A stretch of DNA of 64,000 bases. It comes from Granulosicoccaceae bacterium. GTDB lineage: Bacteria; Pseudomonadota; Gammaproteobacteria; Granulosicoccales; Granulosicoccaceae. Shown here one piece after another: positions 1 through 64,000 of this stretch (position 1 is its first letter; every line of letters starts with the position of its first letter). A program made the position numbers and the translations under genes. Below the pieces are notes generated by a model that searched no databases, was not told where the DNA came from, and saw only the letters and a list, made by a program, of their open reading frames with translations. The DNA is taken from positions 1 through 64,000 of the forward strand of contig JAHDCO010000001.1 in NCBI GenBank assembly GCA_020629835.1, read 5' to 3'.

Positions 1-817
1 GCTCATCAAGTTCATCAAGTTCATCAAGTTCATCGAGTTCATCGAGTTCATCGAGCTCGTCTAGTTCGTCTAGTTCGTCTAGCTCATCCAGATCACCTAA
101 CGGATCTGTCTGTTGCGCCGCAGGGCGAGGGCGCGTGTCTTTTTTCCCGTCCCAGGTCAGAGCACGATGACGGGTAATCCAGAAGTCGCGGGCTGTTAGG
201 TAAGGATCAAGAGCTACGCTATCCAACAACCCGGTGGCCTCCAAAAGGTCGGCACGAAAGCTAATTACCGACAGGGCACTGGTCGCGTAGCGGGTGGTGC
301 TGTCATCTACTCGCGCAATCATGTTTACCGTTTGGCTTTCAGTCAGCAGACCGGCGCTGCTGCGCAAATTGTTTGGGCCGTAAAATGGGAGCACCACATA
401 AGGGCCTTCCCCCACGCCCCAAACACCCAGCGTCTGCCCGAACGACTCATTGTGTTTAGGCAACCCAAGCGGCGTAGCGAAGTCAATTAATCCACCCAGT
501 CCCAGGGTTGTGTTCACCAACAAACGCCCGGTGTCGCTGGCGGCCTGTTTGAATTTCCCCTGCAGCACGTCGTTTACAACCACTCTGACATCGTCCAGGT
601 TATTGAAAAAATTTCGCACACCGGTTTCGACGGGGTCGGGCGTTACCTTTTTATAACCTTGGGCGACCGGCTTTAATACCGCCCGATCGAGTGCGTCGTT
701 AAATGCGAATACCTTTCGATTCATGGGCTCCCACGGGTCGTGGATGGGGCCGTTCGGTGGATTCGTTGCGCACGCACTGGTAAGCAGTACAACGCTGAGC
801 AATAAAAAACGAAACAT
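1..817 (-). CDS. mlaA: MlaA (VacJ) outer-membrane lipoprotein, 3' end cut by window
   Basis: This is the outer-membrane component of the Mla retrograde phospholipid transport system; it forms a ring in the outer membrane and extracts mislocalised phospholipids from the outer leaflet. The visible 272 residues start with a short lipoprotein signal peptide ending in the lipobox LLTSAC (Cys16). The family core follows: DPWEPMNR, then FNDALDR and a GLGGLIDFA segment, ending with the DPYLTARDFW region. Beyond the core there is a Pro-rich linker and an acidic tail of Leu-Asp-Glu repeats that leaves the window, which is not part of the normal MlaA fold. An in-frame ATG at 856 would add 13 residues; neither start has a clear Shine-Dalgarno. 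The gene is divergent from mlaFEDCB, so the Mla genes sit together here, unlike E. coli where mlaA is remote. Confidence 0.93.
   Translation of the reverse strand, partial: MFRFLLLSVVLLTSACATNPPNGPIHDPWEPMNRKVFAFNDALDRAVLKPVAQGYKKVTPDPVETGVRNFFNNLDDVRVVVNDVLQGKFKQAASDTGRLLVNTTLGLGGLIDFATPLGLPKHNESFGQTLGVWGVGEGPYVVLPFYGPNNLRSSAGLLTESQTVNMIARVDDSTTRYATSALSVISFRADLLEATGLLDSVALDPYLTARDFWITRHRALTWDGKKDTRPRPAAQQTDPLGDLDELDELDELDELDELDELDELDELDELDE
2..91 (-). repeat. 9-bp coding tandem repeat, (Leu-Asp-Glu)x10 visible
   Basis: Ten consecutive in-frame 9-base units encode Leu-Asp-Glu at the C-terminal end of mlaA and continue past the window edge, so the true copy number is unknown. Read on the minus strand, the units fall into synonymous blocks: one CTGGATGAG, three CTAGACGAR, three CTCGATGAR and three CTTGATGAR. 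Because the unit is a multiple of three, gain or loss of copies changes tail length without a frameshift. Homogeneous blocks suggest local slippage or unequal exchange followed by drift. Confidence 0.9.
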
Positions 818-1009
818 GTTGGGGAACCGGGTTCGCAGGTTTTGGGAGACCGTCATGATCAGCTAGTGTAGCGAGTCAAGTAACGTACGGTGTAGCGGAG
901 TCGGCTGGATAGGTACATGTCGATACAGTCATCAGAGTAGGTTTTCAAGTTGGACTGGTACACTGTTAGCCTGAATTTGCCATTGTTTTAACTTTGAGAG
1001 CCCGTTCCT

Positions 1010-1834
1010 TTGTCAGACACCCAAAGCACCTTGGTCAAAATTCGCGACTTGCATTTTAGTCGTGGGCCAAAAGCTATCTTCAAAGGCCTGAGTGTAGACA
1101 TCCCGAGAGGAAAGGTGACCACCATCCTCGGCCCCAGCGGCACGGGTAAAACCACACTACTGAAGCTCATTGGAGGGCAGGAAAAACCGTCGCAGGGGCG
1201 CATCGAAGTGGATGGCCTGCACGTTGCCGGTTTGTCACGTCGGGATTTATTCGATCTGCGTAAGCGTATCGGCATGTTGTTCCAATCTGGTGCGTTGCTA
1301 ACGGACCTATCTGTGTTCGACAACGTTGCCTTTCCGTTGCGTGAGCACACCAAATTGCCGGAAACGCTCATTCATAAGCTGGTTTTGATGCGTCTGCATT
1401 CCGTGGGACTACGCGGTGCAAGAGATTTGATGCCTGCAGAATTGTCCGGCGGCATGGCGCGCCGTGCGGCACTCGCAAGAGCTTTGGTCATGGATCCAAT
1501 GATGATCATGTACGACGAACCGTTTACCGGCCAGGATCCTATTTCGATGGGTGTATTGCTGGAGCTAATCCATACCGTGAACAAAGCGCTCGGCTTAACC
1601 TCGCTAATCGTTTCCCATGATCTGGCTGAATCGCTGTCCATTTCTGATTTTGTTGTGGTGATATCCGAGGGCAAAGTGGTGGAGTCCGGAACGCCAGAGG
1701 CTTTGCGCAACAGTCAGTCAGCCTGGGTGCAACAATTTTTGAATGGCGAACCTGACGGGCCAGTACCGTTTCAACTTGAAGCGCCTGACTACGCGAGCGA
1801 CTTAGCGTCATCCAAGGAGCGCCTGGATGCTTAA
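1010..1834 (+). CDS. mlaF: MlaF, ATPase of the Mla phospholipid ABC transporter
   Basis: Cytoplasmic ABC ATPase that powers the inner-membrane MlaFEDB complex. The 274-residue protein has Walker A GPSGTGKT (residues 41-48), signature LSGG (145-148) and Walker B MIMYDEP with Asp169/Glu170, followed by an SHDLAES H-loop. It is first in an mlaFEDCB operon. The start is a TTG at 1010 (no ATG fits the conserved N-terminus), with only weak ribosome-binding sequence upstream. The 192-base divergent spacer to mlaA (818-1009) must hold both promoters; TTGGAC at 950-955 and an extended -10-like TGGTACACT at 956-964 are visible but do not form one convincing promoter. Confidence 0.96.
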   Translation: MSDTQSTLVKIRDLHFSRGPKAIFKGLSVDIPRGKVTTILGPSGTGKTTLLKLIGGQEKPSQGRIEVDGLHVAGLSRRDLFDLRKRIGMLFQSGALLTDLSVFDNVAFPLREHTKLPETLIHKLVLMRLHSVGLRGARDLMPAELSGGMARRAALARALVMDPMMIMYDEPFTGQDPISMGVLLELIHTVNKALGLTSLIVSHDLAESLSISDFVVVISEGKVVESGTPEALRNSQSAWVQQFLNGEPDGPVPFQLEAPDYASDLASSKERLDA

Positions 1835-2606
1835 TGCCATTCAGTCGCTGGGAGCCAAGACCCTTTCAGCGGTGGCCACGTTAGGCCGCGCACACGCTTT
1901 TTTGCTGCAAACGCTAATTGGCATGCCGGCAGCGATCGCGCGCTTTTCCTTAGTGATTCAACAGCTATACGCCAGTGGCGTGAAAACACTATCCATTATT
2001 TTAGTCTCAGGGCTATTCGTGGGCATGGTTTTGGCCCTGCAGGGTTACAACACCCTGGTTCAGTTCGGTGCCGAAGAATCCTTAGGAGTTGTCGTAGCAC
2101 TCACCCTGGTTCGAGAGCTAGGGCCTGTGGTTACCGGTCTTCTTTTCGCAGGTCGTGCCGGTTCAGCGCTTACAGCTGAAATCGGGCTTATGAAATCGAC
2201 CGAACAGCTGTCCGGTCTGGAAATGATGGCCATTGATCCGTATCAAAGAATATTTGCGCCTCGCTTACTGGCCGGCTTTCTGGCACTGCCTATGCTGGCC
2301 GCTATGTTCAGTGCGGTAGGCGTCCTGGGTGGACACTTAGTTGCTGTTGAATTGTTGGGAGTTGACGTTGGCGCTTATTGGTCGCAAATGCAGAGTGCCG
2401 TTAGTTTTCAAGCCGATGTTGTCAACGGTCTTATTAAGGGCGTGGTATTTGGTCTGGTCGTTACCTGGATAGCCATTTTTGAAGGTGCGGATTGCATACC
2501 CACCCCGGAAGGTGTTGCCAGTGCTACGACTCGCACGGTCGTGAAGTCTTCGTTGGCGGTTTTGGGATTGGATTTCCTGTTAACCGCCGTCATGTTTTCG
2601 GTATAG
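1827..2606 (+). CDS. mlaE: MlaE, permease of the Mla ABC transporter
   Basis: Integral membrane permease (DUF140/MlaE family) of the phospholipid ABC transporter, 259 residues, with an N-terminal interface helix followed by about five membrane segments. The family block LVRELGPVVTGLLFAGRAG, followed by an AEIG segment and the EQL-containing cytoplasmic loop that contacts MlaF, is present near residues 91-130. It overlaps the end of mlaF by 8 bases, indicating translational coupling of ATPase and permease. Confidence 0.96.
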   Translation: MLNAIQSLGAKTLSAVATLGRAHAFLLQTLIGMPAAIARFSLVIQQLYASGVKTLSIILVSGLFVGMVLALQGYNTLVQFGAEESLGVVVALTLVRELGPVVTGLLFAGRAGSALTAEIGLMKSTEQLSGLEMMAIDPYQRIFAPRLLAGFLALPMLAAMFSAVGVLGGHLVAVELLGVDVGAYWSQMQSAVSFQADVVNGLIKGVVFGLVVTWIAIFEGADCIPTPEGVASATTRTVVKSSLAVLGLDFLLTAVMFSV

Positions 2607-2617
2607 GTTCGAATTAG

Positions 2618-3067
2618 ATGAATGCTCGAGCAATGGAAATTTTGGTTGGAACGTTCATGCTGCTGTTTTTCGCAGCCATGGTCATTCTCGCCATGAAAGT
2701 CAGCAACCTGGCCAGCCTGACCGGTGGCGATGGCTACAAGGTTGTTGCGTATTTTGAAAATATTGGCGGCCTGAAGCCCAGAGCTCCGGTCTCGGCCAGT
2801 GGCGTGCGTGTAGGGCAGGTGTCAGATATCGAATATGACCCTGAAACCTTTCAGGCCAAAGTAACTCTCAGCATCAATAACGAATACAGCGAATTCCCGA
2901 TCGACACAACCGCAGGTATCTACACCGCCGGCCTTTTGGGTGAACAGTACATTGGGCTGGACCCAGGTGGCGACATTGATTTCCTGGTAGACGGCGATGA
3001 AGTTGAATTTACTCAATCCGCGCTTGTACTGGAACGATTGATTGGCCGGGTGCTGGTCAACCAGTAA
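2618..3067 (+). CDS. mlaD: MlaD, MCE-domain lipid-binding subunit
   Basis: Inner-membrane-anchored periplasmic subunit that forms a hexameric ring on MlaE and receives or delivers phospholipids to MlaC. The 149-residue protein has one N-terminal membrane helix (about residues 7-27) and an MCE domain (about 40-116) with the typical VSASGVRVGQVSDI stretch. Length matches the short single-MCE MlaD class; the C-terminus is shorter than in E. coli (183 aa). It starts 11 bases after mlaE. Confidence 0.95.
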   Translation: MNARAMEILVGTFMLLFFAAMVILAMKVSNLASLTGGDGYKVVAYFENIGGLKPRAPVSASGVRVGQVSDIEYDPETFQAKVTLSINNEYSEFPIDTTAGIYTAGLLGEQYIGLDPGGDIDFLVDGDEVEFTQSALVLERLIGRVLVNQ

Positions 3068-3093
3068 GCCTGAATTTTGCATAGAAGCGTGTA

Positions 3094-3729
3094 ATGAAAA
3101 GGACAATACAACGCATGTGGGCATTAACAAAAAAAATAGGGAGCATCGCTGCTGCCTTAGTTTTCATATCCTCAGTCAACCTTGCTCAAGCGCAGGACGA
3201 TCACCCGGCACAGGTACTGGTTGAAACAGCCATCACCGACATGCTCGGGTTTTTGTCTGAAAATGTGGATGCTGCGAAAGAAGACCCGTCGATACTGCAG
3301 GCTAAAGTCGATGAGGTTGTTGTACCTCATATCGATTTTGAGACCATGACGAGGTTGTCGATCGGTAAAAACTGGCGACTGGCGGATGAACAACAGCAAG
3401 TTGAACTGGTTTCGGAGTTCAAAACCTTACTGTTGAACACTTACACCACGGCCATGACGCAATACGGTGGTGAAGAGGTGAAGTTCGAGCGCTTTCGACC
3501 AGAAAATCGTGAGGATCGAGCGGAAGTTCGCTCGGCGTTTATGCAAAGTGGCAGCTCCGAAGTGCCAGTGATTTACAAACTGCGTGAAAAAGGCGGCTGG
3601 ACTATTTACGACATCGAGGTAGCAGGTCTTAGCTTAGTGAATAATTTTCGCCAGACTTTCACCGATAAAATCAACGCTGACGGCATCGATGGTTTGCTGG
3701 CGTTCTTGAAAGAAAGAAATCAGGGCTAA
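3094..3729 (+). CDS. mlaC: MlaC, periplasmic phospholipid shuttle
   Basis: Soluble periplasmic carrier (Tol-tol-Ttg2 family) that moves phospholipid between MlaA at the outer membrane and MlaD at the inner membrane. The 211 residues begin with a cleavable signal peptide, likely cut after AQA (residue 33). The family features PHIDFETMTRLSIGKNW and the C-terminal GWTIYDIEVAGLSLVNNFR are clear. A second in-frame ATG at 3115 would give a shorter signal peptide. Next gene mlaB begins one base after the stop. Confidence 0.95.
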   Translation: MKRTIQRMWALTKKIGSIAAALVFISSVNLAQAQDDHPAQVLVETAITDMLGFLSENVDAAKEDPSILQAKVDEVVVPHIDFETMTRLSIGKNWRLADEQQQVELVSEFKTLLLNTYTTAMTQYGGEEVKFERFRPENREDRAEVRSAFMQSGSSEVPVIYKLREKGGWTIYDIEVAGLSLVNNFRQTFTDKINADGIDGLLAFLKERNQG

Positions 3730-3730
3730 G

Positions 3731-4018
3731 GTGTCGACTCACTCTCACACATTCGAAGGCGATGTCTGTTATTTGTCCGGCGCAGTGGATTTTGCCAGTG
3801 CGCCGGAGATCTTGAAAATCGTCGCAGATCGTCTTGAGTCCGGGCAATCTGCGGTGGTGGATTTTTCTCGGGTTACGCAGGCGAACAGCGTGGCGCTTGC
3901 GCTCATGCTGGAATGGAAATCCGTCGCTGCCGAACATGGGGGCAGCGTTACTCACCAGAATTTGCCCGATTCTATCCGGCAACTGTCTGAGATCAGCCAA
4001 GTCAGCACGTTGATATAG
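3731..4018 (+). CDS. mlaB: MlaB, STAS-domain subunit
   Basis: Small cytoplasmic STAS-domain protein (95 residues) that binds MlaF and is needed for assembly and activity of the transporter. The conserved STAS loop DFSRVTQANSVALALMLEW is at about residues 45-63. GTG start immediately after the mlaC stop. In E. coli a bolA-family gene (ibaG) lies between mlaB and murA; here only 65 bases separate mlaB from murA and no bolA-like frame is visible. Confidence 0.93.
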   Translation: MSTHSHTFEGDVCYLSGAVDFASAPEILKIVADRLESGQSAVVDFSRVTQANSVALALMLEWKSVAAEHGGSVTHQNLPDSIRQLSEISQVSTLI

Positions 4019-4026
4019 TCGTATAA

Positions 4027-5343
<1,317 letters not shown>

Positions 5344-5347
5344 ACCA

Positions 5348-5989
5348 GTGACTCTGCGCATTGCACTCTCAAAGGGTCGAATCTTCGATGACACTCTGCC
5401 GCTATTAGCGGCCGCGAACATACACCCCGCGGAATCTCCCGAGACATCACGCAAGCTTATCTTGCCTTCAGTTGAAGGTGATGTGGAGTTTCTTATCGTA
5501 CGTGCCTCGGACGTGGCTACTTACGTGCAACATGGTGGTGCCGATTTGGGCGTGGTAGGTAAAGATGTGTTGTTGGAACACGGTGGCGAGGGATTGCTCG
5601 AGCCGCTGGATCTGCATATCGCGCGTTGTAAGCTGATGGTGTGCGGCCCGCCGGAATTGGATTTACATGCCAACGTGCGTTTGCGCGTTGCCACTAAGTA
5701 CACACAATGCGCTCGCGCACATTTTGCATCGACGAGCCGCCAGGTTGAAATCATCAAACTGTATGGGTCTATGGAATTGGCCCCTCTAACCGGGCTTGCT
5801 GATGCCATCGTTGATGTTGTAGATACTGGCAACACGCTAAAAGCCAATGGCTTGGTCGCGTTAGAACATGTGGCGGATAGTACGGCGCGACTGGTTGTTA
5901 ATCGCGTGTCGATGAAGACGCGTCATTCGCTTATCACCCCCATTATTGAACGTGTCAGAGCCGCTGTCGCGTCAAACCAACCTAACTAA
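5348..5989 (+). CDS. hisG: ATP phosphoribosyltransferase HisG, short form
   Basis: First enzyme of histidine synthesis, condensing ATP and PRPP. At 213 residues it is the short form, lacking the C-terminal ACT-like regulatory domain of E. coli HisG (299 aa). In families that have the short form, activity needs the HisS-like partner HisZ, which is not in this window. The PRPP-binding motif [18 protein letters not shown] is intact. The GTG at 5348, four bases after the murA stop, was chosen because the protein then begins [20 protein letters not shown] as in the family; a longer frame from 5237 would overlap murA by over 100 bases with unrelated sequence. Confidence 0.95.
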
Positions 5990-5999
5990 TTCATTGATC

Positions 6000-7049
6000 A
6001 TGTCTACTGACGACTTACGTATTACCAGCACCGAAGAACTGCGATCCCCGGCCAGTTTGATTGAGCAAATTCCGGTGTCGGAAAAAGCGGCCGCCACAGT
6101 GACCTTGGCGCGTGATTCGGTGCAACGTATCTTAAACGGTGAAGATGATCGGCTAGCGGTCGTCGTCGGACCATGCTCCATTCATGATCCTGAAGCGGCT
6201 ATGGAATACGCTAATCGCTTAGCTGAGGTACAGGAGCGCTATGCAGACAGCCTTTACCTGATCATGCGGGTGTACTTTGAAAAACCCCGAACCACCGTTG
6301 GCTGGAAGGGTTTAATCAACGACCCTGCCATGGACAACAGCTTTCAAATAAACAAAGGTCTGGAAACCGCGCGCAGCTTACTCGCCGGTATCAATGATCT
6401 CGGCATCCCAGCTGGAGTGGAGTACCTGGACTTAATCAGCCCGCAGTTCATCGCAGACTTAGTCGGTTGGGGCGCTATCGGCGCAAGAACCACTGAAAGC
6501 CAGGGTCATCGGGAACTGGCGTCTGGCTTATCGTGCCCAGTAGGATTTAAAAACGGCACGGCGGGTAGTGTGCAGATAGCGGTAGACGCTATCGGTGCAG
6601 CTCGTCATTCGCATCACTTTTTATCGGTTACCAAGGAAGGGCAGTCGGCTATTTTTAAAACCTCAGGTAATGCAGGTGGGCATTTGATTTTGCGTGGCGG
6701 TAGTGCCCATACAAACTACGACGCCGCCAGTGTGGATGCCGCGTGTGCCTTGTTATCGAAGGCGGGTTTACCGGAGCGGGTAATGATCGACTGCAGTCAC
6801 GCCAACTCACGTAAATTGCATCGGCGTCAAGGCTACGTTTGCGGCGACATCTGTGCTCAGTTGAAGTTGGGTGATACGCGCATCATGGGAGTCATGATTG
6901 AGAGCAATTTGGTTGAAGGTAACCAAAGTGTTTCGAACAAGCCGTTGGTGCGAGGGCAGAGCGTAACCGATGCCTGTGTTTCGTGGGAAAACACACTGCC
7001 CATGTTGGATGGCCTTGCCGAAGCGGTGCGTATACGCCGAGGCGACTAA
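6000..7049 (+). CDS. 3-deoxy-7-phosphoheptulonate (DAHP) synthase, class I
   Basis: Condenses PEP and erythrose 4-phosphate to DAHP, entering the shikimate pathway. With the ATG at 6000 it has 349 residues, like the AroF/G/H isozymes of E. coli. Class I motifs are present: GPCSIHDP, FEKPRTTVGWKGLINDP, GARTTESQGHRELASGL, GFKNGT and the metal-binding MIDCSHANS. The isozyme type (feedback by Phe, Tyr or Trp) cannot be told from these motifs. A longer frame from 5946 would overlap hisG and adds no family sequence. The 145 bases after it (7050-7194) show no convincing gene, promoter or terminator. Confidence 0.96.
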   Translation: MSTDDLRITSTEELRSPASLIEQIPVSEKAAATVTLARDSVQRILNGEDDRLAVVVGPCSIHDPEAAMEYANRLAEVQERYADSLYLIMRVYFEKPRTTVGWKGLINDPAMDNSFQINKGLETARSLLAGINDLGIPAGVEYLDLISPQFIADLVGWGAIGARTTESQGHRELASGLSCPVGFKNGTAGSVQIAVDAIGAARHSHHFLSVTKEGQSAIFKTSGNAGGHLILRGGSAHTNYDAASVDAACALLSKAGLPERVMIDCSHANSRKLHRRQGYVCGDICAQLKLGDTRIMGVMIESNLVEGNQSVSNKPLVRGQSVTDACVSWENTLPMLDGLAEAVRIRRGD

Positions 7050-7194
7050 ACGTGATGTAGTTCAAGTTTTACTCAACGCTGACCGAGTCAATGCGGGTGT
7101 CACGCCTGCCCTCGGTACACAGTGGTAAAGCTTCAAGCCTAAGGGCCGCTTTTTAAAGGCATCAGACAGTTGTCGATGCGCTTGAAAAGTTCCT

Positions 7195-7824
7195 ATGGCT
7201 CGTTCATCCGATGCGGCATTCCCGCTTTCTCTGCTCCGTGACAAAACGTTTCAATTCAGACAAGTCCGCCGCGTGATGTGGCTGACGCTGTTTTTTATCC
7301 TGCAATCGACGCTGGTGCTGGGAGTGTTCTACTACTTCCTGCTGGGAGACCTTGTCGCGGGTACTGCGCCCTTACTCTTCACCTCTGAAGACATGGCAAT
7401 GTTGAATGAGCAGATTCCGTCGGTATCTACGGTGATGTCACAGTGGCTGGTGGTGATGCTAGCGATTAACGCAGTCGTTACCGGAGCCATCGCGGTTTAT
7501 GTCATGCGTAAGCTCGGTAACCCGATATTGGCGCTTCATCGAGCATTGAACGAGATCGGTGACGGTAACCTTAACGTACGCCTGCGTTCTCGTGACAGTA
7601 AGGATTTCGCTGAAATCACTGAAGCCATGAACCGTGCAACGGCCAGTATTCAAAAGCAAATCGAAGCGGCTAAGCAACAGACCAAGGTGTTGGACGAATT
7701 AGAGTCTCAGCCTGATCCAGATGCTGACGAGATAAAGAAGGCGCTGGAAAATTGTCGCAACGTTTTGAGTTTTTTCCGCGAAGACAGTACCGAACCTGCG
7801 AAAGCCGCCAATGGCGACAGTTAA
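7195..7824 (+). CDS. Membrane HAMP-domain protein without output domain
   Basis: A 209-residue protein with two predicted membrane helices (about 27-50 and 83-105), a roughly 30-residue extracytoplasmic loop, a HAMP domain right after the second helix (about 106-158, with LGNPILALHRALNEIGDGN) and a charged C-terminal coiled coil ending in an acidic tail. Sensor histidine kinases and chemoreceptors share this layout but continue into an output domain; here the stop falls soon after the coiled coil and no kinase, cyclase or methyl-accepting segment follows. It is 18 bases upstream of the metalloprotease gene and probably cotranscribed, so it may sense or relay an envelope signal linked to that protease. 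Function not known. Confidence 0.8.
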   Translation: MARSSDAAFPLSLLRDKTFQFRQVRRVMWLTLFFILQSTLVLGVFYYFLLGDLVAGTAPLLFTSEDMAMLNEQIPSVSTVMSQWLVVMLAINAVVTGAIAVYVMRKLGNPILALHRALNEIGDGNLNVRLRSRDSKDFAEITEAMNRATASIQKQIEAAKQQTKVLDELESQPDPDADEIKKALENCRNVLSFFREDSTEPAKAANGDS

Positions 7825-7842
7825 GTCGTAGGTTTTACTCAT

Positions 7843-10095
7843 ATGTCAAAGCGATTGGTATGGCTGAAACACTCTGCACACCGTGCTATGCGTGCTGCTG
7901 TCATGTTGGTGCTGTGTAGCGTTACGGTAATTCCGGCTGCATACGCGAACGAAACAGAGGCTCAAACAGCTTACGATCAGGCGCTTGGCAACATCAGCCG
8001 AGGTCAGTTTAAAGAAGCCTTGCAAGTGCTTCGTCAGCTACAAAAGCAATACCCCAGTTTCAGTAACATCTCCGGTGTAAAAACGCGTATCGCGATTTTG
8101 CACGAGTCCGATATAGCGGGTTCTGAGTTGTTGGGGTTCTTGCGAGCGTTAGACTCCCGTGATGCCGGTAATGCGGATCGAGCCTTAATTGAACTTAGAT
8201 TGTTAACCCAGCAGGTACCTAATTCACCGTTGGTGGATGATGCGTTGTATTTGATGGCGTACATTCAAGTTATGGAGCGATTTGATTACGAGGAAGCCCG
8301 TCGCTTACTCATCGAGTTGGTTCAAAAAGCCCCGGATACGGCATACCTGGACGCCGCCGATTATTTAAATGCAATCGCCCTCGAACAATCCGGTGACACC
8401 GCTCAAGCCATCCTGCAATTTGAAGCGTTGCGGGATCGGCATACCGGTGTAAGCCTGCCTTTTGGATACCGCGTAGCTCGCGGTAATGTGTTGTCACGTT
8501 ATTGGTTTGATCGGGCCAATCAACGTTTGCAGATACTGGCGGAACAAAAGGACAAAGCATCCAGCTTGGCGAAGCGAACAAGCATGGGTGATGAAGGCTT
8601 ACTGGTTAGCGTTTTGATCGGTGGGGTTGAAGCCGATCTGGTGTTGCAGGCAAGTGGTTTAACACGCGATACGCAGTGGCGCGACGGGCGGCTTCGCGAC
8701 CAGCTGCCTCCTTCCGTGGGTGTGTACTCTGGATATGTCGTGGGCGATGAAGACTCGTGGGCTCGCGTTGTGTTGTCCGGTGATGATATACACGGTTCGG
8801 TGCGCATGCAGGGTCAGGAGTATCGTCTTCATACCGAAGACCTAATCGGTACTCTTGATTACTACCAACCAAAACACCGCGCTGGCGAAGCGATAAAGAT
8901 GGGTGGTTCAAACCCTGACTTGCCGATGTTGCTGGATACACTACCAACGCCACCGATATCACCACGATCTCATAGAGGGTCGGTAGATAAGCGTGCGTCC
9001 AGCACGGACTTACGGGTGGTACCGCTCTCGATCGTCATAGACAGTCAGTACAACCGTTATTACAACGGTCAGGCACTTGCGTATGCGATTAATACCATCA
9101 ATGTTGCCGATGCTATTTATCGGCCATTGGGCTTAGCGTTAATGCTGGACGAAACCGTTGTCATCGATGCAGATAGCCAGTTTGATCCGCTGGACATAGG
9201 TCCAAATACGCTTGAAGCGATGCTGCGAAACTTTCGGGATTATCGTATGGACAAAGACACGTTGTTTTCAGACAGCGCATTGGTGTATCTGTTTACAGGT
9301 AACCCGAAAACGGATGTAACACTGGGTTTGGCCTGGATCGATACGGCCTGCCGATACGACGGGTTTGATGTGGGTGTAACGACGCCTTCAAGTTTTAGTG
9401 ATGTGTTATTCACGCACGAGTTAGGGCATTCACTGGGCGCAAGACACGATACTGAGACGGAATGCTCTGGTTCCACCGGCTTTTTGATGTCGCCTAGAAT
9501 CTCTGGCAATACCGCCACGTCCATGACATCGTGCAGCCAGACCAGCATAGCCAATTCGTTAAATCGAGCGTGTTTTTTGGATGCGTTAGATTTGAGTTTA
9601 AATCTGCAACAAGTGGGCGACTCGGTAGCGATCGATGTGAGGAACTTAGATTCCGTTCGAACTGTGTCTGCACAAGTGAATATTGAAGTGGACAGCACAG
9701 CACAGGTGGATTGGCCATCGTTGTGCGAAGTTACCGGCCCGGGTAGTGCCGCCTGCCAAATTCCCGCGTTGCAGCCGAATTCTGTGCATTCGCTTAACGT
9801 AGCATTTCGCGCTTCCGAACAACCTCGACTCAGTGCTCAGGTGAGTACCAATGAAACAGTAGACCCGACGCCATCAAATAATGTCGTTGCGCTCAACATG
9901 GATCCCATTTCCAATACGCCGGTGGTGGTGGCTAGCAACGATTTTCCAACGGGCACCGCTTCTACAAATGCAGCCTCGCAGTCCAGTAACGGATCGGTGG
10001 GCTGGGTATGGCTAGCGGGTCTGGCAGCGGCGCTACTGGCTTCAGCTGCTGATGGTTCTGGCCAGGGCAGGTTCGCCCTTAACGCTCGACGTTGA
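7843..10095 (+). CDS. Secreted TPR plus reprolysin-like (M12B) metalloprotease
   Basis: 750 residues. A signal peptide likely cut after AYA (residue 35) leads into a helical TPR-like region (about 38-245). Then comes a beta-rich stretch resembling a reprolysin prodomain (about 255-340, containing YSGYVVGDEDSWARVVLSGD). The catalytic domain (about 385-575) has the complete metzincin zinc motif HELGHSLGARHD with ligands His525, His529, His535, catalytic Glu526, and a downstream Met-turn FLMSP. The remainder is a Cys-containing beta domain (about 580-700). The last 35 residues give a Ser/Gly stretch, a hydrophobic helix and a short Arg-containing end, loosely like a GlyGly-CTERM sorting signal. 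Fusion of TPR repeats to a bacterial reprolysin is uncommon. The substrate is unknown. Its last 54 bases overlap the end of the convergent DUF1919 gene. Confidence 0.85.
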   Translation: MSKRLVWLKHSAHRAMRAAVMLVLCSVTVIPAAYANETEAQTAYDQALGNISRGQFKEALQVLRQLQKQYPSFSNISGVKTRIAILHESDIAGSELLGFLRALDSRDAGNADRALIELRLLTQQVPNSPLVDDALYLMAYIQVMERFDYEEARRLLIELVQKAPDTAYLDAADYLNAIALEQSGDTAQAILQFEALRDRHTGVSLPFGYRVARGNVLSRYWFDRANQRLQILAEQKDKASSLAKRTSMGDEGLLVSVLIGGVEADLVLQASGLTRDTQWRDGRLRDQLPPSVGVYSGYVVGDEDSWARVVLSGDDIHGSVRMQGQEYRLHTEDLIGTLDYYQPKHRAGEAIKMGGSNPDLPMLLDTLPTPPISPRSHRGSVDKRASSTDLRVVPLSIVIDSQYNRYYNGQALAYAINTINVADAIYRPLGLALMLDETVVIDADSQFDPLDIGPNTLEAMLRNFRDYRMDKDTLFSDSALVYLFTGNPKTDVTLGLAWIDTACRYDGFDVGVTTPSSFSDVLFTHELGHSLGARHDTETECSGSTGFLMSPRISGNTATSMTSCSQTSIANSLNRACFLDALDLSLNLQQVGDSVAIDVRNLDSVRTVSAQVNIEVDSTAQVDWPSLCEVTGPGSAACQIPALQPNSVHSLNVAFRASEQPRLSAQVSTNETVDPTPSNNVVALNMDPISNTPVVVASNDFPTGTASTNAASQSSNGSVGWVWLAGLAAALLASAADGSGQGRFALNARR

Positions 10096-10773
10096 TCGAG
10101 TGACCGAATCGTTTAACGAGCCTGCAAACGAATCACTTAACGCGCTGCTCGTTCTGGCGCCATCGATTAAACCGCGGTAGTTAACGTGGGTCAGGTGGTC
10201 GTACCTTGTGTAGGCATCGCCCACTTCACTTAAGCCCCGGTAAGCCGGTACCGGTACCGCGCAAGGTACCCACGGCAGAGGACGGGCCGTAAGCATCAAT
10301 TTGCGCCCCGGTAGTTCATTGAACTGCTGAATTAGCTCTGGCGTGCAAAGATCTCGGTCAGTGAACGTAAAGATTAGGTTATCGAAGTTCACCCGGGCTG
10401 CGCGACGATGCCATTTGTCAGCCGCATCCGCCTCGCTGCTGTAGTGCATGAAATGCACCTCAATATCGTCCAGTAGGCCGATGGGATAGCGCCCATGACC
10501 CTCATGCGTGGCTCGCCCCTGTTGGTACTTCGACGTTGCGATAAAGCCCATGGGCTGATTGAGGTAGTGCTCGAGCCGGCTAGCGAACTTCAGGTAGTCG
10601 GGGGCGAAAAAGAACAGATTTACCGTTGGAGACAGATGCGGCATGTCCAGAAAACGGTACGGCAGGGTGCCTGTGCAATTGCTGGCGATCAGGGAAAAAT
10701 CACGACTTTCTATGCCACGGATATGCCGCTGCACATTATATTTTCGCGCCTTTTGTAGAAGTAGATCGATCAT
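10042..10773 (-). CDS. DUF1919 family protein (exopolysaccharide-associated)
   Basis: The sequence fits the DUF1919 family, often annotated as putative exopolysaccharide biosynthesis protein: the opening SRDFSLIASNCTG, then LPYRFLDMPHLSPTVNLFFF, APDYLKFASRLEHYL, an acidic YPIGLLDDIEVHFMHY segment and NFDNLIFTFTDRD. These look like a nucleotide- or sugar-binding fold but no reaction is established. The ATG at 10773 gives 243 residues; a TTG at 10854 would add 27 residues with no family resemblance. It lies downstream of algW on the same strand and its 3' end overlaps that of the metalloprotease gene by 54 bases. The final 35 residues are Ser/Thr-rich and poorly conserved-looking. Confidence 0.7.
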   Translation of the reverse strand: MIDLLLQKARKYNVQRHIRGIESRDFSLIASNCTGTLPYRFLDMPHLSPTVNLFFFAPDYLKFASRLEHYLNQPMGFIATSKYQQGRATHEGHGRYPIGLLDDIEVHFMHYSSEADAADKWHRRAARVNFDNLIFTFTDRDLCTPELIQQFNELPGRKLMLTARPLPWVPCAVPVPAYRGLSEVGDAYTRYDHLTHVNYRGLIDGARTSSALSDSFAGSLNDSVTRSTSSVKGEPALARTISS

Positions 10774-10885
10774 CTCACTGCTAAGTATACGTCGTGGTAT
10801 AGATTCCGCCAAAAAGGTTTCCGTTTTGCGAACTGTTCCGTTGCTGTTAGGCAATCTAGTTCATCGCAGCTGGAAACGACCGGGT

Positions 10886-12097
10886 TTACCGCAGATCCAG
10901 CGCCGACAGTCGAGGCCGTTCTCCGAGTTCTACCTGCAAGGTAGCCATGGCACCGCCGCGGTTAATGGAAAGGGTTATCAGGCTGCCCGGCGGCTGACTG
11001 GACACTTTTAGCAGCAGCTCACGCGCATTCAGGATGGGCTCACCGTTGAGCGCTCCCACCACGTCGAAACGGCGCAAGCCGCCGATGTCGGCGGGGCTCA
11101 ACGGCAGCACGCCGGTTATCACAGCGCCGCTTTCGACCAATTCATTGACGGCAGGAAACATCGGCAATTCATCGGCATCGATGCCGAGCCAGCCTCGGAT
11201 AACCCGTCCGTGTTCAATGATTTGTGGCACCACACGCTCGAGTAGGCTGGCTGGAATCGCGAAACCAATCCCTTCGGCCCCACTGTCGCGCATGAACACG
11301 GAGGTATTGATGCCCACCAAATTGCCGTCGGGTGTGATCAACGCGCCACCGGAGTTACCAGGATTGATGGCGGCGTCAATTTGTACGAAGTTCTGCCAGG
11401 CGGTGCTGCCAGCGACCTGTCGGCGCGTAGCACTGACAATACCCTGTGTGACGGTTTGCCCGACGCCGAATGGGTTTCCGATGGCCAGCACAATGTCGCC
11501 AACGCGTAGCGTTAAATTGTCAGCTACAGGCGCTGCTGGCAGGCCGCCGGCCGGAATCCGAACTACCGCCAGGTCGGTTTCCGGGTCAGAGCCTATGACT
11601 TTTCCCTGATGCAGGCTGCCATCGCTTAAGACGACGTATATCTGATCTGCTGCTTCCACCAAATGGTTGTTGGTCACGATCAAGCCATCTGAGCCAATGA
11701 TCACGCCTGACCCCTGGCTGGTCGCACGACGTTCAGCCGGGGCGATGCGCGGGTTGATGCTGTCTTGAAGCAGATCGGTGATCGGTGCGCGATAAACCGT
11801 CTCGCTGGAATACAGGCTGACCACCGAAGGTGCCACCCGAGCAATGCCATCGTGGTACGAGAATCGGTTCCACTGCGGGTGTGTATTGGCTGATTGCTCG
11901 CTGCCGGCGGGCGGTTCTGGATTTAACGCATTAGACGCGTTGGCGACTTCATCTTCGTCTATTACTGTAGTCGGGTTACTGAATACCGTTGATGCGCTGA
12001 GTTTTTTGGCTTGGATTTGAGACCACACCGAATACCCAACGGCACCGCTGAGTGATCCAACCAGAACGCTAATGGCTAAAAATGTGGCTAGTTTCAA
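10886..12097 (-). CDS. algW: AlgW/DegS-type periplasmic serine protease
   Basis: Inner-membrane-anchored HtrA-family protease that makes the site-1 cut in the anti-sigma factor (RseA/MucA) and so starts the envelope stress response. 403 residues: a single N-terminal membrane anchor (about 4-25), a linker, a trypsin-like domain with catalytic triad His145 (VTNNHLVEAAD), Asp175 (DPETDLAVVRI) and Ser249 (NPGNSGGAL), and one C-terminal PDZ domain (about 300-395). One PDZ and an uncleaved anchor distinguish it from DegP/DegQ. The location next to nif3 and petABC matches algW of pseudomonads. The linker between anchor and protease (about 30-75) is longer than in E. coli DegS (355 aa). Confidence 0.93.
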   Translation of the reverse strand: MKLATFLAISVLVGSLSGAVGYSVWSQIQAKKLSASTVFSNPTTVIDEDEVANASNALNPEPPAGSEQSANTHPQWNRFSYHDGIARVAPSVVSLYSSETVYRAPITDLLQDSINPRIAPAERRATSQGSGVIIGSDGLIVTNNHLVEAADQIYVVLSDGSLHQGKVIGSDPETDLAVVRIPAGGLPAAPVADNLTLRVGDIVLAIGNPFGVGQTVTQGIVSATRRQVAGSTAWQNFVQIDAAINPGNSGGALITPDGNLVGINTSVFMRDSGAEGIGFAIPASLLERVVPQIIEHGRVIRGWLGIDADELPMFPAVNELVESGAVITGVLPLSPADIGGLRRFDVVGALNGEPILNARELLLKVSSQPPGSLITLSINRGGAMATLQVELGERPRLSALDLR

Positions 12098-12154
12098 TGG
12101 TCTAAATGGGCATAGTTGAGCGGCCGCAACCGACCGACAGAGCTTACAAACTCA

Positions 12155-12913
12155 ATGGAAAGTCTTACAAATCTGGTCGCCTATGGTAACCGAACCCTGG
12201 AGGTAGCTCGTTATAAGGATTACTGTCCTAACGGGCTGCAAGTAGCGGGTCGCGAGTCGGTGCACAAAGTTGTTTCTGGCGTGACGGCCAGCGCGAGCTT
12301 TCTAGATGCCGCTTTGCAGGCCGAGGCTGATGCCGTTCTAGTGCATCACGGTTATTTTTGGAAGGGAGAGGATCCGGCGTTGGTCGGTATGAAATACCAG
12401 CGATTGCAAAGGCTAATTAAGCACGATGTGGCCCTGCTGGCGTATCACTTGCCGCTCGATTGTCATGCAGAATTTGGCAATAACGCTCAATTGGCCAAGC
12501 GGTTTGGGTTGCAGGTTACAGCCACGCACACCGCAGGAGATGTCGAGGGGTTGTTATGGGAAGGTCAACTGGCCAGCCCTGTCAGCGCGGCGGAGTTTGT
12601 AGGCCATATCAACGCATCGCTTGGACGAACGTGTGTTGCGGTAGGGCGCCAAAGCCATGACATTCAGCGTGTTGCCTGGTGTTCGGGTGGTGGGCAGCGC
12701 TTTGTGAACGATGCGGCACGCTTGGACGTGGATGCGTATCTGAGTGGTGAAATCAGCGAGCAAACCACGCATGAAGCGCAGGAGCAAGATTTGCTTTACG
12801 TGGCCATGGGTCACCATGCGAGCGAACGCTACGGTGTTCGTGCTTACGGTGAGCACCTGGCCAGTGTGTTCGGCATAAAGCACGAGCACATTAACATTGA
12901 GAATCCGGCCTGA
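12155..12913 (+). CDS. Nif3-like dinuclear metal centre protein (DUF34/YbgI)
   Basis: Member of the widespread Nif3/YbgI family, which forms hexameric toroids with a dinuclear metal site; the biochemical role is unsettled, with GTP cyclohydrolase-like activity reported for some members. 252 residues from the ATG at 12155 (E. coli YbgI has 247). Metal-binding histidines are visible in AVLVHHGYFWKG, YHLPLDCHAEFGNN and the C-terminal MGHHASERYGV. A TTG at 12116 would add 13 unrelated residues and run up to the algW start. Divergent from algW, convergent with nothing; petABC follows in the same direction. Confidence 0.92.
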   Translation: MESLTNLVAYGNRTLEVARYKDYCPNGLQVAGRESVHKVVSGVTASASFLDAALQAEADAVLVHHGYFWKGEDPALVGMKYQRLQRLIKHDVALLAYHLPLDCHAEFGNNAQLAKRFGLQVTATHTAGDVEGLLWEGQLASPVSAAEFVGHINASLGRTCVAVGRQSHDIQRVAWCSGGGQRFVNDAARLDVDAYLSGEISEQTTHEAQEQDLLYVAMGHHASERYGVRAYGEHLASVFGIKHEHINIENPA

Positions 12914-12924
12914 TATCGGTTACG

Positions 12925-12950
12925 CCGGTTGAATACCGGGTCGTTTTTTG
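12925..12950 (+). terminator. Weak intrinsic terminator after the Nif3 gene
   Basis: CCGGT and ACCGG form a 5-bp stem with a 5-base loop, and a run of six T begins four bases after the stem. It lies 11 bases after the stop codon. The stem is short, so termination may be partial. Confidence 0.4.
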
Positions 12951-13103
12951 AAAGATTTTTAACGCAAACACTGGGTTTGTCGCTGCGTGAAAGGGTCTTT
13001 GGAACAAGGGTTTATGCGATTAAACCTATGTTCTGTGTGGTAATCTTGAGCGGTTAATCCTTTGTGTTTTCCGACGATCAAAAAGAGACTTTGGAGTCGT
13101 TGC

Positions 13104-13748
13104 ATGAGTTCGAAAAGTAAAACAGGCGAGCAGTCAGCAGTTGAGAGTTCATTCTCTCCAACACCCGCTGATCCAAAGCGTCGACGTCTGCTCGTCGCTG
13201 GGGCCTCTGTGGCCGGTGGCTTGGGAGGTGCAGCATTGCTTCTGCCCATGCTTGATTCAATGTCACCAAGCGCGCGTGCCAGAGCCGCAGGTGCACCGGT
13301 TGAAGCGGATGTAAGTAAGCTCGCTCCAGGGCAGATGATGACCGTTGAATGGCGCGGCAAACCGGTGTGGATTGTTAACCGTACCGAAGATGCGCTGGCG
13401 TCACTGCGATCAGATCTGGACAAACTTAGCGATCCAAATTCTGAACAAGATCAGCAGCCTGAGTACGCTGCCAACGATGTTCGCTCAATTAAACCGGAGC
13501 TTCTCGTTGTTGTCGGCATTTGCACACACCTAGGTTGTTCGCCAACGTACCGACCTGAAATAGCGCCACCAGATTTGGGTAGCGATTGGGCGGGTGGATT
13601 CTTCTGCCCTTGCCACGGGTCGAAATTCGATATGGCCGGTCGAGTGTACGCAGGCGTTCCAGCGCCTACAAACCTCGAAGTGCCACCGTACACTTTCATA
13701 ACGGACGACCTCATTAAGGTTGGCGAGGATTCTGGAGCAGCAGCATGA
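13104..13748 (+). CDS. petA: Ubiquinol-cytochrome c reductase Rieske iron-sulfur subunit
   Basis: Rieske subunit of the cytochrome bc1 complex, passing electrons from ubiquinol to cytochrome c1 on the periplasmic side. 214 residues from the ATG at 13104, which has GGAG seven bases upstream; a longer frame from 13062 lacks this. The twin-arginine-like PKRRRLLVAGASVAGGLGG leads into the single membrane anchor. The 2Fe-2S site is complete: CTHLGC (Cys140, His142, Cys145) and CPCHGS (Cys168, Cys170, His171). First gene of petABC; the 190-base spacer before it presumably holds the operon promoter, though no clear -35/-10 pair stands out. Confidence 0.97.
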   Translation: MSSKSKTGEQSAVESSFSPTPADPKRRRLLVAGASVAGGLGGAALLLPMLDSMSPSARARAAGAPVEADVSKLAPGQMMTVEWRGKPVWIVNRTEDALASLRSDLDKLSDPNSEQDQQPEYAANDVRSIKPELLVVVGICTHLGCSPTYRPEIAPPDLGSDWAGGFFCPCHGSKFDMAGRVYAGVPAPTNLEVPPYTFITDDLIKVGEDSGAAA

Positions 13749-14986
13749 GCATCGAGAACAAGGCAGACGGCGGCAAGGGCGTTGTCGGTTGGATAGATGA
13801 TCGATTTCCAATGACGAAGTTATTGGAAGAGCACATCACAAAATATTACGCCCCAAAGAACTTCAACATCTGGTACTACTTCGGCGCCTTGTCGATTCTG
13901 GTACTGATTATTCAAATCGTCACGGGCATTTTCCTGACGATGAATTACAAGCCCGATGGTGACTTAGCGTTTAAGTCGGTTGAATACATTATGCGCGACG
14001 TCAACTACGGCTGGTTGATTCGCTACATGCACTCCACTGGGGCATCGTTGTTCTTCGTTGTGGTTTATCTGCATATGTTCCGCGGACTGATGTACGGCTC
14101 TTATCAGAAGCCGCGGGAACTCATCTGGATATTTGGCATGTTGATTTACGTGGCCCTGATGGCTGAAGCCTTTATGGGTTACCTGTTGCCGTGGGGACAA
14201 ATGAGTTACTGGGGTGCCCAGGTAATCATCTCACTGTTCGGCGCCATCCCATTTGGTATCGGAGATGCACTGACGATTTGGCTGAAAGGCGACTACATCG
14301 TCTCTGACGCCACGCTGAACCGATTCTTCGCGCTGCACGTTATTGCTGTGCCACTGGCACTGCTGGGTTTAATCGTCGCGCATATCATTGCTCTGCACGA
14401 AGTGGGTTCTAACAACCCTGATGGCGTGGACATTAAGAAGCACAAAAACGCAGAAGGTATCCCGAAGGATGGAATCCCGTTTCACCCGTACTACACGGTG
14501 AAGGATTTGTTCGGTGCCACTATATTTTTAATCTTCTTTTTCGCCATCGTATTTTTTGCCCCCGAGATGGGCGGCTATTTCCTTGAGCACGCGAACTTTG
14601 TACCTGCGGACCCGTTGAAAACGCCAGAGCACATAGCACCGGTATGGTATTTCACACCGTTCTACGCCATTCTGCGGGCCGTACCCAGCAAGTTAGGCGG
14701 TGTGCTGTTGATGGGTGCAGCCATTGTTGTGCTGTTCTTCCTGCCCTGGATTGACCGAGGCAAGGTGCGCTCTGTGCGATATCGTTCAACGGCGTATAAA
14801 TGGTTGCTAGGTTCGTTTGTTGTGTCGTTTGTCGTGCTTGGCTACTACGGGCTGCAAGTGCCTACGCCAATTGGCACATTCATTTCGCGTCTGGGTACGG
14901 TGATTTACTTCGGCTTCTTTTTCGGTCTTTATTTCATAAGTAAGAACGAGAAAACGAAACCGGTACCGGAACGGGTGACTGCATGA
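13745..14986 (+). CDS. petB: Cytochrome b subunit of bc1 complex
   Basis: Membrane subunit with the two b hemes and the quinol oxidation and reduction sites. 413 residues with eight membrane helices. The heme-binding His pairs lie in the second and fourth helices (RYMHSTGAS, VYLHMFRG, FFALHVIAVPL, IVAHIIALHEVG), and the Qo-site motif appears as PVWYFTPFYAILR near residue 300 (the PEWY/PVWY loop with the variant Val). Overlaps petA by 4 bases and petC by 4 bases or ends shortly before it, depending on the petC start. Confidence 0.97.
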   Translation: MSIENKADGGKGVVGWIDDRFPMTKLLEEHITKYYAPKNFNIWYYFGALSILVLIIQIVTGIFLTMNYKPDGDLAFKSVEYIMRDVNYGWLIRYMHSTGASLFFVVVYLHMFRGLMYGSYQKPRELIWIFGMLIYVALMAEAFMGYLLPWGQMSYWGAQVIISLFGAIPFGIGDALTIWLKGDYIVSDATLNRFFALHVIAVPLALLGLIVAHIIALHEVGSNNPDGVDIKKHKNAEGIPKDGIPFHPYYTVKDLFGATIFLIFFFAIVFFAPEMGGYFLEHANFVPADPLKTPEHIAPVWYFTPFYAILRAVPSKLGGVLLMGAAIVVLFFLPWIDRGKVRSVRYRSTAYKWLLGSFVVSFVVLGYYGLQVPTPIGTFISRLGTVIYFGFFFGLYFISKNEKTKPVPERVTA

Positions 14987-15030
14987 TGGGCTTGAACACA
15001 GGCACAACGGACAAACCGAAGGGACAGCTA

Positions 15031-15807
15031 ATGCAACGTCGAAACGTCGCCCAGTGGGCTACTGGTGCGCTCTTGTCTTTGTCAGCATCAGTGGCATTAG
15101 CCGCTGGTGCCAGCGTACCCCTGGAGTCCCCGGCTATTGATACAGGCAATATCAAGTCGCTACAGCGCGGCGCGCAGGTGTTTGTCAATCACTGCATGGG
15201 TTGTCACACAGCGGACTACCATCGCTACAGCCGCATGGCGGCCGATCTGGATTTAACCGAAGAAGAAACGCTTGAGAATTTCATCTTCACGACGGATAAG
15301 TCTGGCGAACAAACTAAAGTCGGCTCGCTGATGGAGAGCGCAATGACTGAAGACTACGGTCGCCAGGCATTCGGTGTGGTACCTCCTAACTTAGCCTTGA
15401 CGGCGCGTTCGCGCGGTACAGACTGGATTTACACCTACATGAAGAGCTTCTACATTGACGAAGAGCGTGGTGGTGTAGGGGTTAACAACAAAGTTTATCC
15501 TGGTGCTGCGATGCCACATGTGCTTTGGGAATACCAGGGCTGGCAGAAGCCGATTTACGAAACAGAAACAAAAGACGGCGTTGAAACCGAAGTGTTCAAA
15601 GGCTTCGAGTTGATTTCGGAAGGCACCATGACGCCGGAAGAATACGACGACATGATTACTGACTTGACCAATTTCATGGCATATCTCGCCGATCCTATAA
15701 AACAGGAGCGCCTGCGCATTGGTTTTTGGGTTATGTTGTTCCTGCTAGGTATGGCTGTCCTGACTTGGTTCTTGAAGCAAGAGTACTGGAAAGACATCAA
15801 GAAATAG
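15031..15807 (+). CDS. petC: Cytochrome c1 subunit of bc1 complex
   Basis: Periplasmic heme c subunit that receives electrons from the Rieske protein. From the ATG at 15031 there are 258 residues: a clean signal peptide ending SVALA-AGAS, the heme-binding CMGCH (Cys55, Cys58, His59), the axial methionine region GAAMPHVLWEYQG and a C-terminal membrane anchor (about 230-252). This start has GAAGGGA 6-7 bases upstream. An ATG at 14983 overlapping the petB stop (ATGA) would add 16 residues ahead of the signal peptide and is an alternative. Confidence 0.95.
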   Translation: MQRRNVAQWATGALLSLSASVALAAGASVPLESPAIDTGNIKSLQRGAQVFVNHCMGCHTADYHRYSRMAADLDLTEEETLENFIFTTDKSGEQTKVGSLMESAMTEDYGRQAFGVVPPNLALTARSRGTDWIYTYMKSFYIDEERGGVGVNNKVYPGAAMPHVLWEYQGWQKPIYETETKDGVETEVFKGFELISEGTMTPEEYDDMITDLTNFMAYLADPIKQERLRIGFWVMLFLLGMAVLTWFLKQEYWKDIKK

Positions 15808-15851
15808 CACACGCGCGGTTTCGTACCGCCTTCTTGTAAAAGCTTTATAAC

Positions 15852-15883
15852 AAAGCCCGTTCGGCCACTGTCGGACGGGCTTT
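15852..15883 (+). terminator. Hairpin between petC and sspA
   Basis: AAAGCCCGT (15852-15860) and ACGGGCTTT (15875-15883) form a perfect 9-bp stem with a 14-base loop. The T tract is only the three T of the stem, and the sspA Shine-Dalgarno begins immediately after, so it may attenuate read-through from petABC rather than stop it fully. Confidence 0.55.
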
Positions 15884-15896
15884 GGAGTCTAAGGAA

Positions 15897-16526
15897 TTGA
15901 GTACATCAGCGAACCATCAGTCTGCCATGGTGCTGTTTTCCCACACCGACTGCATTCATTGTCACCGTGTCCGACTGGTGCTAGCGGAAAAAGACATCAC
16001 CGCCGAGATTGTTGAACCGATACCCGGTGATTTACCTGAAGAACTAACGCTCATTAATCCCACCGGCTCGCTTCCAACCTTAATCGATAGAGATCTTGGC
16101 CTGTATGACGCCAAAGTCATCAACGATTACCTGGATGAACGCTATCCGCATCCGCCCTTACTGCCTGTCGACCCAGTGTCACGCGGCCGGACTCGGCTGG
16201 CGATGCATCGTATTGAAGCTGATTGGTACTGCCTGGTGCCGGCTTTGTCAGGTAGCGATGTTGCGGCCAAGGAGCGTGCGGCGGGTCAGTTAGCCGAGTC
16301 GCTAACGGCATCGGCCAGTGTGTTTCAGGCGATGCCTTTCTTCCTGAGTGAAGAGTATTCCATCCTTGACGCAACTCTGGCGCCGCTGTTGTGGCGACTG
16401 CCCCAATATGGCATTGTTTTACCTGCCGGTGCGAAAGCGGTTGAAGACTATGCCCAGCGAATATTTAATCGCGAAGGATTTCAGGCTAGCCTGTCGGCTG
16501 CAGAGAGAGCTCTGAGGAACGCATGA
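15897..16526 (+). CDS. sspA: Stringent starvation protein A (GST-fold)
   Basis: RNA-polymerase-associated global regulator with a glutathione-S-transferase fold but no transferase activity. The TTG at 15897 was chosen: it has GGAG nine bases upstream and gives the N-terminus MSTSANHQSAMVLFS, which aligns position by position with E. coli SspA. It gives 209 residues (E. coli 212). The thioredoxin-like N-domain carries DCIHCHRVRLVLAEK; the helical C-domain follows from about residue 90. The PHPPLLP motif required in E. coli SspA appears here as YPHPPLLPVDP. Overlaps sspB by 4 bases, the usual arrangement. Confidence 0.95.
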   Translation: MSTSANHQSAMVLFSHTDCIHCHRVRLVLAEKDITAEIVEPIPGDLPEELTLINPTGSLPTLIDRDLGLYDAKVINDYLDERYPHPPLLPVDPVSRGRTRLAMHRIEADWYCLVPALSGSDVAAKERAAGQLAESLTASASVFQAMPFFLSEEYSILDATLAPLLWRLPQYGIVLPAGAKAVEDYAQRIFNREGFQASLSAAERALRNA

Positions 16527-16924
16527 CGTCCAGTCGTCCCTACTTGATCCGAGCGCTGTATGAGTGGATCGTTGATAACAACTTTACGCCCTATATGCTG
16601 GTGGAAACCGCATCCGAGAGCGTGGAGGTGCCGCGTGCCTTTGTGGAAAACGGGCGAATCATCCTGAATATCAGCCCTGAGGCAACGCATAGCCTGGTAC
16701 TGGGTAATGAAGCGGTTACTTTCAACGCGCGTTTCAGTGGCACAGCGATGGATGTGAATGTGCCTGTCTCTAGCGTAATTGCCATCTACGCGCGTGAAAA
16801 CGGTCAGGGCATGATGTTTGGCGATCAGGATGACACGCCACCCGAGCCAACTCCAGGTCGCTCCTCCGATAAGAACGGCCCAGCCAGCGACGTCAAAAGG
16901 CCGAATCTGAAAATCGTCAAATAG
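16523..16924 (+). CDS. sspB: ClpXP adaptor SspB
   Basis: Adaptor that binds ssrA-tagged and selected proteins and delivers them to the ClpXP protease. 133 residues: the folded substrate-binding domain (RPYLIRALYEWIVDNNFTP, then the SPEATHSL and FGGxA-like FNARFSG segments) occupies residues 1-110; a polar flexible linker follows, ending in NLKIVK, the short ClpX-binding tail (LRVVK in E. coli). Start overlaps the sspA stop (ATGA). Confidence 0.95.
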   Translation: MTSSRPYLIRALYEWIVDNNFTPYMLVETASESVEVPRAFVENGRIILNISPEATHSLVLGNEAVTFNARFSGTAMDVNVPVSSVIAIYARENGQGMMFGDQDDTPPEPTPGRSSDKNGPASDVKRPNLKIVK

Positions 16925-16933
16925 CTTTGTGGC

Positions 16934-16950
16934 GCAAGCGTCGGGCTTGC
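16934..16950. terminator. Small hairpin between convergent sspB and yraN
   Basis: GCAAGC and GCTTGC form a 6-bp stem around a 5-base loop in the 34-base gap between two converging genes. There is no T tract on either strand, so the terminator role is only a guess from position. Confidence 0.25.
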
Positions 16951-16958
16951 ATCACAGG

Positions 16959-17411
16959 CTAGGTGGTCAACACGTTTTTCAACCACTGCACATCGTACGA
17001 ACTGAGTGGGTCCTGGGGTTCGGCTGATTCGGTTGGCGAGCACGTTTGATTGCTCATTGACCGTCTTTCATACCTCTCCGAATCCGGTGTGGCCGTAATG
17101 ATCAAGGCGTCGAATCGAGCCCCGTAATTAGCCTCGTGTTGGTGAGCCAGGAACAGCCGGGCGGTAAGTAGCAACTTTTTCTGTTTGTGATACCCGATAG
17201 CCTCGGCGCCCGGCACCCTAGCATTGCGTTGCCGGTATTTCACTTCAACAAACACCCATTGTTGGCTGGGCATGTCTTTTAGAATTAGATCGATTTCGCC
17301 TACACGGCGGCGAAAGTTCCGTTGGTGCGGAGTGAGGCCTTGTTCAGTTAGCCAGGCTTCAGCAGATGCTTCGGCCCATTGCCCCCGGTGGTGGGGTGAT
17401 CGGTAATCCAT
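16959..17411 (-). CDS. yraN: YraN, UPF0102 predicted endonuclease-like protein
   Basis: 150 residues with the UPF0102 endonuclease-like core: the start GQWAEASAEAWLTEQGL, then FRRRVGEIDLILKD and WVFVEVKYRQ carrying the D-ExK type residues, followed by KQKKLLLTARLFL. No reaction is established for the family. The C-terminal 40 residues are a polar extension beyond the usual length of about 120. Last gene of a minus-strand run that begins with lpoA, as in E. coli, but with two extra genes between. Confidence 0.92.
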   Translation of the reverse strand: MDYRSPHHRGQWAEASAEAWLTEQGLTPHQRNFRRRVGEIDLILKDMPSQQWVFVEVKYRQRNARVPGAEAIGYHKQKKLLLTARLFLAHQHEANYGARFDALIITATPDSERYERRSMSNQTCSPTESAEPQDPLSSYDVQWLKNVLTT

Positions 17412-17447
17412 GCGACTTCCTTGTCGATTTTCTATCAGCTTAATCGA

Positions 17448-18167
17448 TTAATCATTGTCTGTGGTGCCCGCTCCGGCACCTTGGCGGGAAGCTTCAGTTG
17501 CTGGGGCGTAGGTCATAGCTGCCAATCTGTTCAGCACATCAAGTTCGTCTTTGCCAAGTGTCGTTCTATGGACGCGTGATGGTTGCTCAGACATTGCACT
17601 TGGTGAGTCAACCGACAGGATTTGGCAATTGGCTGTGGGGCTTTCGTTTTCGTTAAGGGTGGATGCTTCCGTAGGGTTTGAGCTTGAGTTATGACTCAGC
17701 GTAACGCTGGTTAGCGCCTCTGTGCTGATTAGCTCGGCTTCGAAAGCGGGCGTTAGCAGGTGGGTGCACTGAACTCGCATTCTGCGTTTACTCAGTTGCT
17801 CATTGCGATAGGCCAGAAACGGCAGCAGCAAGTAGGGCGATATAACATGATCAATGCGCAGGTCGCGCAGTTCGATATGCAATGCATCGGTTAGCGCGGT
17901 ACCGCAGGCAAGTGCGCACAGGCCGTTCGGTCCACCCACCCACGGCTGCTGCAGGCTTTGCAATCGCACGGTTGCTAAGTCTAGGCCTTGCACATGCTTT
18001 AGGTGAGAAGCCATAGCGCCAGCTCCGTCCAGGCCTCGATGACACAACCAGGCGACGGCATACGCGGCTTCGTCCGCTAATGACCAGGTATACCCAGCAC
18101 CTCGGGCTGCTTTTTTAACCAAAGCAGCAATTTCGTTGACCGAGCTTTCCGATGTTGCACTTGTCAT
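17448..18167 (-). CDS. DUF3726-like protein of unknown function
   Basis: 239 residues. The first 150 resemble DUF3726: SVNEIAALVKKAARGAGYTWSL, then DEAAYAVAWLCHRGLDG, WVGGPNGLCALACGTALTDAL and a LRVQC-like MRMRVQC region. The last 90 residues are Ser/Glu/Asn-rich and low in complexity, so probably disordered. There is no signal peptide or membrane helix. It starts 9 bases after the 587-residue gene, and in my recollection of the family these two proteins travel together, so they likely act as a pair. No function is known; family assignment is from memory of the motif pattern, not a search. Confidence 0.65.
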   Translation of the reverse strand: MTSATSESSVNEIAALVKKAARGAGYTWSLADEAAYAVAWLCHRGLDGAGAMASHLKHVQGLDLATVRLQSLQQPWVGGPNGLCALACGTALTDALHIELRDLRIDHVISPYLLLPFLAYRNEQLSKRRMRVQCTHLLTPAFEAELISTEALTSVTLSHNSSSNPTEASTLNENESPTANCQILSVDSPSAMSEQPSRVHRTTLGKDELDVLNRLAAMTYAPATEASRQGAGAGTTDND

Positions 18168-18176
18168 GATCGCGCT

Positions 18177-19940
18177 TTAATGGATGGGATAAATCCAACG
18201 ATCAGCGTTGTCTGTGTTTAATTCTTCGGGATACGGGGCGCCAGGATACAAACAAATTCGCACCCATCGATCGGATCGCGGATCAAAACGCGTGGCACCA
18301 AAGAATGACAGTTTGGCGCGCAACAAATCGATAGGCATCATGTCCGCATCGATGGTGTTACTTCTAATCTCGCCATAAGGTGCATAACGGCCCCACTGAG
18401 CTCGTTGCACAGCACGACGATGTTGCGGTTCAGCGACTAAGACCTCGGCGATGGTCGTTTCATCTGCCCAGTTTTGTAAGGCATTAATGGCAGCAACCGC
18501 ATCGCGCGCCGGTGCGAGTGGTTGTTCATAATCGGATAACGGTTCTTCGTAACGTTCGCCTAAGCGGGGCTCTAATTTCTCTTCGGAAACATACCAACAG
18601 CGGGCGGTGGCTGGCTCACTTTGCCAGTCGATAGATTGAGCCCACGAAAAACTGGTTTTAAGTAATTCAGTTACCTCGCTAACGGACTGCGAGCCATCGA
18701 TGCGTTGTGAGTGGCTGACGCTGTCGTGCATGCCGAGGCTCAAATCATCCACGAGTTCTGGGTAGGGTTCCAGGAGTAGCGAAGCCAGACATTCCTGGCC
18801 TTCGAGGCTTAGGTGATCATTAGCCCAGTCCATAACCGCGTTCCAGAAAAATGGCTGCTTGGATGATGGCTGCAAGATGAAGTTTATTAAGCGCTGTAAA
18901 TCATCTACTAATGCGCGTTGTTTCTTTTGCTGTATCGGGTGCTGTGAGTGGTCGTGTTGCGCATCACGTAGCTGATTCTTAAGTAGCGTTGACACCATGG
19001 ATACAGCCTGCTCGTGCACCACCTCCACAGCACGAACTCGTGCGATAGCGGTTTCCCGAGCGTTTATCCAATTGTGGATGAGCACGGGGTGGTTGATCAG
19101 AAAAGGCGCCATGCCAAGCCCGGTGGAATTGCCAATGCCGAGGCCTCGAGCCAGTTCTGGCGCTAACGTTACTGCTCGGCTTCCACCGGCGCAGCGAGCG
19201 GCGTGATTGATCAAGTCGCGCACAAAGGTACGAATCAAATATACCGTCAGCATTTCTACTGAAAACGGTGCAGTGAATAACCTAGCTGTGGTTGGCTCGG
19301 CGAGTAGCTGCTCACGATCGGCTGCGCCAAATTTTCCCGAGCCGTAAACGGCCGTTGTTCGCATGAGGTAACCAACGCCTTGAAGTGCAGTCTCATCCGG
19401 TTGTTGCCCGGAGGCTAAAGCAGCAACCACCGTTTCCCATAACCGCACGGATCGATTAGCTCGCGATAGGGTCAGTTCTTTTTCACTGAGTCGACCTGCC
19501 TCTTGTTTGGGTACGTTTTTACGCAGTCGCTCAATGTCTTCTTTAGTAGGTTGACCATTAAATAGCGTGAACGTGGTGTCCCATTGTTCGGCGATCACAC
19601 GATCTGAGCGAAGTTCGTCTGGCAGATCATGAGCGAAAGCGATTAGGGAAGCCTCTCCACCTGGGTAGTGGGCGGTGTAAACCGCATACCCAACGCCGGT
19701 GTTATCGATATTGAATTCAGGCCGGGAAAACCGCCACCGTTCCGCCGCCATGCGCCGCGTCATTTGACGCATGAAACTGAGTCTGCACTGATGCAACGAT
19801 CCTAATCGATCCAGTTGCATCACCGTATCTGCCGGTCGCAGCCGCACAGCGGCTGCGTTGCTTGGGTAGGTTATGTTTGCTGACGTGCTTTCGGTCAGCA
19901 GCGCAGCGACTTCACTGGTTTTTGATGAATCTGCTTTCAT
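18177..19940 (-). CDS. Conserved protein of unknown function, 587 aa
   Basis: No recognised family name. Soluble-looking, without signal peptide or membrane helix. The N-terminal half has QLDRLGSLHQCRLSFMRQ, FNIDNTGVGYAVYTAHYPG and FAHDLPDELRSDRVIAEQWD. The most striking stretch is a Gly-rich run at about residues 250-290, SRAVTLAPELARGLGIGNS followed by TGLGMAPFLINHPVLIHNW, which looks like a conserved ligand- or cofactor-binding core. The C-terminus has RFDPRSDRWVRICLYPGAPYP. It begins 34 bases after lpoA and is followed 9 bases later by the DUF3726-like gene, forming a two-gene unit inserted between lpoA and yraN. Coding statistics look like the neighbours, arguing against very recent transfer. 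Confidence 0.75.
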   Translation of the reverse strand: MKADSSKTSEVAALLTESTSANITYPSNAAAVRLRPADTVMQLDRLGSLHQCRLSFMRQMTRRMAAERWRFSRPEFNIDNTGVGYAVYTAHYPGGEASLIAFAHDLPDELRSDRVIAEQWDTTFTLFNGQPTKEDIERLRKNVPKQEAGRLSEKELTLSRANRSVRLWETVVAALASGQQPDETALQGVGYLMRTTAVYGSGKFGAADREQLLAEPTTARLFTAPFSVEMLTVYLIRTFVRDLINHAARCAGGSRAVTLAPELARGLGIGNSTGLGMAPFLINHPVLIHNWINARETAIARVRAVEVVHEQAVSMVSTLLKNQLRDAQHDHSQHPIQQKKQRALVDDLQRLINFILQPSSKQPFFWNAVMDWANDHLSLEGQECLASLLLEPYPELVDDLSLGMHDSVSHSQRIDGSQSVSEVTELLKTSFSWAQSIDWQSEPATARCWYVSEEKLEPRLGERYEEPLSDYEQPLAPARDAVAAINALQNWADETTIAEVLVAEPQHRRAVQRAQWGRYAPYGEIRSNTIDADMMPIDLLRAKLSFFGATRFDPRSDRWVRICLYPGAPYPEELNTDNADRWIYPIH

Positions 19941-19974
19941 CCAATACTGCCTGGGTAATTACATCTGGAGTGTT

Positions 19975-21906
19975 CTAATTTGGTGAAGCACCTGCTTGCA
20001 AAGCTGTGTTCGGTGCTTCCACACGTTTCACACTGACCGAAACGCCTTCCTGGTACTGGGCCCAATCCAAATGCCTTTGAATTCGGCCATCCCGGGTTAG
20101 TTGCAGGTCGCCAGTGTAGCCTTCTAATCGTAAACCCGCGGTGAGTTCATCCAATTTCGTAGCAACGTTAAAGGCGTCTACACCTAACGCATACAAGTTT
20201 GCGTACACACCGCTCGCTGCCGGGAAGTTAGCAACGATGTCCTTCTTTAACGGGTCATTCCGTAGGGATTTTCGCAGTTGCCACGGGGTTCCGGGGTAAT
20301 ACAAGCTGTTTAAATCCTTATTAATTTTTAAATCTGTGCTCCCTGAAGCAATTCGTGAGGTACCCAGTCGAGGTAAATCCACCGCGTAGAAGAAGTCCAG
20401 TTGTGGTCTAACCGACTGCGCTTGCTCAGAGCCTACGGCTAAAAACACCACGTCCACATCGTTTCTGATGGTCGGCTCGAAAAATAGCTTTTGACCAATC
20501 GTACGACTGAGTGCTTTAAACCGGGAATCACTTTGAGTGATAAGCAGCGCATCTTTTATTTCTTTGCCGTAGTCGTATTGATCGCGCGGTAATACGGCGA
20601 CGTGCACGACGTTCCCACCTAATGTGTACATCGCTTGTTGAAAAGCGCGTGCCTCTCGATCGCCGCGTGAATCATCAGCTTGCAATACCACCGCGTTTCT
20701 TAAATTCAAACCAATTGCGCGCGACGCGGCTGATCTGGCTTCGTCTTCAGGCGCTAAACCAAACTGAATAAGGTTGTTGAGTTGTCCTTGTTGCACACCG
20801 GCATCGACGGTATTTAACGTAATCGTAGGTACCGGAATTTCTCGTTGCGTCACGATGGCAGCAACCGCTTCTTTACGCAGCGGCCCGACGATCGCGTTTG
20901 CGCCATCGGATAGGGCGGCAGCGTACGCAGAACGTGCAGCGGCCGGACTGACTCCCACATCATAAAAACGTACCGATGGCGCTTGTACCCGGCTTTGCGC
21001 GTAACGATGCGCCACGACAATACCGTCTTGTACGGCAGCCGCCACTCGCCCCATGCGTTCATCAGATAACGGCAGTAAAACAGCGATGGCATTGACTTCA
21101 CCGCCGGCAATGGTGGACGCAGGTACTTCACGATCGTCCAGAGTCGCCAGGAAACGTTCATTAGCCGGGTGGGCAGGAAAGCGCTCCCGCCATTGTTGTA
21201 ATCGGTTCAGCCGGTTAACCGCATCTGGTGTGGCGTTTGCCAAACTCAGCTCTATCCAACCCTGGTATACATCGTTGCGCACATTGGTGGTCAGGGTCTC
21301 AACGGTTGTGCGTGGCAGAGTGGTTAACAGTTGCCATATTTCGCTGTGGTTGCGATCAATAATGTTGCTGTCAGTGAGTGTGCTCTCTAACTGAATGCGC
21401 GCTTGCAGCTCGTTGTCGGGGTCTTGCAATGCTTTATAAGACAACGCTCGAGTTTCGTAAATGCGTGCTTGATGCAGCGCGTCAAAGACCAACTCAGGGT
21501 CAGGCAGGGCCAGTAGCGCACCAGCTGGGTCGTTGCTATACAAGTTCGCCTTGGCCTGCACTATGTCTCTGCGCACTTGAAGTTCGGGTGACGACATCAA
21601 GGGCGTAAGTGCTGCCAGCTTTGTCATTCCCGGTTCTACCATGGCCCGATCAAACAGAATTTCGGCGGCAATCAGCAAGTAATCTTCTTTAAGTGCTGTG
21701 TCGTTTGTTCCCTGTGCTCGTTGCGAGTAGATATTCGCAGCTTCCAACGGATTGCCGCGCTCTAGAGCCCGGCGAGCGGCCGGGTCTGTTATTCTCGTAA
21801 GCGTTGGGTCATCGTTGTTTTCTTTCACTTCCCCATTGCCAACACAGGCGCTGAGTAACCCTGCACTGAGTATCAGGGCGAGTGCTAAACGTGTTGCGCG
21901 GGCCAT
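19975..21906 (-). CDS. lpoA: LpoA, outer-membrane lipoprotein activator of PBP1A
   Basis: Outer-membrane lipoprotein that reaches through the periplasm to stimulate the class A synthase PBP1A. From the ATG at 21906 it has 643 residues with a lipoprotein signal ending LLSAC. An N-terminal TPR-like helical domain (about 40-260) is followed by a C-terminal type I periplasmic-binding-protein fold (about 280-620) with the family features IAVLLPLSDERMGRVAAAVQDG, seen in pieces, DGANAIVGPLRKEAV and ALGVDAFNVATKL. An ATG at 21930 is an alternative; that codon would overlap the start codon of the divergent rsmI. The divergent pairing with rsmI and downstream yraN matches E. coli. Confidence 0.92.
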   Translation of the reverse strand: MARATRLALALILSAGLLSACVGNGEVKENNDDPTLTRITDPAARRALERGNPLEAANIYSQRAQGTNDTALKEDYLLIAAEILFDRAMVEPGMTKLAALTPLMSSPELQVRRDIVQAKANLYSNDPAGALLALPDPELVFDALHQARIYETRALSYKALQDPDNELQARIQLESTLTDSNIIDRNHSEIWQLLTTLPRTTVETLTTNVRNDVYQGWIELSLANATPDAVNRLNRLQQWRERFPAHPANERFLATLDDREVPASTIAGGEVNAIAVLLPLSDERMGRVAAAVQDGIVVAHRYAQSRVQAPSVRFYDVGVSPAAARSAYAAALSDGANAIVGPLRKEAVAAIVTQREIPVPTITLNTVDAGVQQGQLNNLIQFGLAPEDEARSAASRAIGLNLRNAVVLQADDSRGDREARAFQQAMYTLGGNVVHVAVLPRDQYDYGKEIKDALLITQSDSRFKALSRTIGQKLFFEPTIRNDVDVVFLAVGSEQAQSVRPQLDFFYAVDLPRLGTSRIASGSTDLKINKDLNSLYYPGTPWQLRKSLRNDPLKKDIVANFPAASGVYANLYALGVDAFNVATKLDELTAGLRLEGYTGDLQLTRDGRIQRHLDWAQYQEGVSVSVKRVEAPNTALQAGASPN

Positions 21907-21928
21907 ACGCGCTCGAGTGTGTGCATTC

Positions 21929-22768
21929 ATGGTTGCAAAGCATACTCTGTACATTGTGGCTACGCCAATCGGCCACCGTGATGATGTGTCAATTCGCGCT
22001 ATTGATACGCTTAAGCGCGTAGATCGGGTGTTGGCCGAGGACACTCGGCACAGTGGCAGTTTACTCAGACATCACGGCATCACCACACCAACTGTCTCGT
22101 TGCACGAACATAATGAACAGCAACGGGTGAGTTCTGTTTTGGACTGGCTTAAAAGCGGCGAATCTTTGGCGCTGATCAGCGATGCGGGCACCCCCTTAAT
22201 CAGTGATCCGGGATATCGCCTGGTTAACGCGTGTCTAGAAGCTGGAGTGATGGTGTCTCCGGTACCTGGTGCGTCTGCTGTTATTGCTGCCCTGAGTGTG
22301 TCGGGGCTACCTACGGATGCCTTTCGCTTCGTGGGATTTCCTCCGGCTAAATCGGCAGCGCGTGAACGTTGGTTGTCAACGCTGAAAGCAGATCCGCATA
22401 CCCTGGTTATGTATGAATCGCCGCATCGCATCCAGGCGTCCTTGGCCAGTATGCAGTCAGTCTTTGGTCCGGATAGACCGATCACGGTAGCCAGAGAGCT
22501 GACTAAGCAGTATGAGACGCTGTTACACGGCACGATTCAGTCAGTACTCGATCGAATGAAGGCTGACGTCAATCAGACTCGCGGGGAGTTTGTTGTCATG
22601 GTTGGCGGTTCTGCACCAGTCGCCGAGGGTCAATTTGAGTTAGACGCTGTGATTCAAGTGTTAAGTCCGCACCTGCCGCCTAAAACAGTGGCTCGATGTG
22701 CGTCCGAATTGGTGGGGGTGCCCAAGCAGGAGGCTTATCGGCGTGTGTTGCATCTTGCTCAGACGTAA
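21929..22768 (+). CDS. rsmI: 16S rRNA 2'-O-ribose C1402 methyltransferase RsmI
   Basis: SAM-dependent methyltransferase of the tetrapyrrole-methylase fold that modifies C1402 in the ribosomal decoding centre. 279 residues from the ATG at 21929, giving MVAKHTLYIVATPIGH as expected; the open frame extends upstream to 21752 but that part is antisense to lpoA. Family motifs: AEDTRHSGSLLRHHGI, HEHNEQQR, ISDAGTPLISDPGYRLV, PGASAVIAALSVSGLP, ARELTKQYE. Intrinsic terminator follows at 22783. Confidence 0.96.
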   Translation: MVAKHTLYIVATPIGHRDDVSIRAIDTLKRVDRVLAEDTRHSGSLLRHHGITTPTVSLHEHNEQQRVSSVLDWLKSGESLALISDAGTPLISDPGYRLVNACLEAGVMVSPVPGASAVIAALSVSGLPTDAFRFVGFPPAKSAARERWLSTLKADPHTLVMYESPHRIQASLASMQSVFGPDRPITVARELTKQYETLLHGTIQSVLDRMKADVNQTRGEFVVMVGGSAPVAEGQFELDAVIQVLSPHLPPKTVARCASELVGVPKQEAYRRVLHLAQT

Positions 22769-22782
22769 AAGTTAATCCCTTA

Positions 22783-22813
22783 AACGGCTGGTGAACAGCC
22801 GTTACGTTTTTTT
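22783..22813 (+). terminator. Intrinsic terminator of rsmI
   Basis: AACGGCTG (22783-22790) and CAGCCGTT (22796-22803) make a perfect 8-bp stem with loop GTGAA, followed after three bases by seven T. It lies 14 bases after the rsmI stop and separates rsmI from rnpB. Confidence 0.85.
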
Positions 22814-22905
22814 AGTCTTACCGCTGTCTTTGCAGCGTCTCGTGTCTTAAGATTTTTTGAAAGAAGACAGACACTTAATTCGGACAGTTGTGTACAGTTC
22901 GACCC

Positions 22906-23255
<350 letters not shown>

Positions 23256-23365
23256 CACGACAGTTTGGACACGGTTAAACAAAAGTTGTGTAGCACTCAA
23301 GTGCACCAAATCGATCAATTATTAACCTAAATACACGGTCATAAAGGTGTCGTAACTCATTGATA

Positions 23366-23399
23366 TTCCAGATAATGTGCGCATAATATCTATCTGGAA
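23366..23399. repeat. 9-bp perfect inverted repeat between rnpB and mraZ
   Basis: TTCCAGATA (23366-23374) and TATCTGGAA (23391-23399) are exact inverted copies separated by 16 bases that contain the palindrome TGCGCA. It sits about 60 bases upstream of the mraZ -35 box. It could be a regulator site or an RNA hairpin at the 3' side of the rnpB transcript; a T6 tract occurs 17 bases downstream, too far for a classical terminator. The rest of the 293-base rnpB-mraZ spacer is AT-rich without a gene. Confidence 0.55.
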
Positions 23400-23459
23400 A
23401 GCTTTGTAAGTCGTTGTTTTTTATACCAATATTTTTCATTCCGATGTCACGTCATGTCG

Positions 23460-23488
23460 TTGACCCTACGTTTCAGCGGCCGTATAGT
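23460..23488 (+). promoter_or_regulatory. Sigma70 promoter of the dcw cluster (PmraZ)
   Basis: TTGACC (23460-23465), a 17-base spacer and TATAGT (23483-23488) form a near-consensus sigma70 promoter. Expected start near 23495, giving an mRNA leader of about 54 bases before the mraZ ATG. The -10 box is itself part of the first MraZ repeat, so MraZ binding should occlude it. Confidence 0.8.
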
Positions 23489-23520
23489 GTCGAATAGTGG
23501 CAAATAGTGTCGGTTAGTGG
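23484..23520 (+). promoter_or_regulatory. MraZ operator: four TAGTG boxes at exact 10-bp spacing
   Basis: TAGTG occurs at 23485, 23495, 23505 and 23515, each followed by a variable 5-base spacer, with a degenerate TAAGG at 23525. MraZ is known to bind short direct repeats of this kind, one helical turn apart, just upstream of its own gene. Autorepression of the division and cell-wall cluster is therefore the expected role; one face of the helix is contacted by a MraZ ring. Confidence 0.8.
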
Positions 23521-23548
23521 GTGTTAAGGGTCAAAATCCCCCGTTTTT

Positions 23549-24010
23549 ATGTTCTTCAAAGGCATTTCCAAGATCAGTGTGGATGCCAAAGGGCGTTTTT
23601 CGTTGCCGAAATTGCAACGCGAGCGTCTTCAGGGCTCCGGGTCCAGCAGCGTGGTAGTCACTGCTGACCCGTCGCGGTGCCTGTTGATTTATCCCATGAC
23701 CGCCTGGACTCAATTTGAAGCGCAGATTGTGGCCTTACCTAATGCTCATCCGTCGGCGAGGCAATACCAGCGGCTGTACCTGGGGTACGCCACTGAAATT
23801 GACTTTGATGGCAGTGGGCGTCTGTTGCTCACCAGCGAACTTCGGGAGTACGCAGGAATTGATCGCAAGGCCACAGTGATTGGTCAGGGGAATAAGTTGG
23901 AACTTTGGGATGTTGATCAGTTTGATAAGCAGTCTGAGCTTTGGGCTGATGAGCTGAACGACTTGCCGCCGAATGAAGTGCCGGATTTCATTCAAAAACT
24001 GAACATTTGA
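23549..24010 (+). CDS. mraZ: MraZ, transcriptional regulator of the dcw cluster
   Basis: AbrB/SpoVT-like DNA-binding protein, 153 residues with two MraZ repeats: FKGISKISVDAKGRFSLP at the start and YATEIDFDGSGRLLLTSELR in the second half, each with the family D-x-KGR/GSGR turn. It represses its own promoter and can titrate division-gene expression. No Shine-Dalgarno is placed normally: the only purine-rich AAGGG lies some 20 bases before the ATG. First gene of the cluster. Confidence 0.95.
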   Translation: MFFKGISKISVDAKGRFSLPKLQRERLQGSGSSSVVVTADPSRCLLIYPMTAWTQFEAQIVALPNAHPSARQYQRLYLGYATEIDFDGSGRLLLTSELREYAGIDRKATVIGQGNKLELWDVDQFDKQSELWADELNDLPPNEVPDFIQKLNI

Positions 24011-24969
24011 TGTTGCATATACCGGTTTTATTAGAGCCTGCGGTTGATGCATTGAATGCGCAGCCAGGCGCCAGGGTTGTCGATGCTACTTACGGACGAG
24101 GTGGGCACAGCCAATTGATCCTGGATCGAATTGGTGAACACGGTGAGTTGTTGGTGATGGATCAGGATCCCGAAGCAATAGCTCATGCGCGGAGTCGTTT
24201 TGCTGACGACCCGCGTGTAACGGTTGTGCAAGCGAACTTTGCGCAGCTTGAAGAAGAGTTGATACAAAAAAAGTGGTCAGGATCTGTTGATGGATTGCTG
24301 CTCGATATCGGTGTTTCGTCGCCACAGCTAGACGAAGCACAGCGCGGGTTTAGTTTTTCCAGTGATGGCGACCTGGACATGCGAATGGACACAACGCAAG
24401 GGGTGACGGCAGCTGAATGGTTGCGTCAGGTTAGTGAGAGTGAACTCATGACAGTCATTAAGACTTACGGCGAAGAGCGTTACGCCAGACGCATCGCGAA
24501 AGCGATTGTGATGGCGCGCGAGTCAGAAAGTCTTAGTACAACCGGCCGCCTGGCAGAAATCGTTAAGGCGGCGCATCCTCGTTGGGAGCGCCATCACCAC
24601 CCTGCAACGCGCACCTTTCAAGCCATTCGCATAGCGGTCAATGGTGAGCTGGATGCCTTGCGCTCGGTATTGGATCAAGCGGCCAATGTGCTTAAGTTTG
24701 GTGGCCGCCTATCGGTAATTAGTTTCCATTCCCTGGAAGATCGCATCGTTAAACATCATTTGCGTAAACCTTCCGCCAATGATGACCTGCCTCGTCATCT
24801 GCCTATAAAACCCGCAGAAATCGCGCACCCATGGCGCACGGTCGGTAAATGGGTTAAGGCAGACGAAGAGGAGTTAAAGCGTAATCCACGTGCCCGCAGT
24901 GCAGTGCTTCGTATTGCCGAAAGAGTTGCGATGCCCGGTGAGTCTCGAATCGTGGAGGCGCCCTTATGA
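24010..24969 (+). CDS. rsmH: 16S rRNA m4C1402 methyltransferase RsmH
   Basis: SAM-dependent N4-methyltransferase of C1402, the same nucleotide that RsmI ribose-methylates. 319 residues from the ATG at 24010, which overlaps the mraZ stop by one base (TGATG); a TTG three bases earlier is also in frame. Motifs: HIPVLLEPAVDAL, VDATYGRGGHSQ, DQDPEAI, DGLLLDIGVSSPQLD, RRIAKAIV, ATRTFQAIRIAVN and ISFHSLEDRIVK. Confidence 0.96.
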   Translation: MLHIPVLLEPAVDALNAQPGARVVDATYGRGGHSQLILDRIGEHGELLVMDQDPEAIAHARSRFADDPRVTVVQANFAQLEEELIQKKWSGSVDGLLLDIGVSSPQLDEAQRGFSFSSDGDLDMRMDTTQGVTAAEWLRQVSESELMTVIKTYGEERYARRIAKAIVMARESESLSTTGRLAEIVKAAHPRWERHHHPATRTFQAIRIAVNGELDALRSVLDQAANVLKFGGRLSVISFHSLEDRIVKHHLRKPSANDDLPRHLPIKPAEIAHPWRTVGKWVKADEEELKRNPRARSAVLRIAERVAMPGESRIVEAPL

Positions 24970-25235
24970 ACAACGCAATGACGTTAGTGGCTTTTTTGGC
25001 GGCGTTAAATTTCTGTACGGCGGTGGGTGTGGTTTATATCAAATATTTATCAAGGCAGAGCTACACCGAAGTTAGCCGAAGCCAGCAAGAAATCGATCGT
25101 CTACAAGTGCAGTGGAGTCAATTGCAAATTGAGGAGGGCACCTTCTCAGAGCATGGTCGAGTCGAGCGCACCGCGCGCGATCGGTTAGGTATGGCACTGC
25201 CGGAACTGGAAGATACGGTGATGATTATCCGATGA
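24966..25235 (+). CDS. ftsL: Cell division protein FtsL
   Basis: Small bitopic division protein that joins FtsB and FtsQ and helps activate FtsW-FtsI. 89 residues: one membrane helix at about 5-25 (FLAALNFCTAVGVVYIKYL) and a periplasmic leucine-zipper-like coiled coil ending ARDRLGMALPELEDTVMII. Overlaps rsmH by 4 bases. Confidence 0.92.
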   Translation: MNNAMTLVAFLAALNFCTAVGVVYIKYLSRQSYTEVSRSQQEIDRLQVQWSQLQIEEGTFSEHGRVERTARDRLGMALPELEDTVMIIR

Positions 25236-25305
25236 TTATTACTGCCCGCATTCGCCCGAATTCATCGCTTAACTGCCTCTTGTGTCAGCCAGTATTGAGA
25301 GCCTC

Positions 25306-27063
25306 ATGGTAAAGCCTCGCAAACAATCCAATGCCGCTGATGGTGACAGCCGCCGCTGGTCGTTGCGACGTGGCTTCATCATGGTGGTGTTTCTAGGTCT
25401 GGGTAGCACGCTACTGTTTCGTGCTCTGCACTTACAGGTGTTGTCACACGATTACTACCAAAATGAAGGTACACAGCGTCAGCTGCGTCACGTGGATATT
25501 TCTGCGCACCGGGGCATGCTGTTAGATAGAAACGGTGAACCTCTGGCCATCAGTACGCCCATACAAACCATTGTGGGAGACCCCAGAAAGCTCATTACTG
25601 AGCCTGAAAAAGTTATTGCCATGGCAGATATTCTGTCTATTGATTCGGGCCAACTGCTGCAAAAAGTGCAGAAGCTGAACCTGCAACGCCGTGGATATAT
25701 GTACGTCAAACGGCATGTGTTACCACCACTGGTGGATGACGTTGTGGCGTTAGACTTACCGGGTATCACGATTGAACGTGAGTTTCGTCGTTTCTACCCC
25801 AGCGGGCACGCCGCAGCGCATGTGGTGGGTTTTACCGATATTGACGATAAAGGTCGTGAAGGCTTAGAGATGGCCTATGACGATTGGCTTCAGGGCAAAG
25901 CCGGTAAACGTAAAGTCATGCGTGACCGAACCGGGCGTTACATCGAAGGCGTCGGTGTTGTTGAAAAGGCTGAACCGGGTCGAGATCTTCGCTTAAGTTT
26001 GGATAAGCAGCTGCAGTACTTTGCCGATCGTGCCTTGGCATCGGCTGTGGAAGAGCATCAAGCAGAATCTGCCAATCTTGTGGTTATGAATGTAAAGACC
26101 GGCGAAGTGTTAGCCATGGTCAATTACCCCACTTATAACCCAAACGATACGAGCGATCGCAGTAACGGCGCGCAGCGCAACCGATCTATTACAGATGTGT
26201 TCGAGCCAGGCTCGACTATGAAGCCGTTCACCATTGCAGCCGCCCTGGATTCAGGTAAGTTTGTGTCTGATGACATCGTGTACACCTCGCCAGGTCATTA
26301 CACCATTGGTAAATATAAAATCAGTGATGTGCGCGATAACGGCTGGTTAGATCTATCCAGCATCATTGCAAAATCAAGCAACGTGGGCGTGAGTAAAGTT
26401 GCCCGACAACTGGAACCCGAGCAAATGTGGTCGGTGTTCGACAGCTTTGGTTTTGGGCGCCCAACGGGCAGCGAATTTCCCGGTGAAGTAGCCGGCTATT
26501 TCAATCATCCAACCCTCTGGCATCACATCGAGCAAGCGAGTGTGTCTTACGGTTATGGGTTGTCAGTTTCTGCTCTGCAGTTAGTGCGAGCGTATTCGGC
26601 GTTGGCCAATCAAGGCTCCATGCCGTCGGTTTCTTTCATTGCCGTAGATGCAGCAGAAACTACGCAGCAGGTAGTGGAAGCACCGATTGCCAAAAGTGTA
26701 CAGCGCATGTTGGAAAATGCGGTCACTAAGGGTACGGGCCACAGAGCAAAAGTTCCGGGGTATCGCGTTGCTGGTAAAACCGGAACTTCGCGCTTGTCTC
26801 AATCGGGCGGGTATGCCGAAGATCGTTACGTCTCTTTGTTTGCAGGCTTTGCACCGGCGAGCGACCCGGAGTTGGCTGCGGTGGTTGTTATTCATGATCC
26901 AAAAGCCGGACAGTATTACGGCAGTGTTGTGGCAGCGCCTATCTTTTCGGACGTCATGGGGCATGCCTTACGCCTCCAAGGCGTAGAACCGGATGACATC
27001 GATGGCGCACGCGCCGATTTGCGTGGTTTGCCGTTGATACCGAAAACAGGAGACCGCTCTTAA
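25306..27063 (+). CDS. ftsI: Septal peptidoglycan transpeptidase FtsI (PBP3)
   Basis: Class B penicillin-binding protein that crosslinks septal peptidoglycan with FtsW. 585 residues from the ATG at 25306, which has GAGAG a few bases upstream; a GTG at 25282 would add eight residues. One membrane anchor (about 24-46), a non-catalytic PBP dimer domain and the transpeptidase domain with active-site STMK (Ser303), SSN and KTGTS motifs. Sits between ftsL and murE in standard order. Confidence 0.96.
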   Translation: MVKPRKQSNAADGDSRRWSLRRGFIMVVFLGLGSTLLFRALHLQVLSHDYYQNEGTQRQLRHVDISAHRGMLLDRNGEPLAISTPIQTIVGDPRKLITEPEKVIAMADILSIDSGQLLQKVQKLNLQRRGYMYVKRHVLPPLVDDVVALDLPGITIEREFRRFYPSGHAAAHVVGFTDIDDKGREGLEMAYDDWLQGKAGKRKVMRDRTGRYIEGVGVVEKAEPGRDLRLSLDKQLQYFADRALASAVEEHQAESANLVVMNVKTGEVLAMVNYPTYNPNDTSDRSNGAQRNRSITDVFEPGSTMKPFTIAAALDSGKFVSDDIVYTSPGHYTIGKYKISDVRDNGWLDLSSIIAKSSNVGVSKVARQLEPEQMWSVFDSFGFGRPTGSEFPGEVAGYFNHPTLWHHIEQASVSYGYGLSVSALQLVRAYSALANQGSMPSVSFIAVDAAETTQQVVEAPIAKSVQRMLENAVTKGTGHRAKVPGYRVAGKTGTSRLSQSGGYAEDRYVSLFAGFAPASDPELAAVVVIHDPKAGQYYGSVVAAPIFSDVMGHALRLQGVEPDDIDGARADLRGLPLIPKTGDRS

Positions 27064-27064
27064 G

Positions 27065-28570
27065 ATGTCTGCTGGGTTTGTCAAAGCGTTATCTGTTTGG
27101 CTAAAGGCTGTGCCCTTGGCTGACGGCACTGCTTTGCCTGATATCTCAGTTTATGGCGTTTGTCAGGACAGTCGGCTGTGCGAATCTAACGAGGCGTATC
27201 TGGCGCTGGCAGGTAAAACGACACACGGCTACTTGTTTGCTAAAGCTGCCACCGAGCGTGGCGCTTCGGTTGTACTCGTCTCCCCCCTCGTGGCTCAGGA
27301 TCACCCCGACGTTACGGCCGAACTCAATGCGCTAGCGGTGCCGGTTGTTCTGGTACCTGATCTTGATGAGCATGCCGCCGCATTAGCTGCTGAGTTTTAT
27401 GGCTACCCTGCGCAGCAGATGAACGTGATTGCGGTTACCGGCACGGATGGCAAAACTTCGGTTTGCCGTTTTATTCAACAGGCGTTAACTCAGCAAGGCA
27501 TCGTGTGTGGTTATATCGGTACCTTAGGTTGGGGAACCAGTGCAGAGAACTCACAGGAAACTGCGCTTACCACACCAGATTCGGTGGTTTTGCAAAAGAT
27601 GCTAGCCACGATGTTGCAACAGGGGGCTAAGGCCGTCGCCTTGGAAGCGTCCTCACACGGTATTGCCGAAGGTCGGTTAAATGCCATTGAAATTCGTGTT
27701 GCGGTGTTAACCAACCTGGGTCGTGATCATCTGGACTATCACGAATCCGAAGAAGCCTACGCGCAGGCAAAAGCGCAACTGTTCCGATGGCCCTCGCTAA
27801 CATCTGTGGTATTGAATGCCAACGACAACCTGGGTCAGTTGCTTATTGATGAGCTAGCGTCAGTGGCTTCGGTACAGGTGCATACGTATGGTACGCGGGC
27901 GCGGTACACCGCCAGTCATGTGGTGCTCGGTAACGCCGGGCTAAGCTTTGAAATAGATGATGACGGTCAGCGCCATGAGATCGTTTCTTCGTTCTATGGT
28001 CGTTTCAATGTTGAAAATTTATGTGCTTGTTATGGCGTATTACGGGCATGCGGTTTATCGACAGAGAATAGTGCGGATGCTCTGCAAACTCTTGGTCGTG
28101 TACCCGGGCGTATGGAGCCATTCAAGGTATTCGCACAGCCAACGGTCATTGTGGATTACGCGCATACACCGCAGGCGTTAACTGCGGCAATTCAAGCGGT
28201 GAGGGAACATACGCAAGGTGATGTGTGGGTTGTATTCGGCTGTGGCGGCGATCGAGACCCGGGTAAGCGCGCCTTAATGGCACAAGCGGCCGAAGCGGCT
28301 GATCACATCATCGTGACTGACGATAACCCGCGTAGTGAAAATCCTTCGCACATACGCCTGATGGTGATTAATGGGCTCAGTTCGCCCTCCAGCGCTTTAG
28401 AAATTGGCGATCGTGAGCGTGCGATTCAATACGCCATTTGGCATGCGCAACCTGATGACGTCGTTCTTGTTGCAGGAAAAGGGCACGAATCGGTGCAAAT
28501 TGTGGGCAATGACGTGCTGAATTTCAGTGATCGTGACGCTGTGCAGCGTTTGCTGCAGGAGGCATCGTAA
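27065..28570 (+). CDS. murE: UDP-MurNAc-L-Ala-D-Glu:meso-DAP ligase MurE
   Basis: Cytoplasmic ATP-dependent ligase adding the third stem-peptide residue. 501 residues, with ATP-binding TGTDGKTSV, the carbamylated-lysine region and the substrate-selecting motif DNPRSENP, which marks meso-diaminopimelate rather than lysine. Starts one base after the ftsI stop codon and shares one base (TAATG) with murF. Confidence 0.97.
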   Translation: MSAGFVKALSVWLKAVPLADGTALPDISVYGVCQDSRLCESNEAYLALAGKTTHGYLFAKAATERGASVVLVSPLVAQDHPDVTAELNALAVPVVLVPDLDEHAAALAAEFYGYPAQQMNVIAVTGTDGKTSVCRFIQQALTQQGIVCGYIGTLGWGTSAENSQETALTTPDSVVLQKMLATMLQQGAKAVALEASSHGIAEGRLNAIEIRVAVLTNLGRDHLDYHESEEAYAQAKAQLFRWPSLTSVVLNANDNLGQLLIDELASVASVQVHTYGTRARYTASHVVLGNAGLSFEIDDDGQRHEIVSSFYGRFNVENLCACYGVLRACGLSTENSADALQTLGRVPGRMEPFKVFAQPTVIVDYAHTPQALTAAIQAVREHTQGDVWVVFGCGGDRDPGKRALMAQAAEAADHIIVTDDNPRSENPSHIRLMVINGLSSPSSALEIGDRERAIQYAIWHAQPDDVVLVAGKGHESVQIVGNDVLNFSDRDAVQRLLQEAS

Positions 28571-30006
28571 TGTTTCGGCTTCCTTTATCGGTGTGCGCCG
28601 ACGCTGTGAATGGGCAGTTAAAAGGTGACGATATTGATTTAACGCGGGTCAGTATCGACACGCGTACGTTAACGCCTGGCGATGTGTATGTAGCTATTCG
28701 TGGTGACCGCTTTGACGGGCATCGATTTATCCCGGATGCCATCGCCAAGGGCGCCAGCGCGGTTGTAGCCGACACTCAATTTGCGGTGGATTCAACCGGT
28801 ATCGCCTCGGCTGCCGGTGTTGTTCCAGTGCTGCACGTGCGCGATACTCGCGTTGCTCTCGGTGCTATTGCCTCGCTTTGGTCGCAAGGTCATCAGATAC
28901 CGACCGTTGCTATTACTGGCAGCAATGGAAAAACGTCTGTTAAAGAAATACTGGCTTCAATACTTGGACAGTTGGGCCCAACGCTGGCCACCAGCGGTAA
29001 CTTAAACAACGAGATTGGTGTGCCACTAACGTTGTTATCTATTCGCCCAGAACATCGCTATGCGGTGATTGAAATGGGTGCGAACCACGTTGGTGAAATT
29101 GAAGTGCTTAGCGCCATGACGAAACCGGATGTGGCGGTGGTAACGAGTATTGGTGCAGCGCACATAGAAGGTTTTGGGAGCGTAGAAGCGATTGCCCAAG
29201 CTAAAGGCGAAATTTATTCCGGTGTGTGTGCGGGCGGGTTTGGAGTCATAAACGCTGATGATCGTTTTGCCCCGGAACTTAAAGCCGCAGCCGACGGCTT
29301 AACGCTTCGCACGTTTGGTTTTAAGGAAGGCGCCGATGTACAAGGTGTGGAATCACAGGCCAAAACGGTGGTGGGTTTTGGGCGTTCCAGCGTTCAATTA
29401 AGAACACTCGATCAAACATGGTCTGCACCGTTTTCATTGTTGGGTAGGCATAACGTGATGAATGCTTTGGCTGCCACGGCTGCTGCACAGTGTCTGGATA
29501 TTCAGCGTGAGTCGATTTTAGCTGGGTTAAAAGCCATGCAGCCCGTGGAAGGCCGGTTGCAAACGGTCATCGGCATTGAATCATCTACCATCATCAACGA
29601 TTCCTACAACGCCAACCCAACATCCGTGCAGGCAGCCATAGACGTGCTGGCGGGTTTTTCCGGAGACCGGCATTTTGTGTTGGGCGATATGGCTGAACTG
29701 GGCGCTGATGCAGATCAATGGCACGCTGAAGTAGGGCAGTACGCTAAAAAGCGTGGCATTGATCAGCTTTGGACAACTGGTGTATTGGCCGAGCATAGCG
29801 CTAAGGCGTTCTCGGGGGCAAAGCATTTTGATTCGCAAGCTGACTTGCTGAGCGCGATAGAGCAAGAACTTACTGGGGCATCCACGGTATTGGTTAAAGG
29901 ATCCAGGAGCAGCCACATGGAAAGGGTGGTTAACGCGCTCAGAGAACCTCAAACGCGCGACACCTCAACAGTCACCATTGATCTGGCTGAGGGCCTGCCG
30001 TCATGA
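28570..30006 (+). CDS. murF: UDP-MurNAc-tripeptide:D-Ala-D-Ala ligase MurF
   Basis: Adds D-Ala-D-Ala to complete the UDP-MurNAc-pentapeptide. 478 residues with the three Mur ligase domains, ATP-binding [31 protein letters not shown] and the C-terminal INDSYNANP. Overlaps mraY by 4 bases. Confidence 0.97.
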
Positions 30007-31085
30007 TGTTGTTGTTTGCTGAGTGGTTAGCGTCGATTGATGCCTCTTTTTTTGTGGTGCGCTACATCACGCTCAGGGCCATCTTTTCTGCACTAACGGC
30101 TTTGATTATTTGTTTAGTCGTCGGGCCTTTTTTGATTCGTTGGTTGGTAAACGCAAAGGTGGGCCAATCGGTACGTGACGATGGCCCGGAATCACATTTG
30201 GTCAAAGCCGGTACCCCTACGATGGGTGGCGCAATGATTATTGTTGCGGTGGCGCTGAGCACATTGCTGTGGTCTGACCTCACCGTAAAGCAAGTTTGGA
30301 TTGTGTTGTTTGTCACCATTGGTTTTGGCGCGGTGGGTTGGGTTGATGATTACCGAAAAGTGGTCAAAGCCAATTCGGTGGGTTTAACAGCGCGTGAAAA
30401 GTTGTTCTGGCAGTCGCTGGTATCCGGTGTTGCTGTTGTGGTTTTGTATCAGACGGCAAATGATCCTGTTGAACTTGAACTCATCGTTCCCTTCTTTAAA
30501 GACATAGCGCTGCCGATGGGTGTGTTTTTTGTGCCGTTTGCGTTTTTGGTCATTATCGGAAGCAGCAATGCGGTAAATCTTACTGATGGCTTGGATGGAT
30601 TGGCGATTTTGCCTTCGGTTATGGTGGCCGCGGGTTTGGGGCTGATCGCCTACGTTGCGGGCCACGCGGTTTTTGCTGAATACCTGCTGGTACCGAATGT
30701 TGCCGGATCCGGTGAACTTACGATTTTCTGTACCGCGTTAATGGGCGCAGGTCTGGGTTTTTTATGGTTTAACACCTATCCGGCTCAAGTGTTTATGGGA
30801 GACGTGGGCGCCTTGGCTATTGGTGCCGCGCTCGGTGTTGTTGCCATCATGGTTCGTCAGGAGTTGGTGCTGTTCATCATGGGTGGCATCTTCGTGCTGG
30901 AAGCGGTATCGGTCATTTTGCAGGTCGGCTCTTATAAGTTGCGCGGTAAGCGCATCTTTCGCATGGCGCCCATCCATCACCACTTCGAATTGAAAGGCTG
31001 GCCAGAGCCTCGCATTATCGTGCGCTTCTGGATTATCACTGTTGTCCTGGTTCTGGTGGGTTTGTCCACCTTGAAGTTACGCTAA
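30003..31085 (+). CDS. mraY: Phospho-MurNAc-pentapeptide translocase MraY
   Basis: Integral membrane enzyme making lipid I from UDP-MurNAc-pentapeptide and undecaprenyl phosphate. 360 residues, same as E. coli, with about ten membrane helices. Active-site motifs: PTMGG, VDDYRK (catalytic Asp pair), [20 protein letters not shown] and [11 protein letters not shown]. Shares one base with murD (TAATG). Confidence 0.97.
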
Positions 31086-32431
31086 TGACGCCAGACATAC
31101 TCAAAAGCAAGCGGGTGTTAGTGGTGGGTGCAGGTGTCACCGGCCAATCCGTTATGCGCTACCTGAAAAAACACGCGGTTGCGTTTGATGTAGCTGATTC
31201 GAATCAACAGCTTGCGGATAAAGCACTGGAGCTATTGGGCAGCGGGTGCTACATCACGCCGTTAAGCGCGGTGGCGGTTAACGACTACGACGTTATGGTG
31301 CTTAGCCCCGGTATCCCACGCAGTCATGCCATGCTGCAGCAGGCACTGGCGGCAGGCGTGTCAGTGGTAGGCGATGTGGAACTCTTTGCCGTCATGGTGC
31401 AAGGTCCGGTTATCGCCATAACCGGTTCCAACGGTAAAAGTACGGTGGCTTCCATGGCCGCTCATGTACTGAGTGCTGCCGGAAGAAACACGGCCCTGTG
31501 CGGCAACATCGGAACAGCGGTATTGGATGTGCTACCGGCAGAAGTGGCAACAGCTAAAGAAGAGCCGCCTGTTTACGTGCTGGAATTGTCCAGCTACCAA
31601 TTGGAATCCGTCGAGTCACTGGTGCCAGTCAGTGCGGTGGTGTTAAACATCAGCGATGATCACTTGGATCGCTATGACTCCATTGATCACTACGCTGAAG
31701 TCAAGCGCACAATCTACGCAAAGGCGAACCGGTGTGTTGCGAATCTAGACGATGCCCGTACCCACCCTGAACCTGCACGTTCGGGTACGCAGTGGTTTTC
31801 GTTGCAGGACACCAACGCGGATTACACCGTGCAACAGCTTGAAGACGGTAGTGCTTTATTTGCTCAGCAACAGTGTGTGTTGATGACTGAAGAATTAAGT
31901 GTGCCAGGGCAACATAACGTCGCAAACGCGCTGGCGGTATTGGCTCTGTTGCAGCCTTTACAACTGAGCCTGGCCGAACTGAAGCTTGGACTAACTACGT
32001 TTAAAGGCCTTGCGCATCGCACCGAATTCATTACAGAACTCAATGGCGTGCGTTGGTTTAATGATTCTAAAGGCACCAATGTGGATGCCTGCATGAAAGC
32101 CGTTGAAGCCATGCCAGGGCCGGTCGTGTTGATTGCTGGCGGGCAGGGTAAGGGTGTGGATTTTTCCAGCTTGCGAGAGGTCGTGACCCGGCGAGTTAAA
32201 GCGGTGGTGTTGCTAGGTGAAGATGGCCCATTGCTGCGTAAAGCGCTGTCGGGTACCACCGAGTTATTCGATGTATCAACCTTGCCGGAGGCGGTACAGC
32301 TTGCTCAGGAGCTGGCGGTGTCTGGTGATGCCGTGTTGTTATCGCCAGCTTGTGCAAGCTTTGACATGTTCGACAACTACATGGTTAGAGGCGATGTGTT
32401 TCGTGAATCTGTGGAGCGCCTAGTCGCATGA
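31085..32431 (+). CDS. murD: UDP-MurNAc-L-Ala:D-Glu ligase MurD
   Basis: Cytoplasmic ligase adding D-glutamate, the second residue of the stem peptide. 448 residues, with a Rossmann-like N-domain (VLVVGAGVTGQSV), ATP-binding ITGSNGKSTV, the ELSSYQLES segment and FNDSKGTNVDA. Order murF-mraY-murD-ftsW-murG-murC is standard. Overlaps ftsW by 4 bases. Confidence 0.97.
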   Translation: MTPDILKSKRVLVVGAGVTGQSVMRYLKKHAVAFDVADSNQQLADKALELLGSGCYITPLSAVAVNDYDVMVLSPGIPRSHAMLQQALAAGVSVVGDVELFAVMVQGPVIAITGSNGKSTVASMAAHVLSAAGRNTALCGNIGTAVLDVLPAEVATAKEEPPVYVLELSSYQLESVESLVPVSAVVLNISDDHLDRYDSIDHYAEVKRTIYAKANRCVANLDDARTHPEPARSGTQWFSLQDTNADYTVQQLEDGSALFAQQQCVLMTEELSVPGQHNVANALAVLALLQPLQLSLAELKLGLTTFKGLAHRTEFITELNGVRWFNDSKGTNVDACMKAVEAMPGPVVLIAGGQGKGVDFSSLREVVTRRVKAVVLLGEDGPLLRKALSGTTELFDVSTLPEAVQLAQELAVSGDAVLLSPACASFDMFDNYMVRGDVFRESVERLVA

Positions 32432-33666
32432 GCTCAATAGTCTCAAGAACCGTCATTGGCAGGCAATCGTTGGGTGCGCCGGCACCAGAAGTACCTGTGC
32501 AAGGCTGGTTAGCTTCGCATGCGCTGTTGATTGTGCTGGTGGGCCTAAGTTTGTTTGGCCTGGTGATGATTGCATCTGCCTCAATGCCATACGCGGCGGA
32601 AACGCATGGTTCTCCGTTTTACATCGTTGGGCGCCAGCTTGTGTTTCTGGTTTTAGGTCTGTTGGTTGGTTACGGGGTCTACCAAATCCCCATCGCTGTT
32701 TGGGAGCGGGCGGCATTGCCGCTGATTTTGGTTTCGCTATTTTTTCTCGGGCTGGTGTTAGTACCAGGCATTGGAAAGATGGTGAACGGTAGTCGGCGTT
32801 GGCTGGATTTCGGATTATTCACAGTGCAGGTATCTGAAGCGGTGAAGTTATTAATCATCGTGTACATGGCGGGCTATCTCGTGCGTCGTGGAGAATTGGT
32901 ACGCGAATCCTTTAATGGGTTTATCCGGCCTTTGACACTGATCGGTTTTGCCAGTGTGCTGCTGTTGTTAGAGCCGGACTTCGGTGCGGCGTTCGTCATT
33001 GTCACCACATCGTTGGCGATGCTGTTTGTGGCGGGTGTTCGTTTGACCCAGTTCATTGCCATGAGTGGCGCGCTAGCGGTACTCGGTACAGCCAGCATCG
33101 CGTTCTCCCCGTATCGAATGCGCCGATTTTCCAGTTTTCTTGATCCATTTTCTGATCCTTACGACTCCGGCTTTCAGTTAACGCAATCGTTAATTGCCAT
33201 CGGTAGTGGTGGCTTCAGTGGATTGGGCTTGGGCGGTAGTGTGCAAAAGTTGTTTTATTTGCCTGAAGCGCATACTGACTTCCTGTTTGCCGTGCTGTGT
33301 GAGGAACTGGGCTTTCTCGGGGTATTAGCGGTTATCTCCGCCTATGGGTTTATCGTCTGGCGAAGCTTTCGTCTGGCGCGTACCGCTGAAGAACTTGGGT
33401 TTCGCTTTGCCGGTTATTTGGCCTTGGGCATTGGCATCTGGATTGGCCTGCAGGCGTTTGTCAATATGGGTGTGAACATGGGCATCTTGCCAACGAAAGG
33501 CATCACGCTGCCCATGATGAGTTACGGCGGTAGTAGTGCCATCGTCTTTGCCGTGTCGTTTGCCATCTTGCTTCGTATCGAAAGTGAACTTCGATGGCAG
33601 CAGCGCGAAGAACTCGCCACTCAAAAACCCTTATCTCGCAGTCATCATCGGGTAAGAACCGTATGA
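32428..33666 (+). CDS. ftsW: Septal glycan polymerase FtsW (SEDS family)
   Basis: SEDS-family glycosyltransferase that polymerises lipid II at the septum with FtsI. 412 residues with about ten membrane helices. The catalytic Asp region is in LLLLEPDFGAAFVIV, and the family signature GILPTKGITLPMMSYGGSS is near the C-terminus. A 35-residue cytoplasmic N-terminal tail precedes the first helix. The murG start overlaps its stop by 4 bases. Confidence 0.97.
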   Translation: MSSIVSRTVIGRQSLGAPAPEVPVQGWLASHALLIVLVGLSLFGLVMIASASMPYAAETHGSPFYIVGRQLVFLVLGLLVGYGVYQIPIAVWERAALPLILVSLFFLGLVLVPGIGKMVNGSRRWLDFGLFTVQVSEAVKLLIIVYMAGYLVRRGELVRESFNGFIRPLTLIGFASVLLLLEPDFGAAFVIVTTSLAMLFVAGVRLTQFIAMSGALAVLGTASIAFSPYRMRRFSSFLDPFSDPYDSGFQLTQSLIAIGSGGFSGLGLGGSVQKLFYLPEAHTDFLFAVLCEELGFLGVLAVISAYGFIVWRSFRLARTAEELGFRFAGYLALGIGIWIGLQAFVNMGVNMGILPTKGITLPMMSYGGSSAIVFAVSFAILLRIESELRWQQREELATQKPLSRSHHRVRTV

Positions 33667-34823
33667 GTGCTGACTCGCGCCCAGTGATCATCGCGGCCGG
33701 TGGTACCGGAGGCCATGTTTTCCCTGCATTAGCGGTGGCGGAGGTGCTGCGTGAACGCGATGTTCCGGTGATCTGGGTGGGAACCCAGCGTGGGCTGGAA
33801 GCAAAGGTGGTACCTGCTGCCGGGATTCCAGTTCGTTGGATTTCGGTTGTTGGCTTACGAGGTAAAGGTGTATTCGGCCGGCTGGTGGGGCCTTTACGTC
33901 TTGCGCTGTCGATTGTTCAGTGCCTGGGGTTAATGCTTAAGGTAAAGCCAAGGGCGGTACTGGGTATGGGCGGCTATGTGACAGGGCCTGTTGGTATCGC
34001 TGCCAAGTTAACCGGTCGTTGTTTGGTATTGCACGAACAAAACGCAGTGGCTGGAATGACCAATAAACGATTAGCACCTTATGCTGCACAGGTTTTTTCA
34101 GCCATGCCTAATGCATTTTCAAGCAGTATAAATTCAGTAGTTGTTGGTAACCCGTTACGTCGTGATATTGAATCAATTACTGTGGATAACACGAGCACGA
34201 ACGAATTTAAAAACTCTATTGAACATCACACTGCTAATGTAACAACAGACGCTGCGTTACGAGTTTTGATTGTTGGTGGAAGCCAAGGTGCACAAGTGTT
34301 GAACAACGTTGTACCTGAAGCGTTAAAACACCTAAATTTTTCGATAAAACTTGTACATCAGAGCGGTTTAAGCATGTACGAAACTGTTCAAGATCGTTAT
34401 GCTTCACACACACCAAACACGCACGATGTTGACGTGAAAAAATTTATCGACAACATGACTGAAGCGTACCAATGGGCAGACCTTGTTATCTGCCGTTCAG
34501 GTGCAATGACGGTGTCTGAATTAGCGGCCATGTCTTTACCATCTGTGCTAGTACCTTTTCCACATGCGGTTGATGATCACCAAACTAAGAATGCAAAGTT
34601 TTTAGAACAACACGGTGCTGCGGTTGTTATTCCACAACCAGAATTTACGGCAACACGTCTTGCTGCTGTGATCACTTCGTTTCAGCAAAACCGAGATCGG
34701 CTATCGCAAATGGGCAAGGCAGCGCGCGCTGCCCATCGCCCGGCGGCTGCGGAAAAAGTGGCGGATGCGCTACTGTTTGCACGAGGTGATTCTGTTTCTT
34801 CAAACCATGAGGTAAGTGCCTGA
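33663..34823 (+). CDS. murG: Lipid II synthase MurG, with atypical AT-rich C-domain
   Basis: Peripheral membrane GT28 glycosyltransferase adding GlcNAc to lipid I to give lipid II. From the ATG at 33663 it has 386 residues, about 30 more than E. coli MurG. The N-domain carries [27 protein letters not shown] and [11 protein letters not shown]; the C-domain carries [26 protein letters not shown] and a [15 protein letters not shown] donor-site region. Part of the extra length is an Asn/Thr-rich linker (about residues 170-200) just before the C-domain. The segment 34021-34680 averages about 42-45% GC by hand count whereas flanking parts of the gene are near 60%, suggesting a recombined C-terminal domain. 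The frame stays open, so the gene is presumed functional. Confidence 0.95.
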
Positions 34824-36265
34824 TGGTTATTGATATTTCACCGCTTGTAAAAAGCCAGATGCGTCGCGTTCGTGCCATGCACTTCATCGGGATCGGTGGT
34901 GTAGGTATGGGCGGTATTGCAGAGGTAATGCATCACCTGGGTTTTCGAGTTTCAGGCTCCGACCTAAATACAAATGCCTTAACGCAACGACTTGCCGGTC
35001 TGGGTGTGCAAGTGGTTAAAGGTCATGCGGCTGAAAATGTAGAGACGGCCGATGTGGTAGTGGTTTCCACCGCCGTGCCTGAAGACAATCCGGAAATTGT
35101 CCGTGCACGCGAATTGGGTCTGCCGATTGCGCGCCGCGCAGAGATGTTGGCAGAGCTCATGCGCTTTCAACAGGGTATTGCAGTTGCGGGTACTCATGGA
35201 AAAACAACCACCACAAGCCTGGTGGCTTCTCTGCTAACAACGGGTGAGCTTGACCCCACGTATGTCATTGGTGGTCGCTTAAACAGTTCATCAACCAATG
35301 CGTACCTCGGACAATCGGACTGGTTAGTGGCGGAAGCGGATGAAAGCGATGCCTCGTTTCTGTATTTACAGCCAGTTATTTCGGTGGTTACCAATATTGA
35401 TGCCGACCACCTGGATACCTACGACGGCGATTTTGAAAAACTCAAACAAACGTTTATCGACTTTCTGATGCACTTGCCTTTCTATGGTCTGGCGATTGTC
35501 TGCATTGATGATGAACACATTCAAGACATCGTATCCAAAGTTGCCCGACCGATTCGAACGTACGGCTTCAGCGAATCGGCCGACATTTGTGCGCACAAGG
35601 TTCGTCAAAGCGGTCAACGCATGATTTTCGATGTCAAGATTCGGGAAGGTGGCGAGCTTACCGATGTGGTGTTGAATTTGCCGGGTCGCCACAACGTGCT
35701 GAACGCGTTAGCCGCCATTGCTGTATCGCTGGAACTCTCCGTCAGCACCGATGCTATCCGCCGAGCCTTAATGAACTTCGAAGGCATCGGCCGTCGTGTG
35801 CAACCTCATGGCTTGCTACCTTGTGCAGAGGGTGGGCACGCCACACTGTATGACGACTACGGTCATCACCCCACAGAAGTAAACGCCACCTTGTCTGCTA
35901 TTCGCGGCGGTTGGCCGGATAAGCGTTTGGTGGTGATTTTTCAACCACATCGCTACACGAGAACGCGCGATCTATTCGAAGACTTCGCAGAAGCCTTGTC
36001 GAACACCGATGTGCTTATCCTCACTGAGGTCTATTCCGCCGGGGAAGAGCGTATCAACGGCGCAGATGGTCGGGCCTTAGCCCGCGCCATAAGAAACCGC
36101 GGTGCAGTGGATCCAATTTTTGTCGAAGCCATCGATGATGTGCCCGAAGCGTTGGCCAGGGTTATGAGTGACGGCGATTTGGTCTTGACGCTGGGCGCAG
36201 GTAGCGTTGGCGGCTTGGCGGCGTCCTTACCCGCGCACTTCGAATCTGAGGTGCAGCATGGTTAG
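34823..36265 (+). CDS. murC: UDP-MurNAc:L-alanine ligase MurC
   Basis: Adds the first stem-peptide residue, L-Ala. 480 residues with the glycine-rich [21 protein letters not shown]-binding [22 protein letters not shown] and the [11 protein letters not shown] segment. Base composition returns to that of the cluster directly after murG. Shares one base with the murG stop (TGATG). Confidence 0.97.
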
Positions 36266-37229
36266 TGAGGCGGCTGTGAACACACCAAGGACTACCTCTG
36301 CAAGCCAACACCCGTTCGGTAAAGTGGCTGTGGTTATGGGCGGGTGGTCGGCCGAGCGCGAAGTGTCATTGATGAGCGGGCACTGTGTATTGGAAGGTCT
36401 GATAGCTGCCGGTGTGGATGCTCATGCGGTAGACGCCGACCGCCACATCATCGCCGAGCTGCGCGCCCGTGAATTCGATCGTGCATTTTTGATTTTGCAT
36501 GGTCGTGGTGGCGAGGATGGTCAGTTGCAAGGCGCTTTGGACTTAGCGGGTATTCCTTACACCGGCAGTGGTGTTTTAGCGTCAGCGCTGAGCATGGATA
36601 AACATCGAGCCAAGTTGTTAGCAGCTAACGCCGGTGTGAAAACACCTGCCGCAGTTTGTGTGTCCTCACTGGATGAAGCGATGGCTGCCGTCGAATCCAT
36701 TGGTTTGCCGGTGGTTATCAAACCTACTCAGGAAGGCTCAAGTATCGGTGTGTCGATGGTAAGAAGTGCCAATGATGTGGCTGATGCTTACGCTTTGGCC
36801 AGTGAATACGGCACGGTCTTGGTTGAGCAAATGATGTTAGGGATGGAAGTCACCGCTGCGATTGCCGTGGGTCAGGCCTTGCCTCTTGTGAGTATGCGCG
36901 CTGAAACGGAGTTCTACGACTACCACGCCAAGTATTTTGCTGAAGACACGCAATACGAGTGTCCACCAGCCTTAGCACCGGCTGTGCAAGCGCAAATTCA
37001 AAAAGATGCTTTAACTGTTTTTAACGCGCTGGGTTGCAGGCATTGGGGTCGCGTTGATTTCATGTTGGATGAACACGGCCAGCCACACTTTATAGAGTGC
37101 AACACGGCTCCAGGCATGACAACCCACAGTCTGGTTCCTATGGCCGCTGCAGAGGCTGGCGTTAGTTTCAGCGATCTCGTGGTTTCAATTCTGGCAGAGA
37201 CTTTGGCTGAAACGGAGCGTGCATCGTGA
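36258..37229 (+). CDS. ddlB: D-alanine:D-alanine ligase Ddl
   Basis: ATP-grasp ligase making the D-Ala-D-Ala dipeptide used by MurF. 323 residues from the ATG at 36258, overlapping murC by 8 bases; a longer frame from 36207 is antigenic to nothing conserved and was dropped. Motifs: [51 protein letters not shown] and [15 protein letters not shown]. The N-terminal 18 residues are an unremarkable polar extension. Confidence 0.96.
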
Positions 37230-38026
37230 ACACGGCTGAGAGCAACATGCCGCTGTTCCCTACGCGCATGAGCCGCCTGCCACCCATGACACGGTTTCTT
37301 ATCGGCGTGCTGGGTTTCATCATTGTGCTCACCCTGTTTGCTATGGCGTCTGAGGTTTTTAAAGATCCTCGCGTATTTCCGGTCACCAACGTGGACGTAC
37401 TGGGCACCCTGGACTACACAGACCGAGCCACCTTGAGCGCTAATGTCGAAAACGATATTCAAAAAGGCCTGCTGGCACTGGACATTGATCGCGTTAGAAA
37501 CGCGGTTGAAGCTCTGCCGTGGGTAGCCGCTGCTCATGTGCGCCGCGAGTGGCCGGGTCGACTCACCATCGTGGTGGAAGAGCATGAACCTGCGGCACGC
37601 TGGAACAGTGACGGCTTGGTGAGTAAGCGTCATCAAATGTTCTTACCGCCTCAGCTTCAGCCAGACAGTATTCAACACATGGAATGGCAGGAGCACTTTG
37701 CTAGTTTGCCGCGATTGACGGGTGCGGAAGGCCGACATGATGGGGTGCTGGATGACTACCGCTATTACCAAGGCCGGTTAGCTGAGTTAGGGCTCACCAT
37801 CAATACCCTGGACGAAGACGACCGACGTTCGCAGACGTTGATCTTATCTAACGGTGTCACGGTGAAACTCGGTTATGAAAACCAACGCGCGCGCCTGGCC
37901 AATTTCATTGCCGTGCACGACCGGTTAGTCACTGAAGCGATGGCCGATCAATCGGTGCGCTTTGATATGCGATACAAAAACGGGTTTGCGTTTACAGGGC
38001 GCAGACCTTCACCAGGTGTGATTTAA
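37226..38026 (+). CDS. ftsQ: Cell division protein FtsQ
   Basis: Bitopic inner-membrane protein that recruits FtsL/FtsB to the divisome. 266 residues: short cytoplasmic tail, one membrane helix (about 23-42), POTRA domain (about 50-120; PVTNVDVLGTLDYTDRATL) and FtsQ beta domain, including the WPGRLTIVVEEHEPAARW segment. GTG start overlapping ddlB by 4 bases. Confidence 0.95.
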   Translation: MNTAESNMPLFPTRMSRLPPMTRFLIGVLGFIIVLTLFAMASEVFKDPRVFPVTNVDVLGTLDYTDRATLSANVENDIQKGLLALDIDRVRNAVEALPWVAAAHVRREWPGRLTIVVEEHEPAARWNSDGLVSKRHQMFLPPQLQPDSIQHMEWQEHFASLPRLTGAEGRHDGVLDDYRYYQGRLAELGLTINTLDEDDRRSQTLILSNGVTVKLGYENQRARLANFIAVHDRLVTEAMADQSVRFDMRYKNGFAFTGRRPSPGVI

Positions 38027-38035
38027 CGGATCCTA

Positions 38036-39271
38036 ATGGGCGGTAACACTGACAAAGAAATGATTGTTGGACTCGACATTGGTACGTCGAAGATTGTGAC
38101 AATCGTGGGCGAAGTAGCCGAAGACGGCAGCATTGAGCTGCTGGCGATGGGTACGCACCGTTCGCAAGGTTTGAAAAAAGGTGTGGTCATCAACATTGAC
38201 AGCACCGTTGACGCCATACAGAAGTCGGTGGATGAAGCTGAGCGCATGTGTAACGTCGAAATCAAATCGGTGTTTGCCGGAATAGCCGGTAGTCACATTC
38301 GCAGTTTAAATTCACATGGCATCGTGGCCATTGGAAACACTGAAGTCGAGCAAGAAGATGTGGAACGAGTGGTAGATGCGGCCAAAGCGGTGGCTATCCC
38401 CGCTGATCAACGCATTCTCCATGTATTACCGCAGGAATTCATCATCGATGATCAAGACGGGATACGTCAGCCCATCGGTATGTCGGGCGTGCGATTGGAA
38501 GCCAAGGTGCATTTGGTCACCGGCTCGATCAGTGCCGCGCAGAACATTGCTAAATGCATTCGTCGCTGCGGTTTAGAAGTTGAAGATGTGGTGTTAGAGC
38601 AATTGGCTTCCAGTCAATCGGTTTTGACTCCTGACGAAAAAGATTTGGGCGTTGTGTTGGTTGATATGGGTGGTGGTACGACCGATATCGCGGTGTTCAC
38701 CGAAGGTGCCATTCGTCATACCGCAGTGATACCCGTGGCTGGCGATCAAGTCACTAACGATATCGCCGTGGCGTTTAGAACACCAACACAATTTGCGGAA
38801 GAAATAAAAGTACGACATGCCTGTGCACTGACGCAGTTTGCCAGTGCAGAGGAAATGATAGAGGTGCCTGGCGTAGGAGATCGCTCGGCACGTCGGCTGG
38901 CTAGACAAACACTCGCAGAAGTGGTCCAGCCTCGCTATGAGGAACTGCTGACTCTGGTTCACGACGAGCTGGTACGAAGCGGATTTGAGGATGCATGTGC
39001 TGCTGGGTTGGTGTTAACCGGCGGGACATCCAAGATGGAGGGAGTCATAGAGCTGGCAGAAGAAATTTTTCATATGCCCGTTCGTTTGGGTCATCCGCAG
39101 CATGTAACAGGGCTTGCGGAAGTTGTACGCAATCCGATCCACGCAACTGGTGTTGGCCTGTTGCTGTTCGGCCAACAGCGGCGTAAAAACCCGCGCACCG
39201 AACCCGTCGACATACGCACAGAGAAAGGTATCTGGCAGCGCATGAGCGAATGGTTTCAACGCACTTTTTGA
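38036..39271 (+). CDS. ftsA: Cell division protein FtsA
   Basis: Actin-like ATPase that tethers FtsZ to the membrane. 411 residues with [16 protein letters not shown], the phosphate-binding [14 protein letters not shown] and the adenosine motif [14 protein letters not shown]. The C-terminal [13 protein letters not shown] is the amphipathic membrane-targeting helix. Starts 9 bases after ftsQ. Confidence 0.97.
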
Positions 39272-39362
39272 ATGGTACTTACTTTACTGGGGATGCCCAT
39301 CGGCCTATCGGGTCTTCATTGTTGGGCAATTGAATAAAGAATTTTTTTCTGGGGAACGAACT

Positions 39363-40673
39363 ATGTTTGATTTAGTAGACACAATTAACGACGCACCGGT
39401 GATCAAGTTGATCGGTGTTGGTGGTGGCGGTAGCAACGCCGTTCAGCACATGGTGGCGCAAGGTATTGAAGGCGTTGACTTCATTTGTGCGAACACCGAT
39501 GCACAGGCATTAAAAGGTATGGCGGCACCTACTGTGTTGCACATCGGCCAGAGCATCACAAAAGGCTTAGGTGCGGGCGCGAACCCTGAAGTGGGTCGTC
39601 AAGCGGCGATGGAAGACCGTGATCGTATTCAGGATCTTATTGAAGGCACTGACATGTTGTTCATCACAGCCGGTATGGGTGGTGGCACGGGTACTGGTGC
39701 TATCCCGGTAGTTGCACAAATTGCGCGCGAGTTGGGCGTGCTGACCGTAGCTGTAGTTACTCGGCCATTTCCTTTCGAAGGCACCAAGCGCATGCACGTA
39801 GCGCAGCAGGGCATTGATGAGCTTCGCACCCATGTCGATTCGTTGATCACTATCCCGAATGAAAAATTGCTATCGGTATTGGGTAAAAACATCTCATTGA
39901 TCGATGCATTCAGCGCAGCGAATGACGTTTTACGTGGTGCGGTACAAGGCATCGCAGAACTCATCACTAACCCAGGCTTAATCAACGTTGACTTTGCTGA
40001 CGTTCGAACAGTGATGTCTGAAATGGGTCTTGCGATGATGGGATCGGGTATTGGTCGCGGCGACGAGCGCGCCACCGAAGCCGCTGAGATGGCAATCTCC
40101 AGCCCATTACTGGAAGACATCGATTTAGCGGGTGCTCGCGGAATTCTCGTGAACATCACCTGTGGTCTGGACATGGCCATTGGTGAGTTTGAAGAAGTGG
40201 GCAACGTGGTACGTCAATTCGCGGCCGATGATGCGACCGTGGTTGTGGGTACCGCCATTGACGAAAATCTGGACGGTGAACTGCGTGTTACTGTGGTTGC
40301 AACCGGTTTGGGACAGCAGCAAGTCGGCGTAGGCATTAATCGGGGCAAAGCCACCGGTACGAACGGCATGCACGTCGTTGGTGGCAACCAAGCCTATACG
40401 TCGGCTGGTCGAGGCATGGGTGGTCAAGCAGGTTCTGGTCGTCCTCAGACGCCATTATCAGCAGGTCGTCCTAGCACTGCACCGGCGGGTTCACCCATTG
40501 GAAACTCACCATATTCTGACTACCAGGCGCCAAGCGCCCGTCCTAGCGCGCCCTCACGCGGAAGTGCCTCCACTCAGGCGGGTGGAAGTCCCACTGGAGC
40601 TGGCAGTAACAGCAACGGCGGCGATATGGATTTACTCGATATTCCAGCGTTTTTGCGACGCCAGGCCGACTAG
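39363..40673 (+). CDS. ftsZ: Cell division GTPase FtsZ
   Basis: Tubulin homologue that forms the Z ring. 436 residues from the ATG at 39363, which has GGGGA seven bases upstream; the open frame extends to 39330 but lacks the site. The tubulin signature GGGTGTG is at residues 106-112. The globular domain ends near residue 318, then a Gly/Ser/Pro/Gln-rich linker of about 100 residues leads to the conserved tail [11 protein letters not shown], which binds FtsA and ZipA. The 91-base gap after ftsA probably holds part of the ftsZ promoters. Confidence 0.98.
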
Positions 40674-40746
40674 CGGTTATTACTAGGGAGCCAGAATGGC
40701 AACGGCGCGACTGCGCATTCGATAACATTCTCGGCTGATCTGACAG

Positions 40747-40778
40747 GGCAGCCTCCTCGTTTTGAGGGGGCTGCCTTT
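40747..40778 (+). terminator. Strong intrinsic terminator of the dcw cluster after ftsZ
   Basis: A 12-bp stem, 40747-40758 with 40764-40775 (one G-T pair), closes a five-base GTTTT loop and is followed by TTT. It lies 73 bases after ftsZ and makes lpxC a separate transcription unit. Confidence 0.85.
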
Positions 40779-40813
40779 CCAGTTTGTGATAGGTGAAATA
40801 ACACGTCGTTACA

Positions 40814-40835
40814 CACAGTGCGCTGTAACACTGTG
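40814..40835. promoter_or_regulatory. Inverted repeat CACAGTG-N8-CACTGTG upstream of lpxC
   Basis: Exact 7-bp arms at 40814-40820 and 40829-40835. The right arm overlaps the presumed -35 position of the lpxC promoter, so a dimeric regulator bound here would block or contact RNA polymerase. No known regulator is assigned. Confidence 0.5.
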
Positions 40836-40859
40836 AAACTACGCATCTACTGCTATATA
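40831..40859 (+). promoter_or_regulatory. Probable extended -10 promoter of lpxC
   Basis: TGCTATATA at 40851-40859 is an extended -10 element (TGN plus TATATA). The corresponding -35 at 40831-40836 is poor (CTGTGA, 17-base spacing), which fits a promoter that depends on the extended -10. Expected start near 40866, about 35 bases before the GTG. Confidence 0.45.
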
Positions 40860-40900
40860 TAAAGCTGCACGCCGGTAGTCAGGAAGTAGGACATAACTCT

Positions 40901-41815
40901 GTGATACGCCAAAGAACACTAAAAAACACCATCCGAGCCACTGGTATCGGCTTGCACACCGGTAAAAAGGTGTATCTGACCCTAAATCCAGCGCCGATTG
41001 ATACGGGCGTGGTCTTCCGTCGTGTCGATAGTCACCCACCGGTGGTTATTCCTAGTCATCCAACTCACGTGCACGACACCGCGCTAGCGACGACTCTGGC
41101 AAAAGACGGCGTGCGAGTGTCGACTGTAGAGCACCTGATGGCCGCATTTGCCGGCTTGGGTATAGACAACTGTTTTGTGGACCTGAGTTCGGACGAAGTG
41201 CCTATCATGGACGGCAGTGCGGCGCCTTTCGTCTTTTTGATCCAGTCCGCTGGCATCCTTGAGCAGGGGGCTGCGAAGAAATTTATTCGGATCAAGAAGC
41301 CTGTAGAAGTGCGCGAAGGCGACAAGTGGGCACGTTTTGATCCGTTCAACGGGTTCAAAGTGGCTTTCACAATTGATTTTGACCATCCGGTATTCGCTGA
41401 TCAAAGCCAATCAGCCGAAATGGACTTCTCGTCCACATCGTTCGTGCGTGAACTCAGCCGTGCGCGCACGTTTGGTTTCATGAAAGACATCGAAGAGCTT
41501 CGCAAGCGAGATTTGGCTCGTGGCGGCAGCCTGGATAACGCCATCGTCATTGACGATTTTCGTGTTTTGAACACGGACGGCCTTCGCTACAAAAACGAAT
41601 TTGTTCGTCACAAAATGCTTGATGCTATTGGTGATCTGTATTTGCTGGGCCACAGCCTGATTGGGGCATTTTCTGGTTACAAGTCAGGTCACGCGCTGAA
41701 CAATGCATTGGTCCGAGAGCTGCTGAAGCAGAGCTCAGCCTGGGAAGAGGTGGTGTACGAAGACGTAGCAACGGCACCAATTTCCTACGCTCAGGCGCAA
41801 GAAGCCATCGGTTAA
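40901..41815 (+). CDS. lpxC: UDP-3-O-acyl-GlcNAc deacetylase LpxC
   Basis: Zinc-dependent deacetylase that commits UDP-GlcNAc derivatives to lipid A. 304 residues (E. coli 305), GTG start giving [19 protein letters not shown]. Zinc and active-site motifs: [15 protein letters not shown], the [13 protein letters not shown] loop, [15 protein letters not shown] (His-x3-Asp) and a C-terminal [10 protein letters not shown]. Separated from ftsZ by a terminator and preceded by its own promoter region. The 135-base spacer to dciA contains only a short AACCC/GGGTT hairpin right after the stop. Confidence 0.97.
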
Positions 41816-41950
41816 ACCCATCGGGTTGTTTGAGTCCAGTCGGCTGAATCGTGTCGGTTGAGAGTCGGTTGCAAGCGGGCGGAAAGTTGACTGGTTTGGG
41901 TCAATTGGCGTGCGTCAGCCGATCGGACATCATCGTATTGGGCTGAGAGC

Positions 41951-42391
41951 TCAGTGCGGCTTTTCGTTCAAGCGCTGTTGCATGGTGTTCGCCACACGCG
42001 TTAGAGCGTCGCGCAGAGAGTCGTCTTCAAAGTTTTTTGCAGCGGCCAACACTCGCTGCGGTGCATCGACGGGTATGACCAACGCTTCCTGACGAATAGA
42101 CTCACGTCGTTGCGGCTCAACACGACCTGGCAGTACATGCCATTTGAGTCGCGTGGCGGTGAGGTTCAAGGCGCGTACTTCGCTCAGAATCGTGCGTTCA
42201 GTGAAGCGCAGTCGAGACAGCCAACTGGCACTGGTGAGCGTAATGTGCAGCTGATCATTTTCCAGGCGGCACAGGGAAACGGCGCTGATGGCTGCTGGCG
42301 GTACGCATTTTGTCAATGCGGCGCGTAGTTGGCGATTCAGTTGAATGGTTTGTCTGGCCTCGGGAGCCAAAAGCGTTGTGAAGTCTTTCAT
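41951..42391 (-). CDS. dciA: DciA-like replicative helicase operator (DUF721)
   Basis: DUF721 protein; DciA members load or operate the DnaB helicase in bacteria lacking DnaC. 146 residues from the ATG at 42391 (MKDFTTLLAPEARQTIQLNR). The DUF721 core is VSLCRLENDQLHITLTSASW followed by RLRFTERTILSEVRALN and LKWHVLP. The C-terminal half is less conserved. Location between lpxC and the M23 peptidase-secA pair matches pseudomonads. The gene is divergent from the M23 gene with overlapping 5' ends. Confidence 0.85.
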   Translation of the reverse strand: MKDFTTLLAPEARQTIQLNRQLRAALTKCVPPAAISAVSLCRLENDQLHITLTSASWLSRLRFTERTILSEVRALNLTATRLKWHVLPGRVEPQRRESIRQEALVIPVDAPQRVLAAAKNFEDDSLRDALTRVANTMQQRLNEKPH

Positions 42392-43322
42392 AGCCACACA
42401 GTCATTACAGCATAAATCGAGCGCGGGACTGGGTGCTTTACTGCTGTTTATCGCCAGCCTGGCCGCCGCCGTGGGGTACTGGGCGGGCTTCAAAACCGGC
42501 ACAAGCGCCAGTCAACTTAGCCCCAGCACAATTCGCCCCGCATTCGTTGTCATGAATGCCAATGCTGATGGCAACTCAAACCTTGTTAACGATGAGCTCC
42601 GTGAAACCACACAGGGCTTGGAAACTGAACCGGTGAGCGCTGAACCTGGGCCGACCGAATCTGTCACAGCCTCAGCGCCGGTTGCAAGCTGGGCACCCGC
42701 CTTGGGTCAACTGCATGCGGATATCCTGTCGCTGCGGATTCTCTACCGCCGGCTGGCAGAGCAAGCGGGGGTGGATCTAACAGACTTCACCTTAGACGAA
42801 ATCGTTTTGCCCATGGTACCTGCGCAGCCCACGATTGAAGATGTATCGGCGTGGAATGCGGTAGTGGATGAATTGCAAATGTCCTCCACGGTATTAGCCA
42901 GCTGGTATCAACGGCAGGCCACCGAATCCACGTTGCAACTCAGTGGCCCGGTTGTGATGCAGGGAAGCTTGTCATCGGGATTTGGCTGGAGAAATAGCCC
43001 GCAAACCGGTGAGCGCAGGTTGCATAAAGGGGTGGACTATCGTGGCAATGAAGGTGAGCCCATATTGGCTTTGGCGGACGGGGTGGTCAGCTTTGCCGGT
43101 CGTGTGTACGCCTACGGCAATATGGTTGAGTTATTGCACGCGGATGGATTCCGAACTCGCTATGCTCATAACCAGGTGAATTCTGTTGTGCGTGGGCAGC
43201 GCGTGCAACAAGGGCAAATCATTGCCCGATTAGGTTCCACGGGTCGTTCGACTGGCCCTCACGTGCATGTGGAAGTGCATTTGGATGGTGAGGCACTTGA
43301 CCCTATGTTGTTCTTTCAGTGA
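42378..43322 (+). CDS. M23 (LytM-type) peptidase-domain membrane protein
   Basis: 314 residues from a GTG at 42378: short cytoplasmic tail, one membrane helix (about 17-38), an acidic Ser/Thr/Pro-rich periplasmic linker and a C-terminal LytM domain (about 205-312). The zinc ligands are complete: HKGVD and the HVHVEVH triad, so this looks like an active peptidoglycan endopeptidase rather than an EnvC-type activator. An ATG at 42345 in the same frame is an alternative but would place 47 bases within dciA. Position upstream of secA is conserved in pseudomonads. Confidence 0.88.
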   Translation: MKSFIATQSLQHKSSAGLGALLLFIASLAAAVGYWAGFKTGTSASQLSPSTIRPAFVVMNANADGNSNLVNDELRETTQGLETEPVSAEPGPTESVTASAPVASWAPALGQLHADILSLRILYRRLAEQAGVDLTDFTLDEIVLPMVPAQPTIEDVSAWNAVVDELQMSSTVLASWYQRQATESTLQLSGPVVMQGSLSSGFGWRNSPQTGERRLHKGVDYRGNEGEPILALADGVVSFAGRVYAYGNMVELLHADGFRTRYAHNQVNSVVRGQRVQQGQIIARLGSTGRSTGPHVHVEVHLDGEALDPMLFFQ

Positions 43323-43393
43323 TGCCGAAGCGTTCGGTGTCATAATCCGCATTCCGAAACACCCTGCAGCCGCAGGTCAAGGTCTTAGAGTAC

Positions 43394-46174
43394 ATGTTAG
43401 GTAACCTCGTAAAGAAAGTCATCGGCAGCAGTAACGACCGAATCGTTAAGCGATTGGGTAAAGAAGTCGCGGCGATCAACGCGTTTGAACCCGCGCTTCA
43501 AGCGCTGGATGACACCGCCCTGCAGGCGAAAACCCAGGAATTCCGTGAGCGGTTGGAAAAAGGCGAAAGCCTGCAGCAACTGTTGCCTGAGGCCTTTGCG
43601 GTCGTACGCGAGGCGGGCTCCCGGGTGCTTCAGATGCGTCATTTTGATGTGCAGATGATCGGCGGCATGGTACTCAACGACGGCAAGATCGCAGAGATGC
43701 GCACCGGTGAAGGTAAAACGCTCGTAGCGACTACCGCGGTGTATTTAAATGCGCTGTCAGGCAAAGGCGTTCACGTGGTGACCGTTAACGATTATCTGGC
43801 CCAGCGTGACGCGGCTTGGATGGGGCAGTTGTACGGATTTCTTGGCCTCAGCACGGGTGTCATTATTGGGGGGCTCGATACCGATGCCCGGCGTGAAGCC
43901 TACGCTGCGGATGTGACCTACGGCACTAATAACGAATTCGGATTCGATTATCTGCGCGACAACATGGCGCATTCAAAAGAGCAAAAAGTTCAACGACCAC
44001 TGAACTACGCCATCGTGGATGAGGTGGATTCCATCTTAATCGATGAGGCCAGAACGCCATTAATCATTTCCGGGCCAGCTGAGTCCAATTCGGATTTGTA
44101 CCTAAAACTCAACGCCATCGTTCCGAGACTTGAACGGCAGGTGGAGGAAGAGGGCCCCGGCGATTATTCGGTTGACGAAAAGAGCAAACAGGTGCACTTG
44201 ACCGAAGCCGGTCACGATGCGGTAGAAGGCCTGCTACGCGAAGATGGTTTGCTGGCTGAGGGGGAAAGTTTGTATGACCCTGCGCATATCGCCATCATGC
44301 ATCACTTAAACGCAGCGATGCGCGCGCACTCGCTATTTACTAAAGACGTGGACTACATCGTTCAGCGCGATGAGATTGTCATTGTTGATGAATTCACCGG
44401 GCGCACAATGGCCGGCCGGCGTTGGTCGGAAGGCTTGCACCAGGCAATCGAAGCCAAAGAAGGTGTAACTATTCAGCGGGAGAACCAAACGCTCGCATCC
44501 ATCACTTTCCAGAACTACTTCCGACTGTATGAAAAATTATCCGGTATGACCGGTACGGCGGATACAGAAGCCTTCGAATTCCAGAGTATTTACGGCCTGG
44601 AAGTGGTGGTCATTCCAACGCATCGCCCCATGGCACGTGAAGACCGCGCTGATCTGGTGTTTTTAACGCAACGCGAAAAGTACGAAGCCATTATCGAAGA
44701 CATCGAAGAGTGCGTGAAAAAAGCTCAGCCGGTATTGGTGGGTACCACGTCAATCGAAATCTCTGAATTGTTGGCGGGCTTACTGCGTGAAAAAAATATC
44801 GCGCATGAGGTGCTGAATGCAAAACAACACGAGCGTGAAGCGAACATTATCGAAAACGCAGGCCTTCCCGGTGCTGTGACCATTGCCACGAACATGGCGG
44901 GTCGAGGAACCGATATTGTGTTGGGCGGTAATTTGGAAGCTGAACTTGCGACCCTGGATGAGTCCGAACACGCAGCAGCCAGAGAAGCCTGGCAAAAACG
45001 TCACGATGCGGTCCTGGCAGCAGGCGGGTTGCACATCGTAGGTACCGAGCGACACGAGTCACGTCGAATCGACAACCAGTTACGTGGCCGATCCGGTCGT
45101 CAGGGTGATGCGGGTTCCAGCCGGTTTTATCTGTCGCTGGAAGACAGTCTGATGCGTATTTTTGCGTCCGATCGCGTTAGCGGGTTGATGCAGAAACTGG
45201 GTATGCAAGAAGGCGAAGCCATCGAGCATAAGTGGGTCAGTAAGTCGATAGAAAATGCTCAACGCAAAGTGGAAGGGCACAACTTTGATATTCGTAAGCA
45301 CCTGCTGGAATATGACGATGTTGCTAACGAACAACGCAAGGTTGTGTACGAACAGCGCGATGATCTGATGGAAACGGATTCGGTGTTGGAATTCGTTAAC
45401 GACATCCGTGACGAAGTCGTACCGGGTTTGGTTGAAAACTATATTCCCGAAGGCACCCTCGAAGAGCAATGGGACGTACCCGGACTTGAGGCGGAACTTC
45501 TAAAGTTAACCGGTGAAAATTTTGATATCCAAGGTTGGTTAACTGAAAACCCGGATCTGCCAGAAGAAGATATCGCGAACCGTATTATTGAAACGCTCAC
45601 GGCCAGTTACGATGCCAAAGTAGAACGTGCCGGTGAAGAGCAATTCCGACGGTTTGAAAAATTCGTGATGCTGCAATCATTGGATGAGCATTGGAAAGAA
45701 CAAATTGCCGGTATGGAGTATTTACGCCAGAGCGTGGGCTTGCGTGGCTACGCGCAGAAAAATCCTAAGCAAGAATACAAGCGTGAGGCCTTTGAGCTTT
45801 TCAATCGTATGCTTGAGGAATACAAGCGCGATGTCACTGCCAAACTTGCCACCGTGCAGGTGCGCGATGCAGAACAAGTGGAGCAAGCGGAAGCCAGCCG
45901 CGCAGAGCCGACCGACGTCACCTACGAACATAAAGCGATGGACAGTGCGTTGGCCGATGCTGACGCCCAGGCTGCCCAGGGTAGCGAAGCAGAACAGGCC
46001 ATTGCAGCGGCGGCAGCAGCACGTCAGGCGGCTGTTGCAAATCGGCAGCAGCAAACCGCAAGTGATGAACCGGTGCAGCCGTTTGTGCGCGATACGGCCA
46101 AGGTTGGGCGTAACGATCCGTGCCCCTGTGGTTCAGGCAAAAAATATAAGCAGTGTCACGGCAAATTGAGCTGA
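43394..46174 (+). CDS. secA: Preprotein translocase ATPase SecA
   Basis: Motor ATPase of the Sec translocon. 926 residues. DEAD motor with [11 protein letters not shown] (Walker A), [17 protein letters not shown] (Walker B), the preprotein-crosslinking domain, [15 protein letters not shown] and [15 protein letters not shown] in the second motor half. After an Ala/Glu/Gln-rich linker the protein ends in the zinc-binding, SecB-contacting [17 protein letters not shown]. About 25 residues longer than E. coli SecA, mainly in that linker. Confidence 0.98.
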
Positions 46175-46178
46175 CGTT

Positions 46179-47399
46179 ATGCCCGTGAATTTAAGGCTAC
46201 CCGAGGCAGTCTCTGTTCCTGGGGTTAAGGCGTCGACCTGCGCTGCAGGCATTAAGAGCAATGGCACCGATGACATGGTGCTGTTTGCGTTAGAACCCGG
46301 CAGCGTAACCGCTGGAGTGTTTACGCAGAACACGTTTTGCGCAGCGCCGGTCACCGTCGCAAAACAGCATCTCTCGTCTCAGCACGGGCAAATTCGAGCC
46401 TTATTAATAAACTCAGGTAACGCAAATGCCGGTACCGGACACGACGGAGTTACTGTTGCTACCGAACACTGCGCAGCGGTTGCGAATGCACTGGGATGTG
46501 ACGTCGAAGCGGTATTACCGTATTCCACTGGCGTCATTGGTGAGCCGTTACCGAATCAGTTGATGAAGGACCATATTCCTCAGTTGGTGGCTGCAGCAAC
46601 AGAGTCCACCGCCGCGCTTCAACAAGCCGCTCGTGGCATCATGACAACCGATACCGTCGCAAAAATAAGCTCTAAGCAAATTACGATTGGAGATCAGCAA
46701 GTCACCCTTACCGGCATGTCAAAAGGTGCCGGTATGATTGAACCAAACATGGCTACCATGCTGGCCTATGTCTTTACCGATGCGGCTATTGCTGAAAAGG
46801 ATGTAAACACGGCATTGAAGACAGCGGTTGATCAGTCGTTTAATGCAATCACGGTAGACAGCGATACCTCCACTAACGACGCGTGTATGTTGTGTGCCAC
46901 CGGAGTCGGGGCAACCCTTGCACCCAGTTCTGAACACTGGCCAGTTTTTCAGCAGGCCCTGAACGAACTGATGCTGCTGTTGGCTCAAGCCATTATCCGT
47001 GATGCTGAAGGCGCGACGAAGTTTATTACTGTGTCTGTGGAGGAGGGTGCCAGCCAGGCAGATTGTCGCAAGGTGGGCTATGCGATTGCCAATTCCCCGC
47101 TAGTAAAAACCGCCATGTTTGCCAGCGACGCAAATGTAGGCAGATTATTAATGGCTATCGGAAAAGTGGGTCTGCCCGGTTTGGACCCCTATCAGGTAAC
47201 TGTAAATATCAATGATCTACCGGTATTTGATGGTGGGCAGCTTCACCCCGATTACACAGAAGCTCGCGGCAGTGAAGTGATGCAAGCCACTGACATTACT
47301 GTCTCAGTAAACCTGGGTATGGGGAATGAACGCATGAGTGTATATACCAGTGACCTTTCGCACGATTACGTCACCATCAATGCTGAGTACCGAACGTAA
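46179..47399 (+). CDS. argJ: Bifunctional ornithine acetyltransferase/N-acetylglutamate synthase ArgJ
   Basis: Transfers acetyl groups from N-acetylornithine to glutamate, recycling acetyl in arginine synthesis. 406 residues. The precursor self-cleaves before Thr193 in the EPNMATMLAYVFTD motif, giving alpha and beta chains; that Thr becomes the nucleophile. Other conserved pieces: NSGNANAGTG, YSTGVIGEPLP and NDACMLCATG. Whether it is mono- or bifunctional cannot be judged by sequence alone. Starts 4 bases after secA. Confidence 0.96.
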   Translation: MPVNLRLPEAVSVPGVKASTCAAGIKSNGTDDMVLFALEPGSVTAGVFTQNTFCAAPVTVAKQHLSSQHGQIRALLINSGNANAGTGHDGVTVATEHCAAVANALGCDVEAVLPYSTGVIGEPLPNQLMKDHIPQLVAAATESTAALQQAARGIMTTDTVAKISSKQITIGDQQVTLTGMSKGAGMIEPNMATMLAYVFTDAAIAEKDVNTALKTAVDQSFNAITVDSDTSTNDACMLCATGVGATLAPSSEHWPVFQQALNELMLLLAQAIIRDAEGATKFITVSVEEGASQADCRKVGYAIANSPLVKTAMFASDANVGRLLMAIGKVGLPGLDPYQVTVNINDLPVFDGGQLHPDYTEARGSEVMQATDITVSVNLGMGNERMSVYTSDLSHDYVTINAEYRT

Positions 47400-47414
47400 C
47401 AACAGGTATTGGTT

Positions 47415-47846
47415 ATGAGCGCTCCGAACTGGGTCGTAGTCGCCGCCGGCGCGATACTGTCCGCTGATCGACAACAGGTGCTCTTAGCTAAACGCCGAGC
47501 CGATCAACATCAGGGTGATTTGTGGGAATTCCCCGGTGGCAAGATTGAACCGAACGAATCTGCAGACTTGGCCTTGGCCAGAGAGTTACAGGAAGAAATA
47601 GGCATTACCGTTGAAACCAGTTCGCCACTGGTAACGGTGGAACATGAATACTCGGATAAAGCGGTTCGCTTAGATGTGTTCTTAGTCGAGCGCTTTAGCG
47701 GAGAGCCTGCGGGTTTGGAAGGGCAAACGGTCGCCTGGGTGCCGCTTACCGATCTTTCGAACTACCAATTTCCTGAAGCGAATGTGCGCATCGTACAGGC
47801 ACTACGGCAAGCCCTGGGACAATCCCAACAGCAATCCCAACAGTAA
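47415..47846 (+). CDS. mutT: MutT-type Nudix hydrolase (8-oxo-dGTP diphosphatase)
   Basis: Sanitises the nucleotide pool by hydrolysing 8-oxo-dGTP. 143 residues from the ATG at 47415 with AGG upstream; a TTG six bases earlier is also in frame. The Nudix box is complete: GGKIEPNESADLALARELQ then EEIGI. No thiamine-phosphate synthase-like C-domain, unlike the pseudomonad fusion. The end carries a 12-base tandem duplication (CAATCCCAACAG at 47820 and 47832), giving a Gln/Ser-rich tail. Its stop codon directly abuts that of the convergent coaE. Confidence 0.93.
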   Translation: MSAPNWVVVAAGAILSADRQQVLLAKRRADQHQGDLWEFPGGKIEPNESADLALARELQEEIGITVETSSPLVTVEHEYSDKAVRLDVFLVERFSGEPAGLEGQTVAWVPLTDLSNYQFPEANVRIVQALRQALGQSQQQSQQ

Positions 47847-48452
47847 CTAGTGTTCGTTGGGTTGGCTGTAAAACGCATGCAGCTTATGCACTTGTGCAAC
47901 GGTGCTCGCTTCATCCCCGGTGTTGTCAATAACGTCGTCAGCAATGGCCAGTCTGTCTTCGCGGCTGGCTTGTGCATAAATGATGCGTTCAGCGTCTTCA
48001 CGAGACGTATCATCCCGACGCATTAATCGCGCAATTTGTGTTTCAACGGGCACATCTACCACCACGATACGATCGTAACGATCAGCCTGCTGGGTTTCCA
48101 CCAACAATGGAATCGCGTGCACCACGTAGGCATGTTGCGCTGAGCGAAGTGCATCAATTCGAGTGGCTGTTACAGCACCAATCATCGGGTGAAGTAATGC
48201 GTCCACCTTCGCACGCGCTGTATTCTGTTCGAAGATGATTTGCCTCAGCGAGGCACGATCAAGTTCGCCGGTTTCAGTGACAATGTGCTGGCCAAAGAGC
48301 TTGACCAGACCTTGTAAACCTTCGCTGCCCGGCGCAACGACTTCGCGAGCTATCAGGTCAGCATCAACAATGGGCACACCCAAGGCCGAAAACGCATCGG
48401 ACACGAGCGTTTTGCCACTTGCAATACCGCCTGTTAGACCAACCAGTAGCAC
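47847..48452 (-). CDS. coaE: Dephospho-CoA kinase CoaE
   Basis: Last step of coenzyme A synthesis, phosphorylating dephospho-CoA. 201 residues with P-loop TGGIASGKTLVSDAF, followed by DADLIAREVVAPG and HAIPLLVE, and the RLMRRDDTSREDAERII lid region. In pseudomonads coaE directly follows pilD; here uppP sits between them. Stop codons of coaE and mutT are adjacent without a spacer. Confidence 0.96.
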   Translation of the reverse strand: MLLVGLTGGIASGKTLVSDAFSALGVPIVDADLIAREVVAPGSEGLQGLVKLFGQHIVTETGELDRASLRQIIFEQNTARAKVDALLHPMIGAVTATRIDALRSAQHAYVVHAIPLLVETQQADRYDRIVVVDVPVETQIARLMRRDDTSREDAERIIYAQASREDRLAIADDVIDNTGDEASTVAQVHKLHAFYSQPNEH

Positions 48453-48455
48453 CGC

Positions 48456-49286
48456 TTAGAGTTTGTCTGATAACGAGATGCCAGGGAACCAGTCGTACAG
48501 TAAGCCAAACAGCACAAAGGCGAGCAGTAACCGATACACCATGAACATAAAAAAGCCATAGCGTTTTACCACCGCCATGAGTAAGGCAATAGCTGCCAGT
48601 GCTGCGAAGAAAGTCAGTCCTGCTGCCTTCAGCGCATCGGCTGGAATATTACCGCCCACTTCAAGCAGCTCTAACGCGGTGTACGCGCCAGCTGCGGCGA
48701 TAGCCGGTATCCCTAATAAGAATGAGAAGCGAGCCGCTTCCGCGCGTTCGAAGCCCAAAAATCGAGCCGCTGTCATTGTGATGCCTGATCGGCTGGTACC
48801 CGGGATGATTGCGATCGCCTGGGCCACTCCAATGATGAGTGCAGGGGATAGCGTCATGTTTTCCATAATCTTTGTGCGCTTGCCGACGACATCTGCGACG
48901 TACAACAGGATGCCGAAGATCACCGCATTCCACGCCACGATTTCGACACCGCGTATGGCGTCGATGGTTCCGCTGAGTTTCATGTAAGCCCCAAACGCCA
49001 ATGCAGGAATGGTAGCCAACGCGATGTACCCTGCCATGCGGGCTCCCGGCGTGCTTTTAAAGCGTACTAATTCACCGGTACCTTTAAGCAGCATCAAGAC
49101 GTCTCGCCAAAAATACACAACCACCGCAAACAAGCTTCCCACGTGCACCATCACATCAGTGACAACACCCTGGTCAGGCCAATCAGTGAGGGCCGGGATG
49201 AGGATAAGGTGACCCGATGAGGACACGGGTAAAAATTCGGTTAAGCCCTGAACCAGGGCTAAGACAAAGATTTGCTCGAAGCTCAT
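48456..49286 (-). CDS. uppP: Undecaprenyl-diphosphatase UppP (BacA)
   Basis: Membrane phosphatase that regenerates undecaprenyl phosphate, the lipid carrier for peptidoglycan and surface polymers. 276 residues with about eight membrane helices. Catalytic motifs: ALVQGLTEFLPVSSSGHL near the N-terminus and IPGTSRSGITM in the middle. Three bases separate it from coaE. Its product supports the lipid II pathway encoded elsewhere in this window. Confidence 0.96.
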   Translation of the reverse strand: MSFEQIFVLALVQGLTEFLPVSSSGHLILIPALTDWPDQGVVTDVMVHVGSLFAVVVYFWRDVLMLLKGTGELVRFKSTPGARMAGYIALATIPALAFGAYMKLSGTIDAIRGVEIVAWNAVIFGILLYVADVVGKRTKIMENMTLSPALIIGVAQAIAIIPGTSRSGITMTAARFLGFERAEAARFSFLLGIPAIAAAGAYTALELLEVGGNIPADALKAAGLTFFAALAAIALLMAVVKRYGFFMFMVYRLLLAFVLFGLLYDWFPGISLSDKL

Positions 49287-49357
49287 ATCGGTTTATGTGT
49301 TCCTTGCCGTAAACCATGCGAGTGCCATCATAGCGCTTACGCGATTGCTGTTACGAC

Positions 49358-50293
49358 TTAAGTCAATACTGAAAAATACGCGTTCGATAACGTGTCGCCC
49401 CAAATCATTGCTATCCAACCGGCCGCAGCCAGGTAAGGGCCAAATGGGATAGGAATGTTTTTGTCACGACCGGATATCACAATGAGTGTTATGCCAACCA
49501 CGGCGCCAACCAGTGACGACAATAAAATGACTATCGGGAGCGCTTGCCAACCTAGTAGCGCACCAATGGCTGCCAGTAATTTGAAGTCGCCGTAACCCAT
49601 GCCTTCTTTTCCGGTGATGAGTTTGAACAAATGAAACACGGCCCAAAGCGTTAAATAGCCAGCAGCTGCGCCAATAACTGAAGATTGAAGATCGGTAAAT
49701 ACGCCATTGACATTCACCAGTAAGCCAAGCCAAATCAGTGGCAGCGTGATGCTGTCTGGAAGCAGTTGATGATCGAAATCAATCATCGTTAGGCTGATTA
49801 ACGCCCAGGTAAACAGGATTCCAACAAGCGCTTGAGGCGAAGGGCCAAAATACCAGGCAACTACCAGTGATAGCAGCATGGTGATGCATTCAATAATGGG
49901 ATAGCGCGGTGAGATGGGTGTCTTACAACCGCGACATCGGCCTTTCAGCATCAGGTAACTAATGACCGGTATGTTTTCCCACCACGTGATGGCGTGACCG
50001 CATTGGGGACACCGAGAGCGCGGAGTATTGAGATTAAACGTATCCGGCTCGGGTGAATTTTCTTTAGCAAGTGCGGCATTGACCGCGTCTATATCGTTTA
50101 AATCAATGCCTTGTGCTTCGAGTTTTTGCTGCAGCTGGAATTCGGCCAGGCTTTGTTGCCACGAGCGCTCCATCATGATGGGGAGTCGGTGGATGACTAC
50201 ATTCAGGAAGCTACCAACAAGCAATCCTATGCACGCAACAACGCTGTAGAAGACTACAGCGTTTTGCGTATAAAGCTCGATCAGAGCATTCAT
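49358..50293 (-). CDS. pilD: Prepilin peptidase/N-methyltransferase PilD
   Basis: Inner-membrane aspartic protease that cleaves the leader of type IV prepilins and methylates the new N-terminal Phe. 311 residues. The N-terminal cytoplasmic domain has the two zinc-binding pairs CPQC (95, 98) and CRGC (120, 123), typical of bifunctional enzymes. The catalytic aspartates lie in TMIDFDHQLLPD and GMGYGDFKLL. An acidic loop at residues 60-90 extends the cytoplasmic domain. The gene is 34 bases downstream of pilC. Confidence 0.96.
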   Translation of the reverse strand: MNALIELYTQNAVVFYSVVACIGLLVGSFLNVVIHRLPIMMERSWQQSLAEFQLQQKLEAQGIDLNDIDAVNAALAKENSPEPDTFNLNTPRSRCPQCGHAITWWENIPVISYLMLKGRCRGCKTPISPRYPIIECITMLLSLVVAWYFGPSPQALVGILFTWALISLTMIDFDHQLLPDSITLPLIWLGLLVNVNGVFTDLQSSVIGAAAGYLTLWAVFHLFKLITGKEGMGYGDFKLLAAIGALLGWQALPIVILLSSLVGAVVGITLIVISGRDKNIPIPFGPYLAAAGWIAMIWGDTLSNAYFSVLT

Positions 50294-50327
50294 GGTTTAT
50301 CGCTTTTGCAAACAGGGCGCGACTATA

Positions 50328-51551
50328 TCAGAACGCATCACCCATCTTAAAGATGGGTAGGTACATACCTACCACCAGACCACCGATAACCACACCAAGA
50401 AAAGCCATGATCATGGGTTCCATTAAACTGGTCATCGCGTCAACCGCGTTATCCACTTCTTCTTCGTAGTAGTCAGCTACTTTGGCGAGCATGTCATCGA
50501 TAGAACCTGATTCTTCACCGATGGAAACCATCTGCGTCACCATGTTGGAGAACAAACCAGAATTTTCAATCGACTGTGTTAATCGCGTACCGGTAGCCGC
50601 CTCATCCTTCATCTTCAAGATGGCTTTTTCGAAGACGTAGTTACCGGCGGTGCCCGCTACCGAATCCATCGCCTCCACAAGCGGTACACCCGCACTGGAC
50701 ATCGTAGCCAAGGTACGAGAGAAACGCGCTGTTGCAGATTTATGAATAATTTCACCAAACACCGGGGCCTTCAGCATGACTCGATCAAGGCCTCGTGCAA
50801 ACGCGACGCTGCGTTTTTTGGCTTGTTTAAAAGCCATCACGGCTGCGATGATAAATCCTAGGGCAACCCACCACCAGGCCTGCATAAATTCAGATGCGTT
50901 TACGATCATTCGTGTAAAGGCTGGTAAGTCTCCGCCCATACCCTCGAACAAGGTTTCAAACTGAGGTACTACGAAGATCAACAGGATCGCGGTAACGATA
51001 AAAGCAACGATCAATACAGCCACCGGGTAGAACATCGCTTTCTTGATTTTCTTCTTGAGCGACTCAGACTTCTCTTTGTAATCCGCAATTTCGCCAAGCA
51101 AGGTTTCTAAGGTACCTGACTGTTCGCCAGCTTCCACCAGGCTACAGAACAAGTCATCGAACTGATCGGGGTATTTGCGCAGAGCGTTGGTTAAGTTGCT
51201 TCCGGACTCCACTTCGTTCTTAATGCCGGTCACCATGTCGCGCATGGCTTTGTTTTCCATACCGTTTGCGACAATCTCAAACGACTGCACCATGGGTACA
51301 CCAGCACCCATCATGGTAGTCAGCTGCCGTGCAAAGATCGCGATATCGCCAGCTTCGATCTTCTTACTGCGACCGCCCGAGCTTTTTTTCTTCTTTACTT
51401 TGCTGGGAATTATGCCTTGACGACGAAGTTTGGCTTTAACCAAATCCGCGCTCGGGCTCGACACCATACCGCGCTGCTGGTTGCCTTTGGCGTCTTTACC
51501 TTCCCATTCGAAAAGGATCGTGCTTTCTTTTTTCGCGCTAGCAAAAGCCAT
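50328..51551 (-). CDS. pilC: Type IV pilus inner-membrane platform protein PilC
   Basis: Polytopic GspF-family platform protein that couples the PilB/PilT motors to pilin assembly. 407 residues: cytoplasmic start, then two repeated T2SSF domains (about 70-195 and 275-400), each followed by membrane helices. Conserved FARQLTTMMGAGVPMVQSF and FSRTLATMSSAGVPLVEAMD mark the repeats. Seven bases downstream of pilB. Confidence 0.96.
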   Translation of the reverse strand: MAFASAKKESTILFEWEGKDAKGNQQRGMVSSPSADLVKAKLRRQGIIPSKVKKKKSSGGRSKKIEAGDIAIFARQLTTMMGAGVPMVQSFEIVANGMENKAMRDMVTGIKNEVESGSNLTNALRKYPDQFDDLFCSLVEAGEQSGTLETLLGEIADYKEKSESLKKKIKKAMFYPVAVLIVAFIVTAILLIFVVPQFETLFEGMGGDLPAFTRMIVNASEFMQAWWWVALGFIIAAVMAFKQAKKRSVAFARGLDRVMLKAPVFGEIIHKSATARFSRTLATMSSAGVPLVEAMDSVAGTAGNYVFEKAILKMKDEAATGTRLTQSIENSGLFSNMVTQMVSIGEESGSIDDMLAKVADYYEEEVDNAVDAMTSLMEPMIMAFLGVVIGGLVVGMYLPIFKMGDAF

Positions 51552-51558
51552 GGGTCAA

Positions 51559-53271
51559 TTAATCCTTAGTTACGCGGTTGGCTTCTTCAAGACTCAGAAC
51601 GCCTTGTTGAATTTTTAGTAGTGCAGACTGGCGCAGATCGTTAATGTTTTCTTTCTGTGCTTGCTCAGCGATGTCAAGTGCGTTACCGCCTTCCATGATG
51701 ATGCGACCCATGTCTTCACTGATCTTCATAACCTGGTAAATACCCACTCGACCCTTATAGCCACCGTTGCACTTGCTACAGCCTACGGCTTTGTATGTGG
51801 TCAAGCCGTCCAGTTGTTCTTCCTTAAAGCCTTCGGCTAATAAAGCCTCACGAGGCAGCTCTTCTGGTTCTTTGCAGCTCTCACACAATCGACGCGCCAG
51901 GCGTTGAGCGATAATCAAACTGACCGCGGAGGCTATATTGAACGGAGGTATTCCCATATTGACCAAACGCGATAACGTCTGTGGGGCATCGTTCGTGTGC
52001 AGGGTGGATAACACGAGGTGACCGGTTTGGGCCGCCTTGATTGCGATACTTGCTGTCTCAAGGTCTCGTATCTCACCCACCATGATGATGTCTGGATCCT
52101 GTCGTAAGAAAGACTTCAGTGCTTCGGCGAACGTTAGACCAGCCTTTGGGTTTACGTTAACCTGATTGATTCCTGCAAGGTTAATTTCCGCAGGATCTTC
52201 AGCTGTAGATATGTTGGTACCGGGTTCGTTTAATATATTCAAACCCGTATAAAGCGATACGGTCTTACCCGAACCGGTAGGGCCTGTGACCAGGATCATG
52301 CCGTAGGGGTTAGCCAGAGCGTCCAGGTACAACTGCTTTTGGTCAGGTTCATAACCCAGCATGTCAATGCCTAACTGTGCACTGCTCGGATCCAGAATAC
52401 GAAGTACGGTTTTCTCACCAAACAAGGTAGGGCAAGTGTTTACACGAAAGTCGATAGCTTTCGTCTTGGAGATTTTTAACTTGATTCGACCATCCTGCGG
52501 TACTCGTCTTTCCGAGATGTCCATACGTGACATAACCTTTAGACGTGATGTCAATCGGTTAGCCATGTTTAATGGAGGGTGAGCGACTTCTTCTAAGATG
52601 CCGTCAACGCGGTATCGAATACGGAAGATTTTTTCGTAAGGCTCTACGTGTATATCCGAAGCGCCACGTCTGATCGCATCAAGCAGAACTTTGTTGACGA
52701 AGCGAACGATTGGGGTGTCTTCAACATCCGAATCATCACCGTCGTCTTCGAGCTTCGTTTCGCCAGTATCTTCAACTTCAAGGTCAAAGGTTTCATCCAA
52801 CCCGTCGGATAAATTGGATTCACCTTCGGCAACCCTGGCGCGCAGGTCTGCCAGCTTGTGTTCTTCAACCACAATGGCTTCAACACTGAGCCCTGAGGTG
52901 AATTTGTATTTGTCCAGCGGTTCGCTGTTGGTGGGATCAGAGATTGCGACAAACAACTTTGAGCCGCGACGCATAATCGGCACTGCGTTCAGGTTAGTGA
53001 TCAGTTCTTCAGTGACGTATTCTTGTGGAATGCTGTCTGCATCGATCTTATCCAGATCGAATACTGGAAGGCCAAATTCCCCTCCAATACACTGCGCGAC
53101 GGCACGAGAGTCAACGTCGGGTAAATCACCCAATGCAGATAAGAACGTACGTTTGTTTTTTTCTGCTTCAGTGGCAACTTGGGTGGCGCTTTCTTCGGTA
53201 ATCATGCCATGCACAATCAGTTGCCGCGCTAGGCCGTTTAACGAAACAGTTTGGGGAGTTGAGTCACTCAC
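51559..53271 (-). CDS. pilB: Type IV pilus assembly ATPase PilB
   Basis: Hexameric extension ATPase. 570 residues: two N-terminal N1 (MshEN-like) domains, then the ATPase with Walker A GPTGSGKTVSLY, Asp box, Walker B PDIIMVGEIRDLETA and His box STLHTNDAPQTLSRLV, and a zinc-binding CESC/CSKC tetracysteine motif. The 294-base spacer upstream (53272-53565) holds the pilA terminator but no gene; a weak pilB promoter must lie there, and none is obvious. Confidence 0.96.
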   Translation of the reverse strand: MSDSTPQTVSLNGLARQLIVHGMITEESATQVATEAEKNKRTFLSALGDLPDVDSRAVAQCIGGEFGLPVFDLDKIDADSIPQEYVTEELITNLNAVPIMRRGSKLFVAISDPTNSEPLDKYKFTSGLSVEAIVVEEHKLADLRARVAEGESNLSDGLDETFDLEVEDTGETKLEDDGDDSDVEDTPIVRFVNKVLLDAIRRGASDIHVEPYEKIFRIRYRVDGILEEVAHPPLNMANRLTSRLKVMSRMDISERRVPQDGRIKLKISKTKAIDFRVNTCPTLFGEKTVLRILDPSSAQLGIDMLGYEPDQKQLYLDALANPYGMILVTGPTGSGKTVSLYTGLNILNEPGTNISTAEDPAEINLAGINQVNVNPKAGLTFAEALKSFLRQDPDIIMVGEIRDLETASIAIKAAQTGHLVLSTLHTNDAPQTLSRLVNMGIPPFNIASAVSLIIAQRLARRLCESCKEPEELPREALLAEGFKEEQLDGLTTYKAVGCSKCNGGYKGRVGIYQVMKISEDMGRIIMEGGNALDIAEQAQKENINDLRQSALLKIQQGVLSLEEANRVTKD

Positions 53272-53495
53272 AGGTCAGCCTTCACAAGGATTACACTATT
53301 GTGATAAGTAAATCGGCATAAACTGCGATTGCTTAAGCGGTATCAGCGGCGGGGAAGCCTGGAGTTATCCGGTTGGTGAACCGGTCACGTCTTTGGTTAC
53401 TGATTCACATTTCGTCGGAACCCGCAGCATGCGTGAGGCACTCGGTTGCAGTTCAGGTGTCGGAAGGAAAGAACGGGATGAAATCGGGTAAGGGC

Positions 53496-53526
53496 AAAAA
53501 AAAAGAGGCCCAGTTTCCTGGGCCTC
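53496..53526 (-). terminator. Strong intrinsic terminator of pilA (proximal copy)
   Basis: Read on the minus strand: GAGGCCCAG stem (9 bp), 4-base loop, and nine T. It lies about 40 bases after the pilin stop and isolates the pilin message from pilBCD. Confidence 0.9.
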
Positions 53527-53565
53527 TTTCTAACTTCAAGTACTACGCGTACTTAAGCGTAATGC

Positions 53566-53982
53566 TTATAGCTTGCAGAGGTTAGAAGCTGCACAAGTAG
53601 AAGCAGCGTCAACACTCCAGTTCAATGGAGCACCAGCTGCACCGATACCTGGATCCAAGATGTAAGTAGCGCCGTCAACCTGTACGCCACCAGTAGCAGT
53701 GATCACGCCGTTAGTTGTAACGATAGTGTCTACAACAGGACCAGCTGTGTTTACGTCAACGATACCGAAAGCGCCACCGTCACAATCAGCGATTACGTTA
53801 CGGTCTTGGTAGCACAGAGATACTGCAGTTTTGATAGCAGCAGTCTGAGTGATAACGTCTGCGAACTTAGCTCGCTTTGTGTACTGACCGTATTGTGGTA
53901 CAGCAACCGCTGCCAAAATACCGATGATCGCGATTACGATCATGAGTTCGATCAGTGTAAAACCTTTTTGTGTCTTAACCAT
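53566..53982 (-). CDS. pilA: Type IV major pilin PilA (copy 1)
   Basis: 138-residue prepilin from the ATG at 53982 with GGAG ten bases upstream. The 7-residue leader MVKTQKG is cleaved before [15 protein letters not shown]; Glu at mature position 5 is present. The globular part has two cysteine pairs, one in [11 protein letters not shown] and one at the C-terminus (STCAASNLC), the latter being the usual disulfide-bonded D-region. Near-identical over the N-terminal 60 residues to copy 2 and similar throughout. It has its own sigma54 promoter, PilR-like array and terminator. Confidence 0.95.
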
Positions 53983-54032
53983 TATTGGTTTTCTCCAGAG
54001 ATTTAATTTGTGTAGGTCGTTGTCAAGCGAAC

Positions 54033-54056
54033 CCACGGTTTAGTTATCGTCCGTGG
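54033..54056 (-). other. 5' leader hairpin of pilA copy 1
   Basis: CCACGG and CCGTGG arms pair around a 12-base loop. The outer base lies 15 bases downstream of the -12 element, so the hairpin should sit at the extreme 5' end of the pilin mRNA. A stabilising cap is plausible. A different-sequence hairpin is in the matching place in copy 2. Confidence 0.5.
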
Positions 54057-54070
54057 CGTTGAAGGTTTAA

Positions 54071-54087
54071 GTGCAGGGCATGTGCCA
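54071..54087 (-). promoter_or_regulatory. Sigma54 promoter of pilA copy 1
   Basis: Minus strand reads TGGCACATGCCCTGCAC: -24 TGGCAC, five-base spacer, -12 CTGCAC with GG and GC in correct register. The promoter is expected to need an NtrC-type activator, and pilR lies just upstream. Confidence 0.88.
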
Positions 54088-54187
54088 GTGGCAAAATGGA
54101 TGGGTATTACTAAAATTAAATCAATGAAAACAACAACTTATAATTACCAGAGTTTTTTTCTAAGAGAACGTCTTCACAGTGTGAAAC

Positions 54188-54233
54188 TGTCACTTTGTCA
54201 CTTAGTGACACTTCAATTGTCACCCTTGTGACA
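54188..54233 (-). promoter_or_regulatory. PilR-like enhancer array of pilA copy 1
   Basis: Five half sites: TGTCAC at 54188, 54196 and 54218, GTGACA at 54205 and 54228. They form inverted pairs. TGTC-type repeats are described for PilR binding at pilA of Pseudomonas. The array begins 101 bp upstream of the -24 element, a normal distance for a bacterial enhancer. The rest of the pilin spacer (54234-54370) is AT-rich with no gene seen. Confidence 0.75.
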
Positions 54234-54370
54234 AAGTGTGGATGCGGCACTGCATTAGACAGCAGCGTAAACGTTTAGCTGATAACGGTTCGCCTGATAA
54301 ACGCCAACACGTGTAGTTGTTTGTATGCATTAAAAAAGATTGCTGACTGATTGGTGCTGGGCACACAAAC

Positions 54371-54398
54371 AAAAAAGGCCCGGATCAACCGGGCCTTT
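54371..54398 (-). terminator. Intrinsic terminator of pilA copy 2
   Basis: Minus strand AAAGGCCCGG stem (10 bp) with loop TTGAT, followed by TTTTTTG. It lies about 40 bases after the copy 2 stop, the same distance as in copy 1 but with different stem sequence. Confidence 0.88.
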
Positions 54399-54438
54399 CA
54401 ATACTTTGTTTGTTAGAACTTAGCTTAAGCGGTAATGC

Positions 54439-54861
54439 TTAGTTCTCTACACATAATCTTGCTTCACCACACGTTGAATCAGTAGAGACGAGCCAATTAA
54501 GGGGTTGTCCGGGTCCAACGATCCCAGGATTTAATATGTAGGTGTGGTTGTCAACTTGAACACCGCCAGTCGCTGTGATGACCCCATCAGTTGTAGCTAT
54601 TGTTGAAACGATAGGCCCGTTCGGATTGATGTTGGCTGGAACGCCAAAGGCGTTGCCATCGCAATCGGCTATGACATTGCGATCCTGGTAGCAAAGGGAT
54701 ACCGCACTTTTAAATGGTGCTGTTTGAGTAATAAGATTGGAGAATTTAGCTCGTTGAGTGTACTGACTGTATTGTGGTACGGCAACGGCTGCCAAAATAC
54801 CAATAATCGCTATTACGATCATGAGTTCGATCAGCGTAAAACCTTGTTGTGGCTTCTGCAT
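54439..54861 (-). CDS. pilA: Type IV major pilin PilA (copy 2)
   Basis: 140-residue prepilin, leader MQKPQQG then [15 protein letters not shown]. It resembles copy 1 throughout, including [11 protein letters not shown] and the [11 protein letters not shown] strand, but differs in the tail ([12 protein letters not shown]), in the middle loop (PANINPNGP) and in surface charge around the C-terminal disulfide loop. GGAG lies ten bases before the ATG. It is the copy closest to pilR. Which copy is the dominant pilin cannot be told. Confidence 0.95.
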
Positions 54862-54907
54862 TACTGGGTTCTCCAGAAAATTAATTCGTAAGGGGCGATC
54901 TAAATTG

Positions 54908-54936
54908 AACCCATACAGACGATGTGATCACGGGTT
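54908..54936 (-). other. 5' leader hairpin of pilA copy 2
   Basis: AACCC and GGGTT arms 19 bases apart; outer end 12 bases downstream of the -12 element. The stem is weaker than in copy 1 and the arms differ in sequence, so conservation is of structure and position only. Confidence 0.35.
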
Positions 54937-54947
54937 ATTTGGTTTTA

Positions 54948-54964
54948 GTGCAGGGCTTGTGCCA
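54948..54964 (-). promoter_or_regulatory. Sigma54 promoter of pilA copy 2
   Basis: Minus strand reads TGGCACAAGCCCTGCAC, differing from the copy 1 promoter only in the spacer. The -24 GG and -12 GC are in register. Confidence 0.88.
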
Positions 54965-55064
54965 TTGCGAATAGCAACACGCTGTTGAGGATTAATATTT
55001 AATGCGATCAACTGTTTTAAACACGATTGGTTTTTCTAATGTGAAGCCTTATACAGTTATGAAC

Positions 55065-55109
55065 TGTCACTTTGTCACTTAGTGACACGAAATTTGTCAC
55101 CGCGTGACA
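55065..55109 (-). promoter_or_regulatory. PilR-like enhancer array of pilA copy 2
   Basis: Half sites TGTCAC at 55065, 55073, 55095 and GTGACA at 55082, 55104, i.e. spacings 8, 9, 13, 9 against 8, 9, 13, 10 in copy 1. The distance to the -24 element is again 101 bp. The array starts about 40 bases past the end of pilR. Confidence 0.75.
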
Positions 55110-55150
55110 AAGCGTTGAGGCGCGCGTGCGGTGAAGCCACGACATCTAGC

Positions 55151-56683
55151 TTAGCTGGCTTTATCAATACGAAGCTGCTGAATCCGGTAGCGTAACTGCC
55201 TATAGGTTAATCCAAGCTGTTCTGCGGCGGCTTTGCGATTCCAACGTGTGTCATTAAGCGCTTGAAGGATGCGGTGGTACTCATCGTCCTGAAATGCTTC
55301 GCCTGGCTTATCACCCTTGCCTGTAGTCGCGTGAGACAATCGCCCTGACTGTGCCACTCCAACGGGTTTAGGCAATTGAATGTCGCTGGTGGTGATGGTG
55401 TTATGGTCCATCATGGTTGATGCGCGTTCTAGTGTGTTCTCCAATTCTCTGACATTGCCCGGAAAATCGTATTGGCATAGTAGCTCGATTGCCTCATCGT
55501 CAATATAGATACGTTTTCCATTTTCGTTGTTTTGAAGTTTAGCCAGAAGGTGAGCCACTAATAACGGGATATCCTCACGCCGATCGCGCAAGCGCGGTGC
55601 GGTTAATGAGATAACGTTTAGTCGATAATACAGATCATGACGAAAGCGGCCCTCATCTACTTCGTCCGCCAGATCTATATGGCTTGCGCTGAGTATTCGG
55701 ACGTTAATCAAGCTCTCTGTACGGCCACCAACTGGGCGTATCGAACGTTCCTGGATAGCTCGAAGAAGTTTAACTTGCATGTGCAAGGGCAGTTCGGCTA
55801 CTTCATCCAGAAATAGAGTTCCATTGTTGGCTTGCATGAACAGTCCATCGTGATCGTGCGTTGCGCCAGTAAAGCTTCCTTTTTTGTGGCCAAACAGTTC
55901 GCTTTCCATGAGATTTGAGGGGATAGCGCCGCAGTTAACCGCCACAAACGGGTGTTGGCTACGCGGGCCGCGCTCATGAATCAGTCGGGCAATCACTTCT
56001 TTTCCTGTGCCCGATTCACCGGTTATCCAGATCGGCGCATTCGTCCTGGATACTTTTGTAATTAATGATTGCAGTTCTTGTATTGAATGGGATTGACCGA
56101 TTAACTGTGTACCGTTGCTCTGTGATGCCTCGAGTGTGTGTGCCTCATCACCTGTCGGTTTGTCTGTCCGTTTGGATAAGCTAGCCAATGATGATGGGGC
56201 CACAAAGGATTCAGATGAAGAACCTGCTATGGCATCTGGGATGGGTTGAGACGTTTGCGATGAATTCTGCCGGGCCATGTGACCGGACGGAGGATTTTTG
56301 GGATCGTTAACCGCTTTGGAAGACAGCGCTACAGCATGGGTGACCAATTGACGTAGCTGGGTGATATCCACCGGCTTTGAGACAAAATCATAAGCGCCGT
56401 TTTTCATGGCGTTAATAGCCGCTTCCATATTGCCGTGAGCCGTTATTACAGCAACGGGTAAGTTCGGCTGAGTCGATTGAATGTACCGTACAAATTCAAC
56501 GCCATTGCCATCAGGCAATCGCATGTCAGTCAGACATAAATCAAACGTGTAGGCCGACAGTAAGTTTCTGGCTTCATCTAAATTGGCGGCCGTATGAAAT
56601 TCAAGCCCCATACGCGATAGGGTGAGAGCGATGAGTTCACGAATATCTGCTTCATCGTCAATAATGAGTGCCGTCGCTGTCAT
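55151..56683 (-). CDS. pilR: Sigma54-dependent response regulator PilR
   Basis: NtrC-family activator of pilin transcription, 510 residues. The receiver domain has phosphoacceptor Asp53 in LCLTDMRLPDG. A long polar linker (about 135-200) leads to the AAA+ domain with GESGTGKEVIARLIH, the sigma54 contact loop GSFTGA (the common variant of GAFTGA) and LFLDEVAELP. The Fis-type HTH is at the C-terminus (WNRKAAAEQLGLTYRQLRYR). Three bases after pilS; the targets are probably the two adjacent pilin promoters. Confidence 0.95.
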   Translation of the reverse strand: MTATALIIDDEADIRELIALTLSRMGLEFHTAANLDEARNLLSAYTFDLCLTDMRLPDGNGVEFVRYIQSTQPNLPVAVITAHGNMEAAINAMKNGAYDFVSKPVDITQLRQLVTHAVALSSKAVNDPKNPPSGHMARQNSSQTSQPIPDAIAGSSSESFVAPSSLASLSKRTDKPTGDEAHTLEASQSNGTQLIGQSHSIQELQSLITKVSRTNAPIWITGESGTGKEVIARLIHERGPRSQHPFVAVNCGAIPSNLMESELFGHKKGSFTGATHDHDGLFMQANNGTLFLDEVAELPLHMQVKLLRAIQERSIRPVGGRTESLINVRILSASHIDLADEVDEGRFRHDLYYRLNVISLTAPRLRDRREDIPLLVAHLLAKLQNNENGKRIYIDDEAIELLCQYDFPGNVRELENTLERASTMMDHNTITTSDIQLPKPVGVAQSGRLSHATTGKGDKPGEAFQDDEYHRILQALNDTRWNRKAAAEQLGLTYRQLRYRIQQLRIDKAS

Positions 56684-56686
56684 TGC

Positions 56687-58297
56687 TTAGGCCGCCATCT
56701 GCTGAGATTGAGACAACACAATACGAAAGTGTGCACCAGTATCTGATTCCACGTAATCCAGTGCCGCTTTGTTTAGCTGACACAGTTCTCTAATGATATA
56801 CAGGCCTAGGCCACAGCCTTCATGGTGAGTGGAATAGAACGGTTCAAAGAGCTTTTGTCGATCAATGTCCGCGATTCCACGACCATCGTCCATGACGTCT
56901 ATGACTGTGCGCATAGGGGAGTCCTGGTAAGCGTTTATCGTGATTACCACATCTTGGCTGCAGTTGTGCAGTAACGCGTTCGAGCAAATGTTCCATAACA
57001 CCTGATCGAAATGATGCGTATCAAAAGTGGCCACCAGGTCGGGTTCTACCAGCACGTTCAAAGACGAACCCTCGCGCAGGCTTTCCGCCGTGAACCGTTC
57101 TTCAAAGTCTTTTAATGTGTGGCTTAAGTCGAAGCAGTCACGACGCACTTTTTGCCGATTGGATAACTGCAGAATATCTTCAATGATGCGGTTAATTCGG
57201 TGGGTGTTGGTGTGCGCAATGCTCAGAAGTTGTTGATCCACAGGGTCAATTTTGTCGGACTCCTGCAACAGTTGTGTGGCGTGAGAAATCGCACTGAGTG
57301 GGTTTCTGATCTCGTGCGCAATGCTCGCGGAGAGTCTTCCCAGTGACGCCATTTTGAGTTGCTGGAATTGTTGACGAATGGCTGAATGATCGTCAATGCG
57401 AATGAGTACGCCACCGGTAGATAACGGCGTGTACTGTGGCAGCACCTCTTGTGAAGAAGAGACCACCGTAAAAGACTGCACACCTGAGTTCGGGTTGCGC
57501 CGCATTGATTCTAGGCTTTCCATGAGTTCGGGGCATAGTCGTCCCAGGTGAATGGGCAGCTCAGTGAACTCTGTGCTGAGTAATAAGCGTGCTGTATCGT
57601 TAATCATGACGACCTGGTTCTGAGCATTGAGCACCAGGACACCAGAATCCAACTCGCGAATGATTTCCTCGTTTAGCGTGGCAATTTCGTTGGCATCTAA
57701 TGCCGCCCGGTTTTTGGTGGGCTCAGTGATTTGTCTCAACATGAGCCGACGCAGCGGAACAGTCATTAGCCAAGCCACGGCAAACAGCAGTACGCCCAGC
57801 AAGGCCGTTTTTTCAAAGTCGGCTGCCCATTGGCCGTACAACAAGCTGGCGAAAAGCTCGGCCGATAGCACGGCGGATGAGGCGATGGCCGCGAACAGCA
57901 AGGCATAGCGAGTGTTAGTTAACTGGCTAAGCAAGGCGATGTTGATCAGTAACAACAGACCCAACCCGCTTTGCACGCCTCCGCTGGCGTAAATCACGCC
58001 AACCAGGCACACGACATCGAAGTAATTTTGCAGATAGAACTGGGTTAGCGCACTAGGCCAGCGTCTGCGCTCCAGATAAATAGCGGCCAAAATGCAAGAG
58101 CAATAGGCGAACAAACAAAACTCGAAGAAGCCGGGAGAGCGCTGGCCTAGCGCTTCCTGGGCCTCCACTAGGTAATAAACAGCGGCCAATGCCAGTACCA
58201 CCACCAGGCGGTAGCTGTTCATAAGACGCAGCACCGGCCAATCCGGCGAATATTGCGCCTTAGGCGGTGTGGTGTTGTTAGAGCGAGAAGCGGCCAT
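56687..58297 (-). CDS. pilS: Sensor histidine kinase PilS
   Basis: Polytopic kinase that responds to pilin level in the membrane and phosphorylates PilR in studied species. 536 residues from the ATG at 58297 with AGGG upstream; a longer frame to 58330 lacks support. Six membrane helices in the first 190 residues, a PAS-like domain (about 210-310), the H box SIAHEIRNP with His328, and a HATPase domain with NALLH, DVMDDGRGI and GCGLGLYI. Confidence 0.94.
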   Translation of the reverse strand: MAASRSNNTTPPKAQYSPDWPVLRLMNSYRLVVVLALAAVYYLVEAQEALGQRSPGFFEFCLFAYCSCILAAIYLERRRWPSALTQFYLQNYFDVVCLVGVIYASGGVQSGLGLLLLINIALLSQLTNTRYALLFAAIASSAVLSAELFASLLYGQWAADFEKTALLGVLLFAVAWLMTVPLRRLMLRQITEPTKNRAALDANEIATLNEEIIRELDSGVLVLNAQNQVVMINDTARLLLSTEFTELPIHLGRLCPELMESLESMRRNPNSGVQSFTVVSSSQEVLPQYTPLSTGGVLIRIDDHSAIRQQFQQLKMASLGRLSASIAHEIRNPLSAISHATQLLQESDKIDPVDQQLLSIAHTNTHRINRIIEDILQLSNRQKVRRDCFDLSHTLKDFEERFTAESLREGSSLNVLVEPDLVATFDTHHFDQVLWNICSNALLHNCSQDVVITINAYQDSPMRTVIDVMDDGRGIADIDRQKLFEPFYSTHHEGCGLGLYIIRELCQLNKAALDYVESDTGAHFRIVLSQSQQMAA

Positions 58298-58407
58298 CAG
58301 GCCCTGACAGGAGCAAGATCTGCTCCCCAACCTCGCGAAATCAGGCTGTCCGGTGCGCCACAGGGCTCATGGAGTGTGAACTATTTCGCAAAAGCGCTAG
58401 CGCCGCG

Positions 58408-59190
58408 TTAAAGCCGCTGCACTGCCGGGTGTTCCGGGTCAGTTTGCGCCAGCACCCGCAAGGTGTCGTTTGCCAGATCGGTTTGCCCCAACGAGCGCTG
58501 AGCCGAAGCCATCAGCGCAAGCGCGTTTGGCACGTGCTTTGAGCCTTTGTAGTGCTCCAGCAGGTAAGTCACCCGGTTAACGCTTGCGACCATAGCGCCC
58601 CGGTTGTAGTAGTACCGGGCGGTAATGAGTTCATGCCGGGCCATTTCGTCGCGCAAATAGGCCATCCGGTCCACAGCATCGGCGGCGTATTCGCTGTTCG
58701 GGAAGCGTCGAACCAGGGTATCGAAATCCACATAGGCGGCGCGCAGCCAATTCTGATCAACATAGGCCAGTTGCCGAGGGAAGAATCGCTCCATCGGAGA
58801 ACCACCGCGGCTGAAATTGGACAGCGCTTTCATGTAAATGGCGTAATCCACTGATTCATCACGTGGATACAATTTGATGTAGCGATCGGCCGCTGATATG
58901 GCGTTGTCGTATTCGTCCTGCTTGTAATAGGCGTACGTGACTTCCAGCTGGGCCTTCTGAGTGTAATTTCCGAACGGGAATTGCGCACCCAAAGACTCGA
59001 ACACATCGATCGCAGTGAGGTAATCGCCGCGCGTCAAAGCGCGTTTAGCGATGTCGTACAACCCTTCAGGGGTGTTCGACGGAGAACCCGGCCCACTGTT
59101 ATTGGTGGCGCAGGCGCCAAGGCCAAGAGATACGGCCACAACCGTAATTAAGGCGGCTTGGCGTATCGATGAGTAGTTAGCACGTATCAT
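58408..59190 (-). CDS. bamD: BamD, outer-membrane protein assembly lipoprotein
   Basis: Essential lipoprotein of the BAM complex. 260 residues from the ATG at 59190; the signal ends in lipobox LGLGAC. TPR repeats follow: ALTRGDYLTAIDVFESLGAQ, QLEVTYAYYKQDEYDNAISA, then a BamD-typical MKALSNFSRGG segment and FDTLVRRFPNSEYAADAVDR. The open frame extends to 59367 but that region is antisense to rluD. Only six bases separate its start from the divergent rluD start. The 110-base gap to pilS has no feature I can name. Confidence 0.95.
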   Translation of the reverse strand: MIRANYSSIRQAALITVVAVSLGLGACATNNSGPGSPSNTPEGLYDIAKRALTRGDYLTAIDVFESLGAQFPFGNYTQKAQLEVTYAYYKQDEYDNAISAADRYIKLYPRDESVDYAIYMKALSNFSRGGSPMERFFPRQLAYVDQNWLRAAYVDFDTLVRRFPNSEYAADAVDRMAYLRDEMARHELITARYYYNRGAMVASVNRVTYLLEHYKGSKHVPNALALMASAQRSLGQTDLANDTLRVLAQTDPEHPAVQRL

Positions 59191-59196
59191 AGCTGT

Positions 59197-60222
59197 ATGA
59201 GTATAGCGAATGATCCGCAACAGCCAGATGACCTTTGCGCCACAGTACCGGACGACTGGGCGGGTCAGCGCCTTGACGCGGCTCTCGCTCACTGTTTTTC
59301 CCAGTTCTCGCGTTCCCGGTTGTCCAGTTGGTTGAAAGCTGGCTACGTCGAAGTTAATGGGCAGCACAGGCCGGGTAAATCTAAAGTGATTGGCGGGGAG
59401 AAGCTGCTGATCGCCTTGCCTTCGGAGGTGCTCAGAAGCACGTTTGAGGAGAGCATGGCCTCAGGTGAATTGGCCATTGATGCAGAGGAAGTGCCGCTGG
59501 ATATCGTGCACCGCGATGAAGCCTGCTTTGTTCTGAATAAACAGGCTGATCTGGTTATGCACCCCGCCCCGGGCAACCGCCACGGTACGGTCATGAATGG
59601 GCTCTTGTATGTGGATCCAGGTTTGGCTTCGGTACCTCGAGCCGGTGTAGTGCATCGTTTGGATAAAGACACAACCGGGCTCTGTGTTATTGCTCGTAGC
59701 CTGGAAGCTCATACCCATCTCGTTCGGCAACTGCAGGCCCGCACGGTATCGCGGGTGTATTACGCGGTGGTGGCAGGCGACCCGCCGCAGGAGGAAAGTG
59801 TGGATGAGCCCATTGGCCGGCACCCTAAAAATCGGCAGCGCATGGCGGTGGTGCCGCAAGGCAAGCGAGCGGTCACGCATTTTTCCGTATTGGAGCGTTT
59901 CCCCAGCTGCGCCCTGGTGCGCGTGAAACTGGAAACAGGTCGCACACATCAGATACGTGTACACATGACGCACTTGGGTTTTCCATTAATTGGTGACCCG
60001 GTGTATCAACACGGTCGCACGCTTCAGCGGCTTCCCGAACCGGTGCGTGATATCACCGATCGATTCAAGCGTCAGGCGTTGCACGCACATTCGTTGGGCT
60101 TTTTACACCCTAGCACCAACCAACCGGTGAATTTCGAAGCTGAGCTACCCGACGATATGCAACAACTGGTGAGCCAGCTGCAAACGCTGGTAGATGGTCC
60201 AGGCGCGAACGAGTATCTATAA
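59197..60222 (+). CDS. rluD: 23S rRNA pseudouridine synthase RluD
   Basis: Makes pseudouridines 1911, 1915 and 1917 in helix 69 of 23S rRNA. 341 residues: an S4 RNA-binding domain (about 20-80) and the RluA-type catalytic domain with HRLDKDTTG, catalytic Asp156, plus ETGRTHQIRVHM. Adjacent bamD, pgeF and clpB is the conserved gammaproteobacterial order. Confidence 0.95.
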   Translation: MSIANDPQQPDDLCATVPDDWAGQRLDAALAHCFSQFSRSRLSSWLKAGYVEVNGQHRPGKSKVIGGEKLLIALPSEVLRSTFEESMASGELAIDAEEVPLDIVHRDEACFVLNKQADLVMHPAPGNRHGTVMNGLLYVDPGLASVPRAGVVHRLDKDTTGLCVIARSLEAHTHLVRQLQARTVSRVYYAVVAGDPPQEESVDEPIGRHPKNRQRMAVVPQGKRAVTHFSVLERFPSCALVRVKLETGRTHQIRVHMTHLGFPLIGDPVYQHGRTLQRLPEPVRDITDRFKRQALHAHSLGFLHPSTNQPVNFEAELPDDMQQLVSQLQTLVDGPGANEYL

Positions 60223-60224
60223 CC

Positions 60225-61115
60225 ATGGGGAAACATGAACCGCAATTGATATACGCAAACTGGCAGGCACCCAGGCACGTGCACGCCTTTAATACGACTC
60301 GCGTCGGTGGCGCGAGTGAAGCACCTTTCAATAGTTTAAACCTCGGCTTGCATGTAAACGATAACCCGAGCCACGTGCGCAAGAATAGGCAACGTGTTGC
60401 GCAAGCCGCTGAGTTACCCGCAGAACCACACTGGATGAATCAAGTGCATGGCTGCCATGTTTTAGAGGTAGACGGCTTAACAAACAGTTCCATCAGTCCT
60501 GTCGACTCGGAGCAAAATAATCCCGCAACCGCCGGTACATACAGTACAGCGAGTGGCGACGTGCTGGATGCAACCGCTGACGTTAAGAATGCACCGCATA
60601 CCGCTATTGAAGCGGATGCAGCGTTTACTCAATCTAATAATGAGGTCTTGTGTGTGGTGACCGCTGACTGCTTACCGGTAGCCATCACTAATGAAGCTGG
60701 CACGAAGCTGGCTGTCGCTCATGCGGGTTGGAAAGGTTTAGCTAACGGAGTACTTGAGGCGTCGTTGGCCCATTTTAAAGAACAGGAAACATTGCACGTA
60801 TGGCTGGGCCCCGCCATTGGCCCGGAGAAATTTGAAGTGGGTGATGAGGTGAAGCACGCGTTTGTGGATAAGGATCAACAGCAAAACAAGTATTTTCTGC
60901 CGCACCCAACGGAGGCCACCAAACACTACGCAAACCTGTATGGACTGGCGACTCGAGTGATTGAACGTACGGTGGAAGGGGTTGGAACCATCGCTCACAT
61001 CACTGGCGCACAGTGGTGTACCTATACAGACCACACGCGCTTTTACTCTTATCGTCGCGACGGGCAAGCCAGTGGTCGAATGGCCCTCATTGCTTGGCTA
61101 TCAGGTCACGAATAG
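60225..61115 (+). CDS. pgeF: PgeF (YfiH/DUF152), peptidoglycan editing laccase-domain protein
   Basis: Laccase-domain protein; E. coli PgeF corrects UDP-MurNAc-L-Ser made by MurC errors. 296 residues, against about 243 in E. coli. Copper/zinc-site motifs are present: VTADCLPVAITN, AVAHAGWKGLANGV, GPAIGPEKFEVG and GAQWCTYTD. The extra length is mainly a polar insertion at about residues 84-130, rich in Ser/Asn/Thr/Asp, just before the catalytic core motif AFTQS. Starts two bases after the rluD stop. Confidence 0.94.
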   Translation: MGKHEPQLIYANWQAPRHVHAFNTTRVGGASEAPFNSLNLGLHVNDNPSHVRKNRQRVAQAAELPAEPHWMNQVHGCHVLEVDGLTNSSISPVDSEQNNPATAGTYSTASGDVLDATADVKNAPHTAIEADAAFTQSNNEVLCVVTADCLPVAITNEAGTKLAVAHAGWKGLANGVLEASLAHFKEQETLHVWLGPAIGPEKFEVGDEVKHAFVDKDQQQNKYFLPHPTEATKHYANLYGLATRVIERTVEGVGTIAHITGAQWCTYTDHTRFYSYRRDGQASGRMALIAWLSGHE

Positions 61116-61203
61116 CGCGTACTGAAACACTTGAATTGACTGAAGTCAGCATTACTTTTTTGCCATTCAATTTGAGTTATACCCATCGCAGGGGTGCGAA
61201 ATT

Positions 61204-63816
61204 ATGAGAATGGACAAACTTACCAGCAAGTTTCAGCTGGCATTGCAAGACGCGCAGTCGATGGCGGTTGGGCGCGACCATCAATTTATTGAGCCTGCGC
61301 ATTTATTACTGGCCTTCCTGGACCAGGATGGCAGTGGGGTGCGCCCGTTACTGGCCCAGTCCGGTGTGAACGTGAACGGACTGCGCAATGGTTTATCGCA
61401 GCAACTTGATTCCATGGCATCTGTGCAGGGCAGTGGTGGCCAGTTGCATGTGTCTAACCGATTAAATCAGCTGTTAAACCTAACCGACAAGTTGTCACAA
61501 AAACGAGGAGATCAGTACATCTCTTCGGAGCTGTTTGTGTTGGCGTTGTTGGATGATAAAAAAGACCCCACCGCTAAGCTGTTGATCGAGCATGGGGCGA
61601 ATCTTGCCGCCATTGAAAAAACCATCACCGATGTGCACGGTGATGACCCCATCAATGATCCAAATGCAGAAGATCAGCGCCAGGCATTAGAAAAGTACAC
61701 CATCGATTTAACCGAACGCGCTGAGCAGGGGAAAATTGATCCGGTAATTGGTCGCGACGATGAGATTCGTCGTGCCATACAAGTGCTGCAACGCCGCACA
61801 AAAAACAATCCCGTCATTATTGGCGAGCCAGGTGTAGGTAAAACCGCTATCGTTGAAGGGTTGGCACAACGTATTGTGGACGGCGAAGTACCCGAAGGCG
61901 TACGCAATAAACGCGTGCTGTCTTTAGATATGGGTGCCCTGATCGCGGGCGCAAAATTTCGTGGTGAATTTGAAGAGCGTTTAAAAGCGGTATTAAACGA
62001 TTTGTCCAAGCAGGAAGGTCAGATCATTTTGTTCATCGATGAAATTCATACCATGGTGGGTGCGGGAAAAGCTGAAGGTGCTATGGATGCAGGCAATATG
62101 TTAAAGCCTGCGTTAGCACGTGGCGAATTACATTGTATTGGTGCAACCACACTGGATGAGTATCGCCAGTACGTGGAAAAAGATGCTGCCCTCGAACGAC
62201 GCTTTCAAAAGATCATCGTGGATGAACCTTCCGTGGAACACACCATTGCTATTCTGCGTGGGCTGAAAGAACGGTATGAAGTACATCATGGTGTGGAGAT
62301 TACTGACCCCGCCATCGTGGCGGCAGCCACCTTATCGAATCGTTATATCAGCGACCGGCAGTTGCCTGATAAAGCCATTGATTTGATCGATGAAGCGGCA
62401 TCGCACATTCGTATGGAAATCGATTCCAAACCCGAAGAGCTGGACAAATTAGAACGTCGCATTATTCAGTTAAAAATTGAACGCGAAGCCCTTGCCAAAG
62501 AAACCGACGAAGCGTCAAAGCGTCGATTGGCAGACTTGGACGACAGCATCAGTTCGGTTGAAAAAGAGTACGCCGATTTAGAAGAAATCTGGTTGGCTGA
62601 AAAAGCATCGGTTCAAGGTGCAACATCAGTTAAGGAAGAGCTTGAACGTGTGCGTTTGGAATACGAGACCGCCCGCCGAGCCGGTGATTTGGCCAGAATG
62701 TCAGAACTGCAGTACGGGAAAATTCCGGCGTTGGAAAAGCAACTGGCGGACGCCTTGGAACACGCCGATCAATCGGATATGCAGTTACTTCGAAATAACG
62801 TCACCAGTGAAGAGATTGCGGATGTGGTGTCTAAATGGACTGGCATACCGGTCAGCAAGATGATGGAAGGCGAGCGCGATAAGTTATTGCGCATGGAAGA
62901 CGAGTTATCACAACGTGTCATTGGTCAAGCTGAAGCGGTGGAAGCGGTCTCGGATGCGGTGCGGCGTTCGCGCGCTGGACTCAGCGACCCTAATCGTCCG
63001 ATTGGTTCTTTTTTATTCCTGGGCCCAACCGGTGTGGGTAAAACCGAACTGACCAAGACGCTAGCGAATTTCCTGTTCGATGATGAAGACGCTTTAGTTA
63101 GGGTGGACATGTCTGAATTCATGGAAAAACATTCGGTTGCGCGTTTGATTGGTGCACCTCCAGGGTATGTCGGGTACGAAGAGGGTGGCTATCTGACTGA
63201 AGCGATTCGCCGCAAACCGTATTCTGTCATCCTGTTGGATGAAGTGGAAAAGGCACATGCGGATGTATTCAATATTTTGTTGCAAGTGCTGGATGACGGT
63301 CGCTTAACCGATGGACAGGGTCGTACGGTAGATTTTCGTAATGCAGTCATTGTTATGACCTCAAACTTAGGTAGCCACGTGATTCAAGAGATGTCGGGCG
63401 CTGAGCAGTATGAGGACATGAAAGATGCCGTCATGACGATTGTCGGTACGCATTTTCGACCTGAGTTCATTAACCGAATCGATGAGTCGGTTGTGTTCCG
63501 ACCGCTGGCGGCCGAGCACATTCGATTGATATGCGGCATTCAGATGAAGCGGTTAGCCAACCGATTGGCTGCTCGTAATGTGGAGCTCGTGGTTAGTGAC
63601 GCTGCGCTGGACAAGATTGGCCAGGCAGGGTTTGATCCGGTATATGGCGCACGGCCTTTAAAGCGTGCTATCCAGCAAGAAGTTGAAAACCCGTTAGCTC
63701 AACATTTGCTGGCAGGGGATTTTTTACCTGGCAGTACAGTTTATGTAACGGTGCAGGGTACGGGCTTACATTTCAGTACCGAAGCCCAAGCCGATGCCAG
63801 CGTAGCGATTCATTAA
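61204..63816 (+). CDS. clpB: ClpB disaggregase
   Basis: Hexameric AAA+ chaperone that rescues aggregated proteins with DnaK. 870 residues. N-terminal Clp-N repeats; first AAA+ with Walker A GEPGVGKT (207-214); coiled-coil middle domain about 410-530; second AAA+ with GPTGVGKT (607-614); and a C-terminal 15-residue extension. The start [14 protein letters not shown] matches E. coli (MRLDRLTNKFQLAL). A heat-shock sigma32 site is expected in 61116-61203; CTTGAAT is near 61129 but no proper -10 partner is visible. Confidence 0.97.
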
Positions 63817-63825
63817 AACCTGTGA

Positions 63826-64000
63826 CTAGGACGGCGGCCAGGGACCGGCCGCCGCTACCGGGATCTGCACGACTATCGCGGTAATGTTGTCCGTGCCACC
63901 CCGACGTAACGCCAGTGACATCATCGCTTCCACAGCGTCGTCAGGCCCACTGCTGATACAACGGGCTTTGAGCTCGTCATGACTTACGTCTTTAAACAAG
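63826..64000 (-). CDS. PP2C-family serine/threonine phosphatase, C-terminal end
   Basis: Only the last 57 residues are in the window; the gene continues past the right edge. The visible part reads DVSHDELKARCISSGPDDAV, then ALRRGGTDNITAIVVQIPV, which contains the GGxDNIT motif (last metal-binding Asp) that ends the catalytic domain of bacterial PP2C phosphatases. A nine-residue Pro/Ala tail follows. Convergent with clpB, nine bases between stop codons. Confidence 0.85.
   Translation of the reverse strand, partial: LFKDVSHDELKARCISSGPDDAVEAMMSLALRRGGTDNITAIVVQIPVAAAGPWPPS
63832..63854. terminator. GC-rich hairpin at the clpB/PP2C convergent junction
   Basis: An 8-bp stem (CGGCGGCC with GGCCGCCG) around a 7-base loop, 15 bases past the clpB stop. 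It lies within the last codons of the convergent phosphatase gene. No T tract, so a terminator role is tentative. Confidence 0.3.

Follow-up and report, generated by a model that had tools for sequence, protein, structure and literature searches.

A gene pair of the p587 and DUF3726 families between lpoA and yraN is a probable displaced catabolic core enzyme, with homarine as its best candidate substrate

Gene content of the locus

We analyzed a stretch of 64,000 nucleotides from a Granulosicoccaceae bacterium (assembly GCA_020629835.1, contig JAHDCO010000001.1, positions 1 to 64,000), which we call the window. Two genes lie between lpoA and yraN, and we refer to the proteins that they encode as p587 and the DUF3726 protein, or as the large and the small partner. 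The four genes and two conserved segments within them are as follows.

16959 to 17411, minus strand: yraN (UPF0102, Pfam match of 76.1 bits), which flanks the insertion downstream
17448 to 18167, minus strand: gene for the DUF3726 protein, the small partner, 239 amino acids (PF12525, 65 bits against a cut-off of 22.1)
17451 to 17510, minus strand: C-terminal signature of the DUF3726 protein, YAPATEASRQGAGAGTTDND, residues 220-239; distant homologues retain its P-x-[TS]-x-x-S-R..AG core, with S227, A231, and G232 invariant
18177 to 19940, minus strand: gene for p587, the large partner, 587 amino acids (no Pfam or NCBIfam family, and a predicted fold without a PDB match)
19086 to 19139, minus strand: segment GIGNSTGLGMAPFLINHP of p587, residues 268-285; G268, G270, N271, G276, and P285 do not vary among 115 members of the family, which extend down to 27% identity
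19975 to 22044, minus strand (ORF as listed; the real start may be further downstream): lpoA (LppC, Pfam match of 267.5 bits), which flanks the insertion upstream

Pfam matches and the coordinates of the ORFs confirm that both genes are inserted between lpoA and yraN on one strand and with close spacing, as the original prediction had it. The gaps are about 34 bp (lpoA to p587), 9 bp (p587 to DUF3726), and 36 bp (DUF3726 to yraN). Between the four genes there are no terminator-like sites on the minus strand, and promoter matches among them are not above chance. The small protein had been described as "DUF3726-like," which understated the case, as it matches PF12525 in full. In contrast, we found no family for p587 in Pfam, in NCBIfam, or by sequence searches of the PDB. 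Elsewhere in the window, close to rsmI and mraZ, there is a bacterial RNase P RNA of class A (RF00010, 330.5 bits; 22907-23254, plus strand).

Conservation of the pair

Among 57 relatives, 29 encode homologues of p587 (49-70% identity) and 30 encode homologues of the DUF3726 protein, mostly adjoining p587. Because these homologues recur across relatives and are mostly adjacent, we consider both genes to be real. A scan of GTDB identified 305 relatives, of which we kept 80, chiefly Rhodobacterales, SAR116, and bacteria of the Rhizobiaceae group. A DUF3726-like ORF lies 3' of p587 in all 80 loci (74 were found with BLAST and 6 by inspecting the sequence). Also, at 81 of 121 stops (with duplicates among the loci), the stop codon of p587 shares bases with a potential start codon, as ATGA, GTGA, or TTGA. 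So the claim that these proteins are a linked pair is borne out. One exception is the genome G035, in which the two genes are on the same strand but about 7 kb apart. In the GTDB genus to which Ruegeria arenilitoris belongs, p587 is present in 52 of 54 genomes (this is a count for the genus and not for R. pomeroyi itself).

A few loci are unusual. In six streamlined marine Rhodobacteraceae (L080, L086, L089, L090, L103, and L106), p587 and a DUF3726-like gene face a cytochrome c1-like ORF, and the remaining genes of the operon described below were not detected nearby, so the pair again appears to travel alone. The p587 contigs of L054, L099, and L103 are labelled as Acidimicrobiales, Opitutia, and Flavobacteriales. 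In the tree, p587 from L099 and L103 is placed within the SAR116 and Rhodobacteraceae clades, which suggests a binning error or recent transfer.

The catabolic operon

Elsewhere, across hundreds of bacteria from the sea and from soil, the pair forms the center of a catabolic operon. In the annotated plasmids and the families that we checked, the usual setting comprises a LysR regulator, an aldehyde dehydrogenase (ALDH), an M19 "membrane dipeptidase," p587, DUF3726, an Ldh_2 oxidoreductase, and a BCCT transporter. There are variations on this theme. Rhizobia have an OpuAC-type glycine-betaine ABC transporter in place of the BCCT transporter; in Shinella, purU follows the operon; and Vibrio campbellii has its genes arranged as LysR, RidA, ALDH, M19, BCCT, p587, and the small partner. 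A gene from the RidA family of enamine/imine deaminases is beside the operon at L119, L047, L050, L058, and L124, which hints at an enamine or imine intermediate. The genome that the window comes from has a second, intact operon on contig C54 (LysR-ALDH-M19-p587-DUF3726-BCCT) and an extra M19 gene on contig C63.

In several roseobacters and in Shinella, a "sarcosine oxidase" cluster is next to the operon, and it resembles N-methylglutamate dehydrogenase (Mgd). The beta subunit of this cluster shares 80.8% identity with a gene at the mgdABCD locus of Paracoccus aminophilus plasmid pAMI6 (PMC4543880), whereas the window's genome has other sarcosine-oxidase-like clusters for which the value is about 52%. 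The window's genome does have a 78% identical Mgd-like homologue on contig C57, where it is not linked to the operon.

More distant pairs, at 27-30% identity, are found in Variovorax, on pSymB of Sinorhizobium meliloti, in Neorhizobium, and in Mesorhizobium (L125, L126, L127, and L128). In the first three of these, an M19 dipeptidase gene lies 3' of the pair and the transporters are different; Mesorhizobium differs. Because the distant pairs are in other operons with other transporters, it appears that the substrate varies across the p587 family, and these are probably sister systems for other substrates.

An unmatched fold and a probable distant relative of Ldh_2

Across 115 members of the family, down to 27% identity, p587 has 30 invariant residues. 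They are rich in Arg, Asp, and Glu and include a GxGN motif. The glycine-rich, patterned core that was pointed out originally, SRAVTLAPELARGLGIGNS, covers a segment of which some positions (G268, G270, and N271) never vary in the wider family. It had been taken to indicate either a ligand-binding enzyme or a scaffold, and of these, a ligand-binding enzyme is plausible. There is no obvious metal site among the invariant residues of p587, and we could not recognize a cofactor or flavin signature. An AlphaFold2 model of p587 is confident (pLDDT 88, pTM 0.90). Comparing this model to the PDB with Foldseek returned only noise (best E = 1.0), so the predicted fold of p587 is unmatched by any solved structure.

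PF12525 spans only about 73 N-terminal positions, and the most conserved part of the protein is its C-terminal tail (AP-x-T-x-x-SR..GAGAG..DND), which lies outside of the Pfam model. A literature search did not find any paper that names DUF3726. The Ldh_2 family (PF02615) includes malate/L-lactate and ureidoglycolate dehydrogenases and piperideine-2-carboxylate reductase. The DUF3726 protein appears to be distantly related to these dehydrogenases across its N-terminal half, as three weak lines of evidence agree. First, the best PDB matches of its predicted model (pLDDT 81) are mostly Ldh_2 enzymes, with Foldseek E values of 0.09 or worse and TM-scores of about 0.36. Second, in a profile comparison, the N-terminal 125 or so residues align in register with Ldh_2 (E = 7e-5, probability 62%). 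An earlier run of hhalign with a shallow set of Ldh_2 sequences gave a probability of just 5.6%; broader alignments on both sides raised this to 62%. Third, one distant homologue of the small partner matches Ldh_2 with E = 0.0054. Weak matches to Ldh_2 were seen in 3 of 21 relatives, while the protein from the window has no match to PF02615 above the gathering cut-off. The proteins also differ in size: DUF3726 proteins are about 210-240 amino acids and Ldh_2 enzymes are about 335.

A proposed role in the catabolism of homarine

Homarine (N-methylpicolinate) is an algal compound and an abundant, rapidly consumed metabolite of marine phytoplankton. A pathway that leads from homarine to N-methylglutamate was reported in 2026 (Ferrer-Gonzalez et al., Nat Microbiol). 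A homarine operon is reportedly named homABCDER, and the number of its genes would fit five proteins and a LysR regulator. R. pomeroyi depletes homarine within hours (PMC12817926), and a passage in PMC13390433, which cites doi 10.1038/s41564-026-02313-7, states that Mgd is reported to participate in homarine catabolism. The operon that we found often adjoins genes for Mgd, the enzyme that this passage places in the catabolism of homarine, and it is carried by marine Rhodobacterales and by SAR116. Relative to the published homarine genes, the location of the pair between lpoA and yraN would be a displaced variant.

We propose, with a probability of roughly 0.6, that p587 and DUF3726 are the two subunits of the core enzyme in the catabolism of an N-methylated compound similar to betaines, for which homarine is the most likely choice, and that the pair was relocated in a single small clade of bacteria that resemble Granulosicoccus. 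Judging from gene content, homarine is the best candidate for the substrate, and we think that it is probably the right one. For homarine to become N-methylglutamate, one carbon of the ring must be lost. We worked out by hand the balance C7H7NO2 + O2 + 2 H2O + 2[H] -> C6H11NO4 (N-methylglutamate) + CH2O2 (formate). In the pathway that we envision, the betaine transporter would import homarine; p587 and DUF3726 would attack the N-methylpyridinium ring by reducing it to a dihydropyridine and would then cleave the C5=C6 bond to give an N-formyl aldehyde; ALDH would oxidize this aldehyde to the acid; the M19 hydrolase would release formate; the Ldh_2 enzyme would reduce the resulting enamine or imine to N-methylglutamate; and Mgd would convert N-methylglutamate to glutamate and a C1 unit. 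Because ALDH, the amidohydrolase, and the imine reductase would cover all of the later steps, attacking or opening the ring falls to p587 and DUF3726. By this process of elimination, ring attack or opening is the best candidate for their reaction, at odds that we would put slightly below even. We infer that p587 and DUF3726 assemble into a complex, and any assignment of binding roles to the two subunits is a matter of inference as well.

There is a precedent for such a pathway. In the degradation of trigonelline by TgnABCDE of Acinetobacter, the ring of an N-methylpyridinium carboxylate is opened, the aldehyde is oxidized, and the N-formyl group is removed, which is the same sequence that we propose for homarine. 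The difference is that trigonelline degradation uses a two-component flavin monooxygenase, and this has no annotated counterpart in the operons with p587: none of the annotated operons includes a flavin oxygenase and reductase of the trigonelline type. A more specific and more tentative idea, which we would not bet on, is that the pair opens the ring of N-methylpyridinium carboxylates and has a fold that no solved structure shows, with a small subunit that derives from an Ldh_2-like dehydrogenase and has been reused for a nicotinamide-like substrate.

The pair might instead act in the homarine pathway without being an oxygenase. It could hydrate the pyridinium and open the ring by hydrolysis, or it could act on a later intermediate such as an enamine. 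This would fit with the absence of a recognizable metal or flavin signature in p587, with its invariant Arg and Asp/Glu-rich residues, which are as expected for binding a carboxylate, and with the RidA genes that adjoin some of these operons. But the loss of one carbon and the redox balance are easier to explain with oxygen, and every other component of the operon has a step assigned to it, which leaves ring opening to the pair by elimination. We consider a non-oxygenase step to be possible, at about one chance in three.

It is less likely that the operon is of the same kind but acts on another N-methylated or quaternary substrate (e.g., trigonelline, a proline betaine, or another N-methyl heterocycle) and that the product is not N-methylglutamate. 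The linkage to Mgd would also be consistent with a different N-methyl substrate or with methylamine metabolism in general, in which Mgd also takes part (PMC4543880). Furthermore, transporters of the betaine type are not specific for homarine, and the distant pairs are accompanied by different transporters and regulators. Some irregularities in how the genes are distributed count against our own proposal, such as the 7-kb separation in G035 and a genome (G008, discussed below) without close homologues of ALDH or M19. On the other hand, the presence of ALDH, M19, and Ldh_2 beside Mgd matches the balance from homarine to N-methylglutamate, the passage in PMC13390433 gives Mgd a role in the catabolism of homarine, and a flavin monooxygenase of the trigonelline type is not annotated in the operon. 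So we prefer homarine.

How the pair came to lie between lpoA and yraN

We saw the insertion only in the window's genome and in G008, G021, and G025 (the contig from G025 covers only the yraN side). The p587 proteins from these four genomes form one clade (SH-aLRT 98), and in all of the other 26 relatives that are readable at this locus (20 from the same genus and 6 from the same class), yraN directly follows lpoA, with spacings of -70 to 183 bp. The simplest explanation is that the pair entered this locus once, and that the insertion is a derived state which the four species share.

The genome G021 is informative about where the pair came from. Its contig C1 has LysR-ALDH-M19-BCCT without p587 or DUF3726, and its contig C5 has lpoA-M19-p587-DUF3726-yraN, with a second M19 gene and the only copy of p587 in the genome. 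In other words, the genes that are absent from the catabolic operon of G021 are exactly the two that are found at its lpoA locus. Of all our observations, this split operon argues most strongly that the pair at lpoA works in the catabolic pathway. The locus in the window may descend from an arrangement like that of G021 after the loss of the local M19 gene; the M19 gene on C63 is not clearly a direct descendant of that local gene.

Could the relocated pair have lost its catabolic role in this lineage, so that it is drifting or has a new purpose? G008 (L032) keeps the pair between lpoA and yraN, but we did not find a close homologue of ALDH or M19 in its assembly, which is 92% complete, and a complete operon is present a second time in the genome of the window. 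Nevertheless, the window's copy of p587 retains every one of the 30 invariant residues of the wider family, its reading frame is unbroken, and G021 has no copy other than the one linked to lpoA. We view the loss of the catabolic role as quite unlikely.

The original prediction was that the pair may have an undescribed function tied to LpoA and to peptidoglycan synthesis, and although the genes are on one strand, tightly spaced, and without a terminator between them, we reject this as highly improbable given the pair's distribution: its linkage to lpoA is not conserved beyond one clade of four species, and elsewhere it is usually in catabolic operons far from lpoA. As for other types of genes, cargo from defense systems or phage is not indicated, as PADLOC and phage collections gave no match.

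Implications

The insertion is best read as a catabolic core enzyme placed in a cell-wall operon, rather than as a new cell-wall function. Three things are new here: the displacement of the pair, the lack of a structural match for the predicted fold of p587, and the probable descent of DUF3726 from Ldh_2. The window represents a natural split of a catabolic operon, in which the core enzyme has moved into a housekeeping operon, and this move may free the pair from control by the LysR regulator. Branches of the p587 family that are on the plasmids of soil bacteria may act on other heterocycles. If the pair does open the ring of homarine, then two widespread and unnamed protein families would gain a function, an enzyme with a previously unseen fold would become testable, and genomes could be scored for the use of homarine.
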